DNA of 64,000 bases, from contig CANJUD010000009.1 of NCBI GenBank assembly GCA_947477885.1, positions 62,001 through 126,000 on the forward strand, given 5' to 3'. Positions 1 through 64,000 of this stretch are shown piece by piece. The first letter of the stretch is position 1. Every line of letters begins with the position of its first letter. Source of the DNA: Bacteroidota bacterium. GTDB taxonomy: Bacteria > Bacteroidota > Bacteroidia > UKL13-3. The notes under the pieces were generated by a model that saw only the letters and a program-made list of their open reading frames with translations, did no database searches and was not told the DNA's origin. A program made the position numbers and the translations under genes.

Positions 1-3000
1 CTAATACGTGCATTCCCTTCAAGTTCTATGGTAAGTGTATTGTTAAATGGCACAGGCCAAGCTTTAACAGCTTTGCTGAGATTTGAAGCTACGTTTACAA
101 CGCCAGTATTTTGATTGATACGCAAAGGTGAATTTAGTGAATCACTCAATGTTACCAGACAGGTAGTTGACAATGAGACATTAGAGGCCGCGACCCATCC
201 CGTAGGTGCATTTCCTGTGCTTCTAACTGTAGGATTATATGTGGTAAATGTACTTCCGCCATTGGTACTTCTATTTAATCGAAGATAATTGCGGTTTGAA
301 CCATTCAGTTCAACAGAATCATACGTAATAAGCATTGTGCTTGCTACCAATCCAGAGCTGTTAGATGCTGAGATATTATAGTTACGCTTAATGCTAATTC
401 CGCCTGAGCCATTAGTATAATAATCATGATAACGACTGATAGTGACTGTTCCAGGATTATTGTTGGTGGACAATACTAGGCCTAGTGATCCTATATTGGT
501 ATTAGACAATGCACTTGCGAAGTAAGTAGATATTTGAAGTGATCCTGAACTGCCTCTGAATGTTTGGCCTGGGCCTTCTATAATATTCGCAGAACTGCCG
601 AGTGTAACCACATAACCGTTCAGGTTAACAAATCCTTTTGTGAGCGATATAAGGTTGTATATATTACAACCTTGGCCAAGAGAAATACCTGCGGGACGCC
701 ATATAGATACTCTGTATTGGCTGCCCATTTTAAGGTTATTAATAGCAGATGCCGTAGCATTACCATATATACTCAATAAACCTGCTGTGCTAACGCTATT
801 ATTTAACGAGCCACCACCAGTTGTTACGCCACTTGTTGCGGTATTTATGGTACCAATAGTTGCACTATATCCATTTATATCAAATACCCCAGTGTCTAGT
901 GTTAATATTCCATCGCATGTCATGTCTCCACCTAGTCTTACACCTTTTGGTCTGTGAATATATACTGGAGCTTTTGTTTGTACTCTTAATCCCACAACCA
1001 TAGCTGCACCAGTATCGCCTAGTATACTTAAGATACCATTACCCGTGGTATTAACAAGATTTCCTATTCCATAAACAGCAATACTATCTGTACTGGCAGT
1101 TGTCCCCAAATTAAAGTTTACACCTTGATAAGTAAGTGTGCCAGGAGTAAGACCAAGGTTGCCTGTTACGGTCATATTATTAACAGCACGAATACTGAAT
1201 GCTGAAACCAGCTCTATATTTTTATATATATTACTCGAACCAGCTATAGTTTGTGAAGCAGCACCCGCAAACATCATTTTACCTGTTCCGGTGTGTATGC
1301 CATTGTTCATAATGTCTTTGGAAATCACAACAATATTTCCTCCATCATTTAATGTAGTACCTGTGCCTATCACAAGCTGAATATTAATTTTGGTATTTCC
1401 TAACATCGTATATGTTCCCGCTCCATTAACTGCAAGTAGGGCATGGGTATCAGCTGGAAGTGATTGTGGTAAGTAGAATACAATTGCTCCTCCCTGATGG
1501 TCCAAACTACCTAACCGGTTATAAGTACCTTGCACATTAAGCATTCCACCAGTTATGATCGTAATCGTTGCTCCACTATCAATTAGGATATTTCTACAAT
1601 TAGAAACTCCTACAACTGTAGGCATATAGGTGGTAACAATTGAAGGTATTTTCACATTGTCTGAAGAAAGAGGTATGGAATTAGATGCCCAGTTTGCAGG
1701 GGTGCTCCAAAGAGTTGAAACGCCACCAATCCAATCGCATGGAGCTAGAAGAGTTATTTTATAGTCTTCTGCTTCTCCATTTGCAAAAGTGGCACAGGCA
1801 TCAGCTGAAGTAATAACGGTAGATGTGTCAGTAGTTCTGATACGCATTCCTGCAGTACCTGCAACAACTGAAGAAGGCATGATCAGATTATAATTAATTG
1901 TATCTCCAGAGGCCACATTGCTACTAATTAATGAGTACTCGGATGTTTCATAAATTCCATTACGGTTATAGTCAATCCACATAGCAACTTTTTGGGCCTT
2001 GGCTGAGTTGGTAAATTTAAGGGTGTAATTATTGTTTGCCCTCACACTGGTAGTAAGAGACGCTGAAGTTGATCCATAATAATTTGACCAGGCACTATCA
2101 CCAATGCTTGAACAACCAGAATTTGTGTTATTAATAGTACCTAGTTGAACACCACTAATATAACCAATTCCACAACCATTTGAATAAACAGGAGCACAAT
2201 AATATATCATCCTGTTGCCAGTTATTGTTTGTGGTGAGGGTACTTTATTAGAAATGCCAACCGTAACATAATCAACTGAAGCATCAACCCTGTTGCCCAC
2301 TGCGGCCGTAGAGGAAATTGAGTACGATAGCCAGAAATAGTTGTTGCCCGCGCTGAGTGTTAACGGTGTACTTAAGTTAAATTGAATATAACCACTCGGG
2401 TTTGAAACAGTAGAACCCACTTGCAATGAAGTGCTATAAATATTATTATTACTTGTATAATATATTTTCGCATTCGTAACATCTGAGGCATTCGTAGTTC
2501 CTGTTGTAGAAAAGCGTATTTTATTAACCGCTAAAGGAGCAATATTTCCACTTGTTACCACTGTCAATCCTAATATTTCCGCATCTGCAGTTCCAGGTAA
2601 TAAATTAGTTTGATTGTTTTGAGTAACAGTACTTGAAACATATGACATACTAGCTTGATTGAATACATTCACATTGTCAATATCAAGATAATAGTTATTT
2701 GTTGTTGAAGCGGTTGTTTTACCTATCACTTTCAATATCACATTCTGGCCATTATAGGCTGAGATACTTGTTAACTTATTTACAAATGAGGTAGACGCAG
2801 AATGGTTAGAAGAATTGATAGACATAAGCGTACTATAAGACACCCCACAATCTGTAGAAATTTGAAGTAATACAGAGTCGTCTGAAGTAAGTGTAGTTGC
2901 ACCTCCACCTGAAACATTGGTAATTCTATAATCGAATTGTATAGCGGATGTGGCTGATACAGAACCTACTTTGGGCAAGGTAGCAACGCCATTCAGTGAT

Positions 3001-6000
3001 GTGGTATTATTATTAACTCTGATACCATTAGTACTAAACGCACCCACTCCACTATTCACAGCGAAACCAGTAGCAAGAGTCCATCCTGATGGGGTTGAAG
3101 TGCTTGCGTTAAAGTCTTGGACATAAGGCACAGACAATGGAGCAACTACTGCTATTGTTTGAACTAGCGTATCATTAATATGCGTATTATCCAATGAGTA
3201 AATTGTATATGATTTGAATATATAATTACCCGTAGTGCTCATATTAAATGTGCTAGTTGGTATCACTGTTATTGAATCGCCATGAAGCATCTGTCCACTT
3301 GTAATGGTTGCATCAGGCAACGAAACAATTGAACCACCTGGTATGGTAACCTTGGTTCTCACCGTTACCGCATTTGTAGCCATTTTAACGGTATCGTAAC
3401 CAAAGTTTTTGAACTTGAATGAAACTGTTTGGTTAGGTCCATAAGTGCAACTTGTACCTGGTGACAACATTGCTATTACACCAATATCATCGCCTAATTG
3501 ATTGATGATGGTTGATGTTACAGAGTCATTGGATGAATTGGCATCACATATTTGCGTCCATGCTTTCATAGTATGAGTAGTAAATGCACCCACATTGGCG
3601 GTTGATGTAAAGGTAAACAATTGCGAATCGCCCACATTGATTGCCGAAGCCGTGGTGAAATTCCTTATTTCAATCGTGGCAGCATTCAACATAAAGCCAG
3701 CTTTAAAGTTGGTTGCAGAAGGTACACTTACTGTTGAGCTATAGTTTTTCACCCAAACTTTTACAACCTCAGTGCTTGTTCTATTTAATCCACTTGTAGG
3801 TGTTTTAATAGATGAAACTCCTAAATCAAAATCCATATTGAATTCATCGGCACCTATATCCGGTGTAGAACCATTTCTAGTTTCACCATCAATGTCGCTG
3901 GTAGTGGCTACAACCGCTCCTCTAGCATTTACTTCACAGTAGTCTGATTTGATATTCAAATTATCATTGGCCGCATCGGCAAAGAAATTAGATGAAATCA
4001 CATTGGATGTTTTATTGGCTCTAGTAGTTCCTGAACCATCTGAAACATTTGCCACCCAACCACCAAAACCATAGGTGGTAGCAGTACCTGAAACATAGAA
4101 GGCATTAGAAGTATCAGCACTTGCAAAGAAGTTATACTGACTTGTGGTAGATGACCATGCTGAGGGTACAGTATAAAGATAGTTAGTACCTGAAGATGTG
4201 TGCTCATTATAGAATATATTATTTCTAATATTTAAAGTAGAAGTTGTACCGGCCCTGCCAAATGCAGCAGAACCTGCGTTAATTCCACTTTGTGCACCTC
4301 CTATGTAAACCGAATTGTAATGATAGTTTTGCGTATTGGCACTTGTATAGTCCGAAATTCCTATCATATTATTAGTACTTGAACTAGCTTGAATCAATGA
4401 AATCTGATTATTCGCAATCGTAACGCCATTACCTTGACTATTATAGATACCAGAAATATTGGTAAATGTACCTGTTGCAGAACCATTAGATAATGCATAT
4501 ACTTTGTTTCTACCAACTACAGAACCAGTACCCGTATTATTATAGAATATTCCATACATCGAGGTATTGCCTTTAAACAATGACATATTGCTTACTCTGT
4601 TTCTCAATATCTCTGGATTGGCTTGTGAAGTGCCGCTACTTAATGCAATACCAATCATTGATGCTGAAATTCCAGTACTCACATTTGAATCGACCGAGGC
4701 CATATAAGATATATTGTTTGAGTCTATTTTAAATATTGCAATACTGGTTGCACTTCCACCAACGATGCCAAAAGTATTATTAACAACACTACTTCCACTG
4801 TATCCGTTCAATAAGCTACGGATATTATTGCTTCTAATATACAGTATGTGTGCTGTGCCGCTTGGATTGGCTTGTATACCACCCACCAATGTTGCCCCAT
4901 AACTTCCACTTTCGTTTTGTATGCTATTAGAAATTTCATTACTGCCTATAAAGTTACTATCAATATAGCAGGTACTATTTGCACCTGAACTCAAATTTTG
5001 AATCGCTATTACTTCATTTACGGTAGTGTTAGAAGAACTATTCACATTTTTAAATGCCAAGCCCCCAATTATATTATTTTTGATTTTTAGCGTTGTAATA
5101 CCTCCCAATATGCGAATACCATTGGTGCGTTGCCCTTGTGAAGCATTGTAGGCAATTACCTCAATATTTGCAGCCAGACTGCTGTCCCCAATCACATTAC
5201 CTGTAGAAGGGCCGTCTCCGCCTATTTCCACATTGCCCGAAGAAACAAGAATACCCAAGAAACCACTAGCTAATCCTAAAGAATAATTGCTATGCACCTT
5301 CATATCTTTAAGAATATTTGAATAGATTTTAATTGGGTTTGTAGTACTTGAAGCTCCTAGGCGAATTGGCAATACTTGATTTAATTGGCCTGAAACAACA
5401 GAGGCATCTCCTAACTGATAAACTGAACCACTAATACCAGGTATACTTCCACCTATACGGTTACCCTGAATTAAGTGACCACCTTCAGTGGCCGCATTAA
5501 TTAAAATCGAAGTTAGGTTAGTTGTTACCGCACCCGAGGGTAAACAAATAGAAGTATAAGTGAAGTTATTGTTCAAAATATTCCAATATCTGTTATTTCC
5601 TTGTGTAGAGATAGCAGATGAAACTGTAGAACCAGAAAGATATGCATTTAAGAAATTATTGTTACGAACAGTGAAATAATCGTTTTCCTTCCCAGCTGTT
5701 CCTAATGCATAGAAATGAATGGCGGGATTCGCAGTTGATTTGTCAAACTGGCAGTATTCTACTGTATTACTATCGTTACCAATAGTTGCAGAAGTATTAG
5801 AAACATAAACGGTTCCTAATGTTGTTCCTGCATTACTGTACAAATTACAATAGCGAATCGTATCTCTAACAGCATCATTTACCATTTGAATTGCTGCAAA
5901 AGTAGTATTGCTATTAGAAATATTTAGAACTCTGCTTGTACCCGCTCCTCCTGGTCTTCCATCAAAGGTGATATACTTTGCCCCATTAAGAGCAATAGTA

Positions 6001-9000
6001 TGAGCTGTTGATGAATTTATCCAAACGCCGGTATCACCAGATGCTGGTCTAAACGTAACTGTCGCCGATGGGCTTGACCCCAAAATTTGACCTCCAAATA
6101 CCACATTCTCATTAAACACTCCATTAGATACTTCTACAATCACGCTTCCTGAAATTCCGCAGTTATATAAACGTGCGGCGGCAGTGGCAAAGTTAGCAAA
6201 GTTAGTATTCGTTAGCGTTGCAGCAGGATTGATAGTAAGTGTGCCTGAATATGGGGTGCAATAGGTGTTTTGTATTGTATCATTTGTATGGTCTTGATCG
6301 GTGTTTCCACTATTAATTGTTGTACTATATATTTTTAAAGTGGAAGTTCCTGATGGGAAAGTAGCCGTTGTGGCGAAAGAGAACGTAATTGAATCGCAAG
6401 GTTGAATTGCCGAACCTGGTGTAAAGGTTTGTGTTGTAACACTTCCATTGATATCATAGTTCATTATTACGTTACTTACTGCAGCAGTAGCATTATTTTT
6501 TATTTTTACTGAAATAGTATAATTTGTGCTTGTAGAGATAGAAGTGGTGTTCGGACTAATAATAGCACGCATAGCTATGTCGTATGTATTTGCCGTAAAT
6601 TCAGATGCCCCCATATCAGGAGTAGAGCTGCGAGAGTTGCTATCGATATCTATTCCGATTAATGAACTAAGGTTTGTACCCAAATTGTCTAAACAAGCTT
6701 TGTTGGTGATATGCAAATCGGAAGCTGAAACAAATGAGGGAGCAGTAGTGATTGAGTTTGCATCTCTGCTCGAGGCTGTACGCCACGTTCCGATTGTAGT
6801 ATAACCTGTTGTACTATAATAAGCAAGCGTAGAGCCCACAGTAGAAAGTGAGTTATAGTTACAAGTTGGATAATAGGTATTGTTATCCATTCTGATAGCT
6901 GCCGCACCGCTGGTTCCAGCAAATATATTATTTTGAATCGTATTGCTGCCATATGCTGCTCCAGCAAAATAAGCTGCTTGAGATGTACTTGCAACCTGAG
7001 TATTGGTAAGGTTAACGGAGTTATATATATAATCGCAACCATTTCCATTATAATCATATAAGCCAACCGCTGAATTTGAGCCTGCTCCAATTTGTATAAA
7101 GTTATCTGCGATCATATATCTTCTAACTGCAGTAATTGTTGAGTTTACTCCCAAATAGTAATTGTACATACCAAAACCTCCTTGTCCTCCGCTAATCTTA
7201 TTTCTGGTAATAACAGTTTTGTTTGCGTCAGCTAATACCATAATCCAATAATTGTACATACCATAATAGTTTGTATTTGAAGAATTGGTTGTTATTCTGT
7301 TTTTAGTTAGCCTGATTCCATCAAGATATTGATGGTACATTCCGTATCCGTATTGGTTGGTAAAGTCACAATTATTAAATGACAAATTCTGCGAAGACGC
7401 TCCAAGTGAATTTGAAGATGATGACATGATATATGATCCGAAATAACCATTATTGATTCTACAAGTATCGAACGACATGTTATGAGATACACTGGAAGTT
7501 GGGCTATAAATTACTGCCATATTGGTAGAATTTGAAGTAGTGCTCACTCCATTAAATATCACATTGTAAAATGTATCATATCTCGCATTACTTAAAAATG
7601 TGAGAGCTGTTCCCAGAGAAGTGTTTTGAGCTGTAATAGTCAGGTTTTTAAAATACATATAGCTTGCACCGTTCAATCTAACTGTAAAGTTAGTTGAGGT
7701 AGAATTATAGGTAATAATTCTATTTGCAGCATTTCCAAAACCGCCGTCAAATGTAATAGTGTTGGTGGCTGAGCTACCATTTATACCGCCTATGTCTACC
7801 TGCTCGTTATAAGGCGTTGAGCCCATCACTGTAAATACAACTGGCCCGCTTACACCTCCACAAGCCAATGCTGTTAAAGCAGCACCGAAACTTTGGAAGT
7901 TCGTGCTTGAAGCTGCTGCCCCTTGGTTGATAGTATAGTTGCCGGCATACGCAATACAGAAAGAACTCTGAGCCGTGTCATTTGTATTTGTTGCGTCACC
8001 CGATAAAGCCGTATAAACTTTAATTACATTGGTTCCAGATACTATATTAATATTATTGGTGAATGTTACGGTTGCAGTATCACAACTGTTCAAGGCCGGA
8101 CTAAATGTAAAAGTCTGCGAATCGATGCTGCTGTTTAAATTACGGTATACTGTCATACTTGTAACGGCATTAGTACCATAGTTCTGGACCACAGCTTTCA
8201 ATAGTTGGCTGCCTCCCGATACAGGGAATGATGGAGTGGTAATTGAAGATACACCTATGTCACTAGCGGGTATTCCTGACACATTGTAGGCACCAACATC
8301 AGGGGGAGAATTACGTGTGGCACCATCATAGTCTGTAGTAATTCCCAAGCCAGTTTGACCAAGTAAACAACCAGTTGAATGATGATAATTGGTAGAAGAA
8401 GTAAAGTTGACCGCCGCAGTATAGGTGTGAGTACCAGCACCTGATGGGTAAGCTCCTTTAATATTACTTGCTGTATAACTGGTACCTCCAATATTAGCCA
8501 GTGTACCTCCTGCATAATTAGTATAGAATTCATTATAATCCACTGCTCCAATCGCTGCAGAATTTTGTAAATTTAGACCTATATTATTTGCAGTAGTGCT
8601 TGCATTATAGAATATGTTATTCTTTATAGATGCCAATGAGCCTGAACTATTGTTTCCCATATCAATACCGTAGGACGTGCCACTACCATAATCCATATAA
8701 ATAGTATTATGGTAAATATTCCAAGTATTAAATGCACAACACGCGGCACCTGCACCTGAAATATAATTCGTTGCACCTCTGGTATTACCCCCAAAGATAT
8801 TATTATAAATTTGGCCGCGAACTGAGCCTGCCCCGTTAGAGCCACCATAGGTTAGAGCAATGCCATAGCCGTTTAGCGAAGTAAATTTGTTATTACTAAT
8901 TTCACTATACATGGTATTGTCGCTACCGGCAGCAGCCCATGACCAAATACCAAACTGACCACTACCACCAGAACGTAGAGAAATTTTGTTATTCAGTATT

Positions 9001-12000
9001 TTATGGTACATGGTATTAAGCCACATATAAATTGAAGTATAGTAAGCATTTGTCATACTATCATTTCTAAACCTGATGGTAGGATTGGTGCCTCCTGTTA
9101 TATACATGTATGCATTATAATAACCATAATTTATTGTACTACTGTCAATATTAATATTGTCAATAGTAGCTGAACTTGTCTGAATTGCAGAAGTACTTCC
9201 ATTCATAACGATACAAGCAAGGTTGCTACCACCTGAGGATTGTGCCGAACCAGTGAACTCCACTAAACACTTCGATATGTTACAGTTTTTTGCATTGTAG
9301 AAGTGGAGAATCCATCCATCAGTTGTTCCTGAACTCTTGATTGCCATATTCCTAAAATTAACATACTGACATGAATTAAACCTAACTACATGATTATTTG
9401 CGTTGGTGGTAGCAAAACTCAAAACTGTAGAGCTAGTTCCGGAACCGTTAAATGTGACGGTGTTGGTTGATGATATCCCACTAATTGCAGTTATATTTAT
9501 TTGTTCGTTATATGTATTGGCAGAGACATTAAATACTACCGGTCCTGAAATACCTCCGCACCCTGTTATCGCTAATACAGCACTTCCAAATGATTTAAAG
9601 TTAGAAGCAGAGGCTGCTTGTGTAGTATCAATTGTGTAAGTTCCATTAAGTCCTGCACATATGGTGTAGGTTAATGTATCATTTGTATTATCACCATCGC
9701 CTGAAGCAACAGCAAATATTTTCAAGGTATTTGAGGTGCCAGAAGAAATGGTGATCTGATTTGCACCCGTGAAATTTTGTGAGGTGGTAGCAAGAGCTGT
9801 TAGACTTCCTGAATATGAAGTAGTAACTGCAGCGTTATTATTGAATTTATAACCCACTGTTCCACTAGTAACTGTACTTGATCCCACGTTTTTGAACTTA
9901 ACTGTTACGTCAAAAGTACCGGCAACAGTTGGCAATGAGGGGCTTAGCAAGGCGTTTGCTGCCAAGTCATTTGCCTGAGGTACTTCATAAGCTCCAATAT
10001 AAGGCGTTGATGAACGCGAATGTCCATCTATATCATCAGTATAGCCAGAAACAGTAATCCCCGCTTTCAGCGTGGAAGTAGCATGCCTTAAATTGGTAGC
10101 ACTGGTAAACGACGGGTTGATGTTTTTTGAATTCGCACCACCACCACTTGTTGTGTAGTTAGCTGTAGTAAGAGTACTACTATTATAGAAAAGCAAATTG
10201 GTAGCTGCTGCATTATAATAGTTGTTATAGTTTACTGTATTGTTCAAAGTAGTTGAAGCCAGATACAAAGGCAACCCTGAGCCTGTGGCTGATGTAAAGG
10301 CAAATACATTATTTCGAATATCATTATTTTGGGTAGAAGCATCTCCATAAAATGCACTGGATGTTGCTGCTGTAGTTGCGTAGTTCATGTTTATGGTATT
10401 GTAATACATATCCCAATAACTCATAGAGCCGCCATATAAACCCACAGCACTTGCAGAATTAAATCCACCTCCTATCATATTGTTATGTAATTTAAAATGG
10501 GTAGTAGAATTACCATATGAACTACTTAGGTAAATTCCATATTGACCACAATTATATAAGGTGTTATAACTGACAGCACTGTTATATGTAGAGGTGAAAC
10601 AAGAAGTTAAATACAGGCCATACAATGTAGTATTGCTAGAACGACCAGTAATGGTATTACGCGATATATTAAATGCATACGTATTATAAAAATACATGCC
10701 GTATTGATAAGCGTTTGTCATGGTATTATTGGTAACCAAATCGGGTAATGCTTGAGAAGAGTAACCATAATCCCAAATACTTGCATATCCACCGTCAATG
10801 GTATTACTATCTATTTCAGTAGCATCAATTGATGCGGTACCTCCGGTATATGAACTTGTACTATTATTGATAAGAATATTAATAAAGTTGGTTCCTGTAG
10901 TTGTTGCACCAGCTCCTCCTCCATAATTAATGATACAACTTTTCACCTTGCAATAATCTGAGTTATTACCATATATGTGAACTGGCCAGCCATAGGTGCT
11001 TCCTGTAGCAACAATGGTTAAATTCCGAAGTGTCACTGCTGGGGTATTATTGATTCTAAATGTGTGCGAGGCACTAACATTTGAAGCCGAATAAGTAAGT
11101 TTACGGTTAGCTGCATTACCTGCACCTCCATCAAAAGTAATTGTATTGGTAGTGCTTGCACCAGGAACTGAAATTAACTCTACCTGTTCATTATAAGCTG
11201 TTGTGCCCATTACTGTGAAATATACGGGACAACTAACACCGCCTGCATTCAGCACACTAGCTGCATTTGTAAAACTTGTGAAATTTGTTGAAGATGCAGC
11301 AGCTCCTTGGTTAATGGTATAATTTCCACAAAGTGGTACCGAGAGATTGCCTGAAGTAAATGTGTCATTAGGAGCAAAAGCATCGGTAACTCCATTAGGC
11401 GATGTAGTATAAGCTTTAATAACATATAAAGTACTTGCGGCAAAGTTGTATTGGTTTCCTCCCGAGAAGGTATAGGTTCCTGTTCCGCCATTAGCTGCAA
11501 GCGATATGGAAGACAATGAAACTGAAACTGCACTTCCGCCATTTATTATGTAACTCACATTAGCTGAAGTAACAGTATTTGCTCCAAAGTTTTTAAGCGT
11601 TACAGTAATATTACTATTTCCTGCAGCTAAAGGACTTGTAGGTACTGTTATTGCAGATATACCAATATCATTATTTGAAGCGGCAGCTTCATAAGCCCCT
11701 GCATCAGTTGTAGAGCCACGACTTGTTCCATCATAGTCACTTGCTACGGCTGTAATTTTGGGAACATTGTTACCCGCGTTGCCAATATGTAAATCGGTAC
11801 TTGATGTAAAAAACGGATTACTTAATATGGAGTTTGTATTATAAGTTACTCCGTTGCTTGAAGCCGCATACCCTATTAAACTTGAATATGCCACATTAAC
11901 GCCCCAATCGTAGCCCACTTGGGTACTTGAAACGGCACCTGCTTTGTAAAGAACATTGTAATCAAATCCAGATCCACCTGAGGTATTATTAATACTATAA

Positions 12001-15000
12001 TAAAAACCATTTACGAAGTAGTAAAAAAGGGACGCTGAGCTTGAGTTTGAAATTGCCAATATATTGTTACTAACATTAGCTCCAGATGTAGTATTGCCCG
12101 TGCAACATGCACCGCTATAAATACATGCGGAAGTACTACCAGTCGCTGCATTGTCAAGATTAATTGTATTATGGTAAACATCCCAATTTAAAGTTGAACC
12201 CGTAATATATAAACCGTAGGGTCCAGTACTTGTGAAACCACCTCCGATTAAGTTATTATACATTGCTCCGCGGACAGTGGCTGAGAAGGCTGAAGTGCTA
12301 GAAAGATAAATACCAATTTGCCCTGCATTAAGAATTTTATTACGAGAAACAGACCAGGTATTTGTGGACGCAAGTGCGTTGGCACTGTTTAATGAAATGC
12401 CCATCCCAGATGTAGAGCCACTCGCATACATGGTAATTATGTTTTTATCGATTGTTCCTCCATTGATACCTGATATATATATTCCATATTGGTAAGCATT
12501 GGTGCAAGTGTTACGAGAAAATACATTACCACCCGTTGTAGAACTGTTTCCAGAGTAACACATAATGTTTGCATAACCACCAGGGATAGTGTTAGAATCG
12601 ATAACAATATTGGCAAAAGCACCTGGATTGGTGTAAGTATTTGCATTGCCATTCATTACAATACCCATATAATTGGTACTGTTGAAACTTGATGAAGCAG
12701 TTCCGTTGAAATCAATAATACAATTCTGTACGGTATCGTTGGAACAAACTCCCATAAACTGCAATGGCCAAGCATTTCCGCTTGTACCGCGTATAGTTAA
12801 ATTCTTAATCGAAATATAATTAGAATTGGCAATACGTATGGTGTAAGGCAAACTAGCAGTTCCAGCAAATTGTATAATACGATTGGCGGCATTACCCGTT
12901 CCTCCCGTAATAGTTACTGTATTGGTTGCTGACAAACCTGGAATAGTATTAAAGTCTGCCTGTTCAGTATATGCTGTTGTACCCACAACTGTGAAGGTAG
13001 TAGCGCAGCTTACACCTGCTGTGGCCAACTTAGCAGCAGCACTTGAGAAACTGGTAAAGTTGGTCGATGACGCAGCACTTCCTTGATCAATAGTGTAATT
13101 GCCACAAAGTGCTGTTGACATAGTAGCCGTTGTAAATGTATCATTCGACATAAATGCATCTGTTGCACCATTGGGAGATGAGGTATAAGCTTTTATTATA
13201 TAATTTGTATTATTTACAACCGTGATTTGGTTGGCACCAGTAAATGTATAGGTTCCAGTTCCTCCAGCTGCGATTGATAGTGATGACAATGAAACTGAAA
13301 CTGGACTTCCTCCATTTACGGTGTAACTCACATTAGCAGAAGTAAGGGTGTTAGCACCGTAGTTTTTAATTGTTACAACTACATCCATAGAGCCCGCTGA
13401 AAATGGAGCTGCTGGAGAAGTGATTGCAGATATTCCTATTTCGTTATTAGGAGTAGGTGTTTCATAAGCTCCTACATCAGTTGAAGATCCACGAGCAGTT
13501 CCGCTATAATCTGCTCCAACACCTGAAATACTAGGAACGTTAAAGGACGTGATTCCAATGTGTAAATCTGTATTTGAATACAAAAAGGGATTCCCTATAA
13601 TTGAATTGGTATTATAGCTGCTATTTCCTAAAACAGTTGAGGCTGTGAGAAGCGTTCCTGCATTGTAGCCGTAGGTGGTTCCAGAGTTTGCTCCGTTTAT
13701 ATAAAACAAATTATAGTTGATTGAGGATGTTCCGATAACAGCATAATTATACCCGTTGGGCATATAAAATGCCACAGCTGCAGATGATGCAGCAGTTACA
13801 GCAAATATATTATTTCTTACATCAAGTGTGGTAGCTCCTGTTGTGCAACAGTTACCTAAGAATATACATGCTGAAGAAGTAGACGTAGCTGCAAAATCCA
13901 AATTAACCGTATTGTGGAATATATCCCAGTTATATGCACTACTCGCGAAATAAATTCCATTCAAGCTGGTGCTTCTGAAACCTCCACCAATCAAGTTATT
14001 ATACATTTTTCCTCTGCTTGAAGCATTAGCAGCAGTAGATCCCAAGTATATTCCGTACAGACCAGCATTTGTAATTTTATTTCGCTGAATAGACCATGCA
14101 TTGGTTGAGGCTAACGCATTGGCACTGTTTAAGTAAAGACCTGTACTTGATGCCAGGTTTGTATTCATATTAATAGTATTCCTATCAAATGTACCTCCAT
14201 TGATACCTTGCAAGAAGACACCATACTGATAGGCATTGTTACAGGTATTTCCTGTGAACTGGTTGCCTCCTGTAGATGAAGTATTGTTGGCATATACCAT
14301 AATGTTCGCATACCCGCCACCGATTGTATTGGAATCAATCACAATATTTGAAAAAGTACCCACTGTTGAATACGAAGTTGCATTGCCATTTAATACAATA
14401 CCCATATAATTTGTGCTATTGAAACTGGCTACTGAGGTAGAGCCAAAATCGATGATACAGTTTTTGATTGTATCAGTGGTTGCCGATGTACCTGCTAAAA
14501 TATGCACTGGCCAAGCATTTGCTCCGTTACCACGAATCGTTAAATTCTTAATTGATATGTAATTCAAATTATTAATACGAATTGTATAAGGCAGTGTTGA
14601 GGTACCACTTGCTTGTAAGATACGTGTAGCCGCATTACCTGTTCCGCCATCAAACGTTAGGGTGTTTGTAGCTGACAAACCTGAAATACCTGTCAAATCT
14701 ATTTGCTCAGTATAAGTACCCGCAGCAACGGTAAATTTAACGGGGCCGCTAATACCACCACAACCTGTAATAGCTGTTATTGCTGAAGTAAATGAGATGA
14801 AATTACTAGCACTGGCTGCCGCTGAAGGATTAATAGTAAAGTTAAGACCGCTTATACCACCGGTACAGGTAGTAAATCCAGTAGTATCATTGGTTTTGTC
14901 ATTATCAGTATTTCCATTGGGGCTTGCGGTAAATGCTTTTAAGTAATGCAAACCAGAAGCAACAGTTAATCTTTGGTCGGTTGCACCAGGTCCGCTTGTT

Positions 15001-18000
15001 GAGTTAAAGGTAATTTGTAGCGTATCGCACGGATTCATCGTAGAAGGTAATGACAGCGATATGGCAGTATTATTATCATACTGATATTTAATGGTGCCTG
15101 AAGTAATTGAGTTATTACCTACATTCTTGATTGTAACTACCACATTGGTAAGGCCTGCACCAACAGTAGATATTGGCGTTCTAATGGCTACAACCATTAA
15201 ATTATCACTTAAACTGGCAAATTCATATGCCCCCATATTTGCTGTTGAGGTGGACCGTGTAACGTTATTAATTGATGTGGTTACACCTGTAGTTGAAGAA
15301 CCTGTTCCGGTAATACAACCATCAGCTATATTTAGATTAGTAGGTGCTGAAACAAAAAGGGGTGATGAATTATTGCTATTTGCATTTTGCGTAGTACCAG
15401 CTTGCGTACTCATGGCCGAAACAAAATTCGCGTAAGTTGTTTGGTTCACCGCACTTATCTGGGCGATATTGGTTCCACTAGTTTTGTAGTTATTGTAATT
15501 GATTACGTTGGTTGCGGAATAAGTGTTTCCCGCAGGTACAACCACGGCATAACCACCAGCCATATTGTTAAAAATATTGTTCTTAATATTGAAGTTATTG
15601 TTACTGCTAAAGTATAAACATCCACTACTGGTTAAAGCGGAACCTTTTGTATATAAAGTATTGTGATAAACATCAATATAACTACAACTTTGTATATACA
15701 TATGGTAGTAACCATTTACACCACCTCTTATTGCATTGTTAGCAATGATGATTCTATTGGTAGTGGTACCATTTACTGAAGTAAAGTAAATACCGTAACT
15801 GGCAGCTCCACTCAAAGTAATATTGTTGCCTGTGGCTTTAATTAAGTTTCCAGCATTGGCAATATACATTGCGTAATATGTGGTAGCTGAACTGGTGGTA
15901 AAAGTATTATTTAAAATATTAATACTATCAGAATAATTTAAATATACACCTGCTTGATACTGGTTATTAAAAGTATTACCTGAAATAACCCATTTTTGAT
16001 CTCTTGTTCCGTTTGTTGACATGTACATCGCATATCCAACAGCATTAAAAGTATTATTCGTAAAAGTATTAAAATTATCAACCACACTTTGTTCATATAT
16101 ATGATAATTGGCTGTACTAATGGTACTATTAAAAATACAACCATTAAAAGTATTATTGTTAGATCCGCCACCAAATTCAACATTTCTAGCACTACCTGCA
16201 GTGCTAGTAAGGAAGCCCATATTATTAAAGGTAACATAGTCAGCACCTCCCATAAATACGGTGCTTGCAGATGTAGAAAGTCCTTGCAAAATACATAGTG
16301 CTGGGTTACTAGATGCCGATGTAAATGTAATGGTATTGGTTGAGGAGTTCCCTGTTATGTTACCTAGAGTAAAGCTTTCATTATAAGTACCGTTTGATAC
16401 AGTAAATGTAACGGCTCCAGATAGCCCACCACACAGCATTTGACTAACTGCGGCACCGAAAGATTGGAAGTTGGTAGTTGATGCCGCTGCTCCGGGATTA
16501 ATAGTATAAGAGCCTGTCATCGCTGTACATAATGTGTTTTGCGCGGTGTCATTTGCCTTAAATGCATCTCCAGATAAATCGGTATAAACTTTAACATTAT
16601 TTGTGCCTGCTGCTATTGTAATATTAGAGGTAAAAGTAACAGTTGAAGTATCGCACTGTGCAAGTGCCGGACTAAAATTAAATGTTTGAGCTGTTGCAGC
16701 CCCTCCATTATTTTTAAAACTTACCTGCAAACTAGAAACCGAACTGGTTCCATGGTTTTTCACCAAGGCTTTCAATGTTTGAGATCCTGCTGTTACTGGT
16801 GACACAGGCGATGTCATAGCCACAACACCCACATCGCTTGCAGGTGAAGAGGTATTTTCATCAGCACCCATATCAGGTGTTGTGGGCCTTGATAAACCAT
16901 CTATATCAGTACCTATTAAAGATGAAAGATTTGTTCCATTATTACACACTGCACTTATATGCAAATCAGTGTTTGAAGTGAACGTTGGCTGCACATTAAT
17001 TGAATTCGCATCTTTAGCAGATCCTGATTTCCAAGAACTGAAATTTGTATATGCTGAACCACCTATATATGCGAGATTTGCTCCCGCAGTGTAGTACTGA
17101 TTATAATCAACAGTAGGATAGAGGGTGAAATTATCTACCCTAATACATGGAGCACCATTATAAGCGGAGAATATATTATTCTGAACCGTGTTTGTACCAT
17201 ATGAAGCTGAAATAAATTGAGCCGCCGATGAGGTATTTGTGCTTTGAGAGGTACCAACATTTATTGAATTGTGAATAAAATCATTACCATTGCTTTCATT
17301 AGCATAAAGACCTATTGCTGCATTTGATGAAGATCCAATTTGGATAAAATTGTTGGCTATAAGATATCTTCTTGCAGAAGAAACTGAAGAGTTAACACCT
17401 ACATAGGAGCAATATATACCATATCCTCCTGCTGCACCTGAAATTTTATTCCCCGTGATTACCGTTTTATTGGAATCATGTAATACCATAATCCAATAAT
17501 TATAAATTCCTGTATATGTCGTCAGGGCAGAGTTTGTTGTTATTCTATTATTAGTTAATTTAATACCATCAAGATTTTGAAAATACATTCCGTAAACATA
17601 TTGATTATTAAAATTACAGTTATTAAATACTGTTCCCTGTGAAGTTGCTCCAAGCGAATTGGTGCTACTTGAACCAATGAAGGAACCAAATGCTCCATTA
17701 TTAATTGTGCAAGTATCAAATCTTATATTGTTAGAGATATTAGCTGAATTATTGCTATAAATAACTGCTAGGTTTGACGTATTAGAGCTTGTTGATATGC
17801 CATTAAATATCACGTTATAAAAAGAATCATTACTTGCGTTACCAGTAAAACCTAATGCTGTTCCATAAGAGGTATTGGTTGCATTAATAGACATATTCTT
17901 GAATCTAATAAATTTGGCAGCTGCAAGGTTTACTGTATAATTTTTAGCAGCAGCAGTCGAGGAATAAGTTAAAATCCTTGTTGTTGCATTACCTGTGCCT

Positions 18001-19115
18001 CCATCAAAAGTGATAGTGTTTGTTGCTGAAACACCACTGATTAATGGAATGGTAATTTGCTCGTTATAAGTTGCTGCAGCAACAGTAAATACTACGGGCC
18101 CACTAATACCGCAATTTATCATTGCTGTATCGGCCTGTCCGAATCGTAAAAAATTGGTGGACCCACTTCCTGAGGGGTCAATAGTATAGTTTCCACTTAA
18201 TGGGTTGCAGAATATAAAAGTTCTGCAAATTGTATCATTTGCTGCAGTTTGAGTACCACCGCCATTGACATTATTTAACCACATTTTTAATGTGTAAGTT
18301 CCCACACTGGAAATATTTAACTGAGTACTAAATGTTGCGACATACCTTCCGCCGGCTGCAACTGACAAACTACTTAATGATTGTGTAACTGCTGAATTAT
18401 TATCTAACTTATAACCTATATCAACCGAACTCATTGTTGCATTAGTTAAATTAAACATTGAAAAAGCAATCGTATTATTGCCAGAAGCGAAAACAGTTGG
18501 GGAAGTATATCCATAAGCCGAAGCATCTTTTGTAGAAGAGGTAACAACTAAAGAGTAATCCTCTTGTTCACCATAATTACATTGGCAAGGTAATCCCGAT
18601 GAACCGCCTCCAAGATCACCGGTAACACGGATACGGTATTGCCCCACAGCTTGAGTTGAAGGAATAGTAAACGAACCAGTTACCACAGCACCAGCTGTTG
18701 TATTACCAGATGTCCATACCAATTCAGGAGAGGAGGTACTGAAAGTTCCATCTTGATTGTAATCAATAAAAATTCTTGCCATTGTTGAATTGCCACTACC
18801 ATTAGTAATAGAAATTGAAACTGACGAGTTCGGAGCACCTGATACTACCTGACTGGTATAATCAAAATAATTAGGGGAAGAGCCAGTTGCCGATGTTGAA
18901 TTATTAATCATAGAAGTCCCCAATGTTACATTCTGTAAACCGATCTGGTAATTATTAATATTGGTTGTTGTAGGTGTACAATAAGTAGGCGGTGCAAAAC
19001 ATTGTGAAAATGCACCATTAAAAAATAGTAACGCCAAAATGGTAGTTACCAATTTCCTTAGGAGGGTAGATTTTTGCCAAAACAGGTTTTGGGCTTTTGT
19101 GTAATAGTGTGTCAT
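1..19115 (-). CDS. Giant modular T9SS-type surface protein with beta-helix modules (C-terminus cut by window edge)
   Basis: The ATG at 19115 opens a frame with no stop that I found down to base 1, at least 6371 codons; I checked the phase near 16.5, 11.7, 8.3, 3.9 kb and at the left end. A signal peptide ends near residue 38 (LFFNGAFSQ). A GEVED domain follows (about 18.99-18.54 kb, ending NYGEQEDYSLVV), then a CARDB-like domain and eight modules, each made of an opening like GxYTINxxAA, CGxSGPVxFTV, TYNEQ, TNTITFDGG, a run of NNI/NTI beta-helix coils, a closing D(I/Y)DGxxR...D(I/V)GAYE, and a CARDB-like spacer. After 3.85 kb come extra CARDB-like, cleaved-adhesin-like and neuraminidase-N-terminus-like beta-sandwiches, a second GEVED domain (about 2.2-1.75 kb), and a stretch beginning with DWIGGVSTLWSTPANW. 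The last residues, AWPVPFNNTLTIEL, look like the start of a T9SS sorting domain. Probably an exported adhesin or matrix protein; the ligand is unknown. Confidence 0.9.
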   Translation of the reverse strand, partial: MTHYYTKAQNLFWQKSTLLRKLVTTILALLFFNGAFSQCFAPPTYCTPTTTNINNYQIGLQNVTLGTSMINNSTSATGSSPNYFDYTSQVVSGAPNSSVSISITNGSGNSTMARIFIDYNQDGTFSTSSPELVWTSGNTTAGAVVTGSFTIPSTQAVGQYRIRVTGDLGGGSSGLPCQCNYGEQEDYSLVVTSSTKDASAYGYTSPTVFASGNNTIAFSMFNLTNATMSSVDIGYKLDNNSAVTQSLSSLSVAAGGRYVATFSTQLNISSVGTYTLKMWLNNVNGGGTQTAANDTICRTFIFCNPLSGNYTIDPSGSGSTNFLRFGQADTAMINCGISGPVVFTVAAATYNEQITIPLISGVSATNTITFDGGTGNATTRILTYSSTAAAKNYTVNLAAAKFIRFKNMSINATNTSYGTALGFTGNASNDSFYNVIFNGISTSSNTSNLAVIYSNNSANISNNIRFDTCTINNGAFGSFIGSSSTNSLGATSQGTVFNNCNFNNQYVYGMYFQNLDGIKLTNNRITTNSALTTYTGIYNYWIMVLHDSNKTVITGNKISGAAGGYGIYCSYVGVNSSVSSARRYLIANNFIQIGSSSNAAIGLYANESNGNDFIHNSINVGTSQSTNTSSAAQFISASYGTNTVQNNIFSAYNGAPCIRVDNFTLYPTVDYNQYYTAGANLAYIGGSAYTNFSSWKSGSAKDANSINVQPTFTSNTDLHISAVCNNGTNLSSLIGTDIDGLSRPTTPDMGADENTSSPASDVGVVAMTSPVSPVTAGSQTLKALVKNHGTSSVSSLQVSFKNNGGAATAQTFNFSPALAQCDTSTVTFTSNITIAAGTNNVKVYTDLSGDAFKANDTAQNTLCTAMTGSYTINPGAAASTTNFQSFGAAVSQMLCGGLSGAVTFTVSNGTYNESFTLGNITGNSSTNTITFTSASSNPALCILQGLSTSASTVFMGGADYVTFNNMGFLTSTAGSARNVEFGGGSNNNTFNGCIFNSTISTANYHIYEQSVVDNFNTFTNNTFNAVGYAMYMSTNGTRDQKWVISGNTFNNQYQAGVYLNYSDSINILNNTFTTSSATTYYAMYIANAGNLIKATGNNITLSGAASYGIYFTSVNGTTTNRIIIANNAIRGGVNGYYHMYIQSCSYIDVYHNTLYTKGSALTSSGCLYFSSNNNFNIKNNIFNNMAGGYAVVVPAGNTYSATNVINYNNYKTSGTNIAQISAVNQTTYANFVSAMSTQAGTTQNANSNNSSPLFVSAPTNLNIADGCITGTGSSTTGVTTSINNVTRSTSTANMGAYEFASLSDNLMVVAIRTPISTVGAGLTNVVVTIKNVGNNSITSGTIKYQYDNNTAISLSLPSTMNPCDTLQITFNSTSGPGATDQRLTVASGLHYLKAFTASPNGNTDNDKTNDTTGFTTCTGGISGLNFTINPSAAASASNFISFTSAITAITGCGGISGPVKFTVAAGTYTEQIDLTGISGLSATNTLTFDGGTGNAATRILQASGTSTLPYTIRINNLNYISIKNLTIRGNGANAWPVHILAGTSATTDTIKNCIIDFGSTSVASFNSTNYMGIVLNGNATSYSTVGTFSNIVIDSNTIGGGYANIMVYANNTSSTGGNQFTGNTCNNAYQYGVFLQGINGGTFDRNTINMNTNLASSTGLYLNSANALASTNAWSIQRNKITNAGLYGIYLGSTAANASSRGKMYNNLIGGGFRSTSLNGIYFASSAYNWDIFHNTVNLDFAATSTSSACIFLGNCCTTGATTLDVRNNIFAVTAASSAAVAFYMPNGYNYAVIGTSSINYNLFYINGANSGTTYGYNAGTLLTASTVLGNSSYNTNSIIGNPFLYSNTDLHIGITSFNVPSISGVGADYSGTARGSSTDVGAYETPTPNNEIGISAITSPAAPFSAGSMDVVVTIKNYGANTLTSANVSYTVNGGSPVSVSLSSLSIAAGGTGTYTFTGANQITVVNNTNYIIKAYTSSPNGATDAFMSNDTFTTATMSTALCGNYTIDQGSAASSTNFTSFSSAAAKLATAGVSCATTFTVVGTTAYTEQADFNTIPGLSATNTVTITGGTGNAANRIIQFAGTASLPYTIRIANSNYISIKNLTIRGTSGNAWPLQFMGVCSNDTVQNCIIDFNGTASSSFNSTNYMGIVMNGNANTYTNPGAFANIVIDSNTIPGGYANIMCYSGNSSTTGGNVFSRNTCTNAYQYGIYISGINGGTIDKNIITMYASGSTSGMGISLNSANALASTNTWSVSRNKILNAGQIGIYLSSTSAFSATVRGAMYNNLIGGGFTSTGPYGLYITGSTLNWDVYHNTINLDNAATGSTSACIYSGACCTGNTTSGANVSNNILAISNSSSASLFYYFVNGFYYSINNTSGGSGFDYNVLYKAGAVSSTQVGYDWGVNVAYSSLIGYAASSNGVTYNTNSILSNPFFTSSTDLHIGNAGNNVPKITAVASDYDGTSRGSTTDAGAYEAAASNNDIGISAITVPTSPLAAGNSNITVTLKNFGANTVTSANVSYIINGGSAVSVSLSSISLAANGGTGTYTFSGGNQYNFAASTLYVIKAYTTSPNGVTDAFAPNDTFTSGNLSVPLCGNYTINQGAAASSTNFTSFTNAASVLNAGGVSCPVYFTVMGTTAYNEQVELISVPGASTTNTITFDGGAGNAANRKLTYSASNVSASHTFRINNTPAVTLRNLTIVATGSTYGWPVHIYGNNSDYCKVKSCIINYGGGAGATTTGTNFINILINNSTSSYTGGTASIDATEIDSNTIDGGYASIWDYGYSSQALPDLVTNNTMTNAYQYGMYFYNTYAFNISRNTITGRSSNTTLYGLYLTSCFTSTYNSAVSYNTLYNCGQYGIYLSSSYGNSTTHFKLHNNMIGGGFNSASAVGLYGGSMSYWDMYYNTINMNYATTAATSSAFYGDASTQNNDIRNNVFAFTSATGSGLPLYLASTTLNNTVNYNNYYNAAATNLLFYNSSTLTTANYTTSGGGANSKNINPSFTSATNLRHATSTLKAGITVSGYTDDIDGHSRSSTPYIGAYEVPQANDLAANALLSPSLPTVAGTFDVTVKFKNVGSSTVTSGTVGYKFNNNAAVTTSYSGSLTALATTSQNFTGANQITISSGTSNTLKIFAVASGDGDNTNDTLTYTICAGLNGTYTIDTTQAASASNFKSFGSAVLAITGCGGISGPVVFNVSANTYNEQINITAISGISSTNTVTFNGSGTSSTVLSFATTNANNHVVRFNSCQYVNFRNMAIKSSGTTDGWILHFYNAKNCNISKCLVEFTGSAQSSGGSNLACIVMNGSTSAIQTSSATIDNINIDSSTINYGYYNAYMYITGGTNPTIRFRNDSMTNAYYTSIYMWLNTMYHKILNNKISLRSGGSGQFGIWSWAAAGSDNTMYSEISNNKFTSLNGYGIALTYGGSNGAGSVRGQIYNNIFGGNTRGATNYISGAGAACCAFNTWNIYHNTIYMDYGSGTSYGIDMGNNSSGSLASIKNNIFYNASTTANNIGLNLQNSAAIGAVDYNEFYTNYAGGTLANIGGTSYTASNIKGAYPSGAGTHTYTAAVNFTSSTNYHHSTGCLLGQTGLGITTDYDGATRNSPPDVGAYNVSGIPASDIGVSSITTPSFPVSGGSQLLKAVVQNYGTNAVTSMTVYRNLNSSIDSQTFTFSPALNSCDTATVTFTNNINIVSGTNVIKVYTALSGDATNTNDTAQSSFCIAYAGNYTINQGAAASSTNFQSFGAALTALACGGVSGPVVFTVMGSTPYNEQVDIGGINGSSATNTITFDGGFGNAANRIITYNSTSTNFTVRLNGASYMYFKNLTITAQNTSLGTALTFLSNARYDTFYNVIFNGVSTTSNSTNMAVIYSPTSSVSHNMSFDTCRINNGYFGSYIMSSSSNSLGASSQNLSFNNCDFTNQYGYGMYHQYLDGIRLTKNRITTNSSNTNYYGMYNYWIMVLADANKTVITRNKISGGQGGFGMYNYYLGVNSTITAVRRYMIADNFIQIGAGSNSAVGLYDYNGNGCDYIYNSVNLTNTQVASTSQAAYFAGAAYGSNTIQNNIFAGTSGAAAIRMDNNTYYPTCNYNSLSTVGSTLAYYSTTGYTTIGTWRTASSRDANSITTAPSFVSASDLHITNKACLDNLGTNLSSLIGIDIDSNSRSSTPDMGASEFTANTYDIAMRAIISPNTTSISTSTNYTISVKIKNNATAAVSNVIMNYDINGSVTTQTFTPGSAIQPCDSITFSFATTATFPSGTSTLKIYSTTINSGNTDQDHTNDTIQNTYCTPYSGTLTINPAATLTNTNFANFATAAARLYNCGISGSVIVEVSNGVFNENVVFGGQILGSSPSATVTFRPASGDTGVWINSSTAHTIALNGAKYITFDGRPGGAGTSRVLNISNSNTTFAAIQMVNDAVRDTIRYCNLYSNAGTTLGTVYVSNTSATIGNDSNTVEYCQFDKSTANPAIHFYALGTAGKENDYFTVRNNNFLNAYLSGSTVSSAISTQGNNRYWNILNNNFTYTSICLPSGAVTTNLTSILINAATEGGHLIQGNRIGGSIPGISGSVYQLGDASVVSGQLNQVLPIRLGASSTTNPIKIYSNILKDMKVHSNYSLGLASGFLGILVSSGNVEIGGDGPSTGNVIGDSSLAANIEVIAYNASQGQRTNGIRILGGITTLKIKNNIIGGLAFKNVNSSSNTTVNEVIAIQNLSSGANSTCYIDSNFIGSNEISNSIQNESGSYGATLVGGIQANPSGTAHILYIRSNNIRSLLNGYSGSSVVNNTFGIVGGSATSIAIFKIDSNNISYMASVDSNVSTGISASMIGIALSSGTSQANPEILRNRVSNMSLFKGNTSMYGIFYNNTGTGSVVGRNKVYALSNGSATGTFTNISGIYNSQGNGVTIANNQISLIQASSSTNNMIGISDYTSANTQNYHYNSVYIGGAQSGINAGSAAFGRAGTTSTLNIRNNIFYNEHTSSGTNYLYTVPSAWSSTTSQYNFFASADTSNAFYVSGTATTYGFGGWVANVSDGSGTTRANKTSNVISSNFFADAANDNLNIKSDYCEVNARGAVVATTSDIDGETRNGSTPDIGADEFNMDFDLGVSSIKTPTSGLNRTSTEVVKVWVKNYSSTVSVPSATNFKAGFMLNAATIEIRNFTTASAINVGDSQLFTFTSTANVGAFTTHTMKAWTQICDANSSNDSVTSTIINQLGDDIGVIAMLSPGTSCTYGPNQTVSFKFKNFGYDTVKMATNAVTVRTKVTIPGGSIVSLPDATITSGQMLHGDSITVIPTSTFNMSTTGNYIFKSYTIYSLDNTHINDTLVQTIAVVAPLSVPYVQDFNASTSTPSGWTLATGFAVNSGVGAFSTNGIRVNNNTTSLNGVATLPKVGSVSATSAIQFDYRITNVSGGGATTLTSDDSVLLQISTDCGVSYSTLMSINSSNHSASTSFVNKLTSISAYNGQNVILKVIGKTTASTTNNYYLDIDNVNVFNQASMSYVSSTVTQNNQTNLLPGTADAEILGLTVVTSGNIAPLAVNKIRFSTTGTTNASDVTNAKIYYTSNNNIYSTSLQVGSTVSNPSGYIQFNLSTPLTLSAGNNYFWLSYSISSTAAVGNRVDASVDYVTVGISNKVPSPQTITGNRMIYYCAPVYSNGCGIGYISGVQLGTINNTNSGCSSIGDSAWSNYYGSTSASLTTSVRANNNYTLKFTNSAKAQKVAMWIDYNRNGIYETSEYSLISSNVASGDTINYNLIMPSSVVAGTAGMRIRTTDTSTVITSADACATFANGEAEDYKITLLAPCDWIGGVSTLWSTPANWASNSIPLSSDNVKIPSIVTTYMPTVVGVSNCRNILIDSGATITIITGGMLNVQGTYNRLGSLDHQGGAIVFYLPQSLPADTHALLAVNGAGTYTMLGNTKINIQLVIGTGTTLNDGGNIVVISKDIMNNGIHTGTGKMMFAGAASQTIAGSSNIYKNIELVSAFSIRAVNNMTVTGNLGLTPGTLTYQGVNFNLGTTASTDSIAVYGIGNLVNTTGNGILSILGDTGAAMVVGLRVQTKAPVYIHRPKGVRLGGDMTCDGILTLDTGVFDINGYSATIGTINTATSGVTTGGGSLNNSVSTAGLLSIYGNATASAINNLKMGSQYRVSIWRPAGISLGQGCNIYNLISLTKGFVNLNGYVVTLGSSANIIEGPGQTFRGSSGSLQISTYFASALSNTNIGSLGLVLSTNNNPGTVTISRYHDYYTNGSGGISIKRNYNISASNSSGLVASTMLITYDSVELNGSNRNYLRLNRSTNGGSTFTTYNPTVRSTGNAPTGWVAASNVSLSTTCLVTLSDSLNSPLRINQNTGVVNVASNLSKAVKAWPVPFNNTLTIELEGNARI
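3850..18230 (-). repeat. Eight large protein-coding tandem modules inside the giant gene
   Basis: Module openings (the YTIN-like motif) fall near 18.2, 16.5, 14.83, 13.09, 11.32, 9.64, 7.93 and 6.24 kb, so the period is about 1.6-1.8 kb (roughly 550-590 residues), except the last module, which runs about 2.4 kb to 3.85 kb. Each ends in a DIDG..R......GAYE-like motif followed by a spacer of about 120 residues. The modules are diverged copies, not identical ones. Copies 3, 4 and 5 are close to each other, and copies 1 and 7 share the segments NYWIMVL and NKTVIT.NKISG. Confidence 0.85.
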
Positions 19116-19746
19116 TTTATTGATTGGTTTAGATTAATTTATTAATTAGTAAAAACTGCAAAAACTTCCCTGTTCACTTAAGATAGCTTCTCAATGCCTC
19201 TCTATAGCTATTCGCTTCTAGAAATGCAAAAATAATCACCACTATTTTTAAGTGCGGACTTTGTAATTAAAAGAAAAAAGAAGGGGAGTTTGTGTAGAGT
19301 TTATTCATTTATTATTGGATTAGATTGATTTTTGTATTGTATAAAATATATAGGTTTAAATCTATTTCTTAGCAATTTTGTATGACTAAATTCTTGTTTG
19401 TTTTTATTTGTGCTTAATAATTGACAAAGTTAATGGTCAATTTTGAAGTAGGAACCGATATTCCAAATTTTACATACAAACAAGTTATCAACATTTAATG
19501 TCCACTAAACAAAACATTAAAAATTGTATAACATATTAATTATGTGGTATTAAGTATTTATTTATCATAAAAATTTAATAGCAATCCACACAAGGCAACC
19601 ACATCCATTTGTGGCACTTTTTCCCTACCGTAAGAATTAAAAATAGCTTAAAATTAGCAAATCGTGAAGTAAATAAAATTTATTCGTCAATTTAAAATAA
19701 CACCAAAATTTCTACAGTTAAAAAAAGTAAACGTACTAAAAAAAAC
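19116..19746. other. AT-rich intergenic leader region of the giant gene
   Basis: This 630-base stretch lies upstream of the giant gene and downstream of the BtuF-like gene, both on the minus strand. It is very AT-rich with short A and T runs. I see no gene, RNA or strong hairpin in it apart from the possible -7 box. Confidence 0.6.
19227..19234 (-). promoter_or_regulatory. Possible -7 promoter box for the giant gene
   Basis: On the minus strand this reads TATTTTTG and is followed by CA, the same TATTTTTGCA form found before tatA, menA and others here. It lies about 110 bases upstream of the start codon. No good -33 TTTG is seen at the usual distance, so support is weak. Confidence 0.35.
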
Positions 19747-20550
19747 TCATTGAAGAAATAAAGTCTTAAAATAGGCAATACTCATTTGCAACCTGTTTCC
19801 ATACCAGCTAAACATTTCTCCATCAACCAACAGAATCGTAGAATTGAGACTAATCAATTCCAGTTCCGCTAGGTGCTTCTGCTTGAATGGATATGGTTCG
19901 CTACTTAATAGTATATATTGTGGCGACAACTTACAGATTGCATCTGCTGCAATCTGCGGATACCTCCCATCTATATTGATTGCTAAGTTATTAAACCCTA
20001 TTCTGCTCAGTAAATCATTAATAAAAGTATCGTGCCCAGCAAGCATCCATGGGTCTCGCCAAACTATGTAAAGGCAGGTAGCTGCTTTTGGGGCTGACAG
20101 CTTTTGAAAACCTTCTAAAATACTATCACTTAACAGCACTCCTTCATCTGGTTTACCGATCAATTTGCTAATCGATACAATCATGTCGCAAGCATCAGCC
20201 AGAGTTTTAATATCACTCATCCATACAGGGTAGTGCTTCGTCAATTCTTCTATCTGCTCTTGTTGATTTTCTTCTTTATTGCCTATAATCAAATCTGGAT
20301 TCAAGGATACAATTGTATCAAAATTTAACTTTTTGGTGCCGCCAATCCTTGGCTTCATTTTGTGTTGGGCATTTGGATGAATACAGAAAATTGTTTGCCC
20401 AACCACTTCATCGGTCAAACCCAAATAGTATAATAGTTCTGTTTGTGAAGGGACTAGTGATATAATCCGTTTCGGTCGCTTTGGGACTATTACCTCCCTA
20501 CCCATCTGATCAGTTGTATTATAATAATCGGGGGTGGTCTTTTTAGTCAT
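19747..20550 (-). CDS. ABC-transporter substrate-binding-like protein (BtuF/TroA helical-backbone family), no signal peptide
   Basis: A 267-residue protein of the periplasmic-binding family PF01497 (cobalamin, heme or iron-complex receptors). The opening GREVIVPKRPKRIISLVPSQTELLYYLG is typical: a short strand, then P-x-RIISL-x-PS-x-TE. IGGTKKLNFDTIVSLNPDLIIG and the later LSPQYILLSSEPYPF are the two lobes' usual signatures, and the length is normal for the mature domain. There is no signal peptide or lipobox, so as written it would stay in the cytoplasm. No permease or ATPase gene is adjacent. The same soluble form is, as I recall, found in other Bacteroidota, often labelled cobalamin-binding. 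Ligand unknown. Confidence 0.8.
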   Translation of the reverse strand: MTKKTTPDYYNTTDQMGREVIVPKRPKRIISLVPSQTELLYYLGLTDEVVGQTIFCIHPNAQHKMKPRIGGTKKLNFDTIVSLNPDLIIGNKEENQQEQIEELTKHYPVWMSDIKTLADACDMIVSISKLIGKPDEGVLLSDSILEGFQKLSAPKAATCLYIVWRDPWMLAGHDTFINDLLSRIGFNNLAINIDGRYPQIAADAICKLSPQYILLSSEPYPFKQKHLAELELISLNSTILLVDGEMFSWYGNRLQMSIAYFKTLFLQ

Positions 20551-20679
20551 AAAGTCTTGTGTTCAGTAAATTAGGCAATGTATTTTTATTTATAAAAGCC
20601 ATAAAGGCTGAAAATTATAAACTTTTTCTATTGCATTGGGTTGGTAAAAAAGCCTTCAAATTTAAAACAATTAATCAAA

Positions 20680-20936
20680 ATGAATTACAAAACATTTTAT
20701 TCCAAAACAAGACTGATGATGGACCATTATATACCATTTGGCTTAAACGCTACCTTAAACAACCCTTGGTTTGAAATGGCAGCAACTGAAAAGAGTTATA
20801 AACCACGAGTAGATATGATGAAACAGAAACTACTATCGAATTGCACGGTGCAATGCACGGTGTAGAAAAAGATCAAATTAAAGTTGAAGTGAAAAATGGA
20901 ATATTGTTGGTTACTGTTCCCAAAAAAGAGACATAG
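20680..20936 (+). pseudogene. Decayed Hsp20 small heat shock protein gene
   Basis: The first frame starts MNYKTFYSKTRL and reaches KPRVDMM, which resembles the N-terminus and first strand of an Hsp20 alpha-crystallin domain. It then runs off frame to a stop at 20865. Shifting frame near 20820 gives ETETTIELHGAMHGVEKD, then IKVEVKNGILLVTVPKKE and a stop at 20936. The ending NGIL.VTVPK is the usual C-terminal Hsp20 signature. About 50 residues of the middle of the domain are missing. Frameshift plus internal deletion make it a remnant; a short unrelated coding gene is less likely. Confidence 0.7.
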
Positions 20937-20980
20937 AGTAAGACTAGCAGCATGGTAATAGTTAAATAACTCTTATCCCC

Positions 20981-20997
20981 GCCCTGAAGAGCAGGGC
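20981..20997. repeat. Short GC-rich inverted repeat
   Basis: GCCCTG and CAGGGC are separated by AAGAG, forming a 6-bp perfect stem between the Hsp20 remnant and tatA. There is no T-run after it on the plus strand, so it is not a convincing terminator. The rest of 20937-21153 shows nothing I recognise. Confidence 0.45.
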
Positions 20998-21153
20998 AAT
21001 AGAAAAACAAGCTTAACTAAATGACATTGCCCTAAATCACCGGAAGAGTGACATTAAAGAGCGATAGCAGGATCTACCAGCTATTTTTTATATGTATTTT
21101 TTTTCAAAATTATCTTTCATATAAAATTTAAACCACAAACCAATTAAATGGTC

Positions 21154-21161
21154 TATTTTTG
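21154..21161 (+). promoter_or_regulatory. -7 promoter box of tatA
   Basis: TATTTTTG followed by CAG matches the Bacteroidota TAnnTTTG element. It sits 22 bases before the tatA ATG, implying a leader of about 15 bases. A clear -33 element is not evident. Confidence 0.5.
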
Positions 21162-21182
21162 CAGCTTAAAATATAAACTATC

Positions 21183-21410
21183 ATGTTTACTTTAAATATC
21201 TTATTAAATGTGCCGCTTATACTTGGCGGACTGGGCACAGGCGAAATTGTCCTTATTGTATTTGTAGTGCTACTTCTTTTTGGCGGTAAAAAAATACCTG
21301 AACTCATGCGTGGCATTGGTAATGGTGTTCGCGAATTTAACGATGCTAAAAGCAATGTGAAACGCGAAATTGAAACAGAGATGAAGGACAAAGACCAAGA
21401 AAAAAAATAA
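21183..21410 (+). CDS. tatA: Sec-independent protein translocase component TatA
   Basis: A 75-residue protein with one N-terminal membrane helix (about residues 15-35), the hinge [20 protein letters not shown], an amphipathic helix and a charged tail (MKDKDQEKK). The [24 protein letters not shown] pattern is diagnostic of TatA/TatE. TatA oligomers form the pore that moves folded twin-arginine proteins across the inner membrane together with TatC, which is not in this window. It has its own -7 box and terminator, so it is probably monocistronic. The ATG is supported by its position just after the promoter. Confidence 0.95.
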
Positions 21411-21440
21411 TATAGTCTCAGTGACTTTTTATATCCAAAC

Positions 21441-21474
21441 CACCGGTTACTGCATAGTGGCCGGTGATTTTTTG
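21441..21474 (+). terminator. Rho-independent terminator after tatA
   Basis: A 10-bp stem (CACCGGTTAC paired with GTGGCCGGTG, two G-T wobbles) closes a 6-base loop. A run of six T follows directly. It starts 31 bases after the tatA stop. Confidence 0.85.
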
Positions 21475-21519
21475 TTTATAATAGTCTCAATAATTACATT
21501 CCAAAATATATAATACTTA

Positions 21520-22941
21520 GTGGCTGATTACAAACAATACAAACAACAAGTACTGAGCGGTGAAACTACTGTTGTAAGAACAGTTCAAGATTTTCTTGCT
21601 AAAGCAATTCAACAAAAACATCTCAATGCATTTATAGAATTGTGGGGAGAAGAATCATTGATGCGTGCCGCACAAATTGATTTACAAATTGCAGAAGGCA
21701 AAGGTGGTAAATTGGCAGGAATGGTGATTGCCCTTAAAGATAATATTTGCTATAAAGGACATAGTGTTACCAACTCTTCAAAAATACTAAAAGGTTTTGA
21801 ATCATTATATAGTTCTACAGTAGTGGAACGAATCATTGCTGAAGGAGCTGTTATAATAGGCCGCTGCAATTGCGATGAGTTTGCTATGGGAGCAAGCAAT
21901 GAAACCAGTGCTTATGGCCCTGTATTAAATGCCCGGGACAATACACGAGTGCCCGGCGGAAGCAGCGGTGGCTGCACCGTAGCTGTTCAAGCAGGCATGT
22001 GCCATGCCGCATTAGGTAGTGACACAGGAGGTTCGATTAGACAACCCGCTGCATTTTGTGGGCAGGTGGGATTTAAACCGAGTTATGGCAGAGTGAGTCG
22101 CTGGGGGTTATTATCATACGGTTCTTCATTCGACCAAATAGGACCTATTACAAGCAATATATATGATTGTGCTTTATTGATGGAAGTAATATCAGGAACT
22201 GATGGGAAAGATGCAACTGCTTCTAGTAATAAAGTAGAAGATTATACAGATTTACAAGCTTCAAACAAACCTTTAAGATTTGCATACCTTGATACTTGCC
22301 TGAATAACAAAGGATTGGATGAAGAATTACGTACACAATCATTTGCAATATTTGAACAGCTAAAAGCATTGGGACATACAGTTGAGACGGTAGAATTTCC
22401 TTATTTGGATTATTTGGTGCCGGCATACTATGTGCTCACGACTGCTGAAGCATCTAGTAATTTAAGTCGCTACCAAGGTCTTACTTATGGTTACAGAACC
22501 GAAGAGAAAGGCGACTTGGATTCTTTATTCAAAAAATCGAGAAGTGAAGGATTTGGCAGGGAGGTTAAACGCAGAATTATGTTGGGCACATTTGTACTTA
22601 CTTCCGATTTTTATGATGCCTATTATACAAAAGCACAAAAAGTGCGCAGACTAATACAAGAGAGCACTGAGAAGATATTAGAATCATATGATTTTATTAT
22701 TACCCCTACTACCCCGAGCACTGCTTTCAAATTTGGAGAAAAAACCAAGGACCCAGTAGCTATGTATTTAGCAGATATATTCACAGTACAAGCAAACTTA
22801 AGTGGGCATCCTGCTATTTCTATTCCTGCTGGTGTCCATTCTAATGGAATGCCTTGGGGAATTCAGTTAATGGGTAAACAATTCGGGGAAAAAAAGCTAT
22901 TTAGCTTTTCCGAAGAATTGTCTAAAATCGTATCCCCATAA
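21520..22941 (+). CDS. gatA: Aspartyl/glutamyl-tRNA amidotransferase subunit A
   Basis: A 473-residue amidase-signature enzyme. GatA releases ammonia from glutamine so that GatB can convert Glu-tRNA(Gln) or Asp-tRNA(Asn) to the amide form. The Lys-cisSer-Ser catalytic triad is visible: K73 in IALKDN, S148 in PGGSSGG and S172 in GSDTGGSIRQPA, spaced exactly as in characterised GatA. GFKPSYGRVSRWGL and the C-terminal GHPAISIPAG are also typical. The chosen start is GTG at 21520. gatB and gatC are not adjacent, which is common in this phylum. It lies between tatA and the LysM protein on the same strand, separated from tatA by a terminator. Confidence 0.95.
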   Translation: MADYKQYKQQVLSGETTVVRTVQDFLAKAIQQKHLNAFIELWGEESLMRAAQIDLQIAEGKGGKLAGMVIALKDNICYKGHSVTNSSKILKGFESLYSSTVVERIIAEGAVIIGRCNCDEFAMGASNETSAYGPVLNARDNTRVPGGSSGGCTVAVQAGMCHAALGSDTGGSIRQPAAFCGQVGFKPSYGRVSRWGLLSYGSSFDQIGPITSNIYDCALLMEVISGTDGKDATASSNKVEDYTDLQASNKPLRFAYLDTCLNNKGLDEELRTQSFAIFEQLKALGHTVETVEFPYLDYLVPAYYVLTTAEASSNLSRYQGLTYGYRTEEKGDLDSLFKKSRSEGFGREVKRRIMLGTFVLTSDFYDAYYTKAQKVRRLIQESTEKILESYDFIITPTTPSTAFKFGEKTKDPVAMYLADIFTVQANLSGHPAISIPAGVHSNGMPWGIQLMGKQFGEKKLFSFSEELSKIVSP

Positions 22942-22951
22942 TGTGGGTTGT

Positions 22952-22965
22952 GATATATATATATC
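22952..22965. repeat. Perfect 14-bp AT palindrome
   Basis: GATATATATATATC lies just after the gatA stop. TATATA-type strings are very common throughout this window, in genes as well as between them, so a specific function is doubtful. Confidence 0.4.
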
Positions 22966-23020
22966 GTAGACATGAAAAGCTATGTATATCATACAAATCG
23001 GTTGACAAAATATTATAGTA

Positions 23021-24205
23021 TTGAAAAAAGTGAAAAAACATATTAGTGTTCTTGTATTGTGTTTGGTATCATTGTTTGTAAAAGGCGATAACGAGTATCA
23101 GCAAAGACTTTCTAGTCTACATTATTCTATTCCTTTGCCTTATAACGATTATATAAAAAACTATATAGATTATTATTTAAGCAGTCCGCTACAAACAAAA
23201 AAGATTTTAGGTCTTTGGAAACATTTTGAAGCAACAATAGAGAAGCAGGTAAAAATTTCGCAAATGCCCGATGAACTCAAATTTCTTCCTATAGCATTAA
23301 GCAATATGAACCCGAGTAGCATAAATGGTGCAGGAGCTAGCGGGCCTTGGATGATTATGTTCAACGACGGTAAGATGCAAAAACTGAAACAAACTTCACT
23401 AATAGATGAACGCAGAGATTGGGAAAAATCGACAAGAGCTGCTTGCAATTATTTTAAAGATTTATTAAATATATATAATAACGATTGGATGTTAGCGATG
23501 GCCGCTTATGCGAATACACCAGCTGCCGTAAACAAAGCTATTATAACAAGTGGAACTAGCATGAACTACTGGAGTATATACCCTACGCTACCTGCTGAAA
23601 CACGTGATATTGTTCCAAAATTTGTAGCCGCAGTATATATAGCTAACTTTTACAAACTACATGATCTATCTCCAGAAATATTAGACTTATCCATGGAAAC
23701 AGATAGTATTGCTGTAGATCGCAAACTTACTTTTGAGCAAATAGCCGCGGTGATTAATGTACCTGTTTCAACTTTAGAACTATTAAATCCTATATACAAA
23801 AAGAAAGAAATACCTTTTGCTGAAACTAAATATACCCTTAGGCTGCCTAAAGGAAAAGGGCAATTATTTGAAGATAAAAAATATGATATATATAGTTTTG
23901 TTCCTGTAAAACCTGTTGATGATAAACCTAATATTAAACGTGATACAGCAACTGCTTCAAAACCCGCACAACCCGCTATATTTCGTGTGTCTTACACGAT
24001 GAAACGTGGGGAAACATTAGTACAAGTATGCGATTATTTTGATTGCACTTTATACCTGGCACGCTATTGGAACCGATTAAAAAATAACTATGTTGCTCCC
24101 GGAAAAACATTATACTTTTGGGTAAATGCCGAAAAGAAAAGTTATTATGAAAGCATTAATACACTAGCAGCAGCCCAGAAGAAAAAACTGAGTGTAAAAG
24201 ATTAA
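23021..24205 (+). CDS. Lytic-transglycosylase-like LysM protein, catalytic Glu missing
   Basis: A 394-residue secreted protein: signal peptide (residues about 1-22, VLVLCLVSLFVKG), an MltD-like SLT domain (about 55-200) and a C-terminal LysM-like repeat (about 325-375, YTMKRGETLVQVCDYFDC). The SLT domain keeps LKFLPIALSNMNP, INGAGASGPW, DERRDWEKSTRAA and AAYANTPAAV. In active MltD-type enzymes the corresponding motif is LPxIESxxNP, where the E is the catalytic acid; here it is LPIALSNMNP, with Leu in that place, and GLWQF is GPWMI. It may therefore bind rather than cleave peptidoglycan. The start is TTG at 23021; GTG at 23030 is equally possible. ruvC follows 32 bases downstream. Confidence 0.85.
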   Translation: MKKVKKHISVLVLCLVSLFVKGDNEYQQRLSSLHYSIPLPYNDYIKNYIDYYLSSPLQTKKILGLWKHFEATIEKQVKISQMPDELKFLPIALSNMNPSSINGAGASGPWMIMFNDGKMQKLKQTSLIDERRDWEKSTRAACNYFKDLLNIYNNDWMLAMAAYANTPAAVNKAIITSGTSMNYWSIYPTLPAETRDIVPKFVAAVYIANFYKLHDLSPEILDLSMETDSIAVDRKLTFEQIAAVINVPVSTLELLNPIYKKKEIPFAETKYTLRLPKGKGQLFEDKKYDIYSFVPVKPVDDKPNIKRDTATASKPAQPAIFRVSYTMKRGETLVQVCDYFDCTLYLARYWNRLKNNYVAPGKTLYFWVNAEKKSYYESINTLAAAQKKKLSVKD

Positions 24206-24237
24206 TATAATAAAAGCAAACTATAATATATATTGTT

Positions 24238-24801
24238 TTGCAAAAAACTTACGAAAGAATTATCATAGGTATTGATCCCGGCACTAATATTATGGGCTAT
24301 GGTGTGGTAGGATGCATTGGCAAAAATTCAGAACTTATAAGTTTGGGTGTAGTAAAATTGGATAAGTATGATAATCATTCCCTCAAACTGAAACATATAT
24401 TTGAAAGAACACTCGCACTTATTGATCAATATCACCCAGATGAAATGGCATTGGAAGCTCCATTTTTTGGAGTGAATGTACAGTCGATGCTCAAGCTTGG
24501 AAGAGCACAGGGAGTAGCAATGGCAGCAGCTTTATATAGAGATATTCCTATAACCGAATATGCACCCAAGAAAATAAAAATGGCAATTACTGGCAGTGGT
24601 TCGGCATCGAAGGAACAAGTTGCGGCGATGCTTAAAGCTATATTAAAATTTGAGGAGACGCCTAGTTTTTTGGATGCCACAGATGGCTTGGCTGTAGCTT
24701 ATTGTCATTTCTTGCAAAACAAACCTGGCGGGAATACTACAGATAAAAAAGTGAGTGGATGGGCTTCTTATATTAAGAGTAATCCGGATAAGTTGAAGTA
24801 G
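24238..24801 (+). CDS. ruvC: Crossover junction endodeoxyribonuclease RuvC
   Basis: A 187-residue Holliday-junction resolvase that cleaves the junctions moved by RuvAB. The four acidic active-site residues are present: D13 in GIDPG, E73 in LEAPFFG, and D146/D149 in DATDGLAVAYCH. VQSMLKLGRAQG and APKKIKMAITGSGSASKEQV are the family's usual DNA-binding and structural motifs. Start is TTG at 24238. It may be cotranscribed with the LysM protein upstream. The stop overlaps the first base of a GGATTCGGGG repeat. Confidence 0.95.
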   Translation: MQKTYERIIIGIDPGTNIMGYGVVGCIGKNSELISLGVVKLDKYDNHSLKLKHIFERTLALIDQYHPDEMALEAPFFGVNVQSMLKLGRAQGVAMAAALYRDIPITEYAPKKIKMAITGSGSASKEQVAAMLKAILKFEETPSFLDATDGLAVAYCHFLQNKPGGNTTDKKVSGWASYIKSNPDKLK

Positions 24802-24931
24802 GATTCGGGGGTTGCAGAGGGCGGAAATTTACGATGTACGATATACGATGTACGATGTTTGCTGACGCCAGAAATGTACCACATACGATGTACGACATAC
24901 GATGTTTGCTGCCGCATGAATATACAATGTA
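24801..24931. repeat. Dispersed-repeat cluster (GGATTCGGGG; TACGATGTACGAT; TTGCTGACGCC)
   Basis: GGATTCGGGG at 24801 is the unit that recurs three times at 55621-55650. From 24828 to 24910 there are two imperfect copies of a block made of repeated TACGATGTACGA-type units ending in GATGTTTGCTG(A/C)CGC. The 11-mer TTGCTGACGCC at 24859-24869 occurs again at 59801-59811 inside a different simple repeat. No spacers of constant length, so this is not CRISPR. Confidence 0.7.
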
Positions 24932-25393
24932 TTAAACTCCGAATTGACTGAAATGGTGGTGTGGATGTGTATAGTTTAATCGTCCCCAGTTGTGTGTTGT
25001 CATTTTGCCGAGCAAAGCACTTGTATGATAGGTTTCTGTTTGCGGAAAATTCTTAATCATATCAATTAATTTCAATTTTTCCTACTCAAAATTTTCTGGG
25101 TTTATATTGTTCTCCACCATATTCAACTCAGGAAAAGTATCTGCTCTTTTTTTTGGAGTAGTCATATTGGTATTTAAAATAACAAAACGCATAAAAACTT
25201 TTAAAACTGCATTGCCCCGAGGTGCTTATTTTATAGTGCCATAAGCCATAATAATACCATCGGAAGTATGACGAAGCATTTGGTTCACATTCATTTTGCC
25301 CCCTTGTTTCTGAGCACCTGGAGTTAATGAATTTACTCTGCTATTTGTTAGTTTTTTACTTCTTGATGCAATAGATTTTACCGCATGTTCTAT
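24932..25393 (-). pseudogene. DUF1569 (DinB-like) pseudogene
   Basis: Read on the minus strand in a single frame this stretch gives a recognisable DUF1569 protein broken by two stop codons: KLTNSRVNSLTPGAQKQGGK, MNVNQMLRHTSDGIIMAYG, stop, FVILNTNMTTPKKRADTFPE, stop, EKLKLIDMIKNFP, GKMTTHNWGRLNYTHPHHHF, SQFGV and a terminal stop. The family's WGKM, pKxxxT and GKLT..EWG..Y.H..HH..QFGV signatures are all visible, with W to G in the first. An in-frame stop lies just 5' and no start codon is left. It lies directly downstream of the Calx-beta gene. Confidence 0.8.
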
Positions 25394-25417
25394 TTATTTA
25401 AATGTATTATATATAAT

Positions 25418-27985
25418 TTATTCAACAATCAATTTTTCAACTGCTGTTTGTCCGTTTATTTTTATTTGTATTATATATATTCCTGCTTGTAAATGTTGTA
25501 AGTCAATATTGGCAGTAGTATTTTGCACTTTACTTTGGTCAGCAACAATACGGCCATTTATATCTGTAATTCTAATTTGTTCGATTGCTTCACTAGCATT
25601 TACATATAATATATCTTTTGCCGGATTGGGCATCAATTGTATATGATACAATTTGCTTACTTCACTGATACCAGCTATTCCATTATCTTTAATATTTAAA
25701 GTAAATATATCTTGTGTGCCAATCGTTGCATTTGATGATGCGTTTTGTAATTTTAACAGTAAGGTCTGATCTCCACTTTTCTTGTTATCGCTCTTTGTAC
25801 TTACCGAAACATTTTGAGCAGTAGTAGTACCTTTAGCAAAAGTTAATTTAGTAGTAGTATAGGTATAATGTGTTCCACTTACAGCGGTACCTCCATTTGC
25901 TACTACATCAACTGTTACATCATTTGCTGTATCTGCACTGCTAATAGAAACTGAGATACTTGCATTATTTCCTTCGGTAACAGAATCGGAAGTTATTTTA
26001 AATGTAATTATTGGTTTCGCTGCTATAATAGTTGTATCATTGTCTATTATAGTGATGGTGTTTGTGCCATTTGTAATTTGTGCACTATTGGTTGCATTTT
26101 GCAAAGAGAATATCAAGGTCTCATCGTTCTCGTCTATCATATCATCTGTTACCACAAACCACACCTTTTGGGTGGTAGTACTTCCTGCTGGAAATGTAAC
26201 AGTTTGTTTATTATAAGTTGTTATATCACTTCCATTGGAGGCAGTTCCTCCCGTAAGAGCTACGTCCACTTTGGTAGCATTATTGGGGTCGGGATTTGCG
26301 AGCTTTATATCCATCCAAACGGTATCTGCATCTTCTTTTACGGAAGCACTTGATTTGGCAAACGACACATTGGGAACATCATTGTCATTTATTGTGATTG
26401 TTATAATAGAATCTGTTCCTATAATAATTCCAGATGATGGATTGCGAAGTGCTAAAACTATATCTTCTGCTCCTTCTGCAAGCATATCGTCGGTTATATT
26501 TATTGTAATACTTTGCGAGGAGGTACTAGTAGCAGCAAATGATGCTGAATTTGAAACTAAAGAATAATCTGTACCATTTGTTGCTGTGCCACCTTTTACA
26601 AATACCGATACACTTTCGGCATTTGCTGGAGCTGCTGAAATATTAATAGTAACTGATGTTGTTCCCACACCTTCGCTAATTGCAGTAGAAGTATTACTAA
26701 ATTTTATACTAACTGCTGAATCATTATCGTTAATTGTTATTGTTATAATAGAATCTGTTCCCAAATCGAGACCTGAGGAAGCATTACGAAGTGCCAAAAC
26801 TATATCTTCTTTTCCTTCAATCAAATTATCATCGGTAATATTTATTGTAATACTTTGCGAGGTAGTAACACCTGCAGCAAAAGCAGCCGAATTGGTTACT
26901 AACGAATAATCCGTCCCATCAGTTGCGGAGCCACCTTTCACCACGAGTGAAACACTTTCGCCATTTGCAGGTGCTGCAGATATATCAATAGTTACACTTG
27001 TGGTACCTGCACCTTCACCAATATTTGCTGTGATGGCACTAAACTTTATAATAGGTTTTTTATTTGATGGAATTAAAGGATCATCTGCACCGCTAATTTC
27101 AATTGCTGAACTGCCACCTGCTGGGTTTACGGTATTAATACTTCCAGTAGTCCAAACTCCATCTGCATCGGTATTGGCATAAAACAACGAACCATCTGAC
27201 AACTTATGGTTTTCGATTCTACGTACTCCATTTGAAAGATTATTGGGTATAATAGTTCCCCACGCACCTGAAATAGAATCTACATTATTTTTGTAAAATG
27301 CAGCACTACTAGCCGATACGGTTCTGTAGTCTAAATCATCTTGTTCTATTAATGCTATACTTAAGGGCCTGCCTGAGCCACTTACATTATCAAATAAAAA
27401 TGCAAAGTTTTTATCTGCAGCCTGTGTATGTGAAAAAATACTTGAACACCCTGAGCCTGAACTGGTAGAAAAATCTAAACACTTTATACTGTCAGCAGTG
27501 GTTAGAAAATACGTTTCTGTGGTTCCACTAGCTGTACCATCATTTAATATCAGACGAACCTTTATATAGTTGCCATCTGTAAATCGGGTGTTGCCTGTAA
27601 GCTCTGCACCAAACCATCCAGAATATTCCCCGCTGTTGTCGGTAGTTAGTGAATCATATTGGCCTACTGTTTTCAAACCATATTGCGAAGTATAAGTATT
27701 ACCTCCAGATTGGTGGACAAAAATTTGGTTACCTGCTCCTTTTGAAGTTGGCCCATCTACTGAGTCTCTTACTGCACGTGTACCATAACGATAGGTAGTA
27801 TTTGCAGAAAAACCTGTCAGCTTAGCCCAAATAAACAGTGGAACTCTTGCTGTATTTACAGTTGCGCCAGCATTTCCCTTTGCATATTGTGGAACTACAG
27901 CTGAACTAATAGATTGAGCTTTGAGGTTGCTATTATTAGATAAAAATCCAACAAGCAATAGAAATGGGAGTATTATTTTTTTCAT
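25418..27985 (-). CDS. T9SS cargo protein with four Calx-beta domains
   Basis: An 855-residue secreted protein with a signal peptide (about 1-23, ending NLKAQ). An N-terminal region of about 280 residues is not a family I recognise. Four Calx-beta domains follow, at about 310-425, 426-535, 537-650 and 655-765, each with an EG.G/E..T-type opening, a GTDYS-like turn and ITINDND-type Ca-binding ends. The first two copies are very similar, which suggests a recent duplication. The end is a T9SS sorting domain (PNPAKDILYV, GRIV, LQAGIYIIQIKINGQ). Likely a calcium-binding surface or secreted protein. Its own -7 box lies at 28005. Confidence 0.88.
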   Translation of the reverse strand: MKKIILPFLLLVGFLSNNSNLKAQSISSAVVPQYAKGNAGATVNTARVPLFIWAKLTGFSANTTYRYGTRAVRDSVDGPTSKGAGNQIFVHQSGGNTYTSQYGLKTVGQYDSLTTDNSGEYSGWFGAELTGNTRFTDGNYIKVRLILNDGTASGTTETYFLTTADSIKCLDFSTSSGSGCSSIFSHTQAADKNFAFLFDNVSGSGRPLSIALIEQDDLDYRTVSASSAAFYKNNVDSISGAWGTIIPNNLSNGVRRIENHKLSDGSLFYANTDADGVWTTGSINTVNPAGGSSAIEISGADDPLIPSNKKPIIKFSAITANIGEGAGTTSVTIDISAAPANGESVSLVVKGGSATDGTDYSLVTNSAAFAAGVTTSQSITINITDDNLIEGKEDIVLALRNASSGLDLGTDSIITITINDNDSAVSIKFSNTSTAISEGVGTTSVTINISAAPANAESVSVFVKGGTATNGTDYSLVSNSASFAATSTSSQSITINITDDMLAEGAEDIVLALRNPSSGIIIGTDSIITITINDNDVPNVSFAKSSASVKEDADTVWMDIKLANPDPNNATKVDVALTGGTASNGSDITTYNKQTVTFPAGSTTTQKVWFVVTDDMIDENDETLIFSLQNATNSAQITNGTNTITIIDNDTTIIAAKPIITFKITSDSVTEGNNASISVSISSADTANDVTVDVVANGGTAVSGTHYTYTTTKLTFAKGTTTAQNVSVSTKSDNKKSGDQTLLLKLQNASSNATIGTQDIFTLNIKDNGIAGISEVSKLYHIQLMPNPAKDILYVNASEAIEQIRITDINGRIVADQSKVQNTTANIDLQHLQAGIYIIQIKINGQTAVEKLIVE

Positions 27986-28004
27986 TTTTTATAAATTTCG
28001 TTTG

Positions 28005-28012
28005 CAAAAATA
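28005..28012 (-). promoter_or_regulatory. -7 promoter box of the Calx-beta gene
   Basis: The minus strand reads TATTTTTG followed by CAAACG, 20 bases before the ATG at 27985. It matches the element seen elsewhere in the window. Confidence 0.45.
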
Positions 28013-28042
28013 ACCAAACTCACCCATCATTTGAAAATGAAA

Positions 28043-29110
28043 TTATTGTGAACTCTTTATTTGCTCGAAAAGTTTCTGAAGATTGGGGTCTGAGTTTGGC
28101 TTATTACCTTTATTTTGAGGTGAATGAGAACTAATTTCTTTGAGGTGATCAATTCTTTTTTGAGTTTCAGGATGGGTAGATAAGAAATCTGAAGGGGATT
28201 GTTGCTCTGCCTTTTGAAGTAGTTCAAATAGCTTAACCATGCCACAGATATTAATGTGATTTTGTAGCATTAATTCTAAACCCTTTTCATCTGCCTCGGT
28301 TTCCAAATCGCGAGAGAACTGGAGAGATCTTAGTGCATCTGCGTTCTCGGCTAGCGCAGCGGCTACACCTGTCGCATCGCCAATTACTGTACTAATCAAT
28401 ATATAAGCACTGGCTGTTCTCACGAGCGAACGAGTAACATGTTTACCGTTTATATGGGTTAACTCATGACCTATCAATGCAGCCAATTCTTCATAGCTCT
28501 TCATTTGTTTTATTATACCACTCATCAACACCATGTGGCCTCCAGGCAAAGCAAATGCATTTACCAAATTACTATCTATGTATGTGAGTTGAATATGATA
28601 GTCGCTGGGGTAATTTAACTGTTTGAAAAACGCATTTAATAATTTTGATTTTCCCAGGTTAATTTTATTTTGTGCTACTGTACTTTCAAATAATGATTGG
28701 CCGATGCTTTCTTCAGTAGAAACGGGCATTGCAGAAGCTACTCCCTTTGCAATCCAATCGAGACCAATGGTATAAAAACCTACTAGAAATAGCATGATAA
28801 AAAGTATGATAAGAACAAACCCTGTAGCACTTTTAAATAAGGATGCTTTCTTTGGAATTTGAAATCCGTAATTGGGGTGTGTCTTTTGTAAATTTATAAT
28901 AACACTTTTATCTTCTGTTTCAAATTTTTCTATAGGTTCATCTCCATATTGTACACCATAGTTCCCATTATTATATATAATACTTTTATGGATTTTAGAT
29001 TTATCCCATTGTATATTTATTCCGTTTGAAAGTGTTATCAGCAAGCCTTGTTCATTGGCTTGGGCTGATGCATTTGTGGGTGGAGTGTTAGATTTTATAT
29101 ATAAAGACAT
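28043..29110 (-). CDS. M48 family zinc metalloprotease with one membrane segment
   Basis: A 355-residue protein. An N-terminal soluble part (about 1-92) is followed by a hydrophobic membrane segment (about 95-115) and an M48 peptidase domain. The zinc site is HELTH at 215-219 with the third ligand E272 in TEADEKGLEL. The preceding ALPGGHMVLMSGII and the later THPETQKRIDHL are characteristic of the BepA/YfgC-like and Oma1-like group, which work in envelope quality control. It is probably anchored in the inner membrane, but the side on which the active site lies cannot be decided from sequence. It is followed after 48 bases by the GT2 gene on the same strand. Confidence 0.9.
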   Translation of the reverse strand: MSLYIKSNTPPTNASAQANEQGLLITLSNGINIQWDKSKIHKSIIYNNGNYGVQYGDEPIEKFETEDKSVIINLQKTHPNYGFQIPKKASLFKSATGFVLIILFIMLFLVGFYTIGLDWIAKGVASAMPVSTEESIGQSLFESTVAQNKINLGKSKLLNAFFKQLNYPSDYHIQLTYIDSNLVNAFALPGGHMVLMSGIIKQMKSYEELAALIGHELTHINGKHVTRSLVRTASAYILISTVIGDATGVAAALAENADALRSLQFSRDLETEADEKGLELMLQNHINICGMVKLFELLQKAEQQSPSDFLSTHPETQKRIDHLKEISSHSPQNKGNKPNSDPNLQKLFEQIKSSQ

Positions 29111-29158
29111 TTAAATTATTGCTCTGTATAGGTCATAATATATTATGAGGCTACGATT

Positions 29159-30184
29159 CTATATATTAAGATCTTTGAAATGTTTTTTACCTTTCACAAA
29201 ATAATCCCAAATGATGGAACCATTATAGGTGCCAACTAGTTTTTTATTATCTTTAACTTCTGGCTTATCAATAGTTTCACTATATTTAAAATTCCATTTA
29301 TAAAAATGCATATGTGCTTTGAAAACTGCGTTGAAATTTCCAACTTCTCCTGATAATAAATATTTGATAGCGGCAATTCCATCCAAAAATAACCGCATGA
29401 GAATTATATAAAATAAAAATGGACCTTTCAAGTTTCTATATAATAAAATTAAATTATTGCGAAAATTATAATAGGTTTTTCTGGGGTTTGATTTGTGCAA
29501 AGTACCACCACCTACATGGTATACCTCGCTCTGCGGACATACCATCACTTTATATCCTGCTCTTTTCATCCGCCAGCATAAATCAATTTCTTCCATATGT
29601 GCAAATAGGTGTTCGTATAACCCATTCATTTGCCAATATATATCTGCACGCACAAAAAGGCAGGCACCTGTAGCCCAAAAAACTTCTTCTATACTATTAT
29701 ACTGTCCTTCGTCTTTTTCCAAAGTTTCAAATATGCGACCACGGCAAAACGGGTATCCATATTTATCCATATAACCACCACTGGCACCTGCATATTCAAA
29801 TAAATTTTTGTCGCTGTAATATTTTATTTTAGGTTGGCAGGCTGCAATAGTTTTATCACTTTCCATTAAATCAATTACAGGTTCTATCCAATGCTCGGGA
29901 GTTTCTATGTCACTGTTTAGTAATATATAATAGTCGGCTGTAACTTGCTTGAGGCAATCGTTGTAGCCTTTTGTGTAACCGCCATTATGTTGGTTTATAA
30001 TCAGTCTAATTTCAGGATGATGTTGTTTCATATATGATACTGAATCATCTGTAGAAGCATTATCTCCAACTATAATATCAAGATTTGGATAGGTAGATTT
30101 TTTGACAAAAGGGAGGAATTTCTCGAGCCATTTTTGCCCATTATAGTTGAGAATAACTGCTGCTACTTTTGGATACTTCTGCAT
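29159..30184 (-). CDS. Family 2 glycosyltransferase (rhamnosyltransferase-like)
   Basis: A 341-residue GT-A fold enzyme that should transfer a sugar from a nucleotide donor to a lipid-linked or surface glycan. AAVILNYNGQKWLEKFLP opens the fold, DNASTDDS and LLNSDIETP form the nucleotide/metal site (S-D in place of DxD), and ATGACLFVRADIYWQMNG and HMEEIDLCWRMKRAGY carry the acceptor and catalytic acidic residues. The C-terminal part (about 255-290) is hydrophobic and may sit on the membrane. WbbL-like enzymes have the same layout. The adjacent DUF5723-type gene ends 2 bases upstream, so the two are probably translated from one transcript. Sugar and acceptor unknown. Confidence 0.9.
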   Translation of the reverse strand: MQKYPKVAAVILNYNGQKWLEKFLPFVKKSTYPNLDIIVGDNASTDDSVSYMKQHHPEIRLIINQHNGGYTKGYNDCLKQVTADYYILLNSDIETPEHWIEPVIDLMESDKTIAACQPKIKYYSDKNLFEYAGASGGYMDKYGYPFCRGRIFETLEKDEGQYNSIEEVFWATGACLFVRADIYWQMNGLYEHLFAHMEEIDLCWRMKRAGYKVMVCPQSEVYHVGGGTLHKSNPRKTYYNFRNNLILLYRNLKGPFLFYIILMRLFLDGIAAIKYLLSGEVGNFNAVFKAHMHFYKWNFKYSETIDKPEVKDNKKLVGTYNGSIIWDYFVKGKKHFKDLNI

Positions 30185-30186
30185 GA

Positions 30187-31479
30187 TTAAAACTTATAGT
30201 TTGTTTGAATACCCAATCCTAATCCTGACTGATACTTGGGTGCGATGAGAGCTTCAATACTATATAACTTAACAGAAAAATACCATTTCTGCTTCGTGTT
30301 TTTTTTAATATAATAGTTGTAGAATAAGTCTATATTAAAATCTCCATAGCCACCAAATCTAATTTGGGGACTCCACGTATGTTTCCTTTTCAAAGCATCT
30401 ACCCCCAAGGTCAGTTGCGGTTTATAGGAGGCTTGCATCATATAATCTAATTTTACATATGCATTATTATATGCTTTTCCATTTGTATATATTTTGGAAA
30501 TTTTCAAAACAAAAATTGCGGGAAGAATGGAATTATTTTTTAAATAGTTATAGTGTGAATTTAAAATAGTTTTTACGCTATCACTCAGGCGATCTGTATA
30601 GTTTTTACCAGTGATTGCGGTAATATTCCCTACATCCAAACCACTGAATCGGAGTGAGCTATCCCAGCTTAGGTTTTTATTATTTTTGTTCCAACTTATA
30701 AATCCCAAGTCTGTAACAACTGCTTCAATCCATATAGGTATTTTGGCTTTGCGAATATTAAAATACTGTTGATATCTTAAATCAATAGATGCCCCATTTC
30801 CTCCAAATCCAAAAACTTTATTTGTAGTTGAAGAGCGGTAATCTACATTCCATCTTGCATCTATATAATCTCCATTTTGTTGTGTAAATATTTGAGTATT
30901 GTTTAAATTTATATAGGTATAATTATTCCCCGAAACATAGTTGATTGAAGTGGTTAGTATAGGCACATTTTGTCTGCGATTAAAATAACAAAATGAAACC
31001 CCTACTTTATGCCAACTTATAGAACGAAACAATAAACTTGTATTATCCAAATTTTTTCCAGCATAAGGCGCATTACCTCTAGATGCAAGGCCCGCCAAAT
31101 CTTTACCAATGCTTCCATCAAAATGTGAACGGAAACCATAATGTATGTCATTCAAAAAATAATCTTCCCGTTTATATACTATATCTGTAATAAAATCTTG
31201 CCCTAATATTGAAGTACTTTTCAGATTTCTATTTAATAAGTTTATATCCTCTTTGGTGAAATACTTCCCCATAAAATAATCATAAATTGATTTGTTGGCA
31301 ATACCTCGTGAATCCAATAAATACGTTGATTTCAAGGTTATTTCTTGAAAACAATCAATTCTCCTAATTTCTGAACTCGAATCTTTCTTTGGTGTATTTG
31401 AAACAACTTTTCCGCAAGTATATCCTATACAAACCAAGTAAAAAAAAGCAAAAAGTATGATATTATAATTTCGTTTCAT
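30187..31479 (-). CDS. Outer-membrane beta-barrel-like protein, DUF5723 type
   Basis: About 430 residues with a signal peptide (MKRNYNIILFAFFYLVCIGYTCG). The rest is dense in alternating aromatic/polar strands ending in QTNYKF, as in outer-membrane barrels. The region SHFDGSIGKDLAGLASRGNAPYAGK resembles DUF5723 proteins. I chose the ATG at 31479; one at 31488 is also in frame. The 5' end overlaps the end of the lipoprotein gene by 17-26 bases, so the two are translationally coupled. The pairing suggests an outer-membrane complex; no function is known to me. Confidence 0.75.
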   Translation of the reverse strand: MKRNYNIILFAFFYLVCIGYTCGKVVSNTPKKDSSSEIRRIDCFQEITLKSTYLLDSRGIANKSIYDYFMGKYFTKEDINLLNRNLKSTSILGQDFITDIVYKREDYFLNDIHYGFRSHFDGSIGKDLAGLASRGNAPYAGKNLDNTSLLFRSISWHKVGVSFCYFNRRQNVPILTTSINYVSGNNYTYINLNNTQIFTQQNGDYIDARWNVDYRSSTTNKVFGFGGNGASIDLRYQQYFNIRKAKIPIWIEAVVTDLGFISWNKNNKNLSWDSSLRFSGLDVGNITAITGKNYTDRLSDSVKTILNSHYNYLKNNSILPAIFVLKISKIYTNGKAYNNAYVKLDYMMQASYKPQLTLGVDALKRKHTWSPQIRFGGYGDFNIDLFYNYYIKKNTKQKWYFSVKLYSIEALIAPKYQSGLGLGIQTNYKF

Positions 31480-33565
31480 ATAATACATCTGCTGCTATTT
31501 TTACATCCATAAAATACGTGTCATAAAAAGTTCCATTCCCACTTTTTGTATTTACCCAAGCAATAATTACTATATAATATCCTTGTTTTAGTGCCGCCAA
31601 TTCATCGGTATTTGCAAACTGTTGAAGTACTGATTTTACTGGATTGCAAAACGCAGGATTGGCATTGTTATGTATACCCGCCGTGATATAAGTTGAATTG
31701 GTAAAAAATGAATCGATGGCTTTTTTATCAGCACCCAAAACATATACTTTTATTTTTGCTTCCACCGGAAAAGCATTGTCTACAGTAATTCGCAACAGTG
31801 CTTCCTTTACTTGTCTGTCTTGATCCAAATGCGGGAAATTATATTTTATAGTATCAACCAATTGTAATCCTTGAGCTATAACTTGTACAGGCATTTGTAC
31901 ATTTAAATCAGCTTTTATATAACTTGTACCGTAGAAAAAATCACCATAATTATATACATTTCCATTGGGATTAGTAATTGCTGTAGCTTTAACATGATAA
32001 CCTGTGGGCATACTTTGTATAATAGAAGTAATATTAGAATTTGACTCTGTAATATCAAACACACTTCTCACCGGGTTATTGGGGAAATACAATCCACGAC
32101 CAATGGTAAATGGCTTGTTAAAATTACTTCCAGTAAGCTGTTGTGTTCCGCTACTGGTATAAAAATCGAGTTGATCAAAATTTATTTGTGCACTGGCTCC
32201 AATACTGTTTTCAACCGATAAAGAAGTTTTTAGTTGGCTTAACACAAATTTACCCGCAGCTACCTTTTTAAATATATTTAAATTGGGTTCATTTTTTTCT
32301 ATTACAAATTTTTGTTGCCCAAAATACCCCTCCCCTTTTTTAATATTAAACTGTTTAAATTTGAGAACAAATTTAATATAATCTTTATCTGTAATAGTAA
32401 CTGGAATACCTGTAGAATCAGCACTTGCAGAAACATGTATATTTAAGTAATTAGTCTTGGTTTTATCCGGACCTGTTAAATCGAGTTTGTAGCCACTCCA
32501 GTCGATATTTGAATTGGATTGTACTGCATTGGGGTAAGCACCTTTGCTAATGGTAAAAGGCAAATTATATAATGATGCATTTTTAGTAGTTTGCGGAAAT
32601 ACGAGTTGTAATTTTAAGTTTTCGGCAAAAGTACTATATGCAGAAAAGTCAATTATTGCGGTATCAAATTCTATACTTTTTAACTGGGCATCGTTAATTT
32701 TAAAATTGAAACCGTAATCAAAAGCTATTAACTCTCGTTTGGGAAAAACAGCTGTAATGCTTGATACTTTAAGGTTTCTGATACTAATTTTAAATATACT
32801 TGCATTGGCTGTATCAATTAAAACTTGTGTGCTTCCACTGCCTGGTGAGTATAAGTTTAATACCGTTCCCACCATCAAGCCTTCTACTTTTTTGCCTGCC
32901 AATGATATGCTGTGAACTACATTACCACCATTTGCAGTAATAAGTTTAAAAGTATCCTGTGCTACCAAACTATTATCCGATTTGTTCTTTAACTGAAATA
33001 TAAAATCTTGCAAATCGACCGGGAAATTATTGGTTAAATTTATCTCCAATTGTCCATCTAAAATTTGTGCCTCTTTAAATAAAGAACCCAGATTAACATC
33101 GGTAGAATTGGCATTGGTAGTTGAGATAGCGGGTATAGCCAACATGCTGCCCTGATTAGCAATTACCGTAGCACCGCCCACGCCACCTTGCTCGCATATT
33201 TGACCCAATGACAATGAATGTATGATAGTATTGTCGCTCAAAGTCATGTCCTTTAGTGCCATGGTGGATGATATACCTGTATCAGGCAATTTGAGCAGTT
33301 CGTTTACCGTTTTATTATATAATGTTTGATGGTATCTGATATCAATGGTGTGATCAGGATTCACAAAAGTAAATGAATCGGGCAACAGGCTATTAACCGT
33401 GAGATTGGCATGTGCCAAGGGTGCCAGCCATTCGCTATCATAGCTGGGGCTTTTGCTACGTCTGCATTGGGCAAAGCTAATACATATGATAACAGCCGCT
33501 AGCAGGTGCAGTATGGAGCACTTGCTGTATTTATGAAACTTATATTTATAGTTTTTGACTCCCAA
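31463..33565 (-). CDS. Large predicted lipoprotein partnering the DUF5723 protein
   Basis: A 700-residue protein. Residues 19-34 (LHLLAAVIICISFAQC) form a lipoprotein signal peptide with C34 as the acylated residue. The body is rich in beta strands and Ser/Asn/Thr and has no catalytic motif that I recognise; repeated phrases such as ITVDNAFPVEAKIKVYVLG and LEINLTNNFPVDLQDFIFQL suggest duplicated immunoglobulin-like or LEA-like sandwich domains. The only plausible start is TTG at 33565, 18 bases after a -7 box, preceded by no in-frame ATG. It is the first gene of a three-gene unit with the barrel protein and the glycosyltransferase. Confidence 0.75.
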   Translation of the reverse strand: MGVKNYKYKFHKYSKCSILHLLAAVIICISFAQCRRSKSPSYDSEWLAPLAHANLTVNSLLPDSFTFVNPDHTIDIRYHQTLYNKTVNELLKLPDTGISSTMALKDMTLSDNTIIHSLSLGQICEQGGVGGATVIANQGSMLAIPAISTTNANSTDVNLGSLFKEAQILDGQLEINLTNNFPVDLQDFIFQLKNKSDNSLVAQDTFKLITANGGNVVHSISLAGKKVEGLMVGTVLNLYSPGSGSTQVLIDTANASIFKISIRNLKVSSITAVFPKRELIAFDYGFNFKINDAQLKSIEFDTAIIDFSAYSTFAENLKLQLVFPQTTKNASLYNLPFTISKGAYPNAVQSNSNIDWSGYKLDLTGPDKTKTNYLNIHVSASADSTGIPVTITDKDYIKFVLKFKQFNIKKGEGYFGQQKFVIEKNEPNLNIFKKVAAGKFVLSQLKTSLSVENSIGASAQINFDQLDFYTSSGTQQLTGSNFNKPFTIGRGLYFPNNPVRSVFDITESNSNITSIIQSMPTGYHVKATAITNPNGNVYNYGDFFYGTSYIKADLNVQMPVQVIAQGLQLVDTIKYNFPHLDQDRQVKEALLRITVDNAFPVEAKIKVYVLGADKKAIDSFFTNSTYITAGIHNNANPAFCNPVKSVLQQFANTDELAALKQGYYIVIIAWVNTKSGNGTFYDTYFMDVKIAADVLYETKL

Positions 33566-33582
33566 TTTTATGCGATAGTGTG

Positions 33583-33590
33583 CAAAGATA
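33583..33590 (-). promoter_or_regulatory. -7 promoter box of the lipoprotein/barrel/GT2 unit
   Basis: The minus strand reads TATCTTTG followed by CAC, matching TAnnTTTG. It lies 18 bases from the TTG start and supports that start. Confidence 0.45.
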
Positions 33591-33641
33591 CAGAAGGGTT
33601 TTTAAATTCACCCCACCCGCTTACCTCCGCAAAAGCTTATA

Positions 33642-33662
33642 CTTCGCTCCTCGCAATGACGG
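33642..33662. repeat. Dispersed repeat CTTCGCTCCTCGCAATGACGG
   Basis: This 21-base string, reversed CCGTCATTGCGAGGAGCGAAG, is a dispersed intergenic repeat that I recognise from many bacterial genomes. Only one copy is seen in this window. It lies in the 101-base gap between ispB-like gene and the lipoprotein gene. Confidence 0.5.
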
Positions 33663-33666
33663 AATC

Positions 33667-34638
33667 TTACCTATCCCGCCTAATCACCATCTCCACTAAT
33701 ATATTTATGTGCTTATAACTATCATGGTTTTTATAAGACTCCATCAATAGCATAGCTTCATCAATTAATTTTTCCATTTTTGTTGCAGCATATTCAATAC
33801 CGTTATAATGTTTTACATAATCGAAAACTTTTTTTACGTGCTTTGTACTTTTATTATATTTTTTTACGGTGTTGATAATTTCTTGTTTTTCGGATGAAGT
33901 GCAATTGTTTAATGTATATATCAATGGCAAGGTCATTTTGCGTTCTTTAATATCTATGCCACGGGGTTTGCCTATGTCGGCTTCACTATAGTCTAGTATA
34001 TCATCCTTTATCTGAAATGCCATTCCTATTTTTTCGCCAAAGCTTATCATGTTTTTTATTTCTTCTTCGCTTGCACCCGCAGATGCTGCACCTACAGCAC
34101 AACATGAGGCTATAAGCGATGCAGTTTTTTTTCTTATAATATCATAATATATAGCTTCGGTAATATCCATGCGACGTGCTTTTTCTATTTGCAAAAGTTC
34201 ACCCTCACTCATCTCACGCACAGCATTGCTTACTATTTTAAGCAAGTCAAAATCATTATTGTCTACTGAAAGGAGTAATCCCTTGGCCAGTAAATAATCG
34301 CCCACCAGCACAGCAATTTTGTTTTTCCAAATCGCATTGATGCTAAACATCCCTCTGCGTTCATCGGAATCATCAACAACATCATCATGCACGAGTGTGG
34401 CAGTGTGAAGCAGTTCGACCAATGATGCACCACGATAAGTTGCCTCCGTAATTCCACCATGTAAATTGGCTGTAGCAAATACAAATAAAGGGCGTAACTG
34501 CTTGCCTTTTCGTTTTACAATATAAGTCATCACCGTGTCAAGCAGCGGCACGCTTGATTTCATGGCGAGTCGGAACTTTTGCTCAAATTGCTTGAGCTCA
34601 GTTTCAAAATCTTTTTTTATGATATCGAATGAAGACAA
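33667..34638 (-). CDS. Polyprenyl diphosphate synthase (IspB/octaprenyl type)
   Basis: A 323-residue trans-prenyltransferase that condenses isopentenyl diphosphate onto an allylic primer to make the C35-C45 chain for menaquinone. The first aspartate-rich motif is DDVVD (85-89) in LVHDDVVDDSDERRG; the second is KDDILDYSEADIGKPRGIDI, about residues 210-230. GKQLRPLFVFA and KMTLPLIYTL are also standard. The start is TTG at 34638. menA at 45.6 kb would use the product. It is separated from the six-gene cluster upstream by a repeat-bearing gap, so joint transcription is uncertain. Confidence 0.93.
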   Translation of the reverse strand: MSSFDIIKKDFETELKQFEQKFRLAMKSSVPLLDTVMTYIVKRKGKQLRPLFVFATANLHGGITEATYRGASLVELLHTATLVHDDVVDDSDERRGMFSINAIWKNKIAVLVGDYLLAKGLLLSVDNNDFDLLKIVSNAVREMSEGELLQIEKARRMDITEAIYYDIIRKKTASLIASCCAVGAASAGASEEEIKNMISFGEKIGMAFQIKDDILDYSEADIGKPRGIDIKERKMTLPLIYTLNNCTSSEKQEIINTVKKYNKSTKHVKKVFDYVKHYNGIEYAATKMEKLIDEAMLLMESYKNHDSYKHINILVEMVIRRDR

Positions 34639-34719
34639 TTGGTAAAGGTCGTATTATGTTGCTTAAGAGAATGCAATTATACTACAAACTAAAGGGCAAA
34701 GTGGTTTTGAAAAAAATAA

Positions 34720-34907
34720 AATTTACCTCATACCCAACTCGCTTCGCTTGTCACCCCTCTCCATGGAGGACATGGGTTTGTGAAGTATCATTTTTAACTT
34801 CTGAAATAAATCCTAAATTGATATATTATTCTAAATATATAACGCTTCTCATCACCCCTATCCTCCCAGGAGAGGAGATGTTCTTCTAATAGAACGTGGG
34901 TGAGGTG
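34720..34907. repeat. Two imperfect copies of a CCTC...GGAGG palindromic intergenic repeat
   Basis: Copy A (about 34750-34785) holds the perfect palindrome CTCCATGGAG at 34759-34768 between CACCC and GGGTTTG. Copy B (about 34850-34905) runs CATCACCCCTATCCTCCC, AGGAGAGGAG, and later GTGGGTGAGG, with GTTCT/AGAAC arms inside. Both have the plan (T)CACCCC - palindromic CTCC/GGAG - GGG(TGAGG). A related palindrome occurs in ileS at 61875. Confidence 0.6.
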
Positions 34908-35108
34908 CTATCTGTCCTTCTTATTAATACTATCGTGCTTAATAATACTATCCCGCCCAACTGATTTGAGAATTTCGTAGCGGTTGCTATCGGCTTTTAA
35001 AACTTCCGTATCTGAGAGGTGTTGAGGTTTCATATACATTGATAGGACGCCAAGCAGTATAAAAATTCCAATAATTAAAGCAAAATATTGCCATTTAAGT
35101 TTTTCCAT
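34908..35108 (-). CDS. Small single-pass membrane protein at the end of the VTC/HlyD/TolC cluster
   Basis: A 66-residue protein: short basic start (MEKLKW), one membrane helix (about 7-27, YFALIIGIFILLGVLSMYM) and a charged tail rich in Asp, Lys and Ser. It starts 2 bases after the TolC stop and is the last gene of the cluster. No family recognised. By context it may be an accessory subunit of the proposed envelope complex. Confidence 0.7.
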   Translation of the reverse strand: MEKLKWQYFALIIGIFILLGVLSMYMKPQHLSDTEVLKADSNRYEILKSVGRDSIIKHDSINKKDR

Positions 35109-35110
35109 TT

Positions 35111-36391
35111 TTATTCAAATTTTGTATGATAAGCATCCAATAATTTTGTATATAATATCATATCATAATGGTATTGCAATAAACTAGCTTCTGCTTTTTC
35201 AAGTCTCTCTTCGGCAGATTCAAGTTCGAAATAAGTGGTGTTTCCAAGGGCAAATGCTTTGCGTTCTAAATTAGTTTCCGACCTCAGATATTCTAATTGT
35301 TTGCTGATTATTAAGTATGCTTCATGAGTAAGTCTAAGTTGCTCTTTCAACTGATTTATTTTTGATCTAAGTTCAAAATCGAGCTGAGCTATTTTATAGC
35401 TATATCTTTTTTGCTCAATTTGCGATTGTGCTATTAATGACTGGGGTTGCATTTTATTGAACAAGGGGATATTTACATAAAACGCAACATACTTCGACAG
35501 GTTAGTATTGAACTGTGTGCTAAGCTCCATCTGCACCAAGCTTGAGCTGCGTGTAACCCAGCCAGCCATAATTCCCGCCGTAGGGTAGCGTGTCGACTTA
35601 TATAAATTAATTCTCTGGGTTTCGAGCGATGCCATACTTTGATAAGTATGATATATCGGAAAATTACTTACTAAAAAATTATCTTCTTGAACGACAGAAG
35701 GATCGATTTTTTCTGGAGCTTTTATATTGATAGAATCTGTAGTATAGCAAATACCTTGAATTTGTTTATAATATAAATTTTGCTGATTTTTCATTTTGGC
35801 AATGTTCAATTTATATAATTCAACATACGATTCTATATGCGGAAGCTCCTTGGCGGCCAATATGCCACCATTTATCATCTTCTTAATTTCCTTTTCCTTA
35901 TGTTGCCATTGTTCAGCTACTTTATTTGCCTGTAAAACTTGTGCATCTGTTTGCCAATATTTATAGTATAATATAATAATTTGGGTTTTTAATTCAAATA
36001 AATTCTGACGGTATTGTTGATGCGAAACTTGTTTCCCTATATCATACATTTGCCCAGTATAATAGTTTTTACCACCGTCAAAAAGTAACCAATCCGATTG
36101 TATATTAAATGAGTATACCTGGCTGCTGAAATTACTTAACACATTGGTTGCAGGGTCGATGAACAAACCCCAGTTATAGGTATTTCGCATGCCTGCCGAT
36201 AACTGGGGTAAATAATTATAGTTGTTATATTTGGATGCCTGTTCATATTTCATACTATCAATAGCAGCATCTTTAATACTCATATTGTTTTTGAATGCGA
36301 GCAATACCAAATCGTCCAAGCTACTTGCTTGCTGGGCTTTTGCTTGGGAAATAAACAGCAGTATATATATACATATAATACTACTCCTCAT
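35111..36391 (-). CDS. TolC-family outer-membrane efflux protein
   Basis: About 425 residues with a signal peptide (MRSSIICIYILLFISQAKAQ). I use the ATG at 36391; one at 36418 is also in frame but adds a stretch overlapping the DUF4956 gene. The protein has the TolC plan: a first repeat opening SLDDLVLLAFKNN, long coiled-coil helices, barrel strands (YSFNIQSDWLLFDGG) and a second repeat with YLRSETNLERKAFALGNT and FELESAEERLEKAEA. TolC trimers form the outer-membrane channel and periplasmic tunnel docked by HlyD-type adaptors, one of which is encoded in the same cluster. No RND, ABC or MFS pump gene is present. Confidence 0.9.
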   Translation of the reverse strand: MRSSIICIYILLFISQAKAQQASSLDDLVLLAFKNNMSIKDAAIDSMKYEQASKYNNYNYLPQLSAGMRNTYNWGLFIDPATNVLSNFSSQVYSFNIQSDWLLFDGGKNYYTGQMYDIGKQVSHQQYRQNLFELKTQIIILYYKYWQTDAQVLQANKVAEQWQHKEKEIKKMINGGILAAKELPHIESYVELYKLNIAKMKNQQNLYYKQIQGICYTTDSINIKAPEKIDPSVVQEDNFLVSNFPIYHTYQSMASLETQRINLYKSTRYPTAGIMAGWVTRSSSLVQMELSTQFNTNLSKYVAFYVNIPLFNKMQPQSLIAQSQIEQKRYSYKIAQLDFELRSKINQLKEQLRLTHEAYLIISKQLEYLRSETNLERKAFALGNTTYFELESAEERLEKAEASLLQYHYDMILYTKLLDAYHTKFE

Positions 36392-37055
36392 CAAAGAATA
36401 AATTAACGTGTTGTACATTATCCATCAATTTTAGTTCTTTTACCAATACTTGGCTGTTCTCTTCTTTCTTTAATTTAATATAATATGACAACTCCAAATA
36501 TTGATTATTTTCTTCACCCAATGCTTTTACATTAACCAAAGAATATTTTCTGCAAAATTTACCTATCACCAAGCTGGCATCGAAGCCATCATTGGTTTTA
36601 GCACTTACCACCATTTGCAATAAGAAATCACGCTTACGGGGTGCTGACATGTTTACTTTTACTATAATATAAAATACCACACCTACTATTATAGTTCCCA
36701 ATAATGCTACTTCATATATTCCCACGCCACTGGCAAGCCCGATTGCCAATGCAAAAAAGATAAACATAATATCCTGCGTATCCTTAACCGCCGTTCGGAA
36801 ACGGATGATGGACATGGCTCCTACCAATCCAAATGCAGTAGCTAAGTTATTCCCGATTACCATAATAACTACCGAAGTAATCATAGTGAGCATAATTAAC
36901 GAATTTACAAATGTGGTAGAATAACTTAGTCCTTTATAAGTTTGTCGGTATACAACCGAAATCATAATTCCGCAAACAAGTGCTACCAATAAATGGAGCA
37001 ATACCTCGCGGAAAGTTAATTGGTATAAATATATATCTTGTAATTGCTCATTCAT
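36381..37055 (-). CDS. DUF4956 membrane protein
   Basis: About 224 residues starting MNEQLQDIY (the ATG at 37067 gives four more). Four membrane helices are visible at about 20-40, 50-72, 95-115 and 118-140, with the conserved loop ATAFGLVGAMSIIRFRTAVKD between helices 2 and 3, the signature of DUF4956. A cytoplasmic domain of about 85 residues follows. The gene overlaps both neighbours (VTC upstream, TolC downstream). DUF4956 proteins are, to my knowledge, regularly encoded next to VTC-domain proteins, which suggests a membrane partner of the polymerase-like subunit. The mechanism is not known. Confidence 0.88.
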   Translation of the reverse strand: MNEQLQDIYLYQLTFREVLLHLLVALVCGIMISVVYRQTYKGLSYSTTFVNSLIMLTMITSVVIMVIGNNLATAFGLVGAMSIIRFRTAVKDTQDIMFIFFALAIGLASGVGIYEVALLGTIIVGVVFYIIVKVNMSAPRKRDFLLQMVVSAKTNDGFDASLVIGKFCRKYSLVNVKALGEENNQYLELSYYIKLKKEENSQVLVKELKLMDNVQHVNLFFDEE

Positions 37056-37863
37056 TGTAGGTAGCAAATGTTAAAGGTTTATATAGCCCTATGCGACTAT
37101 AACTAACGGGTGAAAAACGGTGAGAGGTATTAAGAAGATGGCTTTCAAGACCATCCGCATATTTGGAAATTGCTTTAAGGTTCAATTTAAATTCTTCTAT
37201 AATACTTAATGCCCAACGTGGTATCTCATCATGGTATTTTATTTCTAATACAAAATACTCGGGCGACAAATATTTTGCTCCTTGTTCTCCAAATATTTTA
37301 TTGAGTTGCGGATATATAGTAGTGCGTACATTTTTATCGAAAGTAATGCGTACACCTTTGTCGAACTTGCCCATATAGGCTTCACGTTCGTAGGTAACTA
37401 GGTTCAATGGCGACAATGAGTTCTTATAGAAATGATATAAAAACTTTTGTCCGTCGTACAAGTGCGTTTTATTATATAAATGTTTTTCTAAATTGCCCAA
37501 TTGCAATACTTCATTCAATGATGAATAAGGAATTTTTGCCCTGTGTTTCCCAATTCGCACGCCAACTTTTTTCTTAATTTCTAAAAAAGCAATACTATCT
37601 GATTGCTCAGTATCATATACGCGTATTCTAAATTTATTACGCAATTCTACCCCTTCCTTTTTCTCTTCATAATACTTCATAAAAGGAGTATCATAATATA
37701 CACTTCTCACGGTGTATTCACTAATTCCAAATTCATTCAACCCCGTAAATATGTCAGGCTCAACAAAAGGTTTAAGTCTGGCCCGAAGTTCCTCCAATCT
37801 ATTATTTGCCAAATAATATTTGCGTTCGTATCTATATTTTTCTATTTTGGTTGCCTCTATCAA
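37048..37863 (-). CDS. VTC-domain protein (polyphosphate polymerase-like)
   Basis: A 271-residue single-domain protein of the VTC/CYTH-like tunnel fold (PF09359). In yeast Vtc4 this fold makes polyphosphate from ATP. The tunnel motifs are all seen: YRYERKYYL (10-18), SVYYDTP (54-60), RNKFRIRVYD (75-84), EIKKKVGVRIGKHRAKI (95-111), YEREAY (158-163), VRITFDKNVRT (171-181), FVLEIKY (204-210) and SKYADGLES (233-241). This keeps the lysines and arginines that coordinate the phosphate chain and the metal-binding glutamates. There is no membrane segment. Its 3' end overlaps DUF4956, and HlyD is 12 bases upstream. Substrate by homology only; other triphosphate chemistry is possible. Confidence 0.88.
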   Translation of the reverse strand: MIEATKIEKYRYERKYYLANNRLEELRARLKPFVEPDIFTGLNEFGISEYTVRSVYYDTPFMKYYEEKKEGVELRNKFRIRVYDTEQSDSIAFLEIKKKVGVRIGKHRAKIPYSSLNEVLQLGNLEKHLYNKTHLYDGQKFLYHFYKNSLSPLNLVTYEREAYMGKFDKGVRITFDKNVRTTIYPQLNKIFGEQGAKYLSPEYFVLEIKYHDEIPRWALSIIEEFKLNLKAISKYADGLESHLLNTSHRFSPVSYSRIGLYKPLTFATYNE

Positions 37864-37875
37864 TGTATTATTATA

Positions 37876-38949
37876 TTACTTATAAAATATATCGCCCAAA
37901 ACTCTGTTCATATAATCCCACAAACTTATCTCATCGCAAATTATGGTTGATTTTGCAAAAATACCCGGCTGTGGATGTGTTGATTTTTTGATAATTCTAA
38001 AGGTAGCATATATAGCTTGTTTCCCTCCTACCAATTGTATTACATTGTCCATGCGGGTTACTTTGGCTTGCAGCGTTTCATCACTATTAAATAATTTAAG
38101 CATCACTACTGCTCCTGTTTTAAGATAATTTACTTCGCGTAAGGGAATGGGTGCGATTGCAATATATTCGGCAGTGTCTAGCAAATCCATTAATACTTCT
38201 ACCGCAGATACACCTCCTTTTTTTTGTTGAACCAACCCACCAAACGGTGCTTTAATAGCGAAGTTGTCCATCCGATGCTTCAACTCGTTAATTTGGTTTT
38301 CGATAGAATATATTTTTTGGCGGTTTAGCTCAAGCTCTTCTTGCTTATCACCGGTCATTAATTTTTGTAGTTGTGCTTCGGCTATTTGAATTCCGATTCG
38401 GGATAACTCCAATGCATCTTTGGAAACTTCTAATTGTTGGAAGGGCAATAAAGAATCGTGGTGAAGTTTAATATTACGTTCAACTACTTTTTTCTGTGTT
38501 ATATATTTTTCTTTGGCCAATCTCAAATTGGTTTTCGATTCTTCAATCACCTCTGGTTTTTGCCCTGTAGATATCACATTTAAAGAGGCTTTTTCAACCT
38601 CCAAAAGTCCTTGCAACCTTACCAAGTCGCTCTGTAATATTTTAGAGTACAAATGCCCTAGCACCTCCCCTTTTTGTATGTACTCTTTTTGCATTACCGA
38701 GGGTTCCATATAAAAGTCGAAAACCTCGCCTGACAAGAATTCGCGGCCTGAATAATTTGTGATAATGTCCAGTTCGTTGTTTTTGGTAGCTGTAGCTATT
38801 CGCCCATCAATATTTCGGCTCACCATCCACTCGTTTACTGGAAAAACTTTGCCCGTAGCATATATTTTATAAGTGATTTTTATCGGCAGAAGAAACAAGC
38901 CGCAAACTGCTGCGATGAGTATGATATAAATTATATATTTTTTGCTCAT
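37876..38949 (-). CDS. HlyD-family periplasmic adaptor (membrane fusion protein)
   Basis: A 357-residue protein with an uncleaved N-terminal membrane helix (about 4-24), a split lipoyl domain (IQKGEVLGHLYSKILQSDL ... DNFAIKAPFGGLVQQ), a long coiled-coil hairpin between them (about 115-235), and C-terminal beta-barrel and membrane-proximal parts. Such adaptors bridge an inner-membrane complex to TolC. It starts 2 bases after the propeller lipoprotein gene and is followed by VTC after 12 bases. No transporter of a usual partner class is encoded nearby, so its inner-membrane partner is open; DUF4956 is the obvious candidate in the cluster. Confidence 0.9.
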   Translation of the reverse strand: MSKKYIIYIILIAAVCGLFLLPIKITYKIYATGKVFPVNEWMVSRNIDGRIATATKNNELDIITNYSGREFLSGEVFDFYMEPSVMQKEYIQKGEVLGHLYSKILQSDLVRLQGLLEVEKASLNVISTGQKPEVIEESKTNLRLAKEKYITQKKVVERNIKLHHDSLLPFQQLEVSKDALELSRIGIQIAEAQLQKLMTGDKQEELELNRQKIYSIENQINELKHRMDNFAIKAPFGGLVQQKKGGVSAVEVLMDLLDTAEYIAIAPIPLREVNYLKTGAVVMLKLFNSDETLQAKVTRMDNVIQLVGGKQAIYATFRIIKKSTHPQPGIFAKSTIICDEISLWDYMNRVLGDIFYK

Positions 38950-38951
38950 TA

Positions 38952-39932
38952 TTATTTTATTGCCGATATGTTTAAACCATATAATGACGGCGGGATATTT
39001 TTATATTGTTCGTTAGAAACCAATATTGAATCATTGTTCACAAAGGTAACGCCTTCTATTTGACCTACTGTTATTCTGGGCCCTAAATCTACCATTATTT
39101 TTTTATTATCCAATAAGGATGGTAGTTTCAAATCGCGTATTACCCATAAAAACGCTTTATCGCTCGCAGGATTAAATCCAGTAAGTACCAATGATTTTTT
39201 GTCAGGCGACACATCTGCACCAGTAATAAGCCCTTTAGTATCGAAACTGCCTACCAAAACAGCTTTGTATGTGCCTGGCTGTGCAGGTATCTGGTATAAA
39301 TTGGTATGCTGGTCACCATGGCGTTTGGTAAAAATGTATAGATAATTATCAATATAAACTAATGCCTCCGCATCATAATTATTGAGCACATTTTTACGAA
39401 AATCTGTTTGATCGGGATAACTATAATATATCTGTTCTGGGTTTGCTTTGTTACTTTTACCACTACCTTTTATATTTAAAATAGAAGTATCAATTTTATG
39501 TATGATATATATAGTAAGATCTGTACGGTCTCCATTATTGTTCCCAATATCTCCTATATATATACTGCTGTCGCTTGTGCTTATGTCTTCCCAATCAGTA
39601 TTAAAGCCACCATTTACAGTAATGGCTTCATTAGCATTTCCTTTAGCTGTGTCAATGCTAGAAATTAGAGCACCACCACCACCATCATCAAAGGTCCACA
39701 CATTGCCTTGAATCCAAGCCAAACCAGAACTTTCATTGAAAATAGAATTGAGTAGTACAATCAGTTTTAAATTTGCGATGGTGTTTGCATATTCACACGA
39801 ACTGTCGTCTATCTTTGCCTTCTCTTTATAATTGATTGCATTTGGGTCGGTACAGCCTTTTTTGGAACTACACGACACAGTGCTTAACCCAACAAATAAA
39901 GATAAAATATATATAACCTTGCGGCTTTTCAT
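38952..39932 (-). CDS. Propeller-like lipoprotein opening the VTC/HlyD/TolC cluster
   Basis: About 326 residues. MKSRKVIYILSLFVGLSTVSC is a lipoprotein signal peptide with its cysteine in LSTVSC. Next comes one CTDPNAINYKEKAKIDDSSC element, the small disulphide motif often found in Bacteroidota secreted proteins. The rest looks like a beta-propeller: GLAWIQGNVWTFDDGGGG, WEDIS, IYIGDIGNNNGDRTDL, DAEALVYIDNYLYIFTKR, ITGADVSPDKKSLVLTGF, GQIEGVTFVNNDSILVSNEQ. This is reminiscent of the phytase-like esterase propellers, but I cannot confirm the family. Two in-frame ATGs (39938, 39932); the second gives the better signal peptide. First gene of the cluster. Confidence 0.75.
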   Translation of the reverse strand: MKSRKVIYILSLFVGLSTVSCSSKKGCTDPNAINYKEKAKIDDSSCEYANTIANLKLIVLLNSIFNESSGLAWIQGNVWTFDDGGGGALISSIDTAKGNANEAITVNGGFNTDWEDISTSDSSIYIGDIGNNNGDRTDLTIYIIHKIDTSILNIKGSGKSNKANPEQIYYSYPDQTDFRKNVLNNYDAEALVYIDNYLYIFTKRHGDQHTNLYQIPAQPGTYKAVLVGSFDTKGLITGADVSPDKKSLVLTGFNPASDKAFLWVIRDLKLPSLLDNKKIMVDLGPRITVGQIEGVTFVNNDSILVSNEQYKNIPPSLYGLNISAIK

Positions 39933-39961
39933 TAACAATTATTTAATATTGCAGACTGCGA

Positions 39962-40492
39962 ATGTACAATAAAAAATCAAAAATCTTGAAACCAATATAT
40001 TTAACTCTTATTATCAGCATTTTATGCTCGGGTAAAATTTCAGCATTTGCAAAAAGGGACACTTTAAACATTTTTTTGCACCATCCACTCCAATTAAATT
40101 ATGTCGGACTGAATGTGGGCATTTCAAAAAAAGTGATGAAAAATGTGGAAGTAGCTGTTGGTATTTATTCCTTTTTTTATTATCGTTCAGATTATCGCCA
40201 ATACTCCAATACAACTGGTCTGAATATCTGGGCTAGATACTATTATAATAATTTTTTTGTTGGTGCTGGGCTATATAATGGCCGTTCACCCTATTTGAGG
40301 GAGCTCGACAACCAAAAGATATATATCATGCAATATGATATTATAGCCAATGCAGGTTACCGCCAGCAATTATCAAAAAAGTACTATTTAGATTTATGGG
40401 CAGGATATAATCTAATCCAGAAACCCTACTCATTCAACCCTGTTGCTTTTTCATTATGGGCAGGAGTGGGAAAGCGTATTGGCAGAAATTAA
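39962..40492 (+). CDS. Secreted protein of unknown function, outer-membrane-barrel-like
   Basis: A 176-residue protein with a signal peptide (about 1-30, ending KISAFAKRD). The remainder alternates aromatic and polar residues in about eight strands (GLNIWARYYYNNFFVGAGLY, YDIIANAGYRQQLSKKYYLD) and would fit a small outer-membrane barrel; the last residue is N rather than the usual F/Y. No family recognised. It is divergent from the VTC/HlyD/TolC cluster with only 23-29 bases between the starts, so their promoters must overlap the genes or each other. rnhB follows 21 bases downstream. Confidence 0.65.
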   Translation: MYNKKSKILKPIYLTLIISILCSGKISAFAKRDTLNIFLHHPLQLNYVGLNVGISKKVMKNVEVAVGIYSFFYYRSDYRQYSNTTGLNIWARYYYNNFFVGAGLYNGRSPYLRELDNQKIYIMQYDIIANAGYRQQLSKKYYLDLWAGYNLIQKPYSFNPVAFSLWAGVGKRIGRN

Positions 40493-40513
40493 TATTGGCA
40501 ATTTCTTAAGCCT

Positions 40514-41122
40514 GTGTCACTGAAGCACCACTTCCAAAAAAGCATGATTGAAGCAGGCTGCGATGAGGCAGGGCGTGGATGCCTTGCGGGGCCTGTATTT
40601 GCAGCTGCTGTGATACTACCTGCCAAATTTAAAAACAGTATTTTGGACGATTCTAAAAAGTTGAGTCATACAAAAAGAGATAGCCTAAGAAGTATTATAG
40701 AAAACGAAACTCAATGGGCTGTAGCAACCTCTAGTGCTGGCGAAATAGATGAGATAAATATTCTCAATGCTTCTATACTTGCCATGCACCGAGCCTTGGA
40801 TTTATTGAAACAGAAATATGATATACAACCGCAGCATATCATAGTGGATGGGAATAGATTTAAAAAGTATAATGATATACTACACACAACTATTATAAAA
40901 GGTGATGGATTATACATGTCCATTGCCGCAGCCTCGGTACTGGCAAAAACACACCGCGATGCTTATATGACAGATTTACATGCTGAGTTCCCACAATATG
41001 CTTGGGATAAAAACATGGGATACCCCACCGTAAAACATCGTGAAGGTATTGCCAACATGGGGCCTTGCAAACATCACCGTAAAAGTTTTACGTTATTACC
41101 ACCCCAAATGGTTTTGTTTTAA
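40514..41122 (+). CDS. rnhB: Ribonuclease HII
   Basis: A 202-residue enzyme that cuts the RNA strand of RNA-DNA hybrids and single ribonucleotides in DNA. All four acidic active-site residues are visible: D17 and E18 in GCDEAGRG, D112 in IIVDGNRF and D149 in THRDAYM. KGDGLYMSIAAASVLAKTHRD and MGYPTVKHREGI are the usual C-terminal motifs. The start used is GTG at 40514; an ATG at 40544 lies only six residues before the catalytic motif and is less likely. It follows the small barrel-like protein closely and probably shares its transcript. Confidence 0.95.
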   Translation: MSLKHHFQKSMIEAGCDEAGRGCLAGPVFAAAVILPAKFKNSILDDSKKLSHTKRDSLRSIIENETQWAVATSSAGEIDEINILNASILAMHRALDLLKQKYDIQPQHIIVDGNRFKKYNDILHTTIIKGDGLYMSIAAASVLAKTHRDAYMTDLHAEFPQYAWDKNMGYPTVKHREGIANMGPCKHHRKSFTLLPPQMVLF

Positions 41123-41142
41123 ATTTATATAGTAATAGGCTT

Positions 41143-41150
41143 TATTTTTG
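41143..41150 (+). promoter_or_regulatory. -7 promoter box of the rhomboid pair
   Basis: TATTTTTG followed by CAAG lies 17 bases before the ATG of the first rhomboid gene. A TTTG at 41113 is 26 bases upstream of it, a little far for a -33 element. Confidence 0.45.
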
Positions 41151-41166
41151 CAAGCCCAAAAACCAC

Positions 41167-41979
41167 ATGCCTGTAATAAAACTAACGCCTGCTATAAAAA
41201 TATTGCTACTGATAAACGTAGCAATTTTCGCATTAAAATTTGCTTTACCCTCCTTGATTCCTGGTATTGATTTGGACCGTGTATTGGGATTGCACAATCC
41301 AAGTAGCGAGCTTTTCCGCTTATGGCAGCCCATCACACATATATTCATGCATGCTGATTTTATGCATATATTTTTAAATATGCTAGGCTTGGTGATGTTT
41401 GGTGTGGCCTTAGAAGAACGCTGGGGATATCGGAAATTTTTGATTTATTTTATGACATCTGCTTTGGGTGGGGCTGTGTTGTTTTTGATTATCAATAATT
41501 ATGAGTTGGGGCAATTACAAAAACTAGTCAATGCGTACATAGCCCAACCCGATATAGATAACTTGAATCACTTAGTAAAAAAGATACCTGAATTTGGTAT
41601 TAGAATAAATATGGATGAGGCAAGCAAATTATGGAAATATTCCCCTGAATTGTTCACTGTGGAAACTGTTAAGATTGTGAACGAGTATTATACAACTATA
41701 TTAAATGTGCCATGCATTGGAGCATCAGGCGGGGTTTATGGCGTATTACTTGCTTTTGGTTTATTATTCCCAAATGTCACTATTCTATTCGGTTTCTTCT
41801 TCCCTATTCCCGCCCGCATTGCTGTTATTATACTTGCTGGAATATCAATATATAATGGCTTTAAAAATGACCCTACTGACCATGTTGCCCACTTTGCCCA
41901 CCTAGGTGGTATGCTGTTTGGTTATATCCTACTAAAAATATGGAAGGAGAATCTTTTTGACAAGTTCAGAATAAAATGA
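41167..41979 (+). CDS. Rhomboid family intramembrane serine protease
   Basis: A 270-residue protease that cleaves membrane-embedded substrates. The catalytic serine is S177 in GASGGVYG and the histidine is H235 in AHFAHLGGMLFG. ITHIFMHADFMHIFLNMLGLVMFG in loop 1 and helix 2 is the conserved HxxxHxxxN region. Six membrane helices fit the hydrophobic segments. An unusual insert of about 60 charged residues (about 112-168) separates helices 3 and 4. A second rhomboid gene follows after 110 bases. Confidence 0.93.
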   Translation: MPVIKLTPAIKILLLINVAIFALKFALPSLIPGIDLDRVLGLHNPSSELFRLWQPITHIFMHADFMHIFLNMLGLVMFGVALEERWGYRKFLIYFMTSALGGAVLFLIINNYELGQLQKLVNAYIAQPDIDNLNHLVKKIPEFGIRINMDEASKLWKYSPELFTVETVKIVNEYYTTILNVPCIGASGGVYGVLLAFGLLFPNVTILFGFFFPIPARIAVIILAGISIYNGFKNDPTDHVAHFAHLGGMLFGYILLKIWKENLFDKFRIK

Positions 41980-42089
41980 TTGTATTTTAAAAAATGATTG
42001 TTTATATTTGTAACAAAAAAATAAAAAACTACGCTTGTACTATATCCGTTCATTATAAAATATTGAACTAATACAAGAAAAGAGAGACT

Positions 42090-42971
42090 ATGAGTACTTT
42101 TAAAACCAAACTAATCCAAAACAATAATATGCTGAATAGGCTGATTGCCATTTCCGTATTGGCTTTTTTGTTGGTGGAAATGGTGAATGTACTTACTTTT
42201 TTATCAGGAAGTGATGGCAGGGAGGTCGTAGAAGCTATAAAAGTGCAAACATCTATCCCATCTGGATTTTGGGATGCTTTAGCCAAACCGTGGACGCTTA
42301 TAACCTACCAGTTTATGCATAACGGGTTTTGGCACCTGCTATGGAATATGTTATTTCTGTTTTATTTAGGTAAAATTTTTAAAGAATATTTGGGCGAACG
42401 CAGATTATTATATGCCTATTTGGGTGGCGGGATTGCAGGCGGTGTTTTATATTTATTGTGCTATAACTTATTACCTGCATTTGCTGGAAGTAATAGCATT
42501 TTAATTGGTGCCTCTGCATCGGTATTAGGAATAGTATGTGGAGCTGCAACCTTATTACCCAACTACGAAATATTTTTATATGGTGTGTTTCGGGTGCCGT
42601 TAAAATATATAGCTTTGTTTTATTTGCTAACTAGTTTTTTTAGTATTACAGGCAGCAACCCTGGAGGAAATATAGCCCATTTGGGCGGCGGTATTTTTGG
42701 CTTCTTATATATCAAATCATTATATGCACACTTTGCCTGGTGCCAAAATATTAAATTTAAAATGGCTCAGTGGCTTAAACCAAAACCATCAAAACCAAAA
42801 GGGCCTAAACCTGTGCAGAGAAGCAGTACCTATATCAACCCAAACATGCAACACCGCCCTTCGCAGGAAGAAATTGATTTGATATTAGATAAAATAAACG
42901 CATCGGGCTACGAAAGCCTCAATACTTACGAAAAAGATTTACTTTTTAAAGCCAGTCACGAAGATGATTGA
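42090..42971 (+). CDS. Second rhomboid-family protein with charged C-terminal tail
   Basis: A 293-residue rhomboid. QFMHNGFWHLLWNMLFLFYLG is the conserved helix-2 region, S142 lies in GASASVLG (GASA instead of the usual GASG, still within the GxSx pattern), and H197 lies in NIAHLGGGIFG. After the last helix comes a cytoplasmic tail of about 75 residues with a KPKPSKPKGPKP linker and a short helical end (SQEEIDLILDKINASGYESL). It is followed after 13 bases by the EEP-family gene. Tandem rhomboids of this kind occur in related genomes; whether this copy is active cannot be told from sequence. Confidence 0.9.
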   Translation: MSTFKTKLIQNNNMLNRLIAISVLAFLLVEMVNVLTFLSGSDGREVVEAIKVQTSIPSGFWDALAKPWTLITYQFMHNGFWHLLWNMLFLFYLGKIFKEYLGERRLLYAYLGGGIAGGVLYLLCYNLLPAFAGSNSILIGASASVLGIVCGAATLLPNYEIFLYGVFRVPLKYIALFYLLTSFFSITGSNPGGNIAHLGGGIFGFLYIKSLYAHFAWCQNIKFKMAQWLKPKPSKPKGPKPVQRSSTYINPNMQHRPSQEEIDLILDKINASGYESLNTYEKDLLFKASHEDD

Positions 42972-42984
42972 TAATATATAAACT

Positions 42985-44070
42985 ATGTTCATCGTCCACA
43001 AGATTGTCTTCCCTCTCAATATACTTTTTGTTTTACTTCTGCTAGGCAGCTATATGGCTCCGTGGCTCAATCCTGCAAATTATTGGATGGCTGCCTTTTT
43101 AGGGTTGTTGCATCCTTTTTTGTTGCTTATCAATTTTCTATTTGTGATATATTGGGCTATATTTTTAAAACTAAAAGTATTATATTCATTAACGGCAATA
43201 CTTTGTGGATTTAATCATTTCACCGCCACATTAAAAATGACTTCGAGTGCCAAGGAGGATGGAAATTTACTAAAAATAATGTCGTTCAACTGCAATTTTT
43301 TTGGTTATGGTATGAAACATAATATTACCGATACCAGCCCATTTTTCGATCTAGTAAAAAAAGAACAACCCGGTATTATATGTTTTCAGGAATTTATGTG
43401 GGAAGACAATAAACGTAAAAACTATATCAATAAATGCCGGCAAGCAATGGAAAGCAAAAATGATTATTTTTTTATGGGATACCGTGCCATGGACACTATC
43501 CATAGGGAATATGGTCAATATATAATAAGCAAATATATAATAGTGAACAAGGGTGCGATTGAATTTAACACCAACAAATTGAACCGTTGTATTTGGGCTG
43601 ATATTATATATAATAATGATACCGTGCGAATATATAATGCCCACTTAGAAAGCATTAAGCTGGGCGATGAGGAATATAAAATAATGAAGGATGACGAACA
43701 GCGTACTGGGCAAATAGAACGCACCAAAAGTATCATCAGCAAAATGAAAGGTGCCTATCAAAGCAGAGCCATACAAGCACAATTGGTGTCAGACCACATA
43801 CAATCGTGTCCCTATAAAACTATATTGTGTGGCGACTTTAATGACACGCCAGTATCATATGCCTATGCAACAATTGCCAAAAATATGAAAGATGCCTTTG
43901 TGGAAAGTGGTTCTGGCTTTAGTCGCACTTATGCAGGCGTAATGCCATCATTTAGAATTGACTATATAATGGCCGATAAAAAAGCCCAAATATATAATTA
44001 TATTTTGGACGAACCTTATTTCAGCGATCACCATTTGATACAAGCTGCCGTAACTTGGGATAAGAAATAA
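42985..44070 (+). CDS. Membrane-anchored endonuclease/exonuclease/phosphatase family protein
   Basis: A 361-residue protein with three membrane helices (about 8-28, 32-60 and 62-80) and an EEP domain of about 265 residues, probably facing the periplasm. Its active-site series is complete: N102 in IMSFNCNFFG, E126 in ICFQEFMW, NAHLES, CGDFNDTP, RIDYI and SDHHLI. This fold hydrolyses phosphodiesters; members with this membrane layout may act on phospholipids or sugar-phosphates rather than DNA, but the substrate is unknown. It is cotranscribed with the rhomboids by spacing. The stop is directly followed by the 3' end of a convergent pseudogene. Confidence 0.9.
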   Translation: MFIVHKIVFPLNILFVLLLLGSYMAPWLNPANYWMAAFLGLLHPFLLLINFLFVIYWAIFLKLKVLYSLTAILCGFNHFTATLKMTSSAKEDGNLLKIMSFNCNFFGYGMKHNITDTSPFFDLVKKEQPGIICFQEFMWEDNKRKNYINKCRQAMESKNDYFFMGYRAMDTIHREYGQYIISKYIIVNKGAIEFNTNKLNRCIWADIIYNNDTVRIYNAHLESIKLGDEEYKIMKDDEQRTGQIERTKSIISKMKGAYQSRAIQAQLVSDHIQSCPYKTILCGDFNDTPVSYAYATIAKNMKDAFVESGSGFSRTYAGVMPSFRIDYIMADKKAQIYNYILDEPYFSDHHLIQAAVTWDKK

Positions 44071-44071
44071 A

Positions 44072-44943
44072 CTACTTTTTATAGGAAATTCCCACTCCGA
44101 AAATTTGGCTCCTTTGCTAGTCTTTATCTTGAAAACGGTCATATAATAATACCCAGTAAAAGTTAAATTTATATATTTACTACTTTTAGCAGTTGCTATA
44201 ATATCAAAACGATGTGTCCAAATAGAGGGATTAATTATATTATCATAGCCAAAAAATCCGACGTAGCGAACTTTTTAATTTACAATCTCTTTATATATAT
44301 TCCTACCATAATTACCCAGTAGAGTAGCTGAAAACCAAAGTCATTCTTTACTTTTTTAACAACAGGGACTTCAAACTTCGCCGTATCTTTACTATTATAA
44401 ATCCTTGATCGAGCACGATGGTTTGCTTGGTAGAACCTGATTGAAGTACAGTTTGGGTTTGTATTTTATTCCAAAAGACTCTATAATATATGCTGGCGGC
44501 ATTATTGCAGAAATTTTTGTCCGGATAACTGCATTGCTACCATATTTTGTGAAGTTATATCCATTGTCGAATTGCGAGGTAAAGTTAACCGCGGCAAATG
44601 CATTCCACTTGCCTAAAAGTTGATGACCATATTTGCTATCGAGAAAAATAATATCATTGCTCTTACGCATACCTTCACCTTTATTTTTAAGCAACCCATA
44701 TTGCATGTTGACACTATGCTTTGCCTTTTTTGTAGGAAGCAGTTAGGTTGGCCGTTGCCAGTATTGCAGCACTGCTTCTGCCAACGCCTTTCCAGTTATT
44801 ACTGAAAAAGGCTTGCGAAAAGTTTAAAGATGTTTCAGCTGTTTTCTTCCTCAGTTTTCCCTTTACTGGTTTTTCATCGGCCGCTGCATATATGGATATG
44901 AGGGTAGCTAAAATTAAAATTGATTTTTTATAACTTTTGACAT
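44072..44943 (-). pseudogene. DUF3078 pseudogene
   Basis: Fragments of one DUF3078 protein lie in order on the minus strand but in different frames. Near 44930-44730: KKSILILATLISIYAAADEK, then LNFSQAFFSNNWKGVGRSSA and LTASYKKGKA before a stop. From 44720 to 44395: MQYGLLKNKGEGMRKSND, KWNAFAAVNFTSQFDNGYNF, PPAYIIESFGIKYKPKL. At 44160-44072: YDRFQDKD, stop, QRSQIFGVGISYKK and stop. The LxxSQxxFSNNWKxxG, TQFDxGY, GIDYKP-like and C-terminal YDxxxD...GVG..YK motifs identify the family. At least three frameshifts and two in-frame stops are needed, so it is dead. Confidence 0.82.
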
Positions 44944-44976
44944 AAAAAAACTACCTGTATATCTTGATACAAGTAG
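44944..44976 (-). terminator. Rho-independent terminator after mscL
   Basis: On the minus strand CTACTTGTAT pairs with ATACAGGTAG around a 6-base loop (10 bp with one G-T pair), followed by a run of seven T. It begins 13 bases after the mscL stop. Confidence 0.85.
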
Positions 44977-44988
44977 CTTCATATGTTA

Positions 44989-45426
44989 CTATTTATTTTT
45001 AAGTAAATCTCGTATTTCCGTTAAAAGGACTTCTTCCGAACTTGGAGCAACAGGGCTAGATGGGGCTTCAGCCTCTTTCTTCTTCAAATGGTTCATGCCT
45101 TTAATTACCATAAACATGGCAAATGCTACTACTATAAAATCAATAATAGTGGTAATAAATTCACCATATCTTACAAATACTTCAGGCACCTCCTTGGTTA
45201 AAATATTTCCCGTTGAGTCAAGTACAGCTTTTGTCCCATCTTGAATTTTTAATTTCATATCGGAAAAATCGGTTCCCCCTAATAGCTTACCAACCAGGGG
45301 CATCACCATGCCATCAACAAATGACGTGGTAACTTTCCCAAAAGCACCACCTATAACTACACCAATAGCAAAATCGATGAGGTTGCCTTTAACGGCGAAT
45401 TCCTTAAATTCTTTTATCATTCCCAT
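44989..45426 (-). CDS. mscL: Large-conductance mechanosensitive channel MscL
   Basis: A 145-residue inner-membrane channel that opens under membrane tension to release solutes in osmotic downshock. KEFKEFAVKGNLIDFAIGVVIGGAFGKVTTSFVDGMVMPLVG is the N-terminal amphipathic helix and first membrane helix (residues 5-46), with the conserved FAxxGNxxDxAxGVxxGxAFG pattern. The second membrane helix is at about 89-110 and the cytoplasmic bundle ends LLTEIRDLL, as usual. It has its own promoter and terminator and is divergent from menA. Confidence 0.97.
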   Translation of the reverse strand: MGMIKEFKEFAVKGNLIDFAIGVVIGGAFGKVTTSFVDGMVMPLVGKLLGGTDFSDMKLKIQDGTKAVLDSTGNILTKEVPEVFVRYGEFITTIIDFIVVAFAMFMVIKGMNHLKKKEAEAPSSPVAPSSEEVLLTEIRDLLKNK

Positions 45427-45448
45427 AACTTAAAAAATATTTATGGCA

Positions 45449-45456
45449 CAAATGTA
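45449..45456 (-). promoter_or_regulatory. -7 promoter box of mscL
   Basis: The minus strand reads TACATTTG, matching TAnnTTTG, 23 bases before the ATG. It shares the 129-base divergent region with the menA promoter. Confidence 0.4.
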
Positions 45457-45497
45457 TAAGTTTTTGCTATTTAAAAAAAACAATCGCTAAATATATT

Positions 45498-45531
45498 TTT
45501 GTGCTGCTCTGCATAACTATCTATATTTTTG
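45498..45531 (+). promoter_or_regulatory. Promoter of menA (-33 TTTG, -7 TATTTTTG)
   Basis: TTTG at 45498-45501 and TATTTTTG at 45524-45531 are 22 bases apart, close to the Bacteroidota spacing. The ATG is 24 bases after the -7 box. This is the best two-part promoter I found in the window. Confidence 0.6.
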
Positions 45532-45555
45532 CAGATATAATATCATAATAATTAA

Positions 45556-46470
45556 ATGCCTACATTAAAAAACTGGTTACATGCTGCCCGATTACGTACA
45601 TTACCACTTGCCCTCTCTGGCATTTTATTGGGCTCAACATTAGCATATCATTTTGATAGCAAATTTTTCTCGTGGCCCGTGCTTATATTAAATATACTTA
45701 CCGCTTTATTCCTGCAAATATTATCAAACTTTGCCAATGATTATGGCGACTTTATTAAAGGTACAGATAACGAAAAACGTTTAGGGAATATGCGGGCCAT
45801 GCAAAGCGGAGCCATTAATAAAAAACAAATGCTGAGTGCTTTATTTCTTTTCACTATATTATCGGTAAGTAGCGGGCTTTTATTATTGTTTATGGCATTT
45901 GGAAAACAAGAACAGGAGCTACAAAAATTTCTTGTATTTTTAGCTCTGGGAATAATTGCTATTGTAGCTGCAATTAAGTATACTGTTGGCAAAAAAAGCT
46001 ATGGATACAGAGCCTTGGGCGATTTGGCAGTATTTATTTTCTTTGGCCCTGTTGCTATTTGTGGTACGTATTATATACAATTACAATCAATAGATTGGCC
46101 TGTATATTTTGCAGCTATTGGTATAGGATTATTAAGCGTGGGCGTGTTAAATGTAAATAATATACGCGATATAGAAAATGATAAAGCAAGTAATAAAATA
46201 ACAATCGCTAATTTATTGGGGGAACGAAAAGCAAAAATATATCATATTATATTGCTCAGTTTAGCGATGTCCGCTTTCATGGCTTTGGGGATGTTGTTGT
46301 TCGATTCACTTTGGAAATTTCTTTCGCTACTGGCACTTGCCCCTATTTTGCATAATTGTGTAGCCGTGCTAAAAACACCCGCAGGCCCAGAGTATAACCT
46401 ATATTTAAAACAACTTGCATTAGGAACATTTTTTATTGTTGCTGCTTTTTGCATAGCTTTGCTGTTATGA
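45556..46470 (+). CDS. menA: 1,4-dihydroxy-2-naphthoate polyprenyltransferase
   Basis: A 304-residue UbiA-fold membrane enzyme that attaches the polyprenyl chain to dihydroxynaphthoate in menaquinone synthesis. The first aspartate-rich motif is NDYGDFIKGTD (61-71) and the second is NNIRDIENDKASNK (about 201-214). WLHAARLRTLPLALSG at the N-terminus is typical of MenA, and eight to nine hydrophobic helices fit the family. The last bases overlap the ATG of the DUF4907 lipoprotein gene (ATGA overlap), so the two are coupled. The prenyl donor would come from the synthase at 33.7-34.6 kb. Confidence 0.95.
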   Translation: MPTLKNWLHAARLRTLPLALSGILLGSTLAYHFDSKFFSWPVLILNILTALFLQILSNFANDYGDFIKGTDNEKRLGNMRAMQSGAINKKQMLSALFLFTILSVSSGLLLLFMAFGKQEQELQKFLVFLALGIIAIVAAIKYTVGKKSYGYRALGDLAVFIFFGPVAICGTYYIQLQSIDWPVYFAAIGIGLLSVGVLNVNNIRDIENDKASNKITIANLLGERKAKIYHIILLSLAMSAFMALGMLLFDSLWKFLSLLALAPILHNCVAVLKTPAGPEYNLYLKQLALGTFFIVAAFCIALLL

Positions 46471-46886
46471 AATATATATATATTATAGTTTGCTTTGCTG
46501 CATTTGTATCATGCAAAAATGAGCATGAAAAAGTTGACACCAAACAACAAGATGTAAAAGATACTGTGGTACCTGCTGCATCGCATCGAGAACTAGATAC
46601 TACGAAACTTCATCATACTAAAATAGGACCACCTGCTCCAACTCAATTTACATCAACCACATTCAAATTGACCGATGGAACATTTGGTTATGACATATTA
46701 AATTCTGACGGCAAGAAAATTATTCACCAAGATAGATTGCCCGGCCTGCCCGGATTGCGGGGATTTGAAAATGTATCGCAAGCAAATTGTGTTGCTGAAA
46801 TGATGATACAAAAAATATCGAAAGGGATAATGCCACCTTCTATTACAATAGAAGAATTAAAACATTGCGGGGTGAAAACTGAATAA
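46467..46886 (+). CDS. DUF4907-family lipoprotein
   Basis: A 139-residue protein. MKYIYIIVCFAAFVSCKNEHEK is a lipoprotein signal peptide with C16 as the lipid site. The C-terminal half (about 65-135) fits DUF4907: GTFGYDILNSDGKKIIHQ, LPGLPGLRGFENVSQANCVA, MMIQKISKGIMPPSITIEEL. I chose the ATG at 46467, which forms an ATGA overlap with the menA stop and starts the signal peptide cleanly; an upstream in-frame ATG at 46449 lies inside menA. It ends 8 bases before the convergent DAHP synthase gene. Function unknown. Confidence 0.8.
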   Translation: MKYIYIIVCFAAFVSCKNEHEKVDTKQQDVKDTVVPAASHRELDTTKLHHTKIGPPAPTQFTSTTFKLTDGTFGYDILNSDGKKIIHQDRLPGLPGLRGFENVSQANCVAEMMIQKISKGIMPPSITIEELKHCGVKTE

Positions 46887-46894
46887 ACTATATA

Positions 46895-47935
46895 TTATAT
46901 CAATTGCCCTTCTACTTCACAATCCATTACTCTGCCAGTGCTATGCAACATAGTTTTTAGTGTAGGCAGAAGTGATTCAAATTGATGGGGATATAATGAT
47001 TGTGGACCATCGCTCATCGCATTTTCTGGATTGGGGTGAACTTCTATCATCAGCCCATCGCAACTTGCTGCCACGCTGGCCAAGGCCATGGGTATTACTC
47101 TATCACGATTGCCAGTACCGTGGCTCGGGTCAGAAAAAACGGGTAGGTGTGAAAGTTCTTTGATGATAGGAAATGCAGCAATGTCAAGCGTATTTCTCAC
47201 TGTGTCATCAAAGGTGCGAATACCACGTTCGCATAAAATTACTTTTTCGTTTCCACCACTTAATACATATTCGGCGGCCATTAACCACTCAGGTATTTTC
47301 GCAGCCATACCGCGTTTTAATAATATGGGCTTTTGTATTTTTCCCAAATGAGAAAGCAAATAAAAATTACTCATATTGCGAGAACCAACCTGCATTATAT
47401 CGGCATATTCTGATACCTCATCTATCAAACTCACATCCATTACTTCTGTAACTACATTCAGATTATATGCATCGGCGGCTTTTCTTAATAGTTTTAATCC
47501 TTCTTTTTTTAAGCCTTGAAAAGCATAAGGACTTGTGCGTGGTTTATAGGCACCGCCACGTATAAAACGTATATGATTTTTATGTAAAAACTCAGCTATC
47601 TGAAATATTTGATCTTCATTTTCTACGGAACAAGGACCTGCTATCATATTGAATGAATTGCCTCCGATACTCACCCCATTTACATCGAATTGTGTGGGAC
47701 TATTTTGCCATTGTTTTGATGCCAACTTATAAGGTTCTTTCACATCAATTATTTTGGCAACACCTTGCAATTCTGCAATAGATTGTATATCGAAATTTTG
47801 CGGGAATTTATATATAATAAGTACCTGTTTCAGATTTAAAAGCAAATGGCGATAACGAAAGTTTTTATCGTCCAGCAAGTTTTTTAAATCGTTTAACTCG
47901 GCGGGGGTAATGGTATTATTAAGTAAGAGTATCAC
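46895..47935 (-). CDS. aroF: 3-deoxy-7-phosphoheptulonate (DAHP) synthase, type I-beta
   Basis: A 346-residue enzyme joining phosphoenolpyruvate and erythrose 4-phosphate at the entry of the shikimate pathway. A ferredoxin-like regulatory domain (about 1-70) precedes the barrel, as in the AroF/AroG(f) group. Barrel motifs are IAGPCSVEN, IRFIRGGAYKPRTSPYAFQG, VVTEVMD, MQVGSRNMSNF, PILLKRGMAA, ILCERGIRTF, PVFSDPSHGTGNRD and MIEVHPNPENAMSDG, which include the substrate and metal ligands (Cys, His, Glu, Asp). The start overlaps the DUF4270 stop by 4 bases (ATGA), so it is coupled to that gene. Confidence 0.95.
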   Translation of the reverse strand: MILLLNNTITPAELNDLKNLLDDKNFRYRHLLLNLKQVLIIYKFPQNFDIQSIAELQGVAKIIDVKEPYKLASKQWQNSPTQFDVNGVSIGGNSFNMIAGPCSVENEDQIFQIAEFLHKNHIRFIRGGAYKPRTSPYAFQGLKKEGLKLLRKAADAYNLNVVTEVMDVSLIDEVSEYADIMQVGSRNMSNFYLLSHLGKIQKPILLKRGMAAKIPEWLMAAEYVLSGGNEKVILCERGIRTFDDTVRNTLDIAAFPIIKELSHLPVFSDPSHGTGNRDRVIPMALASVAASCDGLMIEVHPNPENAMSDGPQSLYPHQFESLLPTLKTMLHSTGRVMDCEVEGQLI

Positions 47936-49305
47936 GGAGCAGGAGAGTATGTGATTTTAAGTTTTACATTGCCCTGCGGTACTATTAATCGGGCACTGCC
48001 CACAGGTATTGCTGTTGGTATAGTAACGTAGAACCCATGTATATTGTTCGTTCCTGTACTCAAATAATTATTCAATGCATTTTGCAAATGGCGGGTAAAA
48101 GGAAGGCTATATTTATTGCCATCGTATTGTTTTCCTCCAAAATAAGCACTGGGCAAACTTAATGGGTAACCCTGGTTTGATGAAGTATAGAAATATTTAT
48201 CATACCTATCAAGAATAGCTTCTTCTTTCAAAGCACTGTCATGGTGAAACAATAATACCTGACTAGGCAATGGATATAAACCATTATAAGTATTGGTAAC
48301 ATCTCCTTCAATCAAAATTTCTGCCTTTTGTATACTTAAGCCTTTGTTTTTTGCCATCTCCATAAAATTGCTGAGATAAGGAATCTCAACCCGCATCTTA
48401 TTTCCTGCAGTGGATTGTATAAATGATTGAGGCATAATTTGTGCAGGAGCGCTTCGTGCCTTGTAGGCAGATGAGCTTCCATAATTATGACTAAAGGTGC
48501 TGAAATGAAGGCCAGGATTATTACCATCAATAGTTAAAGGAAAATTAACATATTCTGAATCGTTATAGAAAATAGTAAGATTACTATATTGATAGTATGA
48601 AGTTAAAAACGAAATAACATTACCAGGATTGTTAGGGTCAACTTCTATATAAAGTCCTTTTACCAAATTAGCAAAATCGGCACTGGTTGCCAAATTGTTT
48701 CCGCCATTAATAATTTTACGGGCGAAATTAGAATCTATATTAAAACGCACTTGTGGTAAATTAACATAAGTGGTTCCTTTAATTGAGAAATAGGAAACAT
48801 CATGTATATTATGCAACCCTGTCCAACTACCAATTTTAGAAATTTTATTTAGTTTTTGCGTAGAGAGATAAGCAGTATCTGTATAAAGTTGGTCGGAAAT
48901 TTCACTTACCATTAAAGTTTGAGGCATTGCAGTATCTCCATATAATTTGGTGCCCGTAGCATAACACATTGATAGGCGAACAGAATCAATCTTTACATGA
49001 GATGGGAAAGTTAAATTTTCTTTGGGCAGTAATAATCTAAAACACATACCCGCATCTGTTGTTCCAAATAATGGGTCATTAAGATGACCAATGGGATGTG
49101 CTGGCCAGCCACCTGTGCGTAAAGTATCGTCGGGAACTGTATAAGTATTTACTGTAAAAGTATCTATTACTTGTCCACTAAAACCATCTGAATTGGTTCC
49201 AATTCCGATAAGACCCGTTCCTTTTTTACAGGAAAAAAATAAGAGGGCAACTACAAGAAAAACTAAACTAAATCTATTAGTTATTCTGAGTGATAAGGTC
49301 GGCAT
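47932..49305 (-). CDS. DUF4270-family lipoprotein
   Basis: About 457 residues. MPTLSLRITNRFSLVFLVVALLFFSC is a lipoprotein signal peptide (the ATG at 49326 would add seven residues and overlap the gene upstream further). The mature part fits DUF4270: KKGTGLIGIG, DTFTVNTYTVPDDTLRTGG, LNDPLFGTTDAGMCFRL and later KIDSVRLSMCY, YNGLYPLPSQVLLF and the end VKLKITYS. These beta-rich lipoproteins are common in Bacteroidota and often lie beside the short glycogen-synthase-like gene, as here; their role is not known to me. The 5' end overlaps the GT5 gene by about 29 bases and the 3' end overlaps aroF. Confidence 0.85.
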   Translation of the reverse strand: MPTLSLRITNRFSLVFLVVALLFFSCKKGTGLIGIGTNSDGFSGQVIDTFTVNTYTVPDDTLRTGGWPAHPIGHLNDPLFGTTDAGMCFRLLLPKENLTFPSHVKIDSVRLSMCYATGTKLYGDTAMPQTLMVSEISDQLYTDTAYLSTQKLNKISKIGSWTGLHNIHDVSYFSIKGTTYVNLPQVRFNIDSNFARKIINGGNNLATSADFANLVKGLYIEVDPNNPGNVISFLTSYYQYSNLTIFYNDSEYVNFPLTIDGNNPGLHFSTFSHNYGSSSAYKARSAPAQIMPQSFIQSTAGNKMRVEIPYLSNFMEMAKNKGLSIQKAEILIEGDVTNTYNGLYPLPSQVLLFHHDSALKEEAILDRYDKYFYTSSNQGYPLSLPSAYFGGKQYDGNKYSLPFTRHLQNALNNYLSTGTNNIHGFYVTIPTAIPVGSARLIVPQGNVKLKITYSPAP

Positions 49306-50104
49306 AAAATTGTGTGTAGCCATCAACTGATGATTCTTCTTCTATATGTTTCATTTGCGGAGTTCCCATCTTGGTTGCAAATTTGTGCAAATCGGGATGA
49401 GCTTCATCATGCATTACAAGACCATCACTATAACGCACTGCCCCTAAATTAAGTTTCATACAGTCGGCATCATGAAAAAATTCTAAGTGCTCTTTTCCAA
49501 TATTATTCATTGAAACTTTGCGACTAAAGTCTGCTCCAAGCTTTTCATCAAACTGGTTATTGAAAACCGAATATACAACTTTTGAATTGCGATAAACAGG
49601 CTCATCTTTATATATTGTTTTAATATATAAAGGAATTAAACTTGTCATCCAACCATGGCAATGAATTATATCTGGAGCCCAACCTAATTTTTTTACTGTT
49701 TCTAAAGCACCTTTACAAAAGAAAATTGTACGCTCATCATTATCGGTGAAGAATTCTTCTTTATCGTTTTTGAAAACAAATTTACGTTTGAAATAATCTT
49801 CGTTATCTAAAAAATAAACCTGCATTTTAGCTTCAGGTATTGAAGCAACTTTTATAATAAGTGGGTTATCATTGTCATCAATTGTAATATTGATTCCTGA
49901 AAGTCTTACCACTTCATGTAATCGATTACGTCTTTCGTTGATTACACCAAACCGTGGCATGAGCACTCTAATTTCGTAGTCGCGTTTTTGAAGTTCCTCA
50001 GGGAGAAGTCTGGCGATATCAGCTACACTTGAAATCTTAAGAAATGGATCTAATTCGTTTGTTACAAAAAGAACCTTGGTTTTCGAACTTGTAATAATTG
50101 CCAT
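49277..50104 (-). CDS. Glycogen/starch synthase-like protein, N-terminal (GT5) domain only
   Basis: A 275-residue protein. VLFVTNELDPFLKISSVADIARLLPEEL, DYEIRVLMPRFGVINERRNRLHEV, VYFLDNEDYFKRK, and APDIIHCHGWMTSLIPLYIK are the N-terminal lobe motifs of glycogen synthase GlgA. The ADP-glucose loop K-x-GG is altered to KISSVAD. The C-terminal Rossmann lobe with the EX7E site, about 200 residues, is absent, so it is unlikely to be a full synthase. This short form followed by DUF4270 is, to my knowledge, seen in other Bacteroidota and hence not a fresh truncation. The -7 box is at 50149. Confidence 0.82.
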   Translation of the reverse strand: MAIITSSKTKVLFVTNELDPFLKISSVADIARLLPEELQKRDYEIRVLMPRFGVINERRNRLHEVVRLSGINITIDDNDNPLIIKVASIPEAKMQVYFLDNEDYFKRKFVFKNDKEEFFTDNDERTIFFCKGALETVKKLGWAPDIIHCHGWMTSLIPLYIKTIYKDEPVYRNSKVVYSVFNNQFDEKLGADFSRKVSMNNIGKEHLEFFHDADCMKLNLGAVRYSDGLVMHDEAHPDLHKFATKMGTPQMKHIEEESSVDGYTQFYADLITQNN

Positions 50105-50148
50105 AATTTAATTTAAGTTGAGAGATACTAAAAAAATTTCTAGTGGTG

Positions 50149-50156
50149 CAAAGATA
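50149..50156 (-). promoter_or_regulatory. -7 promoter box of the GT5-like/DUF4270/aroF unit
   Basis: The minus strand reads TATCTTTG followed by CACC, 45 bases before the ATG at 50104. The three downstream genes overlap, so this may serve all of them. Confidence 0.45.
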
Positions 50157-50266
50157 CTATAAAAAAAACGTAATATAACCAAGACAAATATTCATTATCT
50201 TTCAATGCACTGCAAAACAGCAACTTATGCGATATTTGAGGGGTGTCGGGATTAACCCAACAAATA

Positions 50267-51463
50267 CTAGTCGTTCAAAATTGCAGCAATACCGGGCAAT
50301 TCTTTACCTTCAAAATATTCAAGCAAAGCCCCGCCACCAGTAGATACATAACTCACCTCATCTTCCAATCCAAACTTATTTATTGCTGCTGCGGAGTCTC
50401 CTCCACCAATCAAACTGAAAGCTCCTTGTTTAGTTGCTTTAGCTACTGCAAGTGCTACTTGCTTGGTCCCATTTTCAAAACTTGGCATTTCAAAAACTCC
50501 CATCGGGCCATTCCATAAAATTGTTTTTGAATTGCTTACTACTTCAGCATAGTCATTAGCTGCATTCGGCCCAATATCCAGTCCCATCCATCCATCTGGA
50601 ATTTCACCACTGGGCAAATCTTTTTTATTGGCATCGTTATTAAACGCATCTGCTGCTACCGAATCTGACGGGAGCAATAATGCCACTCCTTTTTGTTTGG
50701 CTTTGGCTAATAGCTCCAAAGTGAGCTCTAATCGATCGTCTTCACATAGGCTATTACCTATACGTCCGCCTTGTGCTTTCATAAAGGTATAAGCCATGCC
50801 TCCGCCTATCAATATATTATCGGCCACATTCAGCAGGTTTTCTATAATCAATAGTTTGTCGGATACTTTTGCTCCGCCTACAATTGCAGTAAAAGGATGC
50901 TCGGCATGTTTCATTATTTTTTGTGCATTGGCAATTTCGTTTGCCATTACATAACCAAAACATTTATTGCCTTTAAAAAATTGTGCAATCACTGCTGTAG
51001 AAGCATGTGCCCTATGGGCTGTACCGAATGCATCGTTTACATATATATCACCTAGTGTGCTAAGTGTGCGAGCAAACTCAATATCGCCTTTTTCTTCTTG
51101 CTTGTAAAAACGTAAATTCTCCAACAATAATATTTCACCTGGCTTGATTGCAGTAGCCAAATCTTTTGCTTCCTGTCCTATACAATCATTTGCAAAATGC
51201 ACGGTGGTTCCTGTGAGTTCGGCCAAATGTGGAACAATATGTTTGAGTGAATATTTATCCTCGGGCCCTTCTTTGGGTCTACCCAAGTGACTCATCAAAA
51301 TACAGCTTCCTCCATCTGCTAATATTTTTTTAATAGTGGGAAGTGTCGCCGTAATGCGGCTGTCATCAGCTATGGCCAATGTTTGTTTGTCCAAGGGCAC
51401 ATTAAAATCTACACGGATTAAAGCACGTTTGCCATTAAAGTTTATATTGTCTACTGTGAGCAT
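50267..51463 (-). CDS. pgk: Phosphoglycerate kinase
   Basis: A 398-residue glycolytic enzyme that makes ATP from ADP and 1,3-bisphosphoglycerate. RVDFNVPL (N-terminal), the arginine region [75 protein letters not shown] and the closing [20 protein letters not shown] are all present, covering both substrate sites. Length is normal. It has its own -7 box at 51492 and stands alone between the GT5-like unit and the OsmC gene. Confidence 0.97.
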
Positions 51464-51491
51464 GTTATATTATATAATTGTTTTGGGGCTG

Positions 51492-51499
51492 CAAAAATA
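51492..51499 (-). promoter_or_regulatory. -7 promoter box of pgk
   Basis: The minus strand reads TATTTTTG followed by CAGCC, 28 bases before the ATG at 51463. Confidence 0.5.
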
Positions 51500-51541
51500 T
51501 AGGGTATTGGGGGGAATAAGAAATCGGGGATGCCCTAAAGT

Positions 51542-51561
51542 GGTTGGTGAGGACACCAACC
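51542..51561. repeat. Perfect 8-bp inverted repeat between OsmC gene and pgk
   Basis: GGTTGGTG and CACCAACC flank AGGA. There is no T-run on either side, so it is more likely a dispersed palindromic repeat than a terminator. It lies downstream of the OsmC gene on the minus strand. Confidence 0.5.
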
Positions 51562-51589
51562 GCGGGCAAGCCGTGGAAAATACCATTAC

Positions 51590-51991
51590 TTAAACCAAAT
51601 CTATCACATAAGAAATATCAGCAGCTTTTACCAACATCGCATAAACTCCGCAATATTTTTCTAAAGAAAGTTTTACTGCACGCTCCATTTTTTCCAAATC
51701 ATCAGGATTCAAGTGTATATGATATATAATTTTGATTGTATGATATATCTTGGGATAATCTTCGGTTAGCTCTCCTTCCACATCAATGGTTAATTCACTA
51801 AATTCAACTTTCATTTTGTTTAATATTGGAACAATATCTAACCCTGAGCATGCGGCAAGAGCACTGAGCAGTAAGGGCTTTGGTGTGGGGCCCAAATCAT
51901 CGGGACTATTATCTAATATAATTTTATGGTCATTTACTTCCGTTTCGAAAGCCATACCTGATATATATTTTGTAACTGTTTTATTTTTCAT
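51590..51991 (-). CDS. OsmC/Ohr-family protein
   Basis: A 133-residue protein of the OsmC-like fold. The two conserved cysteines are present, C48 in LLLSALAACSGLD and C114 in EKYCGVYAML, which in studied members reduce organic hydroperoxides. The FETEVNDHKIILD opening and the LDIVPILNKMKVEFSELTIDVEG stretch are standard for the YhfA-like OsmC group. It lies 96 bases downstream of nothing on its own strand except the TDO gene, whose stop is at 52088, so its promoter is probably in 51992-52087. Physiological substrate not determinable. Confidence 0.9.
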   Translation of the reverse strand: MKNKTVTKYISGMAFETEVNDHKIILDNSPDDLGPTPKPLLLSALAACSGLDIVPILNKMKVEFSELTIDVEGELTEDYPKIYHTIKIIYHIHLNPDDLEKMERAVKLSLEKYCGVYAMLVKAADISYVIDLV

Positions 51992-52087
51992 TATAATATA
52001 TATTAGTTAATGTGAAAGTGATATGTAAGAAATTAAAAGTTTATATAAACAAAATTATATGTACAATCGTACTTAATCATTATCATA

Positions 52088-53125
52088 TTAGCTTGAAAAC
52101 ATGAGTTTTTGTTCTAATGAATCATCAAGTTTTGGCAATTTGTTTCGTTGCACCAAATACGAAGTTAGCTCTGCAAATTCTTTATATATAAAATGCGAAT
52201 CCATTGCCGATTTCAAATAGCCTGCACCCGTGCTTCCCCCCGTACCTGTACGACTCCCAATCATACGCTTTACCATCGCTAAATGTCGCGAACGCCACTG
52301 GCCCATCAATGAATCTATATCTAACAAAGTGCTAATAAGTTGATAGGGTAATTGCAATAAGGGATAGTCTCTATATAACATAATAAATAATGCATGGCGA
52401 TTTGCTTCAGGACTTAACCGACGTTCAGCAGGATAATCTTGATTATTCATAAATAACATATTAAATCCCACATCATTTTGTCTTTCATCGGGCTGCAAGG
52501 TAGCAAAATATACTTCTCTATACTGCTGCCAAAAGGGATGGTCAGAATTGTGTTTGTCAAACTCTTGGGCCCACGATGCATGGTCGAAAAAGGGCATACG
52601 TTCGAGCCAGTTGATAACCAATTCTAATAATGATACTTCCTTTTCAGAGTTTTTTACTCGGTCAATATCCTCTTTATTTAATTGAGATGTATAATAATTT
52701 TGTCCATGACGCTGCTCAAATTTAAGACCGAGCAAAGCTTCCAATTGCTTGAATTGTATACTTTGAAAACCAGATGCAGGACGCAATAAATCCCTAAAGT
52801 CGAGGAAGTCGAGCGGCGTCATGGACTCTATAATATCCATTTTTTCAACCAACATTTGCAATATTAATCCTACCCTTCTTAATCTATGTACCACATTCAT
52901 TAATTCGGGAGAATTATCGGGTATTTGCGGCTTACTAAAAACTTCTCGAGCTATATTCACTTCATGTATAATCTGTTTGAACCAAAGCTCATAAGATTGG
53001 TGAATAATAATGAACAGCATTTCATCGTCGGCTCTTATGCCGGCCTTGGTGCTCTCAGGTTCCTGGGCGTTAAGTATCTTGTCTAGTTGCAGATACTCAC
53101 TGTAGTAAACAGGTTTTTGTTCCAT
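52088..53125 (-). CDS. Tryptophan 2,3-dioxygenase
   Basis: A 345-residue heme dioxygenase family protein, which opens the indole ring of tryptophan to N-formylkynurenine. IIIHQSYELWFKQIIHE carries the substrate-side histidine and the Y/W/F residues; RLRRVGLILQMLVEKMDIIESMTPLDFLDFRDLLRPASGFQSIQF is the signature core; SRHLAMVKRMIG carries the heme-binding histidine, followed by the GTGGSTGAGYL substrate loop. Longer than the bacterial average of about 280, because of an insert in the middle (about 200-240, ending NDVGFNMLFM), as in several Bacteroidota. No other kynurenine-pathway gene is adjacent. Confidence 0.93.
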   Translation of the reverse strand: MEQKPVYYSEYLQLDKILNAQEPESTKAGIRADDEMLFIIIHQSYELWFKQIIHEVNIAREVFSKPQIPDNSPELMNVVHRLRRVGLILQMLVEKMDIIESMTPLDFLDFRDLLRPASGFQSIQFKQLEALLGLKFEQRHGQNYYTSQLNKEDIDRVKNSEKEVSLLELVINWLERMPFFDHASWAQEFDKHNSDHPFWQQYREVYFATLQPDERQNDVGFNMLFMNNQDYPAERRLSPEANRHALFIMLYRDYPLLQLPYQLISTLLDIDSLMGQWRSRHLAMVKRMIGSRTGTGGSTGAGYLKSAMDSHFIYKEFAELTSYLVQRNKLPKLDDSLEQKLMFSS

Positions 53126-53159
53126 CGTATTAATTTATATAAAAATGATTTTGTTTGTA

Positions 53160-55832
53160 TTATTTCACTTCAAATTTCTTGCTTTCAATATGTTCTTTGT
53201 CTTTAATAATTATATGATACAATCCTTTTGCATAATCAGCTATATTAATTGTTTGAAGATTATTGCCTATTTGGGCTTTGATTGAATTATAATATATTAA
53301 CCTTCCGGTATTATCATATATTTCTATTCGGCTATTTATATTTTTTGTAGCATCAAATTGAATATTTATATAATTAGAAGCTGGATTGGGAAATACCAAT
53401 AAATTATGATATATATTATTTTCTCCCTGGTAAATTCCACTTCTAGGGTCACCAAGTTTAAAATCCCAAATACCACGCCCGTATGTTGCAAATCGGGCAG
53501 TTTGGGTGCGGTCGATAAACTCAACACTCCAATATGTTTGGTCGGGAGCAACCGTGCCACCTAAATATTTCCATACCGTATCTGCCACACAAAAAACATA
53601 AGGTCCGGCATCAGTAGCAGCAAATATATATTCTTCCTTACTGTCCATTGCAAGTTCAAATGCCATAGTTTTTGGCAAGCCTGAAACCATGGGTACAAAT
53701 GTATTTCCATTGTCAGTACTCATCCAAAAAGCTGCGGTTGAATATCCACTACCCGATATATATATTGTATTTCTATTTTTGGTAGAAGGCAATATAGATG
53801 CACCGTATAAATAATTTGCACCTGGCCCATTAAATGCTTTGGTTGTATCCCAGGTCTGCCCCCCATCAGTGCTCTTCCAAAACAAACCTTGGTCGGTCAT
53901 TACATATTTATAATTGTGATCGATGGGTGAAAAAGCAATCGCTGAAATGCGGTCACCTTTTTTGCGTCCAAAATCAAAATTCCCCTCGGTACTTTTTAAT
54001 TTATTGGTATTATCATATACCACTTTATATAAGTGTGCTTCTGTATTGGCATCGCTGCCGCCACCCATCCAGCTTACAGTTGGTGCGTCAGGATCGGCAG
54101 TTACAGGTGGTATCCATACTTGCCCTTTGCTGGTAAAATCCCAAGTTGCCATATTATAGTTATTTACAATATCATTATAATACATTACAAAACCAGGATA
54201 GTCAAACCACAAACTGTTTCCACTATCACCACTTACCAAATGTCCATAATCGCCGCTATAAGTTTGTTCAAAATCAAGCGTGCCGCCTATATCATTTTTG
54301 CATGCTTGAAAGCCTTGATCTTGTGCTCCAGCATATACTCTCTGTGGCTCAGCTTTTGCAGTATATACGGAATAGTATTGGCTTATATCCAAGCCCTTCA
54401 TTGATATATTCTCTAGGCTTTGTAATCCATCATTACTATAATAAGTACCACCATCGCAATTAATATATATAATTTCTTTACCGCCCTTGCCCATCTTAGC
54501 TTGTATTGATTGTATATCAGCGTGGAGTTTATATTGTATATCTCCATAATATTCTCCCCATTTGTTAAATTGTGAAAACGTTTTTCCTGCATCTCTACTT
54601 ATCCAACATTCTATATTGCCCAAGTATATATTATTCGGATTGGAAATATCGCAAGTGAAATTTCTGCCATAAGGATTTTTATTTATATATGCTTGAAAAG
54701 CCCAGCTTTTACCACTACTAATTGAGTAAAATAAACTATCATTAATAAAGGCGTACAAGTACGTAGATGTTTTATTCTCAAGCCCCGCCAAATATGAATT
54801 CCCCTTGGGACAAACAGGTATATTGCTCACGAAATTAAACTGCTCGTTATAATAATTTTTCACACTTAGCGTATCATCTGCTAACATATATAATTTACCC
54901 GAACCATAAGGCGGTGTCCATATGGCAAAATGCGAAGTACCTCCATATATATTTTCATTAAAACTTGTTTCGAAAATAAATGTTTTCCCTTGGTTTTTTG
55001 AACTATATAATGATGTCTGCGCGTTCCAACTATTATAGTTCCAATCGTGGGCCAATATATATACTGTTTTCTGCGAATCGTTTGCAACAACGGCCTGTTC
55101 GATATTTCCCCACTTCTCAATATTATCTAGGCCAGCAGCCTTGTTCCAATGTGCTCCTTCATCGTCACTATAATAAGCTTTATTACTGGAAGTAACTGCC
55201 AATATTCTTTTTTTGCCTCCACTTATATATAATACTTTTACCATCCGCAATCCTCCAAATTTCAGTTTATCATTCAGTACTTTCCATCCTGTTCCATCCG
55301 GATTTCCACGCCAAATATTTCCTTGGTCAGAACCAACATATAGTAAATTATTGAGTGTGTCATTGTCAACAAATAAAGTACGTCCAGCATTGTTGGCACT
55401 ACCTTTCTCTTGCCAGTGGCCTTTAAGTTTCCCACTGAAAAATGAATCTACACTTCCACGTAAATTCATCATATTATTATACTGTGTTTCGCTATTGTTG
55501 CGGTTTATTTCACGCCAGTCAATTCCCGGTGCAGTGCGATGTATATTGTTTATATATTCTTCGCGGGCATTGTGGAATTCTTCGTTTTCTTCTTGGTTTG
55601 GATTGAATTCTGTAGGTTGGGGATTCGGGATGCAGGATTCGGGATTCGGGGTTTTGGCAATCGAATTATTATATACTTTTTCTTGAACACTCATCGAAAC
55701 TACCTGCCTTTGGATGGTGGTGAGCGGAGTCGAACCATCACCTCCAAATTTACCAGAAAATTGATATATAAATATTGCAAAACCTATTCCCAATAAGATG
55801 CTAAAAACTATAATATATTTCCCTTTGTTCAC
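53160..55832 (-). CDS. Secreted BNR/sortilin-type propeller protein with T9SS sorting domain
   Basis: An 890-residue protein. An N-terminal hydrophobic segment (about 6-26, IIVFSILLGIGFAIFIYQF) is an export signal. BNR/Asp-box repeats (S.D.G..W, for example YSDDEGAHWNKA, ISRDAGKTFSQF, KSTDGGQTWDTT, MSTDNGNTFVPM) form one or two propellers from about 150 to 800. The end is a T9SS sorting domain (LLVFPNPASNYINIQF, NTGRLIYYNSI, YAKGLYHIIIKDKEH). The first 80 residues contain two stretches that match dispersed DNA repeats (see the repeat entries). No catalytic residues seen; likely a binding or glycan-interacting surface protein. Confidence 0.88.
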   Translation of the reverse strand: MNKGKYIIVFSILLGIGFAIFIYQFSGKFGGDGSTPLTTIQRQVVSMSVQEKVYNNSIAKTPNPESCIPNPQPTEFNPNQEENEEFHNAREEYINNIHRTAPGIDWREINRNNSETQYNNMMNLRGSVDSFFSGKLKGHWQEKGSANNAGRTLFVDNDTLNNLLYVGSDQGNIWRGNPDGTGWKVLNDKLKFGGLRMVKVLYISGGKKRILAVTSSNKAYYSDDEGAHWNKAAGLDNIEKWGNIEQAVVANDSQKTVYILAHDWNYNSWNAQTSLYSSKNQGKTFIFETSFNENIYGGTSHFAIWTPPYGSGKLYMLADDTLSVKNYYNEQFNFVSNIPVCPKGNSYLAGLENKTSTYLYAFINDSLFYSISSGKSWAFQAYINKNPYGRNFTCDISNPNNIYLGNIECWISRDAGKTFSQFNKWGEYYGDIQYKLHADIQSIQAKMGKGGKEIIYINCDGGTYYSNDGLQSLENISMKGLDISQYYSVYTAKAEPQRVYAGAQDQGFQACKNDIGGTLDFEQTYSGDYGHLVSGDSGNSLWFDYPGFVMYYNDIVNNYNMATWDFTSKGQVWIPPVTADPDAPTVSWMGGGSDANTEAHLYKVVYDNTNKLKSTEGNFDFGRKKGDRISAIAFSPIDHNYKYVMTDQGLFWKSTDGGQTWDTTKAFNGPGANYLYGASILPSTKNRNTIYISGSGYSTAAFWMSTDNGNTFVPMVSGLPKTMAFELAMDSKEEYIFAATDAGPYVFCVADTVWKYLGGTVAPDQTYWSVEFIDRTQTARFATYGRGIWDFKLGDPRSGIYQGENNIYHNLLVFPNPASNYINIQFDATKNINSRIEIYDNTGRLIYYNSIKAQIGNNLQTINIADYAKGLYHIIIKDKEHIESKKFEVK
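55619..55651. repeat. GGATTCGGG repeat array inside the BNR-propeller gene
   Basis: Three copies of GGATTCGGG (55621, 55635, 55642) lie within coding sequence and give the PNPESCIPNPQP segment at about residues 61-71. The same unit occurs after ruvC at 24801. Confidence 0.65.
55718..55740. repeat. Dispersed-repeat-like string TGGTGAGCGGAGTCGAACCATCA in coding sequence
   Basis: It encodes GDGSTPLTT-like residues at about 31-38 of the BNR-propeller protein. I recognise GAGCGGAGTCGAACC-type strings as frequent intergenic repeats in this phylum, but only one copy is seen here. Confidence 0.35.
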
Positions 55833-55887
55833 CAGTCTATTTTTTTAAAAAGCAACGCAAATTAAGGCAAAATGGCTTTTAATAGTT

Positions 55888-55894
55888 TATTTTG
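55888..55894 (+). promoter_or_regulatory. Likely -7 box of tyrS
   Basis: TATTTTG followed by CAACG is one T shorter than the consensus seen elsewhere. It lies 11 bases before the ATG at 55905 and argues against the upstream in-frame ATG at 55872. Confidence 0.35.
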
Positions 55895-55904
55895 CAACGA
55901 AATT

Positions 55905-57185
55905 ATGAAAAATCTAGTAGAAGAATTACAATGGCGAGGCTTGCTTTTCGACAAGATGCCGGGCATCGATGAACACCTGCAAAAGGCTATGATTACTGGC
56001 TATATCGGCTTCGACCCCACAGCTGCATCGCTCACCATTGGCAACTTTGTGCAGATCATTTTGCTTATGCATTTGCAACGCTGCGGGCATAAACCCATTG
56101 CAGTAGTTGGTGGTGCAACAGGTATGATTGGCGACCCATCAGGCAAAGCTTCCGAAAGAAATTTACTAGACCTTGAAACACTGAAATATAATGAGAAAAA
56201 AGTAAAAGAACAGCTCACCAAATTTCTCGATTTTGATTGCGGAGCCAACAGTGCCCTCGTTGTAAATAATTACGATTGGATGAAGGATTTCACCTTCCTC
56301 GATTTTTTGCGTGACGTGGGAAAACACCTCACTGTAAATTATATGATTGCCAAAGACTCGGTGAAAACCCGCATGGAATCAGGGATTTCGTTTACCGAGT
56401 TCAGCTACCAACTATTACAAGGGTACGATTTCAAACATTTATATGATACGTATAACTGCACCCTGCAAATGGGCGGCAGCGACCAATGGGGTAATATGAC
56501 TGCAGGCACTGAGCTCGTGCGCAGAATGGCCGGTGGCGAAGCGTGGTGCATTACAAGTCCGCTAGTAACTAAGGCTGATGGAACCAAGTTTGGCAAAAGT
56601 GAAAGTGGCAATGTGTGGCTCGATGCGGGTATGACTTCTCCTTATAAATTTTTTCAATTTTGGTTGAATGTAAGTGACGAAGATGCAAAAAAATTCATCC
56701 GCATTTTTACTTTTTTAGATAGAGAAACTATAGAAAGTTTAGAAGCAAAACATATAGCAGAACCACATTTGCGTGAGCTACAAAAAACGCTTGCAAAAGA
56801 ACTTACTATATTGGTTCACGGCGAACAAGAATATAATACTGCGGTAGATGCTTCTAATTTGTTATTTGGAAATGGAACCACCGACCAACTCAAACAAATG
56901 GATGAAGATTTATTATTAAATGTATTAGATGGTGTACCGATGGTTGAAGTAGAAAAAGCAAGTATGATAGGCTTAAATATAGTAGATGTATTATCAGTAA
57001 ATACAAACAATATTATATTCCCCAGCAAAGGTGAAGCCCGGAAGATGATTGAAGCCAATGGTGTTTCATTGAATAAAGAAAAAGTAGACCTCAATAAAAA
57101 TATAGAAGAAAGTGATTGGTTGAAAGGACGTTATATACTAGCACAAAAAGGTAAGAAGAATTATTTTTTGATTAAGGGAGTTTAG
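55905..57185 (+). CDS. tyrS: Tyrosyl-tRNA synthetase
   Basis: About 426 residues starting [20 protein letters not shown], the standard beginning for TyrRS. The class I core shows [18 protein letters not shown] (HIGH-equivalent, TIGN here), [15 protein letters not shown], the tyrosine-binding YQLLQGYDF and [14 protein letters not shown], and the KMSKS loop [11 protein letters not shown]-terminal S4 RNA-binding domain ([22 protein letters not shown], about 360-425) completes it. It charges tRNA-Tyr. An in-frame ATG at 55872 would add 11 residues but overlaps the -7 box. It stands alone; the next 350 bases hold only a gene fragment. Confidence 0.96.
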
Positions 57186-57199
57186 AAATATTCTTATAA

Positions 57200-57538
57200 C
57201 ATATTACACAAATTGGAAACTATACACAGTTAGCAACTGATAGCAATAGCTGAGTCGCAAATTCAAATTCATTAGGCATTACCACACTCAAAAGTGGCAT
57301 ATATACCTTACCAAATGTTCACGGCGTCAAGGTTTATCCTAATCCCTCCACAGGAATATATTATATAGAATCGCCCACCACAATTAGTGATATCATGATT
57401 TATGATTTAACGGGGAGGAAAATATTTAATAATAGTTCGAACAATAACAATACTATTGATTTGAGCAGCCAACCTGAGGGGATTTATTTGTTGCAGATTA
57501 ATAAACTTATTTCGTTTAAATTAAGCAAGTTGCAATAA
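57200..57538 (+). pseudogene. Orphan T9SS sorting-domain fragment, duplicate of the downstream gene's 3' end
   Basis: A single frame runs from HITQIGNY through DSNS, an internal TGA, LGITTLKSGIYTLPNVHGV, then VYPNPSTGIYYIESPTTIS, IYDLTGRKIFNNSSNNNN and IDLSSQPEGIYLLQINK to a stop. It has no start codon. The last 75 residues closely match the end of the protein at 57608-59782 (YPNPSTGIYYIES, DLTGR, TIDLSxQPEGIYLLQxNK), and even the part before the sorting domain matches (QIGxY, DSN, TTxxxxLKSxIY). It is the 3' remnant of a duplicated T9SS cargo gene. Confidence 0.8.
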
Positions 57539-57607
57539 ACTGTTTTGTTACTTGGCAACCTTTCTTGCTTTTTCGTGTACTATTGCTACACGGTCAATAA
57601 GATATTT

Positions 57608-59782
57608 ATGGAAAAAATTAAAAAACTATTTTTTGTTATGGGATGGCTCATTATAAGCCAGCAAACAAAAGGTAACCATATTATGGGTTCCGATTTACAA
57701 TATACCTCACGCGGTAATGATACTTTTGATTTCACCTTGATTGTATACAAAGACTGTAAAGGAGTTTCTCTTTCGCCTGTTATTTTACATTTTCAAGGTA
57801 TTGGTTGTAGCTATTCCAAAGGATATTTTATGTCGCAAGTTAGCTGTGATGATATAACACCTATTTCAAAAAAAGCGTGTACCAAATGTAATAAATCTAG
57901 TTGCAATGCCTATGGATACCCCAATGGTGCGGATTCAACTTGTACTTTCCCTTATGGAATTGAAAAAATTGTATATAAATTAACCATAGTTTTCACCAAT
58001 AACTCCTGCTGCAAAATGCGGGTATCATACACACAGTGTTGTAGGAATAATATCTCTACAGGCTGTTCAGCCGATAACTTTTATACTTATGCTGAATTTG
58101 ATAGATGCCTTTCGGTAAGTAATAATTCTCCCGTTTTTTCAAACGATCCTGTTGGAATGTTTTGTGTGGGCAATTGTATGTATTACAATATTAGTGGCCG
58201 AGATACCGCCGAATCTGACTCTATATCATATCACATAACAGCACCACTTGCTGATTCTGGCACAGCATGCACATATATAAACCAATATACTTACAAATAT
58301 CCTTTGTACTATGATGGTTTTCCATCCATTAAAAAATTTAATCCCACTACGTGCAAGGGTTTTTATCTAGATTCTGTTACCGGAGATTTAGGTTTCAAAC
58401 CTATGCAGCAACAGTCATTTGCAATGACTGCAGAGGTGAAGGAATGGCGAAAAGATAAAAATGGAATTATGCAACAAATAGGATTGGTGCGTAGGGAGAT
58501 GCAATATATTATAGTTGCAAATTGCACCAATAAACCTCCCTCGCTACCATCAGGCACACTTACTGGCTGTGCGGGTGATATTATATGTATGTATGGCATA
58601 CAAAGTAGCGATCCAGATAAAAAAGACACCGTGAGATTATCATGGAACTATGGAATACCTAATGGAATTTTTACTGCAAAATATAATGGCAGTAAAAAAC
58701 AAGAATTCGATTTCTGTTGGCAAACTAATGAAAATGACGCAAGCAACACACCTTACTTTTTTACTGTAAAAGCTACAGATGATGCAAGTTCAATTAGTGG
58801 AATCTTTTCAAGATCATATTCCATCATCGTTCAAAAGAAACCAAAAGTGCAAACACATATAGCAGATTCTGGTTGCGGATATTTAAAACTTGCTACCACA
58901 CCAAAAAACTGGAATAAAGCCAAAGAAACATTTACCTACAAATGGACAGTTGGTGGCAGAACATATAATACACTTGATACCAATATTGCCATACAACTTG
59001 AGAAAGGTGGACAAACTACTACACAATTAGATGTTGGTTTAAATGGTTGTTATAATACCTATTTCGACACAATATATATACCGGCATTTTTAAATGTGAA
59101 TGCTGGACCAGATATTTCTCAATGTAGCAATGACACGCCTACCCTTGAAGCTATAGGTGCGGATTCATTTGAATGGACTGATATGGCCACCGGAACCATT
59201 ATATATATTGGACAGAAATTTAAAAACTATTTTACAGCAAATACGAGTTTGATTGTTCGTGGCTATACAACCACGCATGGGGCCGTTTGTAAATATTTAG
59301 ACACCCTAAATATCAAGGTAGGAACAACCCCAAATATTAGTTTAAGTTGGTCGAATGATACATTATATGCATCCAATACCAATGGTGCTAAATATATTTG
59401 GTATCATGATAGTGTTTTGATAGGCACCACCAAAGTTCCTAGGTTACCCATCAATCAAATAGGATATTATAAAGTAACCATTATAGATTCAAATGGGTGC
59501 GAAAACACTTCAACTACTATACATGTTTTTGCTTTAAAAAGTTCAATATATAACCCTTCAAATATTGCTGGTATTTATATATATCCCAACCCCTCCACAG
59601 GAATATATTATATAGAATCACAAAATACAATTAATGATATAACGATTTATGATTTAACGGGGAGAAATATATATTATAATACTGCAAACAATAACAATAC
59701 GATCGATTTGAGTGGGCAACCTGAGGGAATTTATTTGCTGCAGCTCAATAAAAGTGTTTGGGTAAAAATTAGTAAACAGTAA
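57608..59782 (+). CDS. T9SS cargo protein with HIMGSDLQY-type N-terminus
   Basis: A 724-residue secreted protein. The start at 57608 (MEKIKKLFFVMGWLII) gives a signal peptide; an upstream in-frame ATG at 57545 adds 21 unlikely residues. The mature beginning NHIMGSDLQYTSRGNDTFDFTLIVYKDCKG matches a known Bacteroidota family opening (HxMGGxLxY...Y.DC.G), cysteine-rich for the next 150 residues (CCKMRVSYTQCCRNN). Two or three PKD/Ig-like domains follow (about 330-640) and then a T9SS sorting domain (YIYPNPSTGIYYIES, LTGRNIYYNT, QPEGIYLLQL). Role unknown; probably a large surface or gliding-associated protein. Confidence 0.88.
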   Translation: MEKIKKLFFVMGWLIISQQTKGNHIMGSDLQYTSRGNDTFDFTLIVYKDCKGVSLSPVILHFQGIGCSYSKGYFMSQVSCDDITPISKKACTKCNKSSCNAYGYPNGADSTCTFPYGIEKIVYKLTIVFTNNSCCKMRVSYTQCCRNNISTGCSADNFYTYAEFDRCLSVSNNSPVFSNDPVGMFCVGNCMYYNISGRDTAESDSISYHITAPLADSGTACTYINQYTYKYPLYYDGFPSIKKFNPTTCKGFYLDSVTGDLGFKPMQQQSFAMTAEVKEWRKDKNGIMQQIGLVRREMQYIIVANCTNKPPSLPSGTLTGCAGDIICMYGIQSSDPDKKDTVRLSWNYGIPNGIFTAKYNGSKKQEFDFCWQTNENDASNTPYFFTVKATDDASSISGIFSRSYSIIVQKKPKVQTHIADSGCGYLKLATTPKNWNKAKETFTYKWTVGGRTYNTLDTNIAIQLEKGGQTTTQLDVGLNGCYNTYFDTIYIPAFLNVNAGPDISQCSNDTPTLEAIGADSFEWTDMATGTIIYIGQKFKNYFTANTSLIVRGYTTTHGAVCKYLDTLNIKVGTTPNISLSWSNDTLYASNTNGAKYIWYHDSVLIGTTKVPRLPINQIGYYKVTIIDSNGCENTSTTIHVFALKSSIYNPSNIAGIYIYPNPSTGIYYIESQNTINDITIYDLTGRNIYYNTANNNNTIDLSGQPEGIYLLQLNKSVWVKISKQ

Positions 59783-59855
59783 CTTGTAAACAGTAGTCAG
59801 TTGCTGACGCCGAATGGCACTGACTACTGATTACTGACCACTGACTACTAACTTT
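59783..59855. repeat. ACTGACTACTGA-type repeat with shared TTGCTGACGCC block
   Basis: GTAAACAGTA-like and CTGACTACTGATTACTGACC-like units surround TTGCTGACGCC (59801-59811), which occurs also at 24859-24869 inside a TACGATGTACGAT repeat. The final bases CTAACTTTGCCCC hold a TAnnTTTG box just before tatD. Confidence 0.7.
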
Positions 59856-59856
59856 G
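59849..59856 (+). promoter_or_regulatory. Possible -7 box of tatD inside a repeat
   Basis: TAACTTTG matches TAnnTTTG and ends only 4 bases before the ATG. If used, the transcript would start at or next to the ATG (leaderless). Confidence 0.3.
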
Positions 59857-59860
59857 CCCC

Positions 59861-60628
59861 ATGATTTTTACCGATACCCACTCCCATTTATATTCCACTC
59901 AATTCAATGCCGATATTGAAGACGTAGTTGCTGCTGCAATCGAAGCCGGGATAAAAAGAGTGTTCCTCCCCAATGTGAATTTGGAAAGTATCGAGCTATT
60001 AAAATCGCTTACCGCAAAATACCCCGATATGATGAAACCCATGATGGGACTGCACCCCTGCGAGGTGAAAGAAAATTACAAAGAAGTATTGGATATCATA
60101 TACAAAGAATATTGCACTGGAAACTATGTAGCTGTTGGTGAAATAGGAATTGATTTGTATTGGGATAAAACTACCGAGGCTATTCAGACCGATGCATTTA
60201 TTACGCAATGCAAATGGGCAGCCGCAAATAACCATGCCGTTTCAATCCATTGCAGAGAAGCGATAGCACTTACCATCGAACTGTTGCAAAAAGAAAAAAT
60301 AGTGGGACTAAAAGGAGTTTTTCATTGCTTTGGTGGTTCGCTGCAACAAGCAAATGAAGTGATTGAAATGGGTTTTATGTTGGGCATTGGAGGTGTGGTT
60401 ACTTATAAAAATACTGATTTACGGGATACTTTAAAACTGATAGATTTGAAACATATCGTTATAGAAACCGATGCCCCTTATTTGGCCCCTGTGCCTTACC
60501 GTGGTAAGCGTAACGACACCGTATACTTGATAGAAACTGCCAAAATATTGGCCAATATCTATGGCGTAACTTTGGCAGAAATTGCCGAGGCCACTACCAC
60601 AAATTCAAGGGAAATATTTGGTTGTTAG
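59861..60628 (+). CDS. tatD: TatD-family metal-dependent hydrolase (DNase)
   Basis: A 255-residue TIM-barrel hydrolase. The metal ligands are in place: DTHSHLY (H7, H9), AVGEIGIDLYW (Glu), VSIHCREA (His), GVFHCFGGS (His) and IETDAPYLAP (Asp). PVPYRGKRNDT is the usual C-terminal signature. TatD proteins have 3'-5' DNase activity and roles in DNA repair and degradation; despite the name they are not part of Tat transport. It follows the T9SS cargo gene after a 78-base repeat stretch. Confidence 0.95.
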   Translation: MIFTDTHSHLYSTQFNADIEDVVAAAIEAGIKRVFLPNVNLESIELLKSLTAKYPDMMKPMMGLHPCEVKENYKEVLDIIYKEYCTGNYVAVGEIGIDLYWDKTTEAIQTDAFITQCKWAAANNHAVSIHCREAIALTIELLQKEKIVGLKGVFHCFGGSLQQANEVIEMGFMLGIGGVVTYKNTDLRDTLKLIDLKHIVIETDAPYLAPVPYRGKRNDTVYLIETAKILANIYGVTLAEIAEATTTNSREIFGC

Positions 60629-60650
60629 TGCTAATTTCCCAAAACGGTTT

Positions 60651-60658
60651 TATTTTTG
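60651..60658 (+). promoter_or_regulatory. -7 promoter box of the small secreted protein gene
   Basis: TATTTTTG followed by CAAAC lies 40 bases before the ATG at 60698. It overlaps the alternative TTG start at 60656, which is therefore rejected. Confidence 0.5.
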
Positions 60659-60697
60659 CAAACTGCGTTTTCTAATTTTTTAAAAAACACAACTACA

Positions 60698-61171
60698 ATG
60701 AAAAAAATATTCTTAGCTATTACCATCATCTGCTCTTGCTTCTTTGCCCATGCACAATTTGATGCACCACCCAAAGAATCAGCCGATACCTTGATGGGTA
60801 TTTCTGGGCAAAGCATTTACCACAAATATATTGTCGAAATTGTAGGCAACAAGAAAGATACCATTCATGTGTTTGATTCAGCCAAAATAAAATTGCCATT
60901 GCCTAGCGATTACTACTTCGTTTGCGTTTATCGTGTCAATTTTAAAGGTGAACTCAAATATTACCGCGTAATGAAATTCAACCTCGTTTTCAGTAACGAA
61001 AGTGGATTGAATACCACTATGAAGTCCATGAACAAATGGATGGAAGACCCATTGCTATCTACCTTTAAAGAAGGTAGACCAGGCAGTGTGGTTTCCATTG
61101 GTGAAATTACGATAGAAGATGAAAGCAACAAGCAGCGCAATGCAGGTAGCTATCAACTTTTTTACTTTTAA
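60698..61171 (+). CDS. Small secreted protein of unknown function
   Basis: A 157-residue protein with a clear signal peptide (MKKIFLAITIICSCFFAHAQ, cut after AHAQ). The mature part has short beta stretches (YYFVCVYRVNFKGELKYYRVM, SVVSIGEITIED) and no motif that I recognise. It ends in Phe (QLFYF), but 150 residues is too short for most barrels. Start chosen by the signal peptide and the promoter. ileS starts 34 bases downstream and may share its transcript. Confidence 0.7.
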   Translation: MKKIFLAITIICSCFFAHAQFDAPPKESADTLMGISGQSIYHKYIVEIVGNKKDTIHVFDSAKIKLPLPSDYYFVCVYRVNFKGELKYYRVMKFNLVFSNESGLNTTMKSMNKWMEDPLLSTFKEGRPGSVVSIGEITIEDESNKQRNAGSYQLFYF

Positions 61172-61204
61172 ATATAGATTAATTGATGCGGAGAAAAATA
61201 ACTG

Positions 61205-64000
61205 ATGGGTAAAAAATACAGTGAGTACAACAAAATAGATTTTCCTAAATTTGAACAAGAAATACTAGCATTTTGGAAAGAGCAAGGGGTTTTTCAAAAA
61301 TCCGTTGACAATAGGAACAATAACGAAAATTTTATTTTTTATGAAGGTCCTCCTTCAGCCAATGGCATGCCAGGCATACACCATGTAATGGCGCGAGCTG
61401 TAAAGGATACTTTTTGCCGTTACAAGACTTTGCAAGGCTACAAAGTCGACCGCAAAGGCGGCTGGGATACCCACGGACTTCCCGTCGAATTGCAAGTAGA
61501 AAAAGAATTAAAAATCACCAAAGAAGATATCGGCAAAAAAATATCAATTGCCGACTATAATAAAGCTTGTCGCGAAACGGTGATGCGATACAAAGAGGCT
61601 TGGAACAACCTCACCGAACGTATGGGCTACTGGGTCGATTTGGACCATCCTTACATCACTTACGAAAACAATTATATAGAAAGTCTCTGGCATTTGCTAA
61701 AGATGCTATATGATAAAGGACTTATATATAAAGGTTATACTATACAACCCTACAGCCCAGCAGCAGGCACAGGACTAAGCAGCCATGAGTTGAACCAACC
61801 CGGTACCTATAAAGATGTAAAGGATAATACCGCTGTTGCGATGTTTAAAGTTTCATCGGAGAACCGTAAGGTTGTCCTCCCCTCAGGGGAGGATATAGGA
61901 GGGGCCGCATTCCTAGCCTGGACAACCACCCCTTGGACTTTACCTAGTAACACCGCATTAGCAGTTGGAAAGAATATATATTATAATCTAATAAAAACAG
62001 TTAGTCCACATACAGGCGAACCTGTTTCTGTAATACTTGCCAAAGATTTAACTTCAAAATATTTTAAAGAAGAAGGACAAAATCAGCCTGTTGAAACCTT
62101 TAAAGCTGGAGATAAAATTTTACCTTGGACGATTACAACAGAAGTAAAAGGTTCTGATTTGGAAGGAATAAAATACGAAGCTCTCATCCCTTATTCAAAT
62201 TTATCAAGCGATGAAGCATACAGAGTTGTAATAGGAGATTTTGTCACCACAGAAGATGGAACAGGAATCGTACACATTGCACCTAGCTTTGGTGCCGACG
62301 ACTTTAGAGTTGCCAAACAAAACAATATACAAGCATTAACTTTTGTAGATAAAAGAGGAAAGTTTACCGATGAGGTTGCAGACTTTGCTGGTGAATATGT
62401 AAAAGAACAATATCTAACTGTTGATGAAAGAAATTCGGAAATTGAACGACTCAAAAATCTCCCCGATAATTCTCCGCTAAACAAATTAATTAGTGAAATC
62501 GTAACTCGCACTAATGAATATTTGAGTGTGGACGAACGTATTATATTAAAACTACAACTAGAAGGAAAGCTTTTCAAAAAAGAAAAATACGAACACACCT
62601 ATCCGCATTGTTGGCGTACCGATAAACCGATATTATATTATCCTTTGGATTCATGGTTTATAAAAACCACAGCCAAAAAAGAGGATATGATTCGCTTGAA
62701 TAAAACCATTAACTGGAAACCTAAATCAACTGGTGAAGGAAGGTTTGGTAATTGGTTGGAGAATTTACAGGACTGGAATTTATCACGCTCCAGATACTGG
62801 GGAACGCCGCTACCAATTTGGAGAACAGAAGATGGAATAGAAGAAATTTGTATAGGAAGTATCGAAGAACTTTTTGCCGAAATTAATAAGGCAAATACTG
62901 CATTAGGTTTAAATCAAATTACCAATAAAGAGAATTTGGATTTACATCGTCCTTATGTGGATGACATTATACTTGTCTCACAATCTGGCAAACAAATGAA
63001 ACGCGAAGCCGACCTCATCGACGTTTGGTTCGATAGCGGAGCCATGCCTTATGCCCAATTGCATTATCCTTTTGAAAACAAAGAACTGATAGATAAACGT
63101 ACAACTTTCCCGGCAGATTTTATTGCCGAAGGTGTGGACCAAACTCGTGGATGGTTTTTTACTTTGCATGCTATTAGTTCAATGCTATTTGATAGTGTTG
63201 CCTATAAAAATGTAATATCAAACGGATTGGTGCTCGATAGAAAAGGTGAGAAAATGAGTAAGAGCAAAGGCAACGTGGAAGACCCATTTATTTTGATGGA
63301 CAAATATGGTATCGATGCCCTGCGTTGGTACATGATGTTCAATGGTGACCCTTGGGATAATTTGAAATTTGATACGGATGGTGTGGAAGAAGTGCAACGC
63401 AAATTCTTTGGCACCTTATATAATGTTTATGGATTTTTTGCACTGTATGCCAATATAGATAATTTCACCTATGCGGAAGCAGAAGTGCCTTTGGACAAAC
63501 GCCCCGAGATAGACCAGTGGGTTTTATCATTACTCAATTCTTTGGTTGCAAATGTTCAAAAAAACATGGACGATTATGAGCCAACAAAAGCAACTCGTTT
63601 AATATATGATTTTGTAACCGAGCATCTCAGCAATTGGTATGTAAGGCTGTGCCGCAGGCGTTTCTGGAAAGGTGAATATACAGAAGATAAAATCGCAGCA
63701 TATCAAACATTATATACTTGTTTGGAAACTGTGGCACTTTTAATGTCGCCCATCTCCCCATTTTATGCTGATAAATTATTTACTGATTTGAATAATACAA
63801 GTGGGCGTAATCCAAGTCAATCCGTGCATTTGGCTAATTTCCCTGAGGTTAATCAAAGTTATATAAACAAAGGATTAGAGTTGAGAATGCAATTGGCACA
63901 AGACGTATCGAGCTTGGTATTGAGCATCCGCAAGAAGGCAAATATCCGTGTGAGACAACCTTTGGAAAGAGTTGTTATACCTGTGTTGAATGCAGAATTG
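61205..64000 (+). CDS. ileS: Isoleucyl-tRNA synthetase (C-terminus cut by window edge)
   Basis: The first 932 residues of a class Ia synthetase that charges tRNA-Ile. PPSANGMPGIHH (49-60) is the HIGH site, GGWDTHGLPVE follows, and an editing domain (FLAWTTTPWTLPSNTALAVG, TGIVHIAPSFGADD) comes after. DLIDVWFDSGAMPYAQ, GVDQTRGWFFTLHA and the KMSKS loop GEKMSKSKGN (about 680-688) complete the core; the anticodon-binding helices run to the edge. HIGH and KMSKS are both intact. At residues 223-234 (VVLPSGEDIGGA) the frame contains a 19-base palindrome that looks like an inserted dispersed repeat. It likely needs about 150-200 more residues beyond the window. Confidence 0.96.
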   Translation, partial: MGKKYSEYNKIDFPKFEQEILAFWKEQGVFQKSVDNRNNNENFIFYEGPPSANGMPGIHHVMARAVKDTFCRYKTLQGYKVDRKGGWDTHGLPVELQVEKELKITKEDIGKKISIADYNKACRETVMRYKEAWNNLTERMGYWVDLDHPYITYENNYIESLWHLLKMLYDKGLIYKGYTIQPYSPAAGTGLSSHELNQPGTYKDVKDNTAVAMFKVSSENRKVVLPSGEDIGGAAFLAWTTTPWTLPSNTALAVGKNIYYNLIKTVSPHTGEPVSVILAKDLTSKYFKEEGQNQPVETFKAGDKILPWTITTEVKGSDLEGIKYEALIPYSNLSSDEAYRVVIGDFVTTEDGTGIVHIAPSFGADDFRVAKQNNIQALTFVDKRGKFTDEVADFAGEYVKEQYLTVDERNSEIERLKNLPDNSPLNKLISEIVTRTNEYLSVDERIILKLQLEGKLFKKEKYEHTYPHCWRTDKPILYYPLDSWFIKTTAKKEDMIRLNKTINWKPKSTGEGRFGNWLENLQDWNLSRSRYWGTPLPIWRTEDGIEEICIGSIEELFAEINKANTALGLNQITNKENLDLHRPYVDDIILVSQSGKQMKREADLIDVWFDSGAMPYAQLHYPFENKELIDKRTTFPADFIAEGVDQTRGWFFTLHAISSMLFDSVAYKNVISNGLVLDRKGEKMSKSKGNVEDPFILMDKYGIDALRWYMMFNGDPWDNLKFDTDGVEEVQRKFFGTLYNVYGFFALYANIDNFTYAEAEVPLDKRPEIDQWVLSLLNSLVANVQKNMDDYEPTKATRLIYDFVTEHLSNWYVRLCRRRFWKGEYTEDKIAAYQTLYTCLETVALLMSPISPFYADKLFTDLNNTSGRNPSQSVHLANFPEVNQSYINKGLELRMQLAQDVSSLVLSIRKKANIRVRQPLERVVIPVLNAEL
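61875..61893. repeat. Perfect palindrome within ileS coding sequence
   Basis: TCCTCCCCTCAGGGGAGGA: 9-base arms around one central C, followed by TATAGGAGGGGC. The form CCTCCCC...GGGGAGG...GGAGGGG is that of an intergenic palindromic repeat family, related to the copies at 34750-34905. It is read in frame. Confidence 0.65.

Follow-up and report, generated by a model that had tools for sequence, protein, structure and literature searches.

A conserved HlyD-VTC-DUF4956 core without a pump gene

Three genes, encoding an HlyD-type periplasmic adaptor, a VTC polyphosphate-polymerase-like enzyme and a DUF4956 membrane protein, form a conserved core that stands in operons without a conventional pump and is very probably a real functional unit. 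This cluster may well be a pump-less, envelope-spanning exporter of a phosphate chain that serves CotH proteins at the cell surface, a reading to which we would give about an even prospect.

In the stretch of DNA analysed here (the window, 64 kb), the core is part of a run of six minus-strand ORFs (34908-39938) with intergenic gaps of 2, -38, -20, 12 and 2 bases (Table 1). On one side the cluster is flanked by a gene for a polyprenyl synthetase and on the other by one for a 176-aa protein without a recognised family; no RND, ABC or MFS gene lies within or adjoining the six. ORF and Pfam analysis thereby confirmed the order of genes, and the lack of a pump gene among them, given by an earlier sequence-only reading of this DNA. 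That reading also named a propeller lipoprotein, and the AF2 model is indeed a beta-propeller (pLDDT 87), with the surface lipoprotein BT1954 as its best PDB match; Cys23 of the protein is invariant in 10 homologues. Pfam gave no match for the lipoprotein, the 66-aa protein or the divergent 176-aa protein. A gene for a 172-184 aa protein occupies the same divergent spot in the relative loci L081-L084, L101, L102, L103 and L107, and the 66-aa gene has a homologue in L081 (genome G002) and none in L082 or L084. Searches of the window for Rfam families and tRNA genes found nothing, promoter and terminator scans were not clearly above shuffled sequence, and no Pel genes were seen in the region of the window examined.

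Table 1. Genes of the cluster and its divergent neighbour (window coordinates)
Product	Position	Strand	Family match and remarks
HlyD-type periplasmic adaptor, 357 aa	37876..38949	-	PF13437 (HlyD_3) 1e-7; core gene 1
VTC polyphosphate-polymerase-like tunnel enzyme, 271 aa, soluble	37048..37863	-	PF09359 1e-40; core gene 2
DUF4956 MgtC-like membrane protein, 228 aa	36381..37067	-	PF16316 2e-15; core gene 3, proposed inner-membrane channel
TolC-family outer-membrane channel, 435 aa	35111..36418	-	PF02321 (OEP) 4e-20; accessory
Beta-propeller lipoprotein, 328 aa	38952..39938	-	TTG start, ATG at 39932; AF2 model; accessory
66-aa single-TM protein	34908..35108	-	no family match; genus-specific
176-aa secreted protein, divergent	39962..40492	+	lies directly upstream of the lipoprotein gene; may be an additional part

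The gene order is beyond chance, because it recurs in relatives. Among 80 loci fetched by DUF4956 similarity, the three genes occur together as HlyD-VTC-DUF4956 in 75, the HlyD homologue lying just upstream of VTC-DUF4956 and the gaps usually being a few bases. The taxa include Bacteroidota, Caldithrix, Zixibacteria, KSB1, Kryptonia and Melioribacteraceae. A gene for TolC was near the core in 10/75 HlyD-type loci (many of the loci are on short contigs), and one for the propeller lipoprotein likewise in 10/75. The conserved core is thus HlyD-VTC-DUF4956 and not the six-gene set: the conserved order that the sequence-only reading expected holds for the three genes and fails for the full six as a unit. 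TolC as a fixed partner was dropped on the same counts, and in many loci the exit through the outer membrane is therefore encoded at a distance from the core or is of another kind. An ABC-type ATPase lay within eight genes in 3/80 loci (ABC motif scan) and in no case in the operon, and the directon listing, the sole source for RND and MFS, had neither; the claim that no conventional pump accompanies the core in relatives therefore stood. Of the 295 genomes sampled in the class to which the window belongs, 160 have DUF4956 and 143 have VTC.

The VTC protein keeps the catalytic residues of yeast Vtc4

The VTC protein matches PF09359 over the whole domain (residues 11-241; 140 bits, cut-off 23), and a PDB search with its family profile finds yeast Vtc4 (4e-12). 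The profile was needed because the single-sequence PDB search returned Vtc4 alone and at a non-significant score. Ten positions (K15, R79, R81, K97, K106, R160, R172, E207, S233 and K234) are invariant in 84/84 HlyD-type VTCs and correspond to Vtc4 K200, R264, R266, K281, K294, R361, R373, E426, S457 and K458. In A-type VTCs, 15 Vtc4-equivalent residues are kept, with one R-to-K substitution, at R296. At the positions examined, the tunnel and catalytic residues are intact, as the assignment of the protein as a polymerase would require, and the sequence-only reading withstood this check as well. From its family and residues, we predict the enzyme to be an NTP-dependent polyphosphate polymerase. 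It has no second Pfam domain and no TM segment, i.e. neither an SPX nor a VTC1-type TM domain.

DUF4956 stays with the adaptor when VTC is absent

The HlyD adaptor has one TM segment, at its N-terminus, and scores far under every NCBIfam cut-off. In five loci DUF4956, HlyD and TolC occur without VTC, four of them in genomes without any VTC, and in the DUF4956 tree these forms group with the HlyD-type proteins. Because this form exists, the conduit can do without VTC, and DUF4956 rather than VTC is probably the inner-membrane partner of the adaptor. The sequence-only reading accordingly survives in part: its pump-less core stands and its placing of DUF4956 at the inner membrane is strengthened by the VTC-less loci and their grouping, whilst the six-gene unit falls and the obligatory feed by VTC is contradicted. 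PPK1 was present in 13/13 genomes tested, which led us to drop the idea that genomes lacking VTC have no source of polyphosphate; the VTC-less form could still use PPK1 polyphosphate.

The same tree places HlyD-linked DUF4956 in one part and barrel-linked DUF4956 in another. In this sister group an outer-membrane barrel replaces HlyD, a version that is commoner than the HlyD form and that the sequence-only reading had missed.

The cluster co-occurs with type IX-exported CotH proteins

CotH-family genes were found in 138/143 genomes with VTC and 31/152 without (uncorrected for phylogeny). Among genomes lacking VTC they were found in 13/19 with DUF4956 and 18/133 with neither, and within the window's own family the counts were 12/12 against 2/23 (both likewise uncorrected). 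A cotH gene lies beside the core in 24/75 HlyD-type loci. Next to HlyD or barrel loci, 48 CotH proteins carry a T9SS tail and one was scored as TM-anchored; next to loci with neither, two carry the tail and 14 are TM-anchored, the latter mostly from one DUF4956 clade. The genome of the window has seven CotH ORFs, all with a T9SS tail and all located away from the operon. These proteins are predicted surface kinases and should phosphorylate proteins; a regular expression for the catalytic motif matched 29/92 and proved too crude to be of use. To our knowledge, CotH kinases outside the cell have no obvious ATP. The link to surface kinases had not been seen in the sequence-only reading.

A phosphate chain has about as much in its favour as against it as the cargo; its use by CotH is possible but somewhat doubtful. 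The same pump-less conduit might instead carry a different phosphate-rich compound (a nucleotide, pyrophosphate or a short oligophosphate) or some other anionic polymer, which VTC would optionally modify or supply. DUF4956 is associated with CotH also where VTC is lacking, and the VTC-less genomes with DUF4956-HlyD-TolC still have CotH, as such a cargo would allow. We nevertheless consider it unlikely, given that VTC sits in the tight core of nearly all HlyD-type loci with unchanged catalytic residues and that PPK1 offers a possible source of polyphosphate where VTC is missing.

DUF4956 resembles MgtC

DUF4956 has four TM-like segments and a C-terminal ACT-like domain. Its likeness to MgtC in sequence falls below family thresholds (Pfam MgtC, 17.9 bits, cut-off 31.4; NCBIfam MgtC/SapB, 3e-7, 30 bits, cut-off 214 bits). 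The AF2 model, of medium confidence (pLDDT 70, pTM 0.48), has helices and the ACT-like domain, and was matched by Foldseek to the MgtC C-terminal domains 2lqj and 7qa5; the transmembrane part had no PDB counterpart among the matches listed, and a single-sequence PDB search gave no match. R41, R89, R91 and K95, in or next to helices, are invariant or nearly so, and there is an invariant GLVGAMSIIRFRT-type motif. DUF4956 can be proposed as a putative channel; the quality of the model and the lack of a match for its transmembrane part count against this. In its favour are the conserved basic residues, since the channel through which the yeast VTC complex moves its product during synthesis is also lined with basic residues (PMC9911596).

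The resemblance in sequence and C-terminal fold also suits a different role, in which DUF4956, like MgtC, regulates the homeostasis of phosphate, Mg or ATP, VTC polyphosphate stays inside the cell, and HlyD-TolC belongs to a stress response that shares the operon. In work cited by PMC12345266, MgtC is described as altering both phosphate metabolism and ATP synthase. This role leaves unexplained the HlyD neighbour, the VTC-less DUF4956-HlyD-TolC form and the swap of barrel for HlyD, and we regard it as quite unlikely. That HlyD and TolC serve an ordinary pump encoded elsewhere, sharing only regulation with VTC-DUF4956, is very unlikely: orphan adaptors exist and TolC is often not adjacent, but the core recurs in 75/80 loci from several phyla in an operon with no pump, and loci without VTC keep HlyD together with DUF4956.

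Discussion

In the export reading that we prefer, VTC would polymerise phosphate from nucleotide in the cytosol, and DUF4956 would receive the nascent polyanion and move it across the inner membrane. HlyD would dock on DUF4956 and bridge it to TolC, bringing the product to the cell surface, where it would serve T9SS-exported CotH proteins by donating phosphate or as their ligand or substrate; an accessory role would fall to the propeller lipoprotein. The most specific version, an ATP-fuelled supply for extracellular phosphorylation in which DUF4956 replaces the pump and polyphosphate passing through HlyD-TolC is the donor for the CotH kinases, is more doubtful still. If true, the export reading would give the HlyD-TolC conduit a new inner-membrane partner and bacterial phosphate chains a route to the surface with a yeast-type polymerase, and would address the phosphate source of extracellular CotH-type kinases. 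It also offers a concrete hypothesis for DUF4956, a family mentioned by very few papers in the open-licence literature, in a system whose gene families occur in about half of the 295 sampled genomes. With its fixed three-gene core and a sister form that lacks VTC, the system is directly open to testing by gene deletion in cultured, non-pathogenic strains.

We found no paper in the open-licence literature that names both HlyD and a polyphosphate polymerase, and other descriptions may exist. The nearest arrangement is in Gram-positive Pel clusters, where cotH, a polyphosphate polymerase and DUF4956 are accessory genes (PMC7112168); in S. intermedius (SIR_1592-1594), deletion of DUF4956 or cotH gives less Pel and less aggregation (PMC12345266). 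There too a VTC-like polymerase adjoins a DUF4956/MgtC-ACT protein with a tie to CotH. However, that trio is tied to Pel and the published descriptions found are without HlyD, TolC or lipoprotein, whereas the present set is Gram-negative and linked to HlyD, TolC and T9SS-exported CotH. Compared with MgtC/SapB, DUF4956 shares the N-terminal TM bundle and C-terminal ACT-like domain (in a medium-confidence model) and a weak sequence match, but lies under the Pfam MgtC cut-off, has its own invariant motif and is coupled to VTC and HlyD. Tripartite HlyD-TolC systems (EmrA, HlyD and CzcB types) likewise combine an adaptor with an N-terminal TM segment and a TolC-family channel; here the ABC, MFS or RND pump is absent and DUF4956 would take the inner-membrane place. 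The eukaryotic VTC complex (Vtc1/3/4; 8i6v, 7ytj, 3g3q; PMC9911596) has a tunnel enzyme with the same catalytic residues, and its coupling of synthesis to passage through a membrane part is what we propose here. In contrast to that complex, the present set has no visible SPX domain, its MgtC-like membrane part is a protein of its own, and it adds periplasmic and outer-membrane parts.

Conservation of the cluster

All six minus-strand genes described by the sequence-only reading were present in the order it gave, with intergenic gaps of 2, -38, -20, 12 and 2 bases, and its claim that no pump gene lies among them was borne out. Pfam matched VTC (1e-40), TolC (4e-20), DUF4956 (2e-15) and HlyD (1e-7), with no match for the lipoprotein or the 66-aa protein. 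The lipoprotein was modelled as a beta-propeller (pLDDT 87), and the best PDB matches of this model included Bacteroides surface lipoproteins. Ahead of the propeller, its N-terminus carries a short Cys-containing motif, GCTD...DDxSCxY (GCTDPNAINYKEKAKIDDSSCEY).

Features of the cluster and its surroundings
Feature	Coordinates	Strand	Remark
Six-gene cluster	window 34908-39938	minus	66-aa gene, TolC, DUF4956, VTC, HlyD, lipoprotein
Secreted protein	window 39962-40492		172-184 aa, no known family, divergent; upstream of lipoprotein gene; kept in eight relatives
Two neighbouring rhomboid-like membrane protein genes	window 41167-42971	plus	judged by eye
Distant lipoprotein homologue	L099 9841-11160		GCTD...DDxSCxY motif recurs

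All six genes recur in a locus of the same genus (L081), and five, lacking the 66-aa gene, in two of the same family (L082, L084); a third family locus (L083) ends at a contig edge. We then scanned a DUF4956 alignment against one genome per species and kept the best 80 of 298 relatives; as these were picked by likeness to the window DUF4956, the counts describe conservation within the clade and not the share of all VTC loci. HlyD, VTC and DUF4956 occurred together in 75 of the 80, in the order HlyD>VTC>DUF4956 and mostly with few-base gaps or overlaps, in Bacteroidota, Caldithrix, Zixibacteria, KSB1, Kryptonia and Melioribacteraceae. The expected conservation of the whole six-gene order across Bacteroidota held for this core, but TolC and the lipoprotein gene were each near it in only 10 of the 75. 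Nor do the relatives keep constant company with a pump: an ABC-type ATPase lay within eight genes in 3 of the 80 loci, and inside the operon in none.

VTC and DUF4956

The VTC family profile matches yeast Vtc4 at 4e-12. Fifteen Vtc4-equivalent positions are kept in 84 HlyD-type VTCs, the sole exception being one R-to-K at R296; they include the equivalents of R264, R266 and E426, where changes inactivate yeast VTC (PMC9911596). The HlyD-type VTC is a predicted polymerase with Vtc4-like residues in place.

DUF4956 has four TM-like segments, and its model (pLDDT 70, pTM 0.48) comprises helices and a C-terminal ACT-like domain, with MgtC C-terminal domains among the Foldseek matches (2lqj, 1.6e-3; 7qa5, 4e-3). 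Of 62 homologues, 98-100% have a basic residue at R41, R89, R91 and K95, and 87-92% at K45 and position 77. This conservation would fit a polyanion path resembling the basic channel of yeast VTC, though it is only suggestive.

Four architectures

In a class-wide sample of 295 genomes, 143 had VTC, and 89 loci were read, including the window. HlyD-VTC-DUF4956 (A) was found at 6 of these. VTC-DUF4956 with a DUF2490 outer-membrane-type barrel (B), the commoner sister form, was found at 53, often preceded by two small secreted proteins (e.g. L062, L067, L070, L077) and often with a T9SS-tailed CotH; the DUF4956-DUF2490 pair BT3498-99 of B. thetaiotaomicron is iron-responsive (PMC10434189). The 23 loci with neither HlyD nor barrel include DUF4956-VTC followed by membrane-anchored CotH genes (C), located in apparent exopolysaccharide regions. 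HlyD and barrel never shared a locus among the 89.

DUF4956-HlyD-TolC without VTC (D) was seen at five loci. Four of their genomes (L085-L088) have no VTC gene anywhere; that of L091 has one elsewhere. At L085, a T9SS-tailed CotH gene adjoins the operon. In the DUF4956 tree, a fully supported branch (100/100) sets the barrel-linked forms to one side, A and D group together with moderate support (93/85) and D is a single clade (100/100). Because VTC-less loci exist and group with A, the DUF4956-HlyD link is kept both where VTC is present and where it is missing.

Association with CotH

CotH co-occurrence counts are raw, ignoring kinship between genomes: CotH was present in 138/143 VTC+ versus 31/152 VTC- genomes of the class-wide sample; among the latter, in 13/19 with DUF4956 versus 18/133 others (p about 1e-6); and in the window's own family in 12/12 DUF4956+ genomes, VTC-less ones included, versus 2/23 DUF4956- genomes. 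CotH genes adjoin 24 of the 75 HlyD-type loci (best 80 of 298), several directly downstream. Of the CotH proteins encoded next to HlyD or barrel loci, 48 had a T9SS tail and 1 scored as TM-anchored; next to loci with neither, the counts were 2 and 14 (again ignoring phylogeny). Seven CotH matches occur in the window's genome, all in ORFs with a T9SS tail match; these ORFs are 540, 1731, 613, 2427, 1959, 2148 and 1797 codons long. This 3.1 Mb genome encodes at least 150 such tails, a very large exported protein set. In B. subtilis, CotH acts as a Ser/Thr kinase and has been shown to use ATP in vitro (PMC7821199).

The simplest account we can offer is a route from VTC through DUF4956 and HlyD or barrel to CotH. 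VTC would produce a phosphate chain, DUF4956 would carry it over the inner membrane, and HlyD (A and D) or the barrel protein (B) would pass it outside; CotH proteins would work at its destination, which would be the cell surface in A and B and the inner membrane in C. In D, the chain could come from PPK1, present in 13/13 genomes tested, or the cargo could differ.

Comparison with known systems

Gram-positive Pel clusters are known to carry a cotH-polymerase-DUF4956 trio (PMC7112168), and S. intermedius makes less Pel and aggregates less once its DUF4956 or cotH gene is lost (PMC12345266); the S. intermedius study reports finding no trio synteny outside the Pel locus. Here, many loci from Bacteroidota and related phyla place CotH beside VTC-DUF4956, and Pel was not noticed in this survey, which was aimed at other genes. 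Since the trio was already described, and we found no open-licence paper naming HlyD together with a polyphosphate polymerase, we regard the cluster as a known gene association in a new form rather than a proven new class of transporter.
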